From NCBI GenBank assembly GCA_018812525.1, contig JAHJDE010000182.1, positions 1-32,057 of the forward strand: a stretch of DNA of 32,057 nucleotides, in the 5' to 3' direction. The DNA comes from Gammaproteobacteria bacterium (GTDB taxonomy: Bacteria; Pseudomonadota; Gammaproteobacteria; Chromatiales; Chromatiaceae). The notes beneath the pieces were generated by a model, which ran no database searches, had not been told where the DNA came from, and worked only from the letters and a program-made list of their open reading frames with translations. Made by a program: the position numbers and the translations under genes. Each line of letters starts with the position of its first letter. Positions within the stretch are counted from its first letter, which is position 1. Positions 1-32,057 of this stretch are shown here, one piece after another.

Positions 1-85
1 GACGCAACCCGAAGAGAGAAGACCTGGGCGCGTGGAAGGCGACTCAACTGCCGGTTTTTGCGATACGAAGGGGGTCAAAATGGCC

Positions 86-328
86 TCAGGGCGACGTTAC
101 TGCCCTTGCGCGGAGGCGGCTAATGGGTGACCCCGTTTCCCATGCCGGCTCAGGCAGGGCGCCCAGGGTGTGATACAAGGCCACTTCCAGTGTGTGATAG
201 GTCCGAAAACCGAAGGCTTTTCGGGTGGTCAATTTCGCCTTGGTATTAAAACCCTCTACGACACCACTGGAAAGCCTGCCTTTGGCGCGGAACCAATTCA
301 GTATCAGATCACGATGGTTACGCAACAT
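86..328 (-). pseudogene. ISL3-type transposase, C-terminal fragment
   Basis: The 80 residues match the C-terminal end of ISL3-family transposases: a stretch reading LILNWFRAKGRLSSGVVEG, followed by NTKAKLTTRKAFGFRTY and an alanine/leucine-rich tail. Full-length members are several times longer, so only the last part of the catalytic domain remains. No start of its own is claimed: the same frame continues a few codons upstream into the end of hipA (readable as PSYPPQM), with which it overlaps out of frame. It marks an old insertion or recombination edge at the left border of the island. The family assignment rests on recognised motifs; the terminal inverted repeat of the element could not be identified in the first 85 bases. 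Confidence 0.75.
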
Positions 329-1619
329 CTGTGGTGGATAGCTCGGCAGTAGGCTCGGTGAGCCGTCGAATCGTCAGGGCGCAGCGTTGTTCAATCAGGG
401 CAATGATTCGCTCGATCACAGAATGACCGGCAAAGCGGTGTCCTGGGTCGGATTGAAGCTTGCGCGCGGTGGGGGGCAGCGACTTCGCCAATTCCAGGAT
501 TCGCCTTTTGACCTGCGCCTTGGCAAGGCCTACGCCTTCTGCAAAATGATCCCAGTGTCGCTTCTCAAGTTCGCTGAACTTGTACTTGCTGCCGATCTTC
601 ATTGCCATCTTCGGCGTCAGTGTCGGATACACCGCGGTCGAAAGTGTGTCGTAGAACGGCGCCAGTACAGGTGTCTTGCCCGACTTTCCACCCAAATGCA
701 GCAGTGAGAAATTCTTGGCGTGTGCATCATGATTGCCGATCAACGCATTGAAGATCACGTAGTCGAACAGCCGCAGCACCTGGGGCGCACTGGGCCGCGT
801 GGTACGGCGTACCAGATCGAAGCATTGCGCCAGATCCGGGCCACCTTCGTTCTGGTATTTCATTTCGGGCGCCACGCCCAGCGCCTGGCAGAAATCCTCT
901 TGATGCAGGCGTTGCCGGCGCCCCTGAGCATCCACGACTCGGTCGTAGCGCTCAACCAACAAGAACGGGCGGTTCAAGACGGCGTGAACCTGTGACCTCG
1001 CAGGCTTGAGTTGCATGGCCTCGGCCAGCGTCATGCAGAAGCCTTCGTTGAGCACGCTGTCTTCAACGGCATGGATAGCGGGCTTCAAGATGTGGGAGCT
1101 GGGCGTGCCATTGCGCGGCAGGCCGATGCGGGCACCATCAAAAACCACGGGCAGTTTGTCCTGGGCGCCCGCCAGGGAAAGTCGCAAGCCGTCAAAGCCT
1201 GCCAGCATGGGGCGACGCGGCAATTCATCAAGGATGGCCACGACTTCCGCGTCGCTCAGCCATTGAACATCGTCAGCGTGGGCAGGTGCCGACAAAACCT
1301 GCCCCGGCTCAAGGAACGTCACCGCCCCGGCGCATTCGCCGCCGATGTGGTCCAGCAGCGCAAAGTCGTTCTGACCTGAGACCTGGAAATGCTGCGCGAT
1401 CAGGCGGCGCATCTGCCCCTCTGGCAGCAGACCGGCAAAGAAGGGGCGAGTCTTGTGATCGTCGAACGGCTCCCCTTGCAGGGGTAGCGAGGCAGACAGG
1501 GCAACGGCGTTCGGCAGCGATAGCCAGGCAGGTGCGTAACAAAAACTCAATCGGCCATCCACCAACGCCAAGGTGCCGACCCGGTCGGCGAATAGCCAGA
1601 CTTCCAGCTCATGCGCCAT
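318..1619 (-). CDS. hipA: HipA-family serine/threonine kinase toxin
   Basis: This is a 433-residue protein of the HipA family, toxins of type II modules that phosphorylate translation factors such as aminoacyl-tRNA synthetases. Visible landmarks are the N-terminal HipA_N region (ELEVWLFADRVGTL), the SLAGAQDKLPVV segment, the SSHILKP lysine region, LLVERYDR, the catalytic-loop stretch NALIGNHDAHAKNF and a metal-binding-like APFYDTLS. The start at MAHEL is chosen because it matches the family N-terminus and overlaps the antitoxin gene by 11 bases, the usual arrangement; a longer frame adds 16 unlikely residues. The 3' end overlaps the ISL3 transposase remnant, so the last residues may be altered by that insertion. 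All recognisable kinase motifs are present, so the toxin is probably active. Confidence 0.93.
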   Translation of the reverse strand: MAHELEVWLFADRVGTLALVDGRLSFCYAPAWLSLPNAVALSASLPLQGEPFDDHKTRPFFAGLLPEGQMRRLIAQHFQVSGQNDFALLDHIGGECAGAVTFLEPGQVLSAPAHADDVQWLSDAEVVAILDELPRRPMLAGFDGLRLSLAGAQDKLPVVFDGARIGLPRNGTPSSHILKPAIHAVEDSVLNEGFCMTLAEAMQLKPARSQVHAVLNRPFLLVERYDRVVDAQGRRQRLHQEDFCQALGVAPEMKYQNEGGPDLAQCFDLVRRTTRPSAPQVLRLFDYVIFNALIGNHDAHAKNFSLLHLGGKSGKTPVLAPFYDTLSTAVYPTLTPKMAMKIGSKYKFSELEKRHWDHFAEGVGLAKAQVKRRILELAKSLPPTARKLQSDPGHRFAGHSVIERIIALIEQRCALTIRRLTEPTAELSTTDVA

Positions 1620-1869
1620 GGTCGTTGCCCTGGTGTGTGTCTTCGGCAGTCGCGGATGGCAGCCCACTCAGTTGGAGCTCCCCACCCAGGGCATCAATGA
1701 CCCGCAGCACGTTTTCCAGTCGCAAGGTGGGCTTGCCTGCTTCAAGATCGACGATGAAGCGCACGCCAACCCCCGCCGTCAGGGCCAACTGGGGCTGTGT
1801 CAGCCCGAGCTGCTTGCGGGCGGCACGAAGTGCCTCGCCAAGTTGTTGCGGTGAGCGAATGGACGTCAT
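1609..1869 (-). CDS. hipB: HipB-type HTH antitoxin and repressor
   Basis: This 86-residue protein has a Cro/C1-type helix-turn-helix, residues about 8-62: LGEALRAARKQLGLTQPQLA, then a recognition helix in GVGVRFIVDLEAGK and LENVLRVIDALGG. It would neutralise HipA and repress the operon. It is transcribed before hipA and overlaps it by 11 bases, which suggests translational coupling. Two palindromes flank the promoter immediately upstream, as expected for an autorepressor. The C-terminal tail after residue 65 (LPSATAEDTHQGNDHGA) is short and polar, as in other HipB proteins. Confidence 0.92.
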   Translation of the reverse strand: MTSIRSPQQLGEALRAARKQLGLTQPQLALTAGVGVRFIVDLEAGKPTLRLENVLRVIDALGGELQLSGLPSATAEDTHQGNDHGA

Positions 1870-1880
1870 GGCCTTGTCAG

Positions 1881-1945
1881 TTTCCCGTTCGGGAAATTAT
1901 TGGCCGGAAGCACTGCCAGTGCAAGCCATATTTCCCGATCGGGAG
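1881..1945 (-). promoter_or_regulatory. hipBA promoter flanked by two HipB operators
   Basis: On the minus strand a -35 TTGCAC (1924-1919), a 17-base spacer and a -10 AATAAT (1901-1896) precede hipB. A perfect inverted repeat TTTCCCG-TT-CGGGAAA lies at 1881-1896, over the expected transcription start. A second related palindrome with core CCCGATCGGG lies at 1934-1943, just upstream of the -35 box. A degenerate third half-site is visible near 1983-1995. Two sites flanking the promoter fit cooperative repression by a HipB dimer. The sites are seen in the sequence; binding by HipB is inference. Confidence 0.75.
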
Positions 1946-2130
1946 TTTTTGGCGGTTTTGAGTACCGTTGTTACGTAAGCATCCCGAGCGGAAAATTGCG
2001 GAAGCATGCCGAGAATGATGTCCACGATCTCCGCAAGAACTGCGGCGAATAGATCGGCGCAGCGACATCGTTTGGCTCAAATGCCGAACAGCGCCTTCAT
2101 GAACTCCCACCAACTCGTTCGGAGTCCTGC

Positions 2131-2295
2131 ATGGAAGTCATTCATCTCAACCAAAGAAACCTCGCCCAGCGCTGGCATGTCAGTGAGGCAACCCTTGAGC
2201 GCTGGCGCTGTGACCGGAAAAGGGAAGCGTCCCCTTTTTTGTTTCAGGATGGCGGTTGGCCACTTCACCAGAGGATGAGGGAAATCGGCTTGTAA
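2131..2295 (+). CDS. Small helix-turn-helix protein, possibly truncated
   Basis: A 54-codon frame starts MEVIHLNQRNLAQRWHVSEA and continues TLERWR, a clear helix-turn-helix of the small DNA-binding proteins found in mobile and plasmid regions, where this motif is normally followed by a conserved stretch ending in a short wing. Here the sequence after ERWR becomes unlike the family and ends at 2295, so this may be a C-terminally shifted or decaying copy. No strong Shine-Dalgarno sequence is visible. It is below the usual size cut-off for gene calling. Its role is unknown; excisionase-like or regulatory use is only a guess. Confidence 0.45.
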   Translation: MEVIHLNQRNLAQRWHVSEATLERWRCDRKREASPFLFQDGGWPLHQRMREIGL

Positions 2296-2319
2296 TACCG
2301 ACCGCCAGAGCTGAAGTGC

Positions 2320-2369
2320 GGGGTCAAGTCTAACATTCCAACAAATGTTGGAATGTTAGACTTGACCCC
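2320..2369. repeat. Perfect 24-bp palindrome with a 2-base loop
   Basis: The left arm at 2320-2343 (beginning GGGGTCAAGTCTAACATT) is an exact reverse complement of the right arm at 2346-2369, separated by AA. There is no T-run on either side, so it is not a typical terminator. Palindromes starting GGGGTCA are common REP-like intergenic repeats in environmental proteobacteria, and this is probably one of them. No second copy was seen in the window. Confidence 0.8.
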
Positions 2370-2499
2370 ATGTTTTCCTTGGGCCTTCGGTCTACTCGAC
2401 CAAATGGAAAGGGTTTCACCAAGGCGATGGGGCACCCGTCCCGGTTTTCCAGGATAATGGCGCCCATTTCATCCTCACTGACTTGGCAGGAACCCGACG

Positions 2500-3033
2500 A
2501 TGCAACAGCCTCCCCCTATGAAACTCAAACCCTTGTCCGCCATCCTGTTCGGCAGCCGTTGGCTGCAAATGCCGCTCTATCTGGGCCTGATCGTAGCTCA
2601 GGCGGTCTATGTCTACCTCTTCTGGGTGGAACTGGCGCACCTGGTGCAGGAGACGCCTCACCTCACCGAGGAAAAGATCATGTTGGTGGTCCTGGGACTG
2701 ATCGACGTGGTCATGATCTCCAACCTGCTCATCATGGTCATCGTCGGCGGCTACGAGACCTTCGTCTCGCGCCTGGGCCTGGAGGGCCATCCCGACGAGC
2801 CGGACTGGCTCTCCCACGTCAACGCCAACGTGCTCAAGGTCAAGCTCGCCACCGCCATCATCGGCATCTCATCCATCCACCTGCTGAAGACCTTCATCAA
2901 CGCCCCCAATCTTGATGAGAAGACCATCAAGTGGCAGGTCCTAATCCATGTGGTCTTCGTGCTATCGGCCATCGGCATCGCCGCCATCGACCGGCTCATG
3001 ACCCACCCCGTGGGCGTAGAGGAAGAGCATTGA
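2500..3033 (+). CDS. YqhA family (UPF0114) inner-membrane protein
   Basis: This 177-residue protein has the features of the YqhA/UPF0114 family (TIGR00645): the opening FGSRWLQMPLYLGLIVAQAVYV, a second membrane segment IMLVVLGLIDVVMISNLLIMVIVGGYE, a conserved hydrophilic stretch with FVSRLG and HPDEPDWL, and two later membrane segments. Four membrane spans are likely. The function of the family is not established. The start at 2500 is preferred over an internal Met at 2518 because a GGA-type ribosome site precedes it at suitable distance. It stands alone, downstream of the palindrome, and the next gene runs in the opposite direction. Confidence 0.9.
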   Translation: MQQPPPMKLKPLSAILFGSRWLQMPLYLGLIVAQAVYVYLFWVELAHLVQETPHLTEEKIMLVVLGLIDVVMISNLLIMVIVGGYETFVSRLGLEGHPDEPDWLSHVNANVLKVKLATAIIGISSIHLLKTFINAPNLDEKTIKWQVLIHVVFVLSAIGIAAIDRLMTHPVGVEEEH

Positions 3034-3227
3034 TAGACCTGGAATCCTTGGTTGACCGCTGTGTTGCCAGGGGAAGGCTTCGCAGTTGAGTCAGGTTTTC
3101 AGTCTCGCCCCCCTAGGGTTCTTGAGCGCCGGAATGCTTTGCATTTGAGTCAAATTCTGCTGCAAGGCGCTCCTACGGTATGGCAGCGTAATTCACGTCT
3201 TGTCGGTCTGAGGCGAAGCCTCGCTAA

Positions 3228-3809
3228 TCATTGCCGAACCCCCTCCAGGCTCAGATAGATCTCCACCTCCTTGGAGGCCGGTCCCAGATTCCGGGTGATG
3301 CCGAAATCGGCCAGGGCGAATCGGGTCCTGCCTTCGAAACCCCGGCGATAGCCGCCCCAGGGGTCCGGGCCATGGCCGATGGGCGTGACGGCGATGCTGA
3401 TGGGCCGGGTAATGCCGTGCAGGCTAAAGTCGCCGGTCAGCTCCGCCTTGCCATCCCCCAGCGGCTTGAAGCCGGTGCTGACGAAGCTGGCCTTGGGGTA
3501 TTGGGCCACATCGAAAAAGTCAGCGCTCCGCAGGTGTTTGTCGCGCTCCGCGTGGTTGGAATCGACGCTGGCCGTGTCGATCTCCACGCGTACCCTGGCG
3601 GCGGCGGGATTCTGCTCGTCGTAGCTGAACTCGCCCGAGAAGCTGTTGAAACGCCCCAGCAGCCAACTGTAGCCCAGGTGGGCGATCTTGAACTGGATGA
3701 AGGCGTGGGCGCCCTTGGTGTCGATCAGATAGTCGGCGGCCGTCGCGCTGGCCGCGCCCAAGCTGAGCAACAGGGCGGCGGTAAGGCCGATCAGGGGATT
3801 CTTGTTCAT
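3228..3809 (-). CDS. yceI: YceI family periplasmic lipid-binding protein
   Basis: This 193-residue protein has a signal peptide (MNKNPLIGLTAALLLSLGAA, cleavage after ATA) followed by the YceI lipocalin-like domain: ADYLIDTKGAHAFIQFKIAHLGYSWLLG at the start, repeated beta strands, then the family's LTGDFSLHGITRPI and a final beta strand. YceI proteins bind isoprenoid-like lipids in the periplasm. The start at MNKN is chosen because GAGGAG precedes it by 7 bases; a GTG five codons upstream would destroy that spacing. It is the second gene of a two-gene unit, 11 bases after cytochrome b561, the same pairing as yceJ-yceI in E. coli. Confidence 0.92.
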   Translation of the reverse strand: MNKNPLIGLTAALLLSLGAASATAADYLIDTKGAHAFIQFKIAHLGYSWLLGRFNSFSGEFSYDEQNPAAARVRVEIDTASVDSNHAERDKHLRSADFFDVAQYPKASFVSTGFKPLGDGKAELTGDFSLHGITRPISIAVTPIGHGPDPWGGYRRGFEGRTRFALADFGITRNLGPASKEVEIYLSLEGVRQ

Positions 3810-3820
3810 GGCATTTCTCC

Positions 3821-4369
3821 TCACTCGATTCTCAGCATGCGGCTGAGGGTTTTGTCGCGGTCAATGAAATGGTGCTTGAGGGCGCCCAGGGCATGCACCC
3901 CGGAAACCCCCATCAGGCCCCAGGCCAGGGTGGCGTGGACTCTGCCCATGACCTCTTCCTGCCGATCGATGGCGGTAAAGAGGGCGGGTACCTCGAACCA
4001 GCCCAAGATGGAAACGCCCCGGCCATCGGCGGTGGAGATCAGATAGCCGCTCAGGACCATGGCGAAGGGCAGCAGGTAGAGCAGCGCATGGGCGATCCTT
4101 GCCAGGCGGGCCTCCCAGAGGCGGTGGTCCGGCAAGGCCAGGGGTGGCGGGCTCCAGAACCGCCAGGCGAGACGCAGCAGCAGGACGAAAGGGAGCAGGA
4201 TGCCGATGGCGCGGTGCAGGTCCGGCCCCCGGTGGCGCCAGGGGTGGTAATAATCCAGTCCTGTCATCCAAAGCCCCAGCCCGAACAGGCCGATAACCGT
4301 CAGGGCCACCAGCCAGTGCAGCAGGATGGTCATTACCCCCCAGCCCTTTTCGCTGTTGCGCCATTGCAC
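3821..4369 (-). CDS. Cytochrome b561 (YceJ/CybB-like)
   Basis: This 182-residue four-helix membrane cytochrome starts at a GTG codon that gives the family N-terminus (M)QWRNSEKGWGVMTILLHW, with GGGGAGG nine bases upstream. Histidines positioned to bind two b-type haems are present in LLHWL, DLHRAIG, RIAHALLY and RVHATLAWG. The C-terminal GVHALGALKHHFIDRD motif is typical. It transfers electrons between quinol and periplasmic acceptors. It precedes yceI in the same operon. A longer open frame continues upstream, but that part comes from intergenic DNA including a moaA-like relic and is not counted. Confidence 0.9.
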   Translation of the reverse strand: MQWRNSEKGWGVMTILLHWLVALTVIGLFGLGLWMTGLDYYHPWRHRGPDLHRAIGILLPFVLLLRLAWRFWSPPPLALPDHRLWEARLARIAHALLYLLPFAMVLSGYLISTADGRGVSILGWFEVPALFTAIDRQEEVMGRVHATLAWGLMGVSGVHALGALKHHFIDRDKTLSRMLRIE

Positions 4370-4458
4370 GCGGTCACGCCTCCCCGGTCGATTGGCTTGA
4401 AGTATAGAAGGCTGTGGGGATGGGTTCAGCAAACCCGGTGAAATGCAGGGTAGGCAGC

Positions 4459-4512
4459 CCCCGCCCCGCGCAGCGTCTTGGCCTGGCGGGCCGATTGGGT
4501 GGCATTGGTGAA
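4459..4512 (-). pseudogene. Fossil fragment of moaA
   Basis: About 54 bases here align to 21876-21929 inside the intact moaA of this window with only a few mismatches. Read on the minus strand they give TNATQ.ARQA.TLRGAG, matching the MoaA segment TNATQLTRQAEALRGAG. Nothing else of moaA was recognised around it. It lies between cytochrome b561 and the ars promoter and suggests that a moaA-bearing segment once bordered the ars genes and was deleted. Confidence 0.65.
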
Positions 4513-4552
4513 AGCTGGGTCTGATGGCGCCGGAAGGCATCGCTGGGGAGGC

Positions 4553-4583
4553 TTGACTATATATTTGTCGTGCCATATATAAT
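4553..4583 (+). promoter_or_regulatory. ars operon promoter with ArsR-type operator
   Basis: A -35 TTGACT (4553-4558) and a -10 hexamer TATATA (4576-4581, spacer 17) or TATAAT (4578-4583, spacer 19) lie directly before the arsR start at 4590. The promoter contains an inverted repeat of ATATAT arms separated by 10 bases, a typical AT-rich ArsR site. Transcription would start at about 4588-4590, leaving little or no leader before the ATG. Binding by the encoded ArsR domain is inferred. Confidence 0.75.
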
Positions 4584-4589
4584 GGCGGC

Positions 4590-5318
4590 ATGGAAACTAA
4601 CTTGCTTTTCGACATCCTTGCAGATGAGAGCCGCAGAAGGCTACTCATGCTGCTGTTCAGCGGCGGCGAGCACTGTGTCTGTCACCTATACGGCGCTCTG
4701 AATATTTCACAGCCCAAGGCATCCCGTCACCTGGCGGTGATGCGGGAGGCGGGGCTGGTGACCGCCCGCCGCGAGGGGAAATGGATGCACTACCGACTGA
4801 ACCCCCGGATGCCCCTCTGGTGCTATCGCATCCTGGAGGCGATGCGCGACGGCTACCCCGAGGCCGGGGCGCCGGGCGCGGCCTGCCAAATACCCGATCC
4901 CCTGGAGTCACCCATGAAGACCGTCCTGATCCTCTGTACCGGAAATTCCTGCCGATCCCAGATGGGCGAGGCCCTGCTCAACCACGACCTGGCCGGGCGG
5001 GTCCGCGCCTTCTCCGCAGGCATACGGCCCCAGCCCCAGGTGGCGGACGGGGCCATCGAGGCCCTGGCCCAGGCCGGTATCTCCACCGAGGGGCTGACCC
5101 CCAAGGACGTGGATCTGTTCCTGGACCGGGAGATCGACCTGGTGGTCACCGTCTGCGATAACGCCAAGGAGAGCTGCCCGGTCTTCCCCCGTCCGGTGCG
5201 CTCGATCCATCTCCCCTTCCACGACCCCCACGGCGAGCCGCTGGAGTCCTTCCTCCGGGTGCGCGACGACATCCGCGCCCGGCTCATCCCTGCGGTGGTC
5301 GAAGCGTTGGATCTCTAA
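4590..5318 (+). CDS. ArsR repressor fused to ArsC arsenate reductase
   Basis: The 242-residue protein has two domains. Residues 1-95 are an ArsR/SmtB winged-helix repressor, with CVC at 29-31 in the helix that carries the As(III) ligands of the E. coli-type site, and QPKASRHLAVMREAGLV as the DNA-binding region; the third Cys of the classical CVCDLC motif is a Tyr. Residues 109-242 are a low-molecular-weight-phosphatase-type ArsC with the CTGNSCR P-loop (Cys116-Arg122) and the redox pair Cys189/Cys196 in VCDNAKESC, which indicates the thioredoxin-coupled mechanism. There is no stop between the domains. A GGAG sits six bases before the internal ATG at 4914, so free ArsC could also be made. ArsR-ArsC fusions are known in Leptospirillum. 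It is the first gene of the ars operon. Confidence 0.92.
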   Translation: METNLLFDILADESRRRLLMLLFSGGEHCVCHLYGALNISQPKASRHLAVMREAGLVTARREGKWMHYRLNPRMPLWCYRILEAMRDGYPEAGAPGAACQIPDPLESPMKTVLILCTGNSCRSQMGEALLNHDLAGRVRAFSAGIRPQPQVADGAIEALAQAGISTEGLTPKDVDLFLDREIDLVVTVCDNAKESCPVFPRPVRSIHLPFHDPHGEPLESFLRVRDDIRARLIPAVVEALDL

Positions 5319-5321
5319 CCC

Positions 5322-5543
5322 ATGAATACGCCCAATTTGCTGTCCATCCTCACCTGCCCCGAATGCGGCCACCAGCGCGAGGAGAGCATGCCCACCGACG
5401 CCTGTCAGTGGTATTACCAATGCCAGGGCTGTGGCGCGCTGCTGCGTCCCAAACCGGGAGACTGCTGTGTCTTCTGTTCCTACGGCACGGTCCCTTGCCC
5501 GCCGGTGCAGGCGCACGGCAAGACCGGCCACTGTTGCTGCTGA
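5322..5543 (+). CDS. GDCCVxC-domain small cysteine-rich protein
   Basis: This 73-residue protein has an N-terminal CPECGH zinc-ribbon half, CQGCG, then GDCCVFCSYGTVPCPPVQ, the signature of the GDCCVxC family (some homologues are selenoproteins), and a tail ending GHCCC. The function is not established. It follows arsRC by three bases and precedes the arsenite pump, so it belongs to the ars operon. Eleven cysteines in 73 residues suggest metal or arsenite binding, or a redox role; that is inference. Confidence 0.88.
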   Translation: MNTPNLLSILTCPECGHQREESMPTDACQWYYQCQGCGALLRPKPGDCCVFCSYGTVPCPPVQAHGKTGHCCC

Positions 5544-5561
5544 GCCCGCGAGGTTTCCTTC

Positions 5562-6635
5562 ATGGGTTCTCGATGTGAAATCAGCGCCCAGGCCGCCGCT
5601 GGGGCGGAGCTGGGGTTCTTCGAACGCTGGCTGACCCTCTGGGTCTTCCTCTGCATCGGCGCCGGCATCCTGCTGGGCCAACTCGTCCCCGCGCCCTTCC
5701 AGGCGTTGGGGAGGATGGAGGTCGCCCAGGTCAACATCCCGGTGGGGCTGCTCATCTGGGTGATGATCGTCCCCATGCTGATGAAGATCGATTTCGGCGC
5801 CTTGCACGAGGTGCGCCGCCACGCCCGTGGCATCGGCGTGACCCTGTTCGTCAACTGGGCGGTGAAGCCCTTCTCCATGGCGCTCTTGGCCTGGGTCTTC
5901 ATCCGCCAGCTCTTCGCCCCCTGGCTGCCCGCCGAACAGCTCGACTCCTACGTGGCCGGGCTGATCCTGCTGGCCGCCGCCCCCTGCACGGCCATGGTCT
6001 TCGTCTGGAGCCACCTCACCAAGGGCGAGCCCCTGTTCACCCTGACCCAGGTGGCCCTGAACGACAGCATCATGATCTTCGCCTTCGCCCCCCTCGTCGG
6101 GCTGCTGCTGGGCATCTCCGCCATCACCGTGCCCTGGGCGACGCTGTTCCTGTCGGTGGTGCTCTACATCCTCATCCCGGTGGCCATCGCCCAGGCGGCC
6201 CGCGCCTGGCTGTTGCTAGGCGGCCAGGCCGGATTCGATCGCGCAATGGCGACGCTCCATCCCTGGTCGCTCTCCGCGCTGCTGCTCACGCTGGTGCTGC
6301 TGTTCGCCTTCCAGGGGCGGGCGATCATCGACCAGCCGCTCATCATCGCCCTGCTGGCGGTGCCGATCCTGCTCCAGGTCTTCTTCAACTCGGGGCTGGC
6401 CTATTGGCTCAATCGCAAGCTGGGCGTCGAACACTGCGTCGCCGGCCCATCGGCCCTCATCGGCGCCTCCAACTTCTTCGAGCTGGCGGTGGCCACGGCC
6501 ATCTCCCTGTTCGGCTTCGAGTCCGGCGCGGCCCTGGCCACCGTGGTGGGCGTGCTCATCGAGGTGCCGGTGATGTTGCTGGTGGTGCGGGTGGTGAATG
6601 GGAGCAAGGGGTGGTATGAAGGCGGGCTTCTCTGA
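5562..6635 (+). CDS. acr3: ACR3-family arsenite efflux permease
   Basis: This 357-residue membrane protein of the ACR3 family exports As(III) from the cytoplasm. Recognisable features are the N-terminal LTLWVFLCIGAGILLG helix, VGLLIWVMIVPMLMKIDFG, NWAVKPFSMALLAWVF, the functionally important Cys in LLAAAPCTAMVFVWSHLTKG (about residue 142), and LNDSIMIFAFAPLVGLLLG. Ten membrane spans are expected. The N-terminal 17 residues before GFFERWLT are longer than in many homologues, but no better start with a ribosome site is obvious. It lies 18 bases after the GDCCVxC gene. Downstream, ccdBA is encoded on the opposite strand. Confidence 0.94.
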   Translation: MGSRCEISAQAAAGAELGFFERWLTLWVFLCIGAGILLGQLVPAPFQALGRMEVAQVNIPVGLLIWVMIVPMLMKIDFGALHEVRRHARGIGVTLFVNWAVKPFSMALLAWVFIRQLFAPWLPAEQLDSYVAGLILLAAAPCTAMVFVWSHLTKGEPLFTLTQVALNDSIMIFAFAPLVGLLLGISAITVPWATLFLSVVLYILIPVAIAQAARAWLLLGGQAGFDRAMATLHPWSLSALLLTLVLLFAFQGRAIIDQPLIIALLAVPILLQVFFNSGLAYWLNRKLGVEHCVAGPSALIGASNFFELAVATAISLFGFESGAALATVVGVLIEVPVMLLVVRVVNGSKGWYEGGLL

Positions 6636-6681
6636 ACAGACCACCCCCAAAAACTCCGCTTCGCTCCGTTTTTGACGCTTG

Positions 6682-6981
6682 TCAAAATCCCTGCATCAGC
6701 AGGTCGATGGCGGCGACGATATCGGTATGACGGTGTTCGAGCGTCGTCACCGGTTTCCTCAGGATCGCCACCGGCACGGCGGCCATGAACTGCGTCACCA
6801 TGACCAGCCTTTCGCCATCGATCTCGAAGACCGGGTTCAGTATCCGCGCCGGCAGCGGTGCTTGTTCCACTGGCAGAAGGGGCACGACCACCCGCGTATT
6901 GAGATGGTCGAGAAGCCCCGACTGCACGACGAGCAGGTAGCCCCCGGAACCGGGGTTCTGAAATACATCGAAGCGGGCCAT
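6682..6981 (-). CDS. ccdB: CcdB-family toxin (DNA gyrase poison)
   Basis: This 99-residue toxin starts MARFDVFQNPGSGGYLLVVQSGLLD, the hallmark N-terminus of CcdB, with LNTRVVVPLLP, VFEIDGERLVMVTQFMAAVP and a C-terminal helix ending AIDLLMQGF. In F-plasmid CcdB the last three residues WGI contact gyrase; here they are QGF, so target contact may differ. Its start overlaps the ccdA stop by one base (TGATG), a coupled arrangement. The pair lies antisense inside the ars operon, between the arsenite pump and the permease. A small hairpin (TTTTGAC-GCTT-GTCAAAA, 6670-6687) covers its end and may act as a weak convergent terminator. Confidence 0.92.
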   Translation of the reverse strand: MARFDVFQNPGSGGYLLVVQSGLLDHLNTRVVVPLLPVEQAPLPARILNPVFEIDGERLVMVTQFMAAVPVAILRKPVTTLEHRHTDIVAAIDLLMQGF

Positions 6982-7232
6982 CAGAAGGCGCGGAAATCGG
7001 CCAGCGGCAACCCGTGGCACTCGACGAAGGCATTGGAACTGTCGAGGGCGGCCCTGTTCTCGCTCAGCCAGCGCTCGGCCTTGCTGTCCGCGATGGCTTG
7101 GGCGATGCCCTCCTCCGCCGCAAGGGAAATATCCACATCCAGGGACTTTGCCTCGACCAGCAATGCTTCGTCGATGGCCAGCTCGGCGGCCTGCCGCGTG
7201 GCGGAAACAGATCTGGACGTGGCATGGCGCAT
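6981..7232 (-). CDS. ccdA: CcdA-family antitoxin
   Basis: This 83-residue antitoxin begins MRHATSRSVSATRQAAELAI, a short ribbon-helix-helix N-terminal DNA-binding region. The C-terminal part has the conserved WLSENRAALDSSNAFVECHGLPLADFRAF, matching the CcdA toxin-wrapping tail (E. coli CcdA has WxxENRxxIxxxNxFVExxG). The start at 7232 is chosen because GGGAG precedes it at good spacing and the family N-terminus fits; the upstream frame is not conserved. It would neutralise CcdB and autorepress. It is followed directly by ccdB. Confidence 0.92.
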   Translation of the reverse strand: MRHATSRSVSATRQAAELAIDEALLVEAKSLDVDISLAAEEGIAQAIADSKAERWLSENRAALDSSNAFVECHGLPLADFRAF

Positions 7233-7276
7233 GTTCGGCTCCCAAGGAAGGGGTGAAATTCGATTCCCTGCCTCGA

Positions 7277-7305
7277 AGTATCTGGCTCGCCCCGGCACCC
7301 GTCAA
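7277..7305 (-). promoter_or_regulatory. ccdAB promoter
   Basis: On the minus strand TTGACG (7305-7300), a 17-base spacer and GATACT (7282-7277) lie about 45 bases upstream of ccdA. The -35 box lies next to the AAGGAG ribosome site of the permease gene on the other strand (7308-7313), so the two units abut closely. This is a prediction from consensus only. Confidence 0.5.
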
Positions 7306-7321
7306 GAAAGGAGCGCCACCG

Positions 7322-8689
7322 ATGTCAGCCCCTGAAACGAATCCCCTCACAGCCTGGTGGGCACGGCTGCGCCAATCCCTGCGTGACAACCCCGCCGAGA
7401 TCCGCTGGCTGGCCGGGATATTCGGCCTCTTCCTGCTGACCTTCTTCCTGCCCGTTGGCACCCCGCGCTTCGACAACGCGGTGCTGGAGGGCTTGGCCCT
7501 GCTGCACTGGTATGCCCGCGAGCATGTGATCCTCTGCCTGATCCCGGCCTTTTTCATCGCCGGGGCCATCGCGGTCTTCGTCAGCCGCGATGCGGTGATG
7601 AAATACCTGGGGCCCGGCGCCAACAAGATCGCGGCCTACGGGGTGGCCTCGGTCTCCGGCTCGATCCTGGCGGTCTGCTCCTGCACCGTGCTGCCGCTCT
7701 TCGGCGGCATCTACCGGCGCGGGGCGGGGCTGGGACCGGCGGTCGCCTTTCTCTACGCCGGCCCGGCCATCAACGTCCTGGCCCTGGTGCTGACGGCCAA
7801 GGTCCTCGGCGTCGAACTGGGCATCGCCCGCGCCCTGGGGGCGGTGGCCTTCTCCCTGGTGATCGGCGGGATCATGCACGGGCTCTATCGACGCGAAGAG
7901 GCTGCGCGGGCAGGGGCGCAGAAGGGTTTCGCCCCCGGCGATGACGCCGGGCGTCCCCTGGGCGAGACCGCTGTCTTTTTCGCCTTGCTGATCGCCGTGC
8001 TGGTATTCGCCAACTGGGCGGCCGCCAGTCCCGAGGAGAGCGCCTTCTGGCATGGGGTCTACGCCGCGAAATGGCCCTTGACCGCGCTGGCGGCCTTCGG
8101 CCTGGCCGGGTTGCTGATCTTCCGCTGGCATTGGCGGTGGCAGCCCCTCGCTGCCACCGCCGCGCTAGTTGCCCTGTTGGCCGGCCTGTTTCCCCAATAC
8201 CCGGAACTGGCCTTCGCCGCCGGTCTGCTCGGTCTGACCCTGGCCGCCAGCGCGGAGCCCAATGAAGGCGAGGAGTGGCTGGGCCAAAGTTGGGGTTTCG
8301 CCAAGCTGATCCTGCCGCTGCTGTTGGGGGGCGTGTTGCTGGCCGGGTTCCTGCTGGGGCGGCCCGGCCACGAGGGGATCATCCCCTCGGCGTGGGTGAA
8401 CGCGGCAGTGGGGGGCAATGGACTGGGGGCCAACTTCCTGGCCGCGCTGGCGGGGGCCTTCATGTACTTCGCTACCCTCACCGAGGTCCCCATCGTCCAA
8501 GGTCTGATGGGCGCGGGCATGGGCAAGGGACCGGCCCTGGCGCTGCTGCTGGCCGGCCCCGCCCTGTCGCTGCCCAGCATATTGGTGATTCGCAGCATCC
8601 TGGGTACAGAAAAGACCCTCGTTTACTGCGCCCTGGTGGTGGTCATGGCGACCATTTCCGGCCTTCTGTTCGGCACCTTCTATCCTTGA
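7322..8689 (+). CDS. ArsP_1-type permease (DUF318/YraQ-like), putative organoarsenical exporter
   Basis: This 455-residue membrane protein belongs to the PF03773 permease family. The signature stretch is YGVASVSGSILAVCSCTVLPLFGGIYRRGAGLGPAVAFLYAGPAIN, with the CSC cysteines characteristic of the family, and a second repeat-like half with GGNGLGANFLAALAGAFMYFATLTEVPIVQGLMGAGMGKGPALALLLAGPALSLPS. ArsP members export trivalent methylarsenicals; others have unknown substrates. Lying in an ars operon with ArsM supports a methylarsenite exporter. The start at 7322 has AAGGAG eight bases upstream; the open frame extends further upstream only as antisense of ccdA. The small redox protein downstream is a frequent partner of this family. 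Confidence 0.88.
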   Translation: MSAPETNPLTAWWARLRQSLRDNPAEIRWLAGIFGLFLLTFFLPVGTPRFDNAVLEGLALLHWYAREHVILCLIPAFFIAGAIAVFVSRDAVMKYLGPGANKIAAYGVASVSGSILAVCSCTVLPLFGGIYRRGAGLGPAVAFLYAGPAINVLALVLTAKVLGVELGIARALGAVAFSLVIGGIMHGLYRREEAARAGAQKGFAPGDDAGRPLGETAVFFALLIAVLVFANWAAASPEESAFWHGVYAAKWPLTALAAFGLAGLLIFRWHWRWQPLAATAALVALLAGLFPQYPELAFAAGLLGLTLAASAEPNEGEEWLGQSWGFAKLILPLLLGGVLLAGFLLGRPGHEGIIPSAWVNAAVGGNGLGANFLAALAGAFMYFATLTEVPIVQGLMGAGMGKGPALALLLAGPALSLPSILVIRSILGTEKTLVYCALVVVMATISGLLFGTFYP

Positions 8690-8699
8690 GGTACAAACC

Positions 8700-8987
8700 A
8701 TGATCAAGATCCAGGTCTACGGCACCGGGTGCGCCAAATGCACCCAGCTCGCCCAGCATGCCGAGGCTGCCGCCCAGGCCCTGGGGTTGGAATGCCAGAT
8801 CGAAAAGATCACCGACATCAACACCATCATCGACGCCGGGGTGATGTCCACCCCTGGGCTGGGGCTGGATGGCGAGATCAAGAGCAGCGGCAAGGTCCTG
8901 ACGGTCGAGTCCATCAAGGCCCTGTTGCAGCAGCGCCCGGACCCCTTCGCCGGCATCGGCATAGCGACCGGCGGGGGCTGTTGCTGA
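8700..8987 (+). CDS. Small thioredoxin-fold redox protein (TIGR00412 type)
   Basis: This 95-residue protein has a thioredoxin-like fold: MIKIQVYGTGCAKCTQLAQHAE with the CxxC redox pair (Cys15/Cys18 by count), cis-proline region VMSTPGLGLDGEI and a C-terminal helix. A C-terminal extension rich in glycine ends TGGGCC. The family of small redox-active disulfide proteins commonly follows permeases of the preceding type. It lies 10 bases after the permease and its TGA is directly followed by the arsM ATG. A role in delivering reduced arsenic or methylarsenic, or in reducing the permease, is inference. Confidence 0.88.
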   Translation: MIKIQVYGTGCAKCTQLAQHAEAAAQALGLECQIEKITDINTIIDAGVMSTPGLGLDGEIKSSGKVLTVESIKALLQQRPDPFAGIGIATGGGCC

Positions 8988-9782
8988 ATGGACGGCCTCG
9001 AATCCGACGCCATCCGACAGGCGGTTCGCACTTTCTACGCCGGAACCGCCCAGGCAGCGCCCGCCGAGGGCGGCGGTTGCTGCTCCGGTAGCAACTGTTG
9101 CGCCCCCGCTCCGGCCCTCTCCAGCGCCCTGGGCTACAGCGCCGAAGAGCTGGCCGCCGTGCCCGAGGGGGCGAATCTGGGCCTGGGTTGCGGCAATCCG
9201 CAAGCCATCGCCGCCCTGCGCCCCGGCGAGGTGGTGCTGGACCTGGGCAGCGGCGCGGGCTTCGACTGCTTCCTTGCCGCCCGCGCGGTCGGTGAGACCG
9301 GGCGCGTCATCGGCGTGGACATGACCCCGGAGATGCTGGCCAAGGCCCGCGCCAACGCGGCCAAATCGGGCCTCGGCAACGTCGAGTTCCGTCTGGGCGA
9401 GATCGAGCACCTGCCCCTGGCCGATGCCTCGGTGGATGTCGTTATTTCCAACTGCGTCATCAACCTCTCGCCGGACAAGCCCCAGGTCTTCGCCGAGGCC
9501 TTCCGCGTGCTCCGCCCCGGCGGGCGGCTGGCGGTCTCCGACGTGGTCGCGCTGGTCGAGCTGCCCGAGGTGATGCGCCAGGACCTCGCCCTCTACACCG
9601 GCTGCATGGGCGGGGCCTCGCGCATCGAGGAGGTGGGGGCGATGTTGAAGGCGGCAGGTTTCATCGAGGTGCGGGTGATCCCGAAAGCGGAGAGCCGCGA
9701 CTTCATCCGCGACTGGGCGCCGGGCCGGCCGGTGACCGATTATCTGGTTTCAGCCAGCATCGAGGGGAGCAAACCCGTTTGA
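8988..9782 (+). CDS. arsM: ArsM arsenite S-adenosylmethionine methyltransferase
   Basis: This 264-residue methyltransferase converts As(III) to methylated arsenicals. It has SAM motif I VLDLGSGAGFDC (residues 83-94), and the three conserved As-binding cysteines of the family are present: Cys68 in NLGLGCGNP, Cys156 in VVISNCVINL and Cys206 in LYTGCMGG. An N-terminal insert GGGCCSGSNCC (28-38) adds vicinal cysteine pairs. The ATG directly follows the stop of the thioredoxin-like gene. The last 400 bases are repeated, at about 95.5 percent identity, at 16144-16541 on the far side of the restriction island. The gene appears intact and probably active. Confidence 0.95.
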   Translation: MDGLESDAIRQAVRTFYAGTAQAAPAEGGGCCSGSNCCAPAPALSSALGYSAEELAAVPEGANLGLGCGNPQAIAALRPGEVVLDLGSGAGFDCFLAARAVGETGRVIGVDMTPEMLAKARANAAKSGLGNVEFRLGEIEHLPLADASVDVVISNCVINLSPDKPQVFAEAFRVLRPGGRLAVSDVVALVELPEVMRQDLALYTGCMGGASRIEEVGAMLKAAGFIEVRVIPKAESRDFIRDWAPGRPVTDYLVSASIEGSKPV

Positions 9783-9789
9783 GCCGCGT

Positions 9790-10116
9790 ACGTTCGCTTT
9801 GTATGGCCGGTTCTGGCCGCCCGGTGCCCACGGCACGATCAACTTGCGACCTTCAACCTCCTCAAGGCTCAATATCGGGAAATACGGCGGCTGGATCAAC
9901 TGGCAATGTGCCAGCAGTTCCCGCTGGATCTTGTCCAGTTGGTTGTCCGGCAAACCCACCGGGGGGAAATACCGGCTGGCCGTTGGCATCGCAATCCTGC
10001 CCGATCACCACGTAACCGCCGCCGAGGTTTTCGAAGTCGTTGGCAAAGGCGCAAAGGGCACGGATGATCGCGTCCGGGTTCCATCCAGTCTTGTACTCGA
10101 TACGCTCGCCCTCGAC
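9790..10116 (-). pseudogene. AlbA_2/Schlafen-type domain remnant
   Basis: The minus strand encodes GERIEYKTGWNPDAIIRALC, then AFANDFENLGGGYVVIGQD, the start of an AlbA_2 (Schlafen-like) DNA-binding domain. After a frameshift near a run of six G at about 9960, it continues VGLPDNQLDKIQRELLAHCQ up to VPWAPGGQNRPYKA. The rest of such a protein is missing. On one side it is joined directly to the hsdR remnant at INTVEG, on the other it abuts the arsM 3' end. It is not expressed as a functional protein. Confidence 0.7.
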
Positions 10117-11602
10117 CGTGTTGATGTAGTCGATACGGAACGGCAGCACATTCTTGTCGTTGATGGCGTCGACAATCGTGTAGGTGTGCAGCTTGTCGCC
10201 AAAGGCCTGTTCCGTGGTGCGCCGCAGCGGGGTTGCCGCTGGTACCCGCGTTGTCGGCGAAGATCGGCGTGCCGGTGAAACCGAACAGGTGGTAGCGCTT
10301 GAACACACGGGTGATTTCGGCGTGCATGTCGCCAAACTGGCTGCGATGGCATTCGTCGAAAATCACCACCACATGCTGGTCATAGACCGGATGCTTCTTG
10401 TTCTTGGCCACGAAGCGGGAAAGCTTCTGGATGGTGGTGATGATGATGCGCGCGTTGGGGTCTTCCAGTTGCCGTTGCAGCACCGCCGTCGAGGTATTGG
10501 AGTTGGCCGCCCCTTTCTCGAAGCGTTCGTATTCACGCATGGTCTGATAATCCAGATCCTTGCGGTCCACCATGAACAGCACTTTATCGATCTCCGGCAG
10601 GCCCCGCGCCAGCTGCGCCGCCTTGAAGCTGGTCAGCGTCTTGCCGCTGCCGGTGGTGTGCCAGATGGTGCCGCCCGCTGCGACGGTGCCCAACTGCTTG
10701 TGGTTGGTGGCGGTGACTATGCGTTGCAGGATGCGTTCCGCCGCGACGATCTGATAGGGCCGCATCACCAGCAGCTTGCGATCCACGTCGAAAACGCAGT
10801 AACGGGTCAGGACGTTGAGCAGCGAGTGCTTGGCGAAAAAGGTCTTGGTGAAACCGGTCAGCTCGGTGATTGGCTGATTCTTCGCGTCGGCCCACCAGCT
10901 GGTGAACGAAAAGCTGTTCGAGGTCTTGCTCTTGCTGCGTTTGCTACGCTGCTCCGCCAGATGGCCGTCGCGCACGGTGTTGCTGTAATACTTGGTCAGC
11001 GTGCCGTTGCTGATGACGAATAGCTGCACGTATTCGAACAGGCCACAACCCGCCCAGAAACTGCCGCACTGGTAGCGGTTGATCTGGTTGAAGGCCTCGC
11101 GGATATCCACGCCCCGCCGCTTCAGCTCGATGTGCACCATCGGCAGCCATTGACCAGCACGGTAACATCGAAGCGGGTAGCACGCGCAGAAAATTCCCCT
11201 CCACTGGAGGGGTGCCCGGAGGGCGGGGTGGTCATGTACTGGTTGATGACTTGCAGGCTGTTGTTGTGGATATGCTGCTTGTCGATCAGGTAGATGTTCT
11301 TGATGCTGCCGTCGTCACGCTTGAGCACCTGGATGTGGTCTTCCTGGATGCGCGCGGTTTTTTCGATGATGCCCTCAAAGCTACCGGCAATGCAGGTGCT
11401 GAAGAACCGATTCCGAGGTAATGGGCAGGTATTCATAGGCCTGTACCTGCAACTGCTTGATGAAGGCCTTTTCTAGCTCTGCTTCGGATTGATAGGCGGC
11501 TTCCCGAACGCCAAGGAAATCGGGCAGAAATTCGGCGACAACGGTGCTCTCGTTGGACAGCGCAATCGGTTCGTAGCGGCAAGATTTGAGGCCTTCGCTC
11601 AT
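10117..11602 (-). pseudogene. hsdR: Type I restriction endonuclease subunit HsdR, truncated and frameshifted
   Basis: The start at 11602 (MSEGLKSCRYEPIALSNEST) and the sequence to EYLPITSES fit an HsdR N-terminus. About 30 residues are then missing with a frame change, followed by RFFSTCIAGSFEGIIEKT, DVTVLVNG, a one-base frameshift near 11145, HIELKRRG and the helicase motifs TTGSGKT, DECHRS and FTGTP. Another frameshift near 10240 leads to EQAFGDKLHTYTIVDAINDKNVLPFRIDYINTV, where HsdR ends and the AlbA_2 remnant begins. The C-terminal half is deleted. One palindromic repeat is read through in frame (TTPPSGHPSSGGEFSA). The subunit cannot be functional. Its start overlaps the DUF559 stop. Confidence 0.9.
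11192..11232 (+). repeat. DUF559-associated palindromic repeat, copy a (inside hsdR)
   Basis: This 41-base copy contains AATT, a CCCCTCC/GGAGGGG hairpin, a CCCGGAGGG mini-hairpin and the end GGGGTGGT. On the minus strand it is translated in frame within the hsdR remnant as a proline/glycine-rich insert before RATRFDVTVLVNG. Confidence 0.8.
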
Positions 11603-12000
11603 AAATTCCCCTCCTGTGGAGGGGTGCCCGATAGGGCGGGGTGGTTTTTCAAGGACGCCACGACCCCTTCCATGTTCTGCAAAATATCCCTGACCGCTAT
11701 TCGGATCACCACCAGCCCCAAACCATTCAGATAGGCATCCCGATTTGCATCGTCATCTTGCCGCCCAATGTGCGAAGCGCCATCGGCTTCGATCACGACG
11801 CCTTTCTCGGCACAGAAAAAATCCACGATGTAGTTTCCGATGATTTTCTGCCGATCGAAATCCAATCCGTTGAGGCTTTTCCGTTTGAGCTGATTCCATA
11901 GCAAGGCTTCGTGCAGCATTCCAGCTTTACGAAGCTCTTTGGCACGTTCTTTCAATGCCGGATTGAAGGGTAGGGCCATGTAGGCTGTTGTATTTCTCAT
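11599..12000 (-). CDS. DUF559 Vsr-like endonuclease-domain protein
   Basis: This 133-residue protein is typical of DUF559, a PD-(D/E)XK nuclease-like family related to the Vsr mismatch endonuclease. It shows NPALKERAKELRKAGMLHEA, LLWNQLKRKSLNGLDFDRQK, IIGNYIVDFFCAEKGVVIEADG (candidate acidic catalytic residues) and a C-terminal VVIRIAVRDILQNMEGVV. The start at 12000 matches the usual MRN N-terminus. The gene lies exactly between repeat copies c (inverted) and b, and its last residues (TPPQEGNL) are encoded by copy b. Its TGA overlaps the hsdR ATG. It interrupts the hsdS-hsdR junction and looks like cargo of the repeat element. Confidence 0.88.
   Translation of the reverse strand: MRNTTAYMALPFNPALKERAKELRKAGMLHEALLWNQLKRKSLNGLDFDRQKIIGNYIVDFFCAEKGVVIEADGASHIGRQDDDANRDAYLNGLGLVVIRIAVRDILQNMEGVVASLKNHPALSGTPPQEGNL
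11604..11645 (+). repeat. DUF559-associated palindromic repeat, copy b
   Basis: A 42-base copy with CCCCTCC-TGT-GGAGGGG and a degenerate GCCC/GGGC hairpin, ending GGGGTGGT. It covers the last codons of the DUF559 gene and lies just before the hsdR start. With the inverted copy c it bounds a unit of about 450 bases. Confidence 0.82.
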
Positions 12001-12004
12001 TGAT

Positions 12005-12051
12005 ACCACCCCGTCAGGCTTCGCCTGCCACCCCTCCAAAGGAGGGGAATT
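12005..12051 (-). repeat. DUF559-associated palindromic repeat, copy c
   Basis: A 47-base copy in inverted orientation, with the variant inner hairpin CAGGC-GAA-GCCTG. It differs from copy d at one position in 47. It supplies the last codons of hsdS (EFPSFGGVAGEA and stop) and lies four bases upstream of the DUF559 start codon. Confidence 0.85.
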
Positions 12052-13360
12052 CGTTAAAGGTCAGCAACCGGTCGCGGTAGTGTTCGTATTGCTGGCGGCG
12101 AGCCTTGATTTCGGCGGGCAGGCCGATGGAGATGTCGTTCACCAGGGCATCGAAGCTGTCGAGGATGGCGACAATGCGTTCCTGTTCTTCATCCGAGGGG
12201 ACCGGAATTCGAACCTTCGCAAGACTTGCGCCGGAGATGCGGCGCACTTTGGTTCCTGTAATGTGCGGCTTCTTCTGCGACTGGAAAAACTCCGTCTGGA
12301 AGAAATAGGAAACGTATTTCGGATTGAGCGTGTGCCGGAAGATGTAGGCATCGGTGCTAACCGCTACATCCTCATCACCTAGCCATGCCACAGCCTTTGC
12401 CACGGCTTCGTCGTCCTCGCTCGTGGTGGCAATGACCAGATCACCCGTGTGAGCCTTGCGCAAGCGCCCTGCAAATTCAGGACTGACGAAAGACTTGGTT
12501 TCATCTGCCCATGTGCCGTAGTGCGTGTGAATCTGGCCGTAGTGGATACAGCCCACGCCGGTTTCGGTGAAGTCCGATTTTTGTATTCCAGTACCGCGCA
12601 TGAAACTTCCAATCTCACCGAGGGTCGCCCACCTTACGTTGCGCGCCGCAAAATTCCCCTCCTGTGGAGGGGTGGCAGGCGAAGCCTGACGGGGTGGTAT
12701 CTTTTCCTCCACCAAACCACCCCGCCCTTCGGGCACCCCTCCACAGGAGGGGAATTCGTAATTCAAAAGTGCGTCGCGGTAGTACTGGTACTGCCGCCGA
12801 CGCGCCTCCAGCTCCGCCTCCAGCTTTGTGAAAGTGTCCAGCACTTTCACGATTTCACGTTGTACTTCGACGGGTGGGACGGGAATTCGGATCTTTGCGA
12901 GCGAATCGCCGGATACGCGCCGAACCTTCGTACCGGTGATATGCCGCGTCTTCTGGTCCTGAAGCTGTTCGGATTGGAAAAAATAGGCGACATACTTCGG
13001 CTCAAGCGAGTGACGATAGACGTATGCATCGCCGCTGACGGCAACTTCGGCGTTGCCCACCCATGCCACGGCTTTTGCTACCGCTTCATCGTCCTCGCTG
13101 GTTGTGGCGATCACAAGATCACCGGGGCAGGCTTTTCGCAGCTTCGCGGCAAGGAACTCGCTTACAAATGACTTCGTTTCTGTTGCCCAAGTACCGTAGT
13201 GCGTGTGAATCTGCCCATAGTGAATTGCGCCGACACCGATTTCTTTGAGGTCGCTCTTCTGAAGTCCGTTGCCACGAATGAATTCGCCGACTTGGCCAAG
13301 TGTCTTGAACTCCACCCCCTCCGGACAAAGCTCGGCAATCAACCCATCGATCCGGCTCAT
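12014..13360 (-). CDS. hsdS: Type I restriction specificity subunit HsdS with two near-duplicate recognition domains
   Basis: This 448-residue HsdS has two target-recognition domains. Both contain IHYGQIHTHYGTWA.ETKSF, GDLVIATTSEDDEAVAKAVAW and HITGTKVRR.SG.SLAK, and are about three-quarters identical, so each half-site recognised should be the same or very similar. Each domain is followed by a coiled helix ending QY.YYRD.LL or QYEHYRDRLL. After each of these helices a palindromic repeat is read in frame: copies d and e form a linker of about 36 residues (from EFPSCGG to PPQEGNF), and copy c provides the C-terminus. The ATG overlaps the rhuM stop (ATGA). The frame is open and the protein may be made, but its partner HsdM lacks the catalytic core. 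Confidence 0.92.
   Translation of the reverse strand: MSRIDGLIAELCPEGVEFKTLGQVGEFIRGNGLQKSDLKEIGVGAIHYGQIHTHYGTWATETKSFVSEFLAAKLRKACPGDLVIATTSEDDEAVAKAVAWVGNAEVAVSGDAYVYRHSLEPKYVAYFFQSEQLQDQKTRHITGTKVRRVSGDSLAKIRIPVPPVEVQREIVKVLDTFTKLEAELEARRRQYQYYRDALLNYEFPSCGGVPEGRGGLVEEKIPPRQASPATPPQEGNFAARNVRWATLGEIGSFMRGTGIQKSDFTETGVGCIHYGQIHTHYGTWADETKSFVSPEFAGRLRKAHTGDLVIATTSEDDEAVAKAVAWLGDEDVAVSTDAYIFRHTLNPKYVSYFFQTEFFQSQKKPHITGTKVRRISGASLAKVRIPVPSDEEQERIVAILDSFDALVNDISIGLPAEIKARRQQYEHYRDRLLTFNEFPSFGGVAGEA
12652..12698 (+). repeat. DUF559-associated palindromic repeat, copy d (hsdS linker)
   Basis: A 47-base copy with the CAGGC-GAA-GCCTG inner hairpin. With copy e in opposite orientation it forms a 105-base inverted-repeat unit without cargo, inserted in frame between the two recognition domains of HsdS. 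Confidence 0.85.
12716..12756 (-). repeat. DUF559-associated palindromic repeat, copy e (hsdS linker)
   Basis: A 41-base copy with the GCCC-TTC-GGGC inner hairpin, in inverted orientation to copy d. It encodes EFPSCGGVPEGRGG directly after the conserved YRDALLNY helix end of the first HsdS half. Confidence 0.85.
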
Positions 13361-14430
13361 GGTGTTTCCTCACTGTCTGTTGAGCCGGTCAGGCTTTGTG
13401 CCTTCTCCTCCAGTGCCAGAAATCGGTCGAAATCGCTTTCAAACAAGCGATCCTGCGCGATGCGGTATTTTTCGAACTCGGTTTCGGCGTGCAGTTTGGC
13501 TTGCTCGTGCGAGATCTTGCCGGGGCCGGTGAGAATTTCGTTGCCGTTGAATTCGAGAAAGCCATCCAGGCGTTTGGCCCAGTCTTCCATGCTCATGGGG
13601 ATTTTGCGTTCGGCCTGAAACTCGGCAAAGTCGAGGTAGAGAGAGACGATTCTTTCCAGGTAATTCATCTCCTCGTCGTTCAGGTAGTTCTTGGCGATAG
13701 CCACATCGGCCTTGATGATCTTGCCCGAGGGGGCCGCCTCCCATGTGCTCAGCCCCATGTGCTGTCTGGCGGCATCGGCGCGTGTCATGATCAGCTCGGC
13801 AGCGGTATGGCGATGGGTAGCCCAATGCAGCTTGTTCTGCACCAGGGCGAAGAATTCGCGCGTGGTTGGGGCACTGGCATCGTAGTCGAAGGCCGTGGCG
13901 TAGAGATCGGTCACCTTTTGATAGAACTTGCGCTCGGACAGGCGGATTTCACGGATGTACGCCAGTTGCCGATCAAAGTATTCATCAGTGAACATGTGGC
14001 CCTTTTTAAGGCGCTCAACGTCCATTGCCCAGCCCTGAATGGTGTAATCCTTGACGATCTGTCCGGCCCATTTGCGAAACTGGACTGCGCGCGGGTTGTT
14101 GATCTTGAATCCCACGGCGACGATGGCTTGCAGGTTGTAATGCTTGGTGTTGTAGCTTTTGCCGTCGCTGGCAGTTATTAAGTAATCCTTAATAACTGCC
14201 TCGGGCAATAGCTCGCCATCGTCAAAAATGCGCTTGAGGTGCTGGTTGATTGCCGCGACCGTTACGTCGTACAGCGCTGCCATCATTTTCTGCGTCAGCC
14301 AGATATTTTCATCCTGGTAGCGCATTTCAATGCTTTGCTCGCCCTCTCCCGTAGCGGCGATAAAGGTCAGATACTCGGCTGCCGAGGAGCGAGCGATATC
14401 CACTTTTTGGTCGGATTTCTTCTTGCTCAT
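13357..14430 (-). CDS. RhuM family protein
   Basis: This 357-residue protein is typical of the RhuM (virulence protein RhuM) family, which is often encoded between hsdM and hsdS. It opens after a basic lead with IEMRYQDENIWLTQKMMAAL, followed by VTVAAINQHLKRIFDDGEL, the KHYNLQAIVAVGFKINNPRAVQFRKWA motif, and the second domain with RLSERKFYQKVTDLYATAFDYD and PMSMEDWAKRLDGFLEFN. The N-terminal part resembles phage-type Bro/KilA-like DNA-binding regions. The biochemical role is not known. It overlaps hsdM (ATGA at 14427-14430) and hsdS (ATGA at 13357-13360), so the three genes are translationally coupled. The frame is intact. Confidence 0.9.
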   Translation of the reverse strand: MSKKKSDQKVDIARSSAAEYLTFIAATGEGEQSIEMRYQDENIWLTQKMMAALYDVTVAAINQHLKRIFDDGELLPEAVIKDYLITASDGKSYNTKHYNLQAIVAVGFKINNPRAVQFRKWAGQIVKDYTIQGWAMDVERLKKGHMFTDEYFDRQLAYIREIRLSERKFYQKVTDLYATAFDYDASAPTTREFFALVQNKLHWATHRHTAAELIMTRADAARQHMGLSTWEAAPSGKIIKADVAIAKNYLNDEEMNYLERIVSLYLDFAEFQAERKIPMSMEDWAKRLDGFLEFNGNEILTGPGKISHEQAKLHAETEFEKYRIAQDRLFESDFDRFLALEEKAQSLTGSTDSEETP

Positions 14431-15176
14431 GCCTCTTCCCCCTCCAGATCCGCCACGATGGCATCGATCTGCGTCCGCAATTCCGCCTGCCGCGCCACGA
14501 TGCGGGCGATTTTGGTGTTGAGCGCGGTGATGTCGATGGCCTCGCGGGTGTCGGCCTGTTCGACGTAGCTGGACACGGCGATGTTGTAGCCGTTGGCGGC
14601 AATGTCACCGTTGTCCACCAGCCGTGCGAAGTGGGCGATGTTCTTGCGCCCGGTGTAGGCATCGAGGATTTTTTGATGGTGTGCGGGGAGCAGCTTGACC
14701 AGTTTTTCATTGCGCTTGGCCACGGTGGGGCCAAATTTCGAACTGTTCACGTCGAGGTCGTCGAACAGCCCCTTGATGTCGTTCTCCGAGTCGCTGCCGG
14801 TGGCCGAGCCTTCGATGTCGGCAAAGATCCTGGAGAGGGTTTCGTTGAGGTTGGCGTCATGCCGGGCGCGGGCACGCACGTTGGCAAATAGCTCGGAAGG
14901 CAGGATGTAAAGGCCCTTTTCCTTCACCGTCTCGGCTCGGCCGAATTCGGCGTCGGCATCGCTCAAGCGCGCGTAGTCGAAATCCGGGCTGCCTGCCTTG
15001 CGTTCCTGTTCGTTGAGGTAGCTGGTCAGGTTATCCGAGATGAAGCGATAGAACAGCATGCCGAGCACATAGGTCTTGAAGTCCCAGCCGTCCACGCTGC
15101 CGCGCAGATCGTTGGCGATGCGCCAGATGGTCTTGTGCAGTTCCGCCCGCTCGTTTTCTTTGTTGTTGTTGGCCAT
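14427..15176 (-). pseudogene. hsdM: Type I methyltransferase subunit HsdM with the catalytic core deleted in frame
   Basis: The 249-residue product joins the HsdM N-terminal helical domain (residues 1 to about 163: AELHKTIWRIANDLRGSVDG to TVAKRNEKLVKLL) directly to the C-terminal part starting PAHHQKILDAYTGRKN and ending in the coiled helix ARIVARQAELRTQIDAIVADLEGEE. Normal members are around 500 residues. The whole SAM-dependent methyltransferase domain between them, including the DPACGSG and NPPF/Y motifs, is absent, with the frame kept (junction near 14687). The start at 15176 has AAGG upstream at good spacing; a TTG four codons earlier is less likely. It cannot methylate DNA but could still dock to HsdS. 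Confidence 0.88.
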
Positions 15177-15243
15177 CTCACCCTTCAATCATTCTTGCTC
15201 CGCGACCTTTGTGCCGCCTCGCTTCGCTCGTGACGGCATCCCG

Positions 15244-15753
15244 CTACGCGGGACCGCCCTTCGGGCGTCCTTCGCCTGCGGCTTGTGCCGGCAGGAACAG
15301 TAGCAGCGGATTGTCCGGTGCGACCTCGAAACCGAAACGGCAATAGTAGCCGGCTGCCTGCTCATTGAGCGCATCGACAAACAGACCAATACCGCCCGCC
15401 TCGGCATGGATGCGCCGCGCCCGCGTCAGGGCATCGACCAGCAACAGCTCGCCCAGCCCCTTGCCCTGGTATTGCCGGTCGACCGCCAGCCGGCCCAGCC
15501 GCACGCCGGGAATGCGGCGCGGCAGTTTCTTGCGCCAGGCATCCGGCAGATGCCGGTTTTCGAGTTCGGCCAAGGTCAGCGCGTAGTAGGCGCAAATGCG
15601 GGCCGGTTCGTCCTCACGGATGGCGACGAAGGTTTTCGACAGCCCCTTGTTCTGGTGTTGGCGCGCGACCCGCCGCAGCCAGTCGTTCAGTTCCTGACGA
15701 CCACAGTCGAACCCCAGCCGGTCATGGCTCCCAGTTAAAGGCAGTACCTGCAT
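15244..15753 (-). CDS. GNAT-family toxin (TacT-like acetyltransferase)
   Basis: This 169-residue GNAT acetyltransferase is of the type that pairs with DUF1778 antitoxins and acetylates charged tRNA. It has FDCGRQELNDWLRRVARQHQ near the N-terminus, the core LGRLAVDRQYQGKGLGELLL with the acetyl-CoA-binding Q-G-K-G-LG motif, and the terminal YYCRFGFEVAPDNPLLLFLP. The last 11 residues (AAGEGRPKGGPA) are encoded by a run of small GC hairpins at 15199-15290 and may be an acquired extension. It overlaps the antitoxin gene by 32 bases. The active-site Tyr in YY.RFGF is present, so activity is likely. Confidence 0.9.
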   Translation of the reverse strand: MQVLPLTGSHDRLGFDCGRQELNDWLRRVARQHQNKGLSKTFVAIREDEPARICAYYALTLAELENRHLPDAWRKKLPRRIPGVRLGRLAVDRQYQGKGLGELLLVDALTRARRIHAEAGGIGLFVDALNEQAAGYYCRFGFEVAPDNPLLLFLPAQAAGEGRPKGGPA

Positions 15754-16033
15754 CGTCTCGCTTGGCCTTCTGATAACGCTTCAGGGCAGCCTTCAACTTG
15801 GCGTTAGGCTTGGGCGGGTTCTCCATCAAGTCGAGCAGCCAGTTCCAATCGCGTGGGCTGAGGCGGATGACCTCCTCACGCTCGATGACTGCCTGGGCCT
15901 CTTTGAGTGCTGCCTGCACCAGAAACTGATTGACCGTCGCGCCGGTCAGCTCGGCGGCACGGCAAAGCGTCTCGTACACCTCATGCGGAACCCGAGCGCC
16001 GATGCGGTCTTGCTTGGCAACCGAGGTACCCAT
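15722..16033 (-). CDS. DUF1778 (TacA-like) antitoxin
   Basis: This 103-residue protein has a ribbon-helix-helix N-terminus (QDRIGARVPHEVYETLCRAAELTGATVNQFLVQAA), typical of DUF1778 antitoxins, and a C-terminal toxin-binding tail with IRLSPRDWNWLLDLMENPPKPNAKLK. AGGAGG lies six bases upstream of the start at 16033. It precedes and overlaps the GNAT toxin gene. An inverted repeat around 16060-16080 may be its operator, but this is not strong. It closes the left-oriented restriction block. Confidence 0.9.
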   Translation of the reverse strand: MGTSVAKQDRIGARVPHEVYETLCRAAELTGATVNQFLVQAALKEAQAVIEREEVIRLSPRDWNWLLDLMENPPKPNAKLKAALKRYQKAKRDDAGTAFNWEP

Positions 16034-16143
16034 ATGAACCTCCTACAATGATCTAAGCGACCAGTCTATCACTGTCGCCATTTTGACATCACCATGTCGT
16101 GGCAATCAGAAATAGCTTGGCTTACCTGTAGAGCAGCGCGTTT

Positions 16144-16556
16144 TCGGCAATGTCGAGTTCCGCCTGGGCGAGATCGAGCACCTGCCCCTGGCCGATGGCT
16201 CGGTGGATGTCGTCATTTCCAACTGCGTCATCAACCTCTCGCAGGGCAAGCCCCAGGTCTTCGCCGAGGCCTTCCGTGTGCTCCGCCCCGGCGGGCGGCT
16301 GGCGGTCTCCGACGTGGTCGCCCTGGCCGATCTGCCCGAGGCGATGCGCCAGGACCTCGCCCTCTACACCGGCTGCATGGCCGGGGCCTCGCGCATCGAG
16401 GAGGTGGGGGCGATGTTGAAGGCGGCGCGGTTCATCGAGGTGCGGGTGATCCCGAAAGCGGAGAGCCGCGACTTCATCCGCGACTGGGCGCCGGGCCGGC
16501 CGGTGACCGATTATCTGGTCTCGGCGAGCATCGAGGGCATCAGGCCAGGTCCGTAG
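16144..16556 (+). pseudogene. 3' fragment of arsM (partial duplicate)
   Basis: Bases 16144-16541 align with 9373-9770 of the intact arsM without gaps, with 18 differences by hand count (about 95.5 percent). The fragment encodes the last half of ArsM, from NVEFRLGEIEHLPLADGS to EGIRPGP and a TAG, including the second and third As-binding cysteines but without the SAM-binding motif. It has no plausible start. It sits directly after the restriction and toxin-antitoxin block, which is therefore bracketed by arsM sequence on both sides. Confidence 0.93.
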
Positions 16557-16586
16557 ATGCGGTTTGCTACCGCTCACCACATCCGT

Positions 16587-16808
16587 ATGAATTATCACGA
16601 CAGAATCACCGTTGAACCCGGCAAACGTGGCGGCAGGCCTTGCATTAGGGGCTTGCGAATCACGGTCTACGATGTGCTGGAGATGCTTGCTGGCGGCATG
16701 GTCGTCGATGAAATTCTCGCAGACTTCCCAGAACTGGAGTCGGCCGATATCCAGGCCTGCCTGGCCCTTGCCGCCGACCGCGAGCGCCGGCGGGTCATCA
16801 CCCACTGA
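16587..16808 (+). CDS. DUF433 antitoxin-like protein
   Basis: This 73-residue DUF433 protein opens MNYHDRITVEPGKRGGRPC, followed by IRGLRITVYDVLEMLAGGMVVDEILADFPELESADIQACLALAADRE. These small winged-helix proteins are paired with DUF5615 PIN-like toxins and are presumed antitoxins. The start at 16587 fits the family N-terminus; ten codons further upstream are not conserved. Its TGA overlaps the ATG of the downstream DUF5615 gene. Confidence 0.9.
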   Translation: MNYHDRITVEPGKRGGRPCIRGLRITVYDVLEMLAGGMVVDEILADFPELESADIQACLALAADRERRRVITH

Positions 16809-17163
16809 TGAAACTGCTGTTCGACGAGAATCTCTCCCGTCGCCTGGTTCCCTTTCTGCAAACCGCCTACCCCGGCAGCACCCAGGTCGCGCTTATCGGT
16901 CTTGAATGCGCGGATGATCGGTCGATCTGGCAATACGCAAGGGAACAAGGGTTCGTGACCGTCACCAAGGAGCTGTCCGCCTATTTTGCGGCAGAGCCGC
17001 TCCCACCGCCGTGGGAGCGGCTCTGCCGCGAAAAGAGATCGTGATCTGGCTCCAGCTCGGCAATGCCGACAAGGCAGCGGTTCTGAATAAGCTGCTGGAA
17101 AATCAATCCATGATCGAGGCCGGTTTTGCCCAGGGTCTAACCTGCGTTGAAATCCTGATGTAA
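16808..17163 (+). pseudogene. DUF5615 PIN-like toxin gene broken by a REP-like palindrome
   Basis: The first part, MKLLFDENLSRRLVPFLQTA through DDRSIWQYAREQGFVTVTKE, is a normal DUF5615 N-terminus with the acidic residue of the PIN-like fold (FDEN). A palindrome at 16988-17029 then breaks the frame, giving a stop at 17044. The normal C-terminus resumes in another frame: VIWLQLGNADKAAVLNKLLE to EAGFAQGLTCVEILM, ending at 17163. About 15 residues of the central region are replaced. The toxin is probably inactive, while its antitoxin is intact. Confidence 0.85.
16988..17029. repeat. REP-like palindrome, 19-bp arms
   Basis: The arms at 16988-17006 and 17011-17029 (beginning GCGGCAGAGCCGCTCCCAC) are exact reverse complements around a CGCC loop. 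Arms of this GC-rich form, with GAGCCGCTCCCAC, resemble Pseudomonas-type REP sequences. It lies inside the DUF5615 gene. Confidence 0.85.
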
Positions 17164-17310
17164 TTCCACCGGGGCCTTCAGCCAATCGGCCAACGCCGCC
17201 CGCCACTCCTCGCGCGGGCTCAGGGCGGAGATCGCCTCCGGCTCAACTCCCTCGAACAGGCCGTCGTTGAAGGTGACGAGCCAGGCGATCTGGAACGATC
17301 CGGGGCAGCG
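17137..17310 (-). pseudogene. Unidentified C-terminal protein fragment
   Basis: The minus strand carries an open frame reading PGSFQIAWLVTFNDGLFEGV, then EPEAISALSPREEWRAALAD and WLKAPVELHQDFNAG before a TAG at 17137. The composition and the regular helix pattern look like real protein, but no start is present and I do not recognise the family. Its end overlaps the DUF5615 remnant. It may be the tail of a gene lost when the neighbouring segments were joined. Confidence 0.35.
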
Positions 17311-17322
17311 ATATTACTAAAT

Positions 17323-17351
17323 GGTTACGTACCGCAAGGCAAGCTGTTACC
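17323..17351. promoter_or_regulatory. Candidate activator sites upstream of the sensor-regulator operon
   Basis: A 12-mer GGTTACGTACCG at 17323-17334 matches GGTTACAAACCG at 30543-30554, upstream of the molybdoenzyme operon, in 10 of 12 positions. A further GTTACC lies at 17346-17351. The shared element suggests that the sigma-54 activator also controls its own operon. No correctly spaced -24/-12 or -35/-10 promoter is obvious here. Confidence 0.4.
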
Positions 17352-17366
17352 CTATCGTCACATACA

Positions 17367-18248
17367 ATGACCAAGCGTTTCGAAATGGCGATATTTCCCC
17401 TGTCGAGAAGGCGTTTCTGCACGGCACTGGCCCTGTGCGGACTGGCGCCACGCGCGCTTGCCGGGGAGCCGGCGCCGTTGCGGCTCGGGCTGACGCCGGT
17501 CTTCCTCGACGATCAGTCCCGTTTTCTGGAGGCCTGGCGCCTCTATCTGACCGAGCGGTTGCAGCGCCCGGTGGTCTTCGTGCAGCGGGGCAGTTACCGG
17601 GAGATCGTGGAGCTGCTGGCCCAGGACCAGCTTGAGGCGGCCTGGCTGTGCGGTTTTCCGTTCGTGAAAAACGAACGGCGGTTGCGGCTGCTGGCGGTGC
17701 CGCTGTTTCAAGGCAGGCCGCTCTACCGCTCTTACCTGATCGTCCCCGCCGGGGATACCCGCACCGAGACCCTGCTCGATCTGCGCGGCAAGGTCTTTGC
17801 CTATTCCGATCCCGATTCCAACTCCGGCTTCCTTTATACCCAGCATGCCCTGTCCCAAATAGGGGAACGGTCGGACCGCTTTTTCGCCCGGACCTTCTTT
17901 GCCTGGGCGCACCGCAAGGTGGTCGAGGCCGTCGCCGTCGAGCTGGCCCAGGGCGGGGCGGTGGATGGCTATGTCTGGGAGACCCTGAAACGTTTCTATC
18001 CCCAGGTGACCGCCAAGACGCGGGTGCTGGAGCAGTCGCCGGAATTCGGCTTTCCCCCTTTCGCCGCCCGCGCCTCCCTTCCGGAGGCCGATTTCGCCGC
18101 GCTGCGCCAGGTCCTCATCGCCATGGGCGGTGATGCGGAGGGCAAGGCGTTATTGGCCCAGCTCAACCTGGACGGTTTCGTGCCAGGGGAACGGGGGCTT
18201 TTTGACGGCATCGGCCGGATGGCCAGGCAAGTCGAGAAACAGCCATGA
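17367..18248 (+). CDS. PhnD-like periplasmic oxyanion sensor (AioX/ArxX-like)
   Basis: This 293-residue exported binding protein is of the phosphate/phosphonate-binding (PhnD) type. An N-terminal signal with SRRRFCTALALCGLA and cleavage near ALAGE could be Sec or Tat. The mature part has LRLGLTPVFLDDQSRFLEAW, a ligand-loop LEAAWLCGFPFVKNERR, LRGKVFAYSDPDSNSGF and VDGYVWETLKRF. Cys95 in WLCGFPF could correspond to the single Cys that binds As(III) in AioX; that alignment is from memory and needs checking. It starts the three-gene sensor operon and its TGA overlaps the kinase ATG. In the Aio and Arx systems such proteins sense arsenite; other oxyanions remain possible. Confidence 0.85.
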   Translation: MTKRFEMAIFPLSRRRFCTALALCGLAPRALAGEPAPLRLGLTPVFLDDQSRFLEAWRLYLTERLQRPVVFVQRGSYREIVELLAQDQLEAAWLCGFPFVKNERRLRLLAVPLFQGRPLYRSYLIVPAGDTRTETLLDLRGKVFAYSDPDSNSGFLYTQHALSQIGERSDRFFARTFFAWAHRKVVEAVAVELAQGGAVDGYVWETLKRFYPQVTAKTRVLEQSPEFGFPPFAARASLPEADFAALRQVLIAMGGDAEGKALLAQLNLDGFVPGERGLFDGIGRMARQVEKQP

Positions 18249-19692
18249 AATACTTCATGCGCGACCTCAGTCTGCGCTACAAGATCCCGCTGCGGGTGCT
18301 TCTGCTCGCCAGCCTTACCGCCATCCTGGTGACAGCCTCCATCCTGTTCCGGGTCTACGACGAGACCCGCAACGACCTGTTGCGGCACGCCCAGAGCATG
18401 GGCCGGGTGCTGGCCAATACCCTGGTCGGTCCCCTGACCCACGACGACGCCTGGCGCGCCTTCGAGATCATCAACTCCCCCTTCCAGAGCGAAGAGGCCG
18501 ACCGCTCCGAACTCGCCGAGACCATCCTGGTGCTGGATGGCAAGGGCCAGGTCTATGTCTCCACCCGCCCGGCCCAGTTCCCCATGCTGTCCGACCCGGT
18601 CCGGCTCGATCCGGAGTTCGCGGCCATCCGCGAGGCCACGGCGGGGCGCGATGGCCGCAACCCGGTGGTCAGGGCCCAGCCCGGTTCCAACCGCTTGTTC
18701 GTGGGGATACCGATCATCTCCGATGGGGCGCGCCTGGGCACTTTGATCATGACCTACACCAAGGGTCCCTTCATCCCCCGCTTCATCGGCATCGCCCAGC
18801 GCGCCGCCCTGATGACCCTGCTGGCGCTGGCGGTGCTGCTGCCCATCGCCTGGTACTGGGGCAACCGCATGGCCGGCCCCCTGGTGCGGCTGGCGGGCTG
18901 CATGGACCAGATCGGCCCCCAGGTGCCGGAGGGGTTGCGTTGCGACCTGTTCGAATCCAACGACGAGATCGGCCGCGCCGGGGCCTCCTTCAAGCGCATG
19001 CTGAAGGAACTGCGGGAGAAGGCGCGGCTGGAACAGCAAATCATGGCCACCGAACGGCTGGCGGCGATAGGCCGGCTCTCGGCCGGGATCGCCCATGAGA
19101 TCAACAACCCCCTGGGCGGCATGCTGAATGCCATCAACACCTTCAAACGTCACGGCAGCGACGATCCCCTCACCTTGAAGACCCTGTCGCTGCTGGAGCG
19201 CGGGCTCGGCCAGATCAAGGACACCGTGGCCGCGCTCCTGATCGAGGCACGGGTGGAGAGCCGTCACGCCCTGTCGCGCCGCGATATCGAGGATACCCGC
19301 ACCCTGGTGGCCGCCGAGGCCGCCAGCAAGGGGATCGAGCTGGCCTGGGACAACCACGTCACCGCCGATCTGCCGCTGCCCTCCACCCTGGTGCGGCAGA
19401 TTCTGCTAAACCTGCTGCTCAACGCCATCCGCGCCGCTGAAAAGCAGGTCGAGTGCCAGGTCTACCGCGACAGCCGCAGCCTCACCCTGGCGGTAAGGAA
19501 CGACGGCATCCATATCCCCGACGAGGACATGCCCTACCTGTTCGAGCCCTTTTCCCGCCTCTCCCGCAACGGCCACGGCCTGGGGCTCTGGATCACCTAT
19601 CAGATCACCCGTCAATTGAACGGCGGCATCCTGGTGGAGAGCGATCCGGGCCAGACCCGTTTCGCGGTAACCCTGCCCCTGCCGGAGGAACC

Positions 19693-19705
<13 letters not shown>
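18245..19705 (+). CDS. Membrane sensor histidine kinase (AioS/ArxS-like)
   Basis: This 486-residue kinase has a first membrane span (RVLLLASLTAILVTASILF), a periplasmic region of about 150 residues, a second span (ALMTLLALAVLLPIAWYW), a HAMP-like linker with GPLVRLAGCMDQIG, and the H-box RLSAGIAHEINNPLGGML with phospho-acceptor His284. The ATPase domain has the N-box (LLNLLLNAIRAAEKQV), a G1-like DEDMPYLFEPF and the G2 box GHGLGLWIT. It overlaps the sensor gene by four bases and the regulator gene by 13, so the three are co-translated. It probably receives the signal from the PhnD-like protein in the periplasm and phosphorylates the activator downstream. Confidence 0.9.
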
Positions 19706-21033
<1,328 letters not shown>

Positions 21034-21239
21034 TGGTGCGAGGGGAGCGGATTAACTTCCCACGCGCGAGACCCTGATCTTCAGGATGCATGTGTCATTC
21101 AAGAAACAACCCCTTGTTTTTGAACTGGGGCGCCCCGACTGATGTAGGGCAACACAAACAGGAAGGCCAGCTCAGGCGCCCCCCTTTTCGATATCCAGCG
21201 GCCCGCAAACGCCCCGCCGACGCATTTTCATTTCCCCGG

Positions 21240-22211
21240 TCAGCCACCCGTCGAGGACATAAAGCGGACTATCTTTTCTGGGACCTCCAGGAAGTCATGG
21301 CGTAAGGGCTTGAGCCTGACGCCTTTGACCAGGGCCGTCTCCAGCTCCCTCTCGGAACAACCGCCGCGGAGCAGCGACCTTAGATCCACACGCCCATTGT
21401 CCCCGAGGCAGGGGTAGAGCATGCCATCCACGCCCATGCGCACCCGGTTGCAGGTCTCGCAGAAGTGTTGCGACAGGGGGGTGATGAACCCAAGACTAAA
21501 GCGCCCGTCCGGCGAAATCAGATACCTGGCCGGTCCGCCGCCGGGTATCAGGCCATGCACCAAGCCAAGGCGTTCGCGCAACCGTTCCTGGATGGGGCCG
21601 AGCGCCATGAATCCGGCGCTTCTCCCCGTGCTGCCCACCGGCATGGTCTCGATCAGCCGCAGCACGAAACCCCGTTCGATACAAAAATCGGCCATGGCGT
21701 CGATCTCTTGGTCGTTGACGCCAGCCATGACCACCGTGTTGATCTTGATGGGGCTGAACCCCGCCGCCTTTGCCGCCGCCAGGCCATTCAGCACGGCGGG
21801 GAGGGCGTCGCGCTTGGTGATGGCGGCAAACCGGTCCCGGTCCAGGGAGTCGAGGCTGACGTTGAGCCGCGCGATCCCCGCCCCGCGCAGCGCCTCGGCC
21901 TGGCGGGTCAATTGGGTGGCATTGGTGGAAAGGGAGAGGTCGCTGATGCCGGGCAGAGCCGAAAGGCGGCGGGCGAGTCCGGCCAGATCCCGCCGCAACA
22001 GGGGCTCTCCCCAGGTCAGACGCACCCGCTGGACGCCAAGGCGGGCAAAGGCCGCCACCACCCGCTCGATCTCGTCGAAGCTCAGCCAATGGGCGGCCTC
22101 CTCGTAGCCCTTGAACCCCTCCGGCATGCAGTAGGCGCAACGCATATCGCAGCGGTCGGTCACGGAAAGCCGCAGATAGTCGATCCTCCGCCCGTGGTTG
22201 TCTCGCAGCAC
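21240..22211 (-). CDS. moaA: MoaA GTP 3',8-cyclase (molybdenum cofactor synthesis)
   Basis: This 323-residue radical-SAM enzyme makes the first molybdopterin precursor from GTP. It has the SAM-cluster motif CDMRCAYCMP near residue 20, the second-cluster cysteines in CETCNRVRMGVDGMLYPC, and the C-terminal double glycine (MSSTGG) that is essential in the family. The normally conserved GGEP motif reads LTWGEPLLRRDL, with Trp for the first Gly. It starts at a GTG with GAGGA upstream and is the last gene of the molybdoenzyme operon, which fits local supply of cofactor. A 54-base relic of a similar gene is found at 4459-4512. Confidence 0.93.
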   Translation of the reverse strand: MLRDNHGRRIDYLRLSVTDRCDMRCAYCMPEGFKGYEEAAHWLSFDEIERVVAAFARLGVQRVRLTWGEPLLRRDLAGLARRLSALPGISDLSLSTNATQLTRQAEALRGAGIARLNVSLDSLDRDRFAAITKRDALPAVLNGLAAAKAAGFSPIKINTVVMAGVNDQEIDAMADFCIERGFVLRLIETMPVGSTGRSAGFMALGPIQERLRERLGLVHGLIPGGGPARYLISPDGRFSLGFITPLSQHFCETCNRVRMGVDGMLYPCLGDNGRVDLRSLLRGGCSERELETALVKGVRLKPLRHDFLEVPEKIVRFMSSTGG

Positions 22212-22288
22212 CGGTGTTTTCCTCGTTGTTATCGTGGAAATAGAGAAACCAAGGTTCTGAGTCGGCCCTTTTCGTTATCGGGAACATG

Positions 22289-23353
22289 TCAGCCAAAGAT
22301 CGCCGCCATGTCCTGCCCATCGCCATCGCAAGTGGGGCAGAATCCCTCCTTCCCCGTGGCGATGAAGAGGCGGTCGCAGCGGCCGCAGCGGCGTTTGTCC
22401 AATCCCTGCAAAAGAACCCCGTCCTTTACCCGCCCCAGGGCCAGCGGGGCCTTATCGGCAAAAGAGAGCGCGTCCGGCTGGCAGGCCTCCAGACAGACGC
22501 CGCAGCCGACGCAGCGGCTGAATTGGAACCGCAGCTCCCAGCGGCGCTGGCCCTCCCGGATGGCGAGGGCGCCGGTCGGGCAGGCGCGGGCGCAGGCCTC
22601 GCAGGCGTTACAGCCCGGCCCCAGCCGGATTTCGGCCAGGGGGAGACTGCCGTCCAGGGCGATCTCGCCCTCGCCCTCCGCCGGCCAGATGGCCTGCACC
22701 AGTTCGCGGCGCACGGTGGAAAGGGGCGCGGCGACCCGCACGGCCTTGAGCGGGGCGGGGTCTTGTTCAGCCCCCGTAAACACATGGCCGGCGAAGCGGC
22801 GGAACAGTTGGCGGCGGGCGGAATCGACCGGCGGGGCCTCTCCCCTGCCCTCCTTCCAGGCCAGCACCGGAGGCGGCCAGTCCCCGTTGCCCAGGGCATC
22901 CCCCAGCCACGCCGATCCTTCCAGGGCCAGCCCCAGTAGGGCCGCGCCCCTGGCCCCATGGGGGCAGTCGCCGCAATGACCGCTGCCCTTGAGTTCGACC
23001 GAAACACCACGTCCGGCGAGATAGGCCAGGAGACTGGCATCCAGCGCCCCCAGGCAGGGGACCCGCGCGTCGCCCTCCTCCTGGGACGGGGTGCAGGCGA
23101 ACGAGAACGCCGCGCGGCCCAAGGTCTGCTTGAGGAGATCGATACGCGGCAGGCCCTCCGCGTTCCAGGCCTCCGTTGGGCAGGCCGCCGCGCACAGGGC
23201 GCAATTCTGGCACAGGGCCGGATCGATGACCGCGCCCTCGTCCGAGAGCGACACCGCCCCCTGGGGACAGGCCTCCCGGCAGCGATCGCAGGCGCTGTAG
23301 CGGTACCGGTAGCGGGTGCAGCGTTCGCGGCGGAATTGGGGGACGGGGTTCAT
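22289..23353 (-). CDS. Multi-cluster 4Fe-4S polyferredoxin
   Basis: This 354-residue cytoplasmic protein has four recognisable 4Fe-4S motifs: CDRCREACPQGA (with an additional upstream Cys), CQNCALCAAACPTEA, CNACEACARACPTGA and CVGCGVCLEACQPDA. It also has a central CGDCPHGA pair and a C-terminal zinc-ribbon-like CGRCDRLF...CPTC. It resembles ferredoxins encoded near periplasmic molybdoenzymes such as formate dehydrogenases. The role may be electron transfer or enzyme maturation; no partner can be named from the sequence. The MITE upstream separates it from the rhodanese-like gene and supplies an AGAGG that may act as its ribosome site. Confidence 0.85.
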   Translation of the reverse strand: MNPVPQFRRERCTRYRYRYSACDRCREACPQGAVSLSDEGAVIDPALCQNCALCAAACPTEAWNAEGLPRIDLLKQTLGRAAFSFACTPSQEEGDARVPCLGALDASLLAYLAGRGVSVELKGSGHCGDCPHGARGAALLGLALEGSAWLGDALGNGDWPPPVLAWKEGRGEAPPVDSARRQLFRRFAGHVFTGAEQDPAPLKAVRVAAPLSTVRRELVQAIWPAEGEGEIALDGSLPLAEIRLGPGCNACEACARACPTGALAIREGQRRWELRFQFSRCVGCGVCLEACQPDALSFADKAPLALGRVKDGVLLQGLDKRRCGRCDRLFIATGKEGFCPTCDGDGQDMAAIFG

Positions 23354-23358
23354 GTTAT

Positions 23359-23498
23359 GGGCACCTCTAAAAATTCAATTTTCTAAGCCAGGCAAGGCGC
23401 GAGCAAAAAATTGCGACGCGCATATGAATGATATGTAAGGAGTAATTTTTTGTGAGCAACACAGCATGGCAACGAAAATTGGATTTTTAGAGGTGCCC
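23359..23498. mobile_element. 140-bp MITE inserted at a stop codon
   Basis: The ends are 25-base inverted repeats beginning GGGCACCTCTAAAAAT (23359-23383 and 23474-23498) with one mismatch. The sequence TTAT flanks both sides (23355-23358 and 23499-23502), consistent with a 4-base target duplication. The centre has nested AT-rich inverted repeats and no open frame, so it depends on a transposase elsewhere. The right copy of TTAT contains the TAA stop of the rhodanese-like gene on the minus strand. Confidence 0.88.
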
Positions 23499-23933
23499 TT
23501 ATTTTTTGTATTCCTGTAGCGGCTTCCCCTGCTGGCAGGTGTTGTGGGGGATGACGAAGTTGAACGGGACGGCGGAGGGTGATTTCTTCCGTTCGTCCAG
23601 GATCTCCTGCCAGGCCACCGGGCCGCCGCTCAGGGCGTAAACGGCCTGCCCGTCCGGTTGGGCGAGGGCCGTCGCCACCGCCATCGCCTGCTCGTCGTTG
23701 TCGGCCACCACCACGACCATGCCGGGGATCCGCTTCATGCCCGGCACGTAGGGGGTCGCCCCTTGCAGGGGCTGCTGGCGGACGGCATCCAGGCCGCGCG
23801 CATCCACCAGCAACACGCCTGGCGCCATGGCGATCACCGGCCCCAGCGCGGTGGGCGTCTTGAGGCTGACGTCGGCTTGGGCCAGTGGCGAGATAGCGAG
23901 GGCCAGCCAGAGAATGACCAGAGTTTTTCTCAT
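23499..23933 (-). CDS. Periplasmic rhodanese-like protein without active-site Cys
   Basis: This 144-residue protein has a signal peptide (MRKTLVILWLALAISPLAQA) and a rhodanese-like fold: LLVDARGLDAVRQQPLQGAT, IPGMVVVVADNDEQAMAVATAL and VYALSGGPVAWQEIL. The active-site loop, normally C-x-x-G or similar, reads LSGG, so persulfide chemistry there is not possible. The C-terminal region has a lone Cys in IPHNTCQQGKP. It starts four bases inside the end of the HisF-like gene (ATGA overlap) and ends exactly at the MITE. In some molybdoenzyme clusters such proteins accompany sulfur or arsenic oxyanion reductases and oxidases. Confidence 0.75.
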   Translation of the reverse strand: MRKTLVILWLALAISPLAQADVSLKTPTALGPVIAMAPGVLLVDARGLDAVRQQPLQGATPYVPGMKRIPGMVVVVADNDEQAMAVATALAQPDGQAVYALSGGPVAWQEILDERKKSPSAVPFNFVIPHNTCQQGKPLQEYKK

Positions 23934-24607
23934 GCGGGTAGCTCCTCTTCGGGCTGTGGCTGTTCGAGGGACAGTGTCATCCCCGGCGGCAAGACGAAGC
24001 GCGAGGCGCCGCCGAACCGGTGCCACCCCTCCGCCCCCCAGTCCGCTGCCGGCTGGGAGAGGGGGGCGATCCAGAGCAGGTCGCCCTGCTTTTCGACCAG
24101 GGCGCTGCAAAGGTTGTGGTCGATATCGTCCTCGAAATCGACCGATACCAGCATCAGGCCGGCGCCCCGTTCCCGCATCTTCTCCAGCCACCAGGCCGCG
24201 TCGGTGCCGGTGGCCGTGCCGTCGGCGCGAGTCACCTCCCAGCCCGGCTCGCCCAGGCTGGGGGTCAGGCAGCGGAAGTCGGCGTTGCTGACCCTATCCA
24301 GGCCCCAGGAGATCGCCTTGCGGCGCAGGGGCAGCCAGACGCCGATGCGATCGGAGCCGAAGCGTTGCACCATGCGCCGGACCAGCTCGCTGTCCCCCAG
24401 GGCCGCGTCGGCGAACAGCACCCGCCCGGCGCCCCGGCCCAGGAGTTCGGTGGCGCGGGCCTCGCCGGCGCTCGGCAATAGGATGTTGAGGGATGACAGA
24501 TCCTCCGGCAGGTCTTCGCTGTCATGCAGGAACAGTGGTCCTGCCTCGGGCACGTCCGGGGCGAGACCCCAGCGACCGATTTCGATTAGTGCTGATGCAT
24601 CGCTCAT
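23930..24607 (-). CDS. HisF-like TIM-barrel protein lacking catalytic residues
   Basis: This is a 225-residue protein. From about residue 45 to 175 it follows the order of HisF (imidazole glycerol phosphate synthase cyclase): SAGEARATELLGRGAGRVLF, then ADAALGDSELVRRMVQRFGS, GWEVTRADGTATGTDAAWWL and ERGAGLMLVSVDFEDDIDHN. The strand carrying the second catalytic Asp of HisF reads WLPLRRK, and the N-terminal strand with the first catalytic Asp is not recognisable, so it is not a histidine enzyme. Start at 24607 has GAGGT upstream. It overlaps the rhodanese-like gene and follows the DUF309-like gene by 38 bases. The HisF relation is by eye; function unknown, perhaps a cofactor- or enzyme-maturation role. 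Confidence 0.65.
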   Translation of the reverse strand: MSDASALIEIGRWGLAPDVPEAGPLFLHDSEDLPEDLSSLNILLPSAGEARATELLGRGAGRVLFADAALGDSELVRRMVQRFGSDRIGVWLPLRRKAISWGLDRVSNADFRCLTPSLGEPGWEVTRADGTATGTDAAWWLEKMRERGAGLMLVSVDFEDDIDHNLCSALVEKQGDLLWIAPLSQPAADWGAEGWHRFGGASRFVLPPGMTLSLEQPQPEEELPA

Positions 24608-24645
24608 CCTGACCTCATCATTTCTCGCGCAATCTGTATGAAGAT

Positions 24646-25056
24646 TCAGCCGCATGGAAACCTCCCGGCGTAGTTCAGCGGGTTGCAGGTGAAGGGTTGC
24701 AGGGGACAATCGGCCTCGTTTTCCAGGCCGACGATCAGCGGGCGGAGTTCCTCCAAGGAGGAGAGCATCGGCCCCACCGCGAGGCCGTGGCGTTCGGGGG
24801 CGAAGGCCGGCAGCACCCGCAGTGCGTCGTCCAGCAGCAACAGGGCTCCCTCCTGGTTGTGGTTCTGGGTGAAATGGAAGGCCAGGGCAGCAAAGGCCAA
24901 GCCCTGAAGAAAGCGGGCATCCGGGTCTTCCTCTCCCGAGGGCAGGGTCTGGATCAAATAATTCCAGCGTTCGCCCAGCCAGTCGTGGACCGGGCCGAAG
25001 CCGTTGCCGTCCCAGAGGGGGGCCAGGTCGGACCAGGTAAAGAGATCTGCTCGCAT
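24646..25056 (-). CDS. DUF309-like small helical protein
   Basis: This 136-residue protein has features of DUF309: VHDWLGERWNYL early and RFLQGLAFAALAFHFTQNHN, then QEGALLLLDDALRVLPAFAP, which matches the family pattern of a first helix with H-x-W-E and a repeat LQGL.Q.A.A..H...GN..GA..LL..AL. The family's function is not known. The start at 25056 is preferred because GAGAGA precedes it; 34 further codons upstream are intergenic. It lies in the molybdoenzyme operon after the chaperone gene, separated from it by a strong hairpin. Confidence 0.65.
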   Translation of the reverse strand: MRADLFTWSDLAPLWDGNGFGPVHDWLGERWNYLIQTLPSGEEDPDARFLQGLAFAALAFHFTQNHNQEGALLLLDDALRVLPAFAPERHGLAVGPMLSSLEELRPLIVGLENEADCPLQPFTCNPLNYAGRFPCG

Positions 25057-25144
25057 GGACGTTCTCTCAATCGTTATGGAGGCTGGGTTTTTCTCCCTGC
25101 CCTCCCTCTCCCCTCCTGACGGAAGGAAGTGAATTCGAAGAAAC

Positions 25145-25167
25145 GAGGGTGGCGCCACGCCACCCTC
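25145..25167 (-). terminator. Hairpin between chaperone and DUF309 genes
   Basis: The 10-base arms GAGGGTGGCG and CGCCACCCTC (loop of three) lie 17 bases after the end of the chaperone gene. On the minus strand they are followed by GTTTCTTC, a poor U-tract. It may attenuate transcription or stabilise the upstream message, rather than fully terminate. Confidence 0.5.
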
Positions 25168-25183
25168 AAAAGCCCCGCAGGGT

Positions 25184-25975
25184 TTATCCCGTCATGAGGG
25201 AGACGGGGACCTCGCTGGCTACAGGGTCGTGACTCATTGGATTACCGCCGCAGGTCAGGCCCTCCGTCTCCGGCTGGGGCTGCTCGACGATACTGCCGTC
25301 GGCATCCTCCACCCTGATTCCTAAACGGCTGATCTCATCCTCGGCAAACCCGAGCAACAAGCGGGCCATCTCCCGGTAGAAGGAGTGATCGGCGGCCCGT
25401 TCCACCAGCCGGCCGAAGCCCCGCGCCCAGCGGCCCAGGTGGAGGCTCCAGAACCGCTTGATCTCCTTCTCCAGCCGCCGCAGCTCTCGCCCCTCGGCGG
25501 CCTCCGCTGCCGCGGCCGATTGCCCCAGCAGCTCCGCCAGGAAGGCCAGCTCCACCCCCAGATGGTCGTGGAAGATGGCGAAGCGGCCTGGCCGGACCTC
25601 GAATCCCAACCGCCGGTAATCGGCCTGGACCTCGTAATAGGGCTCCTGCTGGGTACGGCCGGTCAGCCGGGCCGACTCCACCGGCAGGCAGCCGCCGGGG
25701 GAGGCGAACAGGCTGGCGTACTCGCAGGCCAGGGTCTCCTCCAGTTGATCGAGCGGGGGATCGGTAAAGTCCCTGTCGAGGCTGATCCCCATCTCGGCCA
25801 GCCCCGCCAGGGCCTCCGGTTGCCGCAGCCCGGCCAGAAAGCCGGCGCCGGGCTCGCCGCCGAAGGCGCTGGAGAGTAGACGGTAGATACCGGCCCTGGC
25901 CAGGAGGTCTTCCTTCAGCTCCTGGGGATCGAAAGACGCCTCGCCGTGAACGGGGACGGAGACTAAGGCTTGCAT
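25184..25975 (-). CDS. TorD/DmsD-family molybdoenzyme chaperone (ArxD-like)
   Basis: This 263-residue all-helical protein resembles TorD-type chaperones: DLLARAGIYRLLSSAFGGEPGAGFLAGL, EETLACEYASLFASPGGCLP, VESARL, EVQADYRRLGFEVRPG, FHDHLGVELAFLAELLGQSA and FWSLHLGRWARGFGRLVERA. Such chaperones bind the Tat signal and aid cofactor insertion of the molybdoenzyme. The C-terminal 40 residues are variable. It follows the catalytic subunit by 163 bases, interrupted by an inverted repeat. The neighbourhood strongly supports a dedicated role for the 26139-28769 enzyme. Confidence 0.9.
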   Translation of the reverse strand: MQALVSVPVHGEASFDPQELKEDLLARAGIYRLLSSAFGGEPGAGFLAGLRQPEALAGLAEMGISLDRDFTDPPLDQLEETLACEYASLFASPGGCLPVESARLTGRTQQEPYYEVQADYRRLGFEVRPGRFAIFHDHLGVELAFLAELLGQSAAAAEAAEGRELRRLEKEIKRFWSLHLGRWARGFGRLVERAADHSFYREMARLLLGFAEDEISRLGIRVEDADGSIVEQPQPETEGLTCGGNPMSHDPVASEVPVSLMTG

Positions 25976-26017
25976 CGGGATAACCTCTCTATATCAATCA
26001 AACAAAACCGCAACAGA

Positions 26018-26122
26018 TCTCGCGCAGAGGCGCAAAGTCGCTAAGAAAACCGAGAGGAATGGTCACTCATTCACAAACATCGGCTCCCTGTATTCCTTGG
26101 CGTCTTCGCGCCTTTGCGCGAG
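26018..26122. repeat. Inverted pair of GCGCAGAGGCGC-type repeats
   Basis: Bases 26019-26045 (CTCGCGCAGAGGCGCAAAG to CTAAG) and 26096-26122 are reverse complements with four mismatches in 27. Sequences of this type are common intergenic repeats in gammaproteobacteria. They could fold a long hairpin between the catalytic subunit and chaperone genes, and may set differential message levels. Confidence 0.75.
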
Positions 26123-26138
26123 CAATTGCTTCTCAAGA

Positions 26139-28769
26139 TCAATGCCCGCCGGCCGGCTTGTGCTTGACGCTCTCCGGTCCGACCCAGGCGCTCATCTCGG
26201 GATGCATCTTGCGGTGCAGGTCGCCGGTGTAGGCATAGCGCAGGGTCTCCTTGAAGGCCTCCTGGTGCTTGTCCCAGTCGCCTTTCACGTCGCCGTACTT
26301 GTCGTTGGGTCCGGCCTTGGTCACCTTGACCACCGTGTCGTACCAGCCCTGGGAACCGCCGATGGGGTCGGCCACCACGGGGATGATGGCATTGGGATGC
26401 ACACCCTTGTCGTCCCACCAGACGTTCTTCAGATCCGGGTCGTCCTGGGCACCGAAGGCCCCGCCCTTCTCCTTCAGCTTGAGCGTGGCCAGGCGGCCGT
26501 ACTCCCAGTGGCCGAAGGCGGTGGGGATGGCCACTACCTTGGGATGAATGCCCTCGAAGACGTAGGCCTTGGTCACCAGATGGCCCACGGCGCTCTCCAC
26601 CCGCACCAGGTCGCCGGTCTTGACCCCCATCTTTTCGCCCGTGACGGTATTCATCCACACCGGGTTGGAGTGCATGATCTCCGCCAGCCACTTGACCGCC
26701 GCCGAGCGCGACTGCTTGTGGACGTTGATCTTGTAGGTGGTGAGGACCAGCTCGTCGTCCTTCATGGTCTCGTGCCAGGGGATGCGCTTGAAGGTGGGCA
26801 TGGGGTTGAAGCCGTACTCGGCCCACTGGTCCACCCGCACGTTGATCAGCCGGTTGCCGGTGGGGAAGCCGACATGGTTCTTGCCGTTGCGCTGAACGCC
26901 GATGGCCTTGCCGTTCTTCATGATGACGCCGTTGGCCTCGATGGTGGTCCCGGCCATTTCGGCCTCCGGGATCTCCTTCTTGTGCAGGCCGTACTCGGGC
27001 ACGATCTCGCGTCCGGTCTTATCGACGATCTTGCCGGTGGCCGGGTCGAGCTTGCCGTAGATGGGCCAGACGCCGTGCTTCTTGAGGAAATCGAGACCCC
27101 CGGCCTCCTTCAGCCCCGGTACGTTGTCGAAGTGATGGCGCAGGTAGTCCTCGCCGTCCTTGAAGTTCCAGTACTGCTTCATGCCGCGCGAGCCGTCCGG
27201 GTCGAGCTTGTGGATGATGTCGCGCAGGATGATGCGGTTCTCGCGCGCCTCGCCCAGGGGCTTGATGACCGGCTGGCGGATGCCCAGCCAGGGCCAGAGG
27301 GAGTTGGGCATGGACTCCGGTTCCCAGCGTTCCAGGTAGGGACAGTCCGGCAGGATGATGTCGGCCAGGGCCGTCTCCTCGCCCATGAAGGGGCTCATGG
27401 AGACGTAGAAGGGGATCAGCTTCTCGTCACGGAACAGCTTGCCCCAGACCGCCTGGGCGCCCGGATTGGTATAGACCGGGTTGTCCTGGTAGGTGAAGTA
27501 GACGTTGATCTTCTGCTTACCCTCGGCGATCCAGAAGGGGGTGAGGTGGCTGACCTTGTGCCCGGCCAGGGGGTACTCGTCCGGGTGGGAGAGATACGAC
27601 GGCTTGGCCGGCTTGGGCGGTTGCGGCTCCGGCTGGGGCCAGCCCATGCCGCGTGGCATGCAGTAGCCGCCGCGCGTCTCGATGTTGCCGGTCATGATGG
27701 GCAGCATCATGCAGGCCTTCTCGTTGTAGGAACCGTACAGGTGCTTGGCTGGGCCGCGGTAGGTGTAGGTGGTGGCCGGCTTGGTGGTGGCGAACTCGCG
27801 GGCGATGCGTTCGATGGTGGCTGCGGGCACGCCGGAGAGCTTCTCGGCCCATTCCGGGGTGTAGGACTGGTAGTGGGCCTTCAACTCCTGCACCGTGACG
27901 TTGGTCCAGGTATTGATGAAGTCGCTGTCCTGGAGGTCGTCGCGCAGGATGACGTGGCCGATGGCCAGGGCCACGGCGCCATCGGTGCCGGGGAAGACCG
28001 GAATCCACTCATCGGAACGCCCGGCGGTGTTGGACAACCGCACGTCGAAGGTCACCAGCTTGGCCTTGTTCTCCGCCGTTCCCTCGACGATGCGTTGGGA
28101 GTAAGGGTTATGGAAGTAGGCCGCCTCGTAGATGTTGGAGCCGAAGTTGAGGATGTACTTGCTGTTGGCAAAGTTCGGGGTCTCGATGTCCGGCCCCCAG
28201 GTGGGCTCCATGCCGATCTTCTTCGACGATTCGCACACCGAGGTGTGGTTGACGAGGGTGGCCGATCCCAGGGTGTGCATGAAGCGGTCGATGGCCCCGC
28301 CGGTACGGTTGCGGCCGTATTTCAGCATCACGGTGTTGGGGTCCTCCTTGATGGCCGCGTCCAGCTTCTGGGCGATCTCGGCCAGGGCCTCGTCCCAGGT
28401 GATGCGCTTCCACTTGCCCTCGCCCCGCGCCCCGACCCGCTTCAGGGGATAGAGGATGCGATCCGGGTCGTAGCTGTACCACATCCCGGCGTTGCCCTTG
28501 GCGCAGAGGCGGCCACGGGTGGAGACGTGCTCCGGGTTGCCCTCCAGCTTGACCACCCGGCCGTTCTCCACGAAGGCGATGGCGCCGTCCTGGATGTTGC
28601 AGAAGTGGCAGGTGATGGGGATGGCCTGGCGCTCGCCGTAGGTGACGGGGGAAAAGTCCTTGCCGCCCAGTTCCGTCTCCATCGCCTTCAGCAGGCTGGG
28701 GGCCGTGGCGACCGCCGCGGCCGTTCCACCGCTGACCTTGATGAAGTTTCTCCGATTCATTTTCAGCAT
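26139..28769 (-). CDS. Tat-exported molybdopterin oxidoreductase catalytic subunit (ArxA/PsrA/TtrA type)
   Basis: This 876-residue protein of the DMSO reductase family has a Tat signal (NRRNFIKVSGG). Cluster motif: Cys54, Cys57 and Cys89 with spacing CX2C-X31-C. The position of the third Cys of the usual CX2CX3CX27C is Asp61. Cys179 in NHTSVCESS is the probable Mo ligand. Further landmarks are the bis-MGD-binding stretches KYILNFGSNIYEAAYF, IWPVFPGTDGAVALAIGHV-like PVFPGTDGAVALAIGHV, PIMTGNIETRGGYCMPRG and ADIILPDCPYLERWEPE. With an FeS subunit, NrfD anchor and chaperone it forms a periplasmic respiratory complex. Arx-like arsenite oxidase is favoured by context; tetrathionate, thiosulfate or polysulfide chemistry cannot be excluded. 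GGGAG precedes the start. Confidence 0.85.
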   Translation of the reverse strand: MLKMNRRNFIKVSGGTAAAVATAPSLLKAMETELGGKDFSPVTYGERQAIPITCHFCNIQDGAIAFVENGRVVKLEGNPEHVSTRGRLCAKGNAGMWYSYDPDRILYPLKRVGARGEGKWKRITWDEALAEIAQKLDAAIKEDPNTVMLKYGRNRTGGAIDRFMHTLGSATLVNHTSVCESSKKIGMEPTWGPDIETPNFANSKYILNFGSNIYEAAYFHNPYSQRIVEGTAENKAKLVTFDVRLSNTAGRSDEWIPVFPGTDGAVALAIGHVILRDDLQDSDFINTWTNVTVQELKAHYQSYTPEWAEKLSGVPAATIERIAREFATTKPATTYTYRGPAKHLYGSYNEKACMMLPIMTGNIETRGGYCMPRGMGWPQPEPQPPKPAKPSYLSHPDEYPLAGHKVSHLTPFWIAEGKQKINVYFTYQDNPVYTNPGAQAVWGKLFRDEKLIPFYVSMSPFMGEETALADIILPDCPYLERWEPESMPNSLWPWLGIRQPVIKPLGEARENRIILRDIIHKLDPDGSRGMKQYWNFKDGEDYLRHHFDNVPGLKEAGGLDFLKKHGVWPIYGKLDPATGKIVDKTGREIVPEYGLHKKEIPEAEMAGTTIEANGVIMKNGKAIGVQRNGKNHVGFPTGNRLINVRVDQWAEYGFNPMPTFKRIPWHETMKDDELVLTTYKINVHKQSRSAAVKWLAEIMHSNPVWMNTVTGEKMGVKTGDLVRVESAVGHLVTKAYVFEGIHPKVVAIPTAFGHWEYGRLATLKLKEKGGAFGAQDDPDLKNVWWDDKGVHPNAIIPVVADPIGGSQGWYDTVVKVTKAGPNDKYGDVKGDWDKHQEAFKETLRYAYTGDLHRKMHPEMSAWVGPESVKHKPAGGH

Positions 28770-28783
28770 GTCTCTCTCCCGAT

Positions 28784-29641
28784 TCAGAAGTAGGTTTGCA
28801 CGATCTGACCGCCGATGAGGATGGCGTAGCGCAGGGCCATGCCTCCCACCAGGATCAGGACGGCGGCGGACAGGATGCCGGTCTGACGGTGGCCAAAGGG
28901 GGTCACCAGCAGGGCGATGGGGGCTGCGGTGCCGAGTAGGATGCCGAGACCGATGAAGATGCCGCCCAGGGCGCCGCTGGTCAGGAACATGAAGGTCTGT
29001 TCCGCCCCCACGCCGCCATAGGCCGTGGTGCCGAGCAGCGAGATCAGCATGGCGCCGACCCCGCCCGCTGACCAGAGCATGAAACGGCGCAGCATGACTT
29101 GCAGTTGCTCGTTCTTGCCCGCCAGGAAGGAGGCGACCGCCGCGCCGGAGACCAGGGAGAGGGCGACGAACAGCACCGGCATCAGCGGCGAGTTCCAGAC
29201 CGGCCGGTTCTGATGCACGGTCAAGTCGAAGCCGGTGTAGATGGGCAGGCCCACCGCCAGCAGGGAGCCGATGACTCCCAGCAGGCGGCCGGTGGGCTCG
29301 TTGTTCGAGCGCAACATGAAGAAATAGGCCACCGACACCAGGCCGAAGGAGATCAGGTTCAGCCCGCCCCAGGCCAGGGGCGAAGCGAAGTTGAGATAGG
29401 CCGGGTTCAGGATGTTGAGGAAACGGCCCGGCTGGGTCAGATCACCAATCAGCAGCAGCCCGCCCAGGCCCAGCAACAGGAAGGAGAGGTAAAACGCGCT
29501 GGCCCGGATGGGCTTGAACTCCGCCTGGTACCAGGAGAGGGTGGAGAAGAAGAACAGCGCGGCGGAGATGCCGATGACGAAGAAGTAGATCGCATAACTC
29601 CCCGACCAAGGCATCTGATGGAAAATGTTGAAATCACCCAT
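28784..29641 (-). CDS. NrfD/PsrC-like membrane anchor subunit
   Basis: This 285-residue integral membrane protein of the NrfD family exchanges electrons with quinone. It opens MGDFNIFHQMPWSGSYAIYF and has about eight spans, including LSFLLLGLGGLLLIGDL, WGGLNLISFGLVSVAYFFML, GVIGSLLAVGLPIYTGFDL and LILVGGMALRYAILIGGQIV. No haem or cluster ligands are apparent. It lies between the FeS and catalytic subunit genes, 14 bases from each. It anchors the complex on the periplasmic face of the inner membrane. Confidence 0.9.
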   Translation of the reverse strand: MGDFNIFHQMPWSGSYAIYFFVIGISAALFFFSTLSWYQAEFKPIRASAFYLSFLLLGLGGLLLIGDLTQPGRFLNILNPAYLNFASPLAWGGLNLISFGLVSVAYFFMLRSNNEPTGRLLGVIGSLLAVGLPIYTGFDLTVHQNRPVWNSPLMPVLFVALSLVSGAAVASFLAGKNEQLQVMLRRFMLWSAGGVGAMLISLLGTTAYGGVGAEQTFMFLTSGALGGIFIGLGILLGTAAPIALLVTPFGHRQTGILSAAVLILVGGMALRYAILIGGQIVQTYF

Positions 29642-29655
29642 GGTAGTGCTCCCGA

Positions 29656-30360
29656 TTAGGCCTTGTGGTTATCGAACGCCTGGCGATCCCGTTCCAGGAC
29701 CTCCGGCGGGTTGTAGACCGCGCGCCCGTGCTCGGTGAGATTGCGGTCGGCGCCGATGTAGAACACGTTCGGCTTGGTGCCCTCCTCGGGGCGCAGCACC
29801 TGGGTCGGCAGGGTGGCGACCAGACGGGCCACCTCGGAGCTGGGATCGTTGAGGTCGCCGAAGATGCGCGCCCGGCCGATGCAGGTCTGGACGCAGGCCG
29901 GCGCCATGCCTTGGACCACCCGGTGGTGGCAGAAGGTACACTTGTCCACCACGCCGGTGATGTCGGTGCTGGTGCGGTTCTTGGGCAGCAGGAAGCGGGC
30001 GTTGTAGGGGCAGGAGGCCATGCAGGCCTTGCAGCCGATGCAGCGGTCGTAGTGCTGGAGCACGAAGCCGCCGTCCTCGACCTTGTAGGTCGCCCCCACC
30101 GGACAGGAGCGCACGCAGGGCGGGTCATCGCAGTGATTACAGAGACGGGGCAGGAACTGCTTGCGGACATTGGGATAGGTACCCACCACGCGGTAGGGCA
30201 CCCAGGTGCGCCACACCCCGAGCGGGACATCGTATTCGGCCTTACAGGCCACCATGCAGGCGTCGCAGCCGATGCAACGCCGCAGGTCGATGACCATGGC
30301 GTAGCGTTTTTTTCCCGGCACGCCGCGGGTTTCGATGGAAGACAGGCGTAATTCGCTCAT
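29656..30360 (-). CDS. Four-cluster 4Fe-4S electron-transfer subunit
   Basis: This 234-residue protein is of the DmsB/PsrB/NrfC/TtrB type. Cysteine motifs for four 4Fe-4S clusters are CIGCDACMVACKAE, CNHCDDPPCVRSCPVGA, CIGCKACMASCPYNA and CTFCHHRVVQGMAPACVQTCIG. It has no signal peptide, as expected for a subunit exported together with the Tat substrate. The start at 30360 has GGAGGAG ten bases upstream; longer frames are not conserved. It is the first gene of the operon and follows the sigma-54 promoter by about 100 bases. Confidence 0.92.
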   Translation of the reverse strand: MSELRLSSIETRGVPGKKRYAMVIDLRRCIGCDACMVACKAEYDVPLGVWRTWVPYRVVGTYPNVRKQFLPRLCNHCDDPPCVRSCPVGATYKVEDGGFVLQHYDRCIGCKACMASCPYNARFLLPKNRTSTDITGVVDKCTFCHHRVVQGMAPACVQTCIGRARIFGDLNDPSSEVARLVATLPTQVLRPEEGTKPNVFYIGADRNLTEHGRAVYNPPEVLERDRQAFDNHKA

Positions 30361-30464
30361 GTTTTTGGGTCTCCTCCGGAATTCCAGCCAGGCCCGGTTC
30401 GACGCCTTCATCAAGCACCGCCGGACAGCCTCGACCCGGTTACTGCCTGGGTCGAAGGATTCAT

Positions 30465-30480
30465 TGCACCTGCCATGCCA
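30465..30480 (-). promoter_or_regulatory. Sigma-54 (-24/-12) promoter of the molybdoenzyme operon
   Basis: On the minus strand TGGCATGGCAGGTGCA has the invariant GG (30479-30478) and GC (30467-30466) at the exact 10-base spacing, and 14 of 16 bases agree with TGGCACG-N4-TTGCA when the N positions are counted as matching. Transcription would begin near 30454, giving a leader of about 94 bases before the first gene. The stretch 30361-30676 between the divergent genes holds this promoter and the upstream sites and no gene. Confidence 0.82.
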
Positions 30481-30533
30481 GATCATAACGCTCTGTTTGT
30501 TATGTCTTTTCCTGTATTGCTGTGGAGAGGGGA

Positions 30534-30592
30534 TAACCGGACGGTTACAAACCGAGTGGATTAACGTTACTGTTTGGTAAGCATTGCATTAC
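30534..30592. promoter_or_regulatory. Candidate upstream activator sites for the sigma-54 regulator
   Basis: Between 55 and 112 bases upstream of the -24 element lie TAACCG-GA-CGGTTA (30534-30547, perfect inverted repeat), TAACGTTA (30562-30569) and GTAA-N8-TTAC (30577-30592). The first overlaps the 12-mer GGTTACAAACCG shared with 17323-17334. The distance is usual for enhancer sites of NtrC-type activators. Binding is inferred. An additional GGTTAC at 30438-30443 lies in the transcribed leader. Confidence 0.55.
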
Positions 30593-30676
30593 AGAACGGG
30601 GGGCGAACCGGCCTGGAATACCGATGGGGTTACTTGCCAGGCCCAGAGCCGTTACGCAGAATGAGGGAGGATAGCG

Positions 30677-31441
30677 ATGGCTTTCCGATTGCGTCTGATA
30701 TCAACAGCCGGCCAGGAAAACGAAATGCCCGACAATAAAGGGGAAATGACGCCCAACAAGGCAAAGGCGTTGATGATCGCCAAGCGCCAGTTGGCCGAAT
30801 TCGTTTATGACGCGGTAAATCTGGAAGGCATCCCCTTCACCCTGCCGGAGATCCAGACCCTGCTGGATGGCATAACCGTTGGCGGGCACAAGCTATCGGA
30901 CCAACAAATCGCCATCAATCAGAAAAACGCCTGGGTCAGATTGTTCGAATGGGTCGCCGCCGGCGAATTCAGGATATCCAAGGAAAATGCCTGCGAACTC
31001 CACGCCATCGCGGCCAAGGAAGAGGCTCTGGTGTGGGGGAGCTTCCGCTCAGGCGGCGTCTATATCGCAGGCACCCCCTATACGCCGCCACATCCGGCAG
31101 AACTGGACGGCATTTTCTCGCGCATGAAGGAGGGGCTCGCGTCCCTTGACGATGTCTACGATCAAGCCATCCATCTCTTTCTGGTCATGGCGCGCAGCCA
31201 GTTCTTCTACGATGTCAACAAACGCCTGGGCCGCTTCATGATGAACGGCCACCTACTGGCACACGGCTATCCGGCGATCAACCTCCCCGCGAAGCGGCAA
31301 TTGGAATTCAACCAATACATGCTCGCCTTTTACGAGAGCGGCGATGAGACCGAAATGAACCAATTCCTCCGCTCCTGCCTGGACCCGAGAATCATCGACA
31401 TCATGAAAGAAGAATCGCCGGATCGGAAAGAGCAGAGTTGA
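30677..31441 (+). CDS. Fic-domain protein with a degenerate catalytic motif
   Basis: This 254-residue protein has a Fic fold. In the region of the catalytic HPFxDGNGR/KR motif it reads SQFFYDVNKRLGRFMMNG: the catalytic His is replaced by Gln and the Gly by Val, while the Asp, Asn, Lys/Arg and downstream GRFMMNG are kept. N-terminal segments are IPFTLPEIQTLLDGITVGGH, KNAWVRLFEWVAAGEF and YIAGTPYTPPHPAELDGIF, the last being the target-docking flap. GGGAGG precedes the ATG. AMP transfer is unlikely by the standard mechanism; another activity or a regulatory role is possible. It stands alone, divergent from the molybdoenzyme operon. Confidence 0.85.
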   Translation: MAFRLRLISTAGQENEMPDNKGEMTPNKAKALMIAKRQLAEFVYDAVNLEGIPFTLPEIQTLLDGITVGGHKLSDQQIAINQKNAWVRLFEWVAAGEFRISKENACELHAIAAKEEALVWGSFRSGGVYIAGTPYTPPHPAELDGIFSRMKEGLASLDDVYDQAIHLFLVMARSQFFYDVNKRLGRFMMNGHLLAHGYPAINLPAKRQLEFNQYMLAFYESGDETEMNQFLRSCLDPRIIDIMKEESPDRKEQS

Positions 31442-31608
31442 ACGATGCCTGGGGTCGAATCAAAAACATGCTGGATAGACTTTTCCGATATCTCGGCCTC
31501 CGTCAATCGCTATGCCGGTGAAGTCGGTGGCACCAATAGGCCTTGATGGCGACGGACGCAGAGTTGCAACCATTGAACCATCCCTGAATGTATTGGGCGT
31601 TCGGTAGA

Positions 31609-31921
31609 GCCGCTATTGAGCTGAAAAGTCAAGTCGGTCCATCTTTTGGAAACAACTTCAATAACCGAGCCGAGGAAGCAATCGGAACAGCGCATGACCT
31701 ATGGACAGCTTACCGTGAAGGAGCATTCGGGAAACAGCCTCGCCCGTTTGTAGGTTGGCTCATGATGGTTGAAGATGCACCGAAATCACGAAGTCCTGTG
31801 CGGGATTCATCGCCGCACTTTCCGGTTTTTGAGGGAGTTTAAGGGGGCTTCGTACCTTGAAAGATACGACTTGCTCTGTCAGCGACTCTTACGAGAACAG
31901 CTAGGCGTCGAGCAAAAATAA
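31609..31921 (+). pseudogene. XhoI/PaeR7I-type restriction endonuclease, C-terminal remnant
   Basis: From [20 protein letters not shown] through [20 protein letters not shown] and [20 protein letters not shown] the sequence matches the PaeR7I/XhoI family, including the E-L-K of its PD-(D/E)XK site. After HFPVFE one extra base near 31833 shifts the frame; in the other frame it continues [20 protein letters not shown] and stops at 31921. The N-terminal two thirds is absent. No matching methyltransferase is present in the window. It is a non-functional remnant of a second restriction system. Confidence 0.85.
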
Positions 31922-31935
31922 CTTCAGATTTCCTG

Positions 31936-31952
31936 ATCCCTACCGGGATTTT
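31936..31952 (+). terminator. Weak terminator after the XhoI-type remnant
   Basis: ATCCC-TACC-GGGAT is followed by TTT. The stem is only five base pairs, so this is a weak candidate. The remaining bases to 32057 show no gene I can identify. Confidence 0.3.
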
Positions 31953-32057
31953 GCGGTCTGAACCGGAAACGCTACGGCACTTATTTTTCGCTGGAATTAG
32001 GTGGTGCTGCTGCAAAATCGAGACATTGATCCATCGCGATCATGAACAGCGAGGCGC

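What the first reader, a model, noticed from the sequence alone, without database searches (positions are those of the whole stretch)
23930..24607. HisF-like protein without catalytic aspartates in a molybdoenzyme operon
The middle of this protein tracks HisF segment by segment, yet the strand with one catalytic Asp is changed and the N-terminal strand with the other is not recognisable. It is co-translated with a rhodanese-like protein and lies in an operon otherwise devoted to a periplasmic molybdoenzyme. I know of no described role for a HisF paralogue in such a complex.
Basis: partly seen in the sequence, partly recalled or inferred. Interest (0 to 1): 0.72.

Follow-up and report, generated by a model that had tools for sequence, protein, structure and literature searches.

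The report
Dead HisF-like partner of a molybdoenzyme
A bacterial operon for a respiratory molybdenum enzyme carries a protein descended from the histidine-making enzyme HisF that has lost its catalytic machinery, and because it is kept in the same place in all eleven related operons found it is probably a dedicated helper of that enzyme, a role for which no description was found.

Summary
The ORF lies on the minus strand (24607-23930, 225 aa; a second good start gives 241 aa). Profile comparison ties it to HisF (hhalign 98.2%, E 5e-14) far better than to HisA (71%, E 4e-5). Catalytic Asp130 is an invariant proline in all nine orthologues, the strand with Asp11 has no counterpart, and the phosphate-binding motifs are gone. 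A 17-residue insertion in loop 5 carries a new motif (SWxxDxxSNADF). The gene is under purifying selection, and the genome has intact hisF and hisA elsewhere.

It is not a one-off. Nine syntenic operons (type 1) and two more distant ones (type 2, a second degenerate HisF) place it directly before, and overlapping, a periplasmic rhodanese-like gene, itself without its active-site cysteine. All 11 operons whose catalytic subunit is at least about 57% identical have the pair; none of 13 with 34-45% identity does. A sample of 369 class genomes shows it nowhere else.

Best reading: a HisF-derived pseudoenzyme serving as a dedicated cytoplasmic accessory (probably maturation) factor of a PsrABC/PhsABC-like reductase, likely for sulfur or selenium oxyanions. 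Association, conservation and loss of catalytic residues are shown; the role is inferred.

The parts
23930..24607 (-). HisF-like pseudoenzyme, 225 aa (alternative ATG at 24655 behind GGGAGG gives 241 aa); beta5 Asp130 position is Pro93; loop-5 motif SWxxDxxSNADF at residues 100-111
   Evidence: starts read
23499..23933 (-). rhodanese-like protein, 144 aa, Sec-type signal peptide (by eye), no active-site Cys, invariant Cys133 in C-terminal FVIPxxTC motif; ATGA overlap with the HisF-like gene
24646..25056 (-). small protein, 136 aa, weak DUF309 resemblance (below cut-off)
25184..25975 (-). TorD/NarJ-type chaperone (Nitrate_red_del)
26139..28769 (-). catalytic subunit A, Tat signal, one Fe4S4 domain, PhsA/PsrA-like
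28784..29641 (-). membrane subunit C (NrfD/PsrC)
29656..30486 (-). 4Fe-4S subunit B (conserved part starts near 30360)
22289..23353 (-). cytoplasmic multi-[4Fe-4S] protein with a NapF-like match
21240..22211 (-). MoaA paralogue
17367..18248 (+). PhnD-like periplasmic binding protein, candidate signal receptor
18245..19705 (+). sensor histidine kinase
19702..21033 (+). sigma-54-dependent (NtrC-type) response regulator
   Evidence: orthologue annotated so

Best explanation
The gene descends from a proteobacterial-type hisF copy and now encodes a catalytically dead, trimmed HisF-type beta/alpha barrel. It acts in the cytoplasm as a dedicated accessory protein for one clade of Tat-exported PsrABC/PhsABC-like molybdoenzyme. 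Most likely it binds the immature catalytic subunit (or its cofactor-loading complex) through the former active-site mouth, where a new conserved loop-5 motif sits. It would work beside the TorD chaperone, the small DUF309-like protein and the NapF-like Fe-S protein before export. The coupled periplasmic rhodanese-like protein, also without its catalytic cysteine, would then serve the exported enzyme through its conserved C-terminal cysteine. Shown: HisF descent, loss of catalytic residues, conservation, operon position, co-occurrence. Inferred: partner, maturation role, substrate (probably a sulfur or selenium oxyanion).
For: HisF descent: hhalign 98.2%/5e-14 to HisF against 71%/4e-5 to HisA; top non-family profile hits are HisF genes. 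Dead site: Asp130 is an invariant Pro; GGG, SGG and AAS phosphate motifs lost. Intact hisF and hisA elsewhere in all 10 genomes checked. Constraint: dN/dS 0.32, 0.26 and 0.14 in three pairs. Dedicated to this enzyme: pair present in 11 of 11 operons with A at about 57% identity or more, in 0 of 13 with A at 34-45%; absent elsewhere in 369 genomes. Neighbours are maturation-type proteins: TorD, NapF-like, MoaA, and in two operons two NUBPL-type Fe-S ATPases (and ORFs). NapF is reported as needed for Fe-S assembly in NapA before Tat export (PMC10609526). No signal peptide is apparent in the HisF-like protein, whereas the rhodanese-like one has one (by eye).
Against: The role rests on neighbourhood; no interaction or mutant data exist. 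The protein evolves fast (mean 36% identity where A keeps 77%), so few surfaces are strictly kept. The enrichment of invariant residues in the loop-5 region is clear over the whole protein (p 0.0016) but weak over the aligned core only (p 0.06). The structure model is of low confidence over much of its length. A new catalytic or ligand-binding activity is not excluded.
Confidence: 0.45

Rival explanations
1. The barrel has a new enzymatic activity: the HisF scaffold was re-tooled with a new loop-5 active site and acts on a small molecule needed by the pathway, for example a cofactor intermediate or a substrate-derived thiol.
For: Conserved polar and aromatic residues (R96, W101, N108, D110, D129) cluster around the former catalytic mouth, as in re-purposed TIM barrels.
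Against: All phosphate-binding motifs are lost and most positions at strand ends beta3, beta7 and beta8 vary between orthologues. The type-2 version keeps a different part of HisF.
Confidence: 0.25
2. It is a regulatory or ligand-sensing protein that tunes expression or assembly of the reductase.
For: Operon has a dedicated PhnD/kinase/regulator set; dead enzymes often become regulators (general knowledge).
Against: Sensing is already provided by the PhnD/kinase pair, as the PhnD-like domain of TtrS does for tetrathionate (PMC5408782). The gene sits among assembly genes, not next to the regulators, in all type-1 operons.
Confidence: 0.12
3. It is a structural subunit or electron-transfer-complex scaffold that stays with the mature enzyme or with the NapF-like protein at the membrane.
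For: Strict linkage to the enzyme.
Against: No signal peptide or membrane segment is apparent, while A carries a Tat signal, so the mature complex should be periplasmic.
Confidence: 0.1
4. It is a decaying hisF duplicate with no function.
For: Catalytic residues lost; fast divergence.
Against: dN/dS 0.14-0.32, open frame and stop/start overlap kept in 11 operons, 29 invariant residues across nine divergent orthologues.
Confidence: 0.03

Closest known systems
HisF (cyclase subunit of imidazole glycerol phosphate synthase)
   Same: Homologous sequence from beta3 to alpha6 including HisF-type WEV...TGxDAxxWxxKMxxxGAG; predicted barrel best matched by HisF structures
   Different: No Asp11 or Asp130 counterpart, no phosphate-binding motifs, shortened N-terminal quarter, 17-residue loop-5 insertion, not in a his operon
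WbuZ and AglZ/HisF2 HisF paralogues
   Same: HisF paralogues recruited to another pathway; weak matches (20.2 and 14.8 bits)
   Different: Far below their cut-offs (299.7 and 310 bits); different gene context
Respiratory selenite reductase operon srrABCDEF of Bacillus selenitireducens
   Same: Tat-signal catalytic subunit, Fe-S subunit, membrane anchor, chaperone, and rhodanese-domain protein in one operon (as summarised in PMC12481199)
PsrABC / PhsABC / TtrABC reductases
   Same: Subunit types and domains
   Different: Subunit A scores 359 bits against the PhsA cut-off of 694; A and C below every curated cut-off for characterised members
TorD/NarJ, NapD and NapF accessory proteins of molybdoenzymes
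   Same: Proposed kind of role; TorD-type and NapF-like proteins are in the same operon
   Different: Different families; 'HisF' does not occur in the maturation review PMC10609526

Membership tests
HisF (IGP synthase cyclase) | Sequence homology to HisF rather than to other TIM barrels | tested here: met
   hhalign 98.2%, E 5e-14 to HisF; HisA 71%, E 4e-5; PDB matches all HisF/HisA type
HisF (IGP synthase cyclase) | Catalytic Asp130 at the end of beta5 | tested here: not met
   Pro93, invariant in nine orthologues
HisF (IGP synthase cyclase) | Catalytic Asp11 at the end of beta1 | tested here: not met
   N-terminal ~50 residues do not align with the conserved KRIIPCLDV strand
HisF (IGP synthase cyclase) | Phosphate-binding residues at beta3, beta4, beta7, beta8 | tested here: not met
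   GGGI, INT, ASGG and AAS of HisF all replaced
HisF (IGP synthase cyclase) | Equivalog score cut-off (TIGR00735, 294.55 bits) | tested here: not met
   25.1 bits
HisF (IGP synthase cyclase) | (beta/alpha)8 barrel | tested here: inconclusive
   Model matches HisF at Z 15.2, 3.4 A, 185 residues, but mean pLDDT 61 and HisF sequences were in the alignment; without them pLDDT 42
Rhodanese | Active-site cysteine in the catalytic loop | tested here: not met
   Absent in all 11 homologues
Rhodanese | Rhodanese domain by profile | tested here: met
   L037 homologue 5.9e-7, above cut-off; window copy alone 0.09, below it; common profile of 11
PsrABC/PhsABC-type molybdoenzyme | Tat-exported molybdopterin subunit with Fe4S4, 4Fe-4S subunit, NrfD membrane subunit | tested here: met
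PsrABC/PhsABC-type molybdoenzyme | Curated cut-off of a characterised equivalog for subunit A | tested here: not met
   PhsA 359 of 694 bits; all others lower
PsrABC/PhsABC-type molybdoenzyme | Substrate | not testable with these tools
   No assay; sulfur/selenium oxyanion inferred from relatives and neighbours

The most novel reading that the evidence does not exclude
A histidine-biosynthesis barrel has been converted into a new class of molybdoenzyme maturation factor, unrelated to TorD/NarJ and NapD, which hands over or holds the catalytic subunit through a re-modelled active-site mouth, paired with a dead periplasmic rhodanese that acts after export.
Probability: 0.35. Interest if true: 0.72.

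Novelty: new variant of a known kind. Interest (0 to 1): 0.55.

Why it matters
Accessory proteins decide whether respiratory molybdoenzymes become active, and few folds are known to do this. A HisF-derived pseudoenzyme with strict linkage to one reductase clade would be a clear case of a core metabolic enzyme turned into an assembly factor. The conserved pair (HisF-like plus inactive rhodanese) also marks an uncharacterised clade of reductases, so it gives a genomic handle on a candidate sulfur or selenium oxyanion respiration.

Tried and rejected
Pfam alone: 24.7 bits is close to what unrelated stretches score in the same genomes, so it was not used as proof. Structure prediction with only two homologues failed (pLDDT 42); adding viral-contig HisF sequences raised it to 61 but biases towards HisF. 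Viral contigs hold no HisF-like relative. The genome contigs pattern scan found only one relative, by close identity. An outlying rhodanese hit, G585, shares the FVIPRGLCEMNEPA tail but sits by TatB/TatC-like and molybdate-transport-like genes without this enzyme. Decay (pseudogene) was rejected on dN/dS and conservation. A histidine-biosynthesis role was rejected because intact hisF and hisA are present elsewhere. The primary SrrABC paper was not held. Literature searches for a HisF-like protein with rhodanese, or in such an operon, returned nothing.

Full report
Observation. The ORF at 23930-24607 is on the minus strand and encodes 225 aa. A second in-frame ATG at 24655 with a GGGAGG just upstream would give 241 aa (sequence); which start is used is open. 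The single sequence matches Pfam His_biosynth at 24.7 bits, just over the cut-off of 23.6, over residues 51-154 only. That alone is weak, because other stretches of the same genomes reach 19-25 bits.

Relatives. A close orthologue (76%) lies in a Gammaproteobacterium MAG (L006) and a 41% one on plasmid pAZKH of Azoarcus sp. KH32C, where the record calls it 'hypothetical protein'. Searching genomes with the catalytic subunit gave further operons in G181, G425, G430, G433, G438 and G690. All nine type-1 operons have the same order: B, C, A, TorD, DUF309-like protein, HisF-like, rhodanese-like, Fe-S protein. PhnD, kinase and sigma-54 regulator genes lie divergently beside them in all of these except L006, where they were not seen in the stretch held. 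Two more distant operons (G117, G140; subunit A 57-62%) have a different protein of about 250 aa directly before the rhodanese-like gene.

HisF descent. The nine-sequence profile matches proteobacterial HisF with hhalign probability 98.2%, E 5e-14, and HisA with 71%, E 4e-5. The shared stretch reads WEVxxADGTxTGTDAxWWxxKMxxxGAG in the window against WEVFTHGGRKATGIDAxxWAxKMxxxGAG in HisF. Against the PDB the best match is HisF-LUCA (2.5e-7) and all listed matches are HisF, HisA or designs on them. The type-2 proteins match HisF (90%, 2e-6) and the type-1 profile (82%, 1e-5) but not HisA. They keep a different part of the Pfam model, beta6 to beta8.

What is lost and gained. Asp130 is an invariant proline. 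The beta1 strand with Asp11 is not recognisable, and the GGG, INT, ASGG and AAS motifs are gone. A 17-residue insertion after beta5 carries SWxxDxxSNADF, with W101, N108, A109, D110 and F111 invariant. The region 93-139 holds 13 of 29 invariant residues; this is significant over the whole protein (p 0.0016) but not over the aligned core (p 0.06).

Fold. With two homologues the model was poor (pLDDT 42). With viral-contig HisF sequences added it reached pLDDT 61, pTM 0.60, and matched HisF structures at Z 15.2 over 185 residues, 3.4 A. The added sequences bias this result, so it is supportive only.

Constraint and linkage. dN/dS is 0.32 (window/L006), 0.26 and 0.14 in three pairs. The stop of the HisF-like gene overlaps the start of the rhodanese-like gene in all 11 operons, by ATGA in six. 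A pair is present in 11 of 11 operons with A at about 57% identity or more. It is absent in 13 loci with A at 34-45% that had flanking sequence, tested with both HisF-like profiles and the rhodanese profile. In 369 class genomes the type-1 profile finds only the two genomes with a type-1 operon, above a background of true HisF at 46 bits or less. The operons are related by descent and perhaps by transfer (one is on a plasmid), so the 11 are not independent events. All 10 genomes checked have full-length hisF and hisA elsewhere.

The rhodanese-like partner. The 11 homologues start with what reads by eye as a Sec signal peptide, keep the Asp/Arg and GG residues of the rhodanese fold, lack the active-site cysteine, and share one invariant cysteine in a C-terminal F(V/I/T)IPxxxC-type motif.

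The enzyme. Subunit A has a Tat signal and one Fe4S4 domain and is closest to PhsA/PsrA (359 bits against a PhsA cut-off of 694; PDB PsrA-type 2vpw E 2e-56), below every curated cut-off. PhnD-like sensing domains are described for the tetrathionate kinase TtrS and were used to find a thiosulfate sensor (PMC5408782). The respiratory selenite reductase operon also encodes rhodanese-domain protein (PMC12481199). TusA and DsrE-type genes lie in and near the L006 operon. A sulfur or selenium oxyanion substrate is therefore likely but not shown.

Mechanism. Shown: homology, loss of catalytic residues, purifying selection, strict association. Inferred: a cytoplasmic accessory role before Tat export, by analogy with TorD and with NapF, for which a part in Fe-S assembly of NapA has been reported (PMC10609526). 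In G117 and G140 the operon adds two NUBPL-type Fe-S ATPases (for G117; same ORFs by eye for G140), which fits an assembly function. A re-tooled enzyme remains possible.

Verdict. No description of such a HisF-like protein was found in the searched literature, which does not cover most subscription journals.

Noticed in passing
window 23356-23501: Imperfect 38-bp inverted repeat (84%) around about 70 bp between the rhodanese-like and Fe-S genes; an 89% copy lies on G000:C72:6352-6474 and the element is absent in L006, where the two genes overlap: looks like a small mobile (MITE-like) insertion.
   Followed up: partly
window 21240-22211: The operon's MoaA reads RLTWGEPLLR where L006 has RLTGGEPLLR, a change in the radical-SAM GGEP motif; a second, higher-scoring MoaA is on G000:C67.
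   Followed up: partly
L036 7246-8816, L037 7268-9071: The G117 and G140 operons contain an MGS-like (methylglyoxal-synthase-type) domain protein and a family-4 glycosyltransferase between TorD and the Fe-S gene, which is unexpected in a molybdoenzyme operon.
   Followed up: partly
L006 9845-10678 and 1291-1713: A double TusA-domain protein sits between the Fe-S and MoaA genes and a DsrE-like gene lies upstream of the operon in the closest relative.
   Followed up: no
L089 3820-4299: A rhodanese-like protein with the same C-terminal FVIPRGLCEMNEPA tail lies between TatB/TatC-like and molybdate-transport-like (ModABC) genes in G585, without this enzyme nearby (neighbours named by eye).
   Followed up: partly
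L063 18423-20000: G690 has a second regulator and kinase (60% and 44% to the window's) just downstream of the operon, suggesting a duplicated regulatory set or second operon.
   Followed up: no
window 30677-31441: A Fic/DOC-family gene lies just beyond the start of the operon.
   Followed up: no
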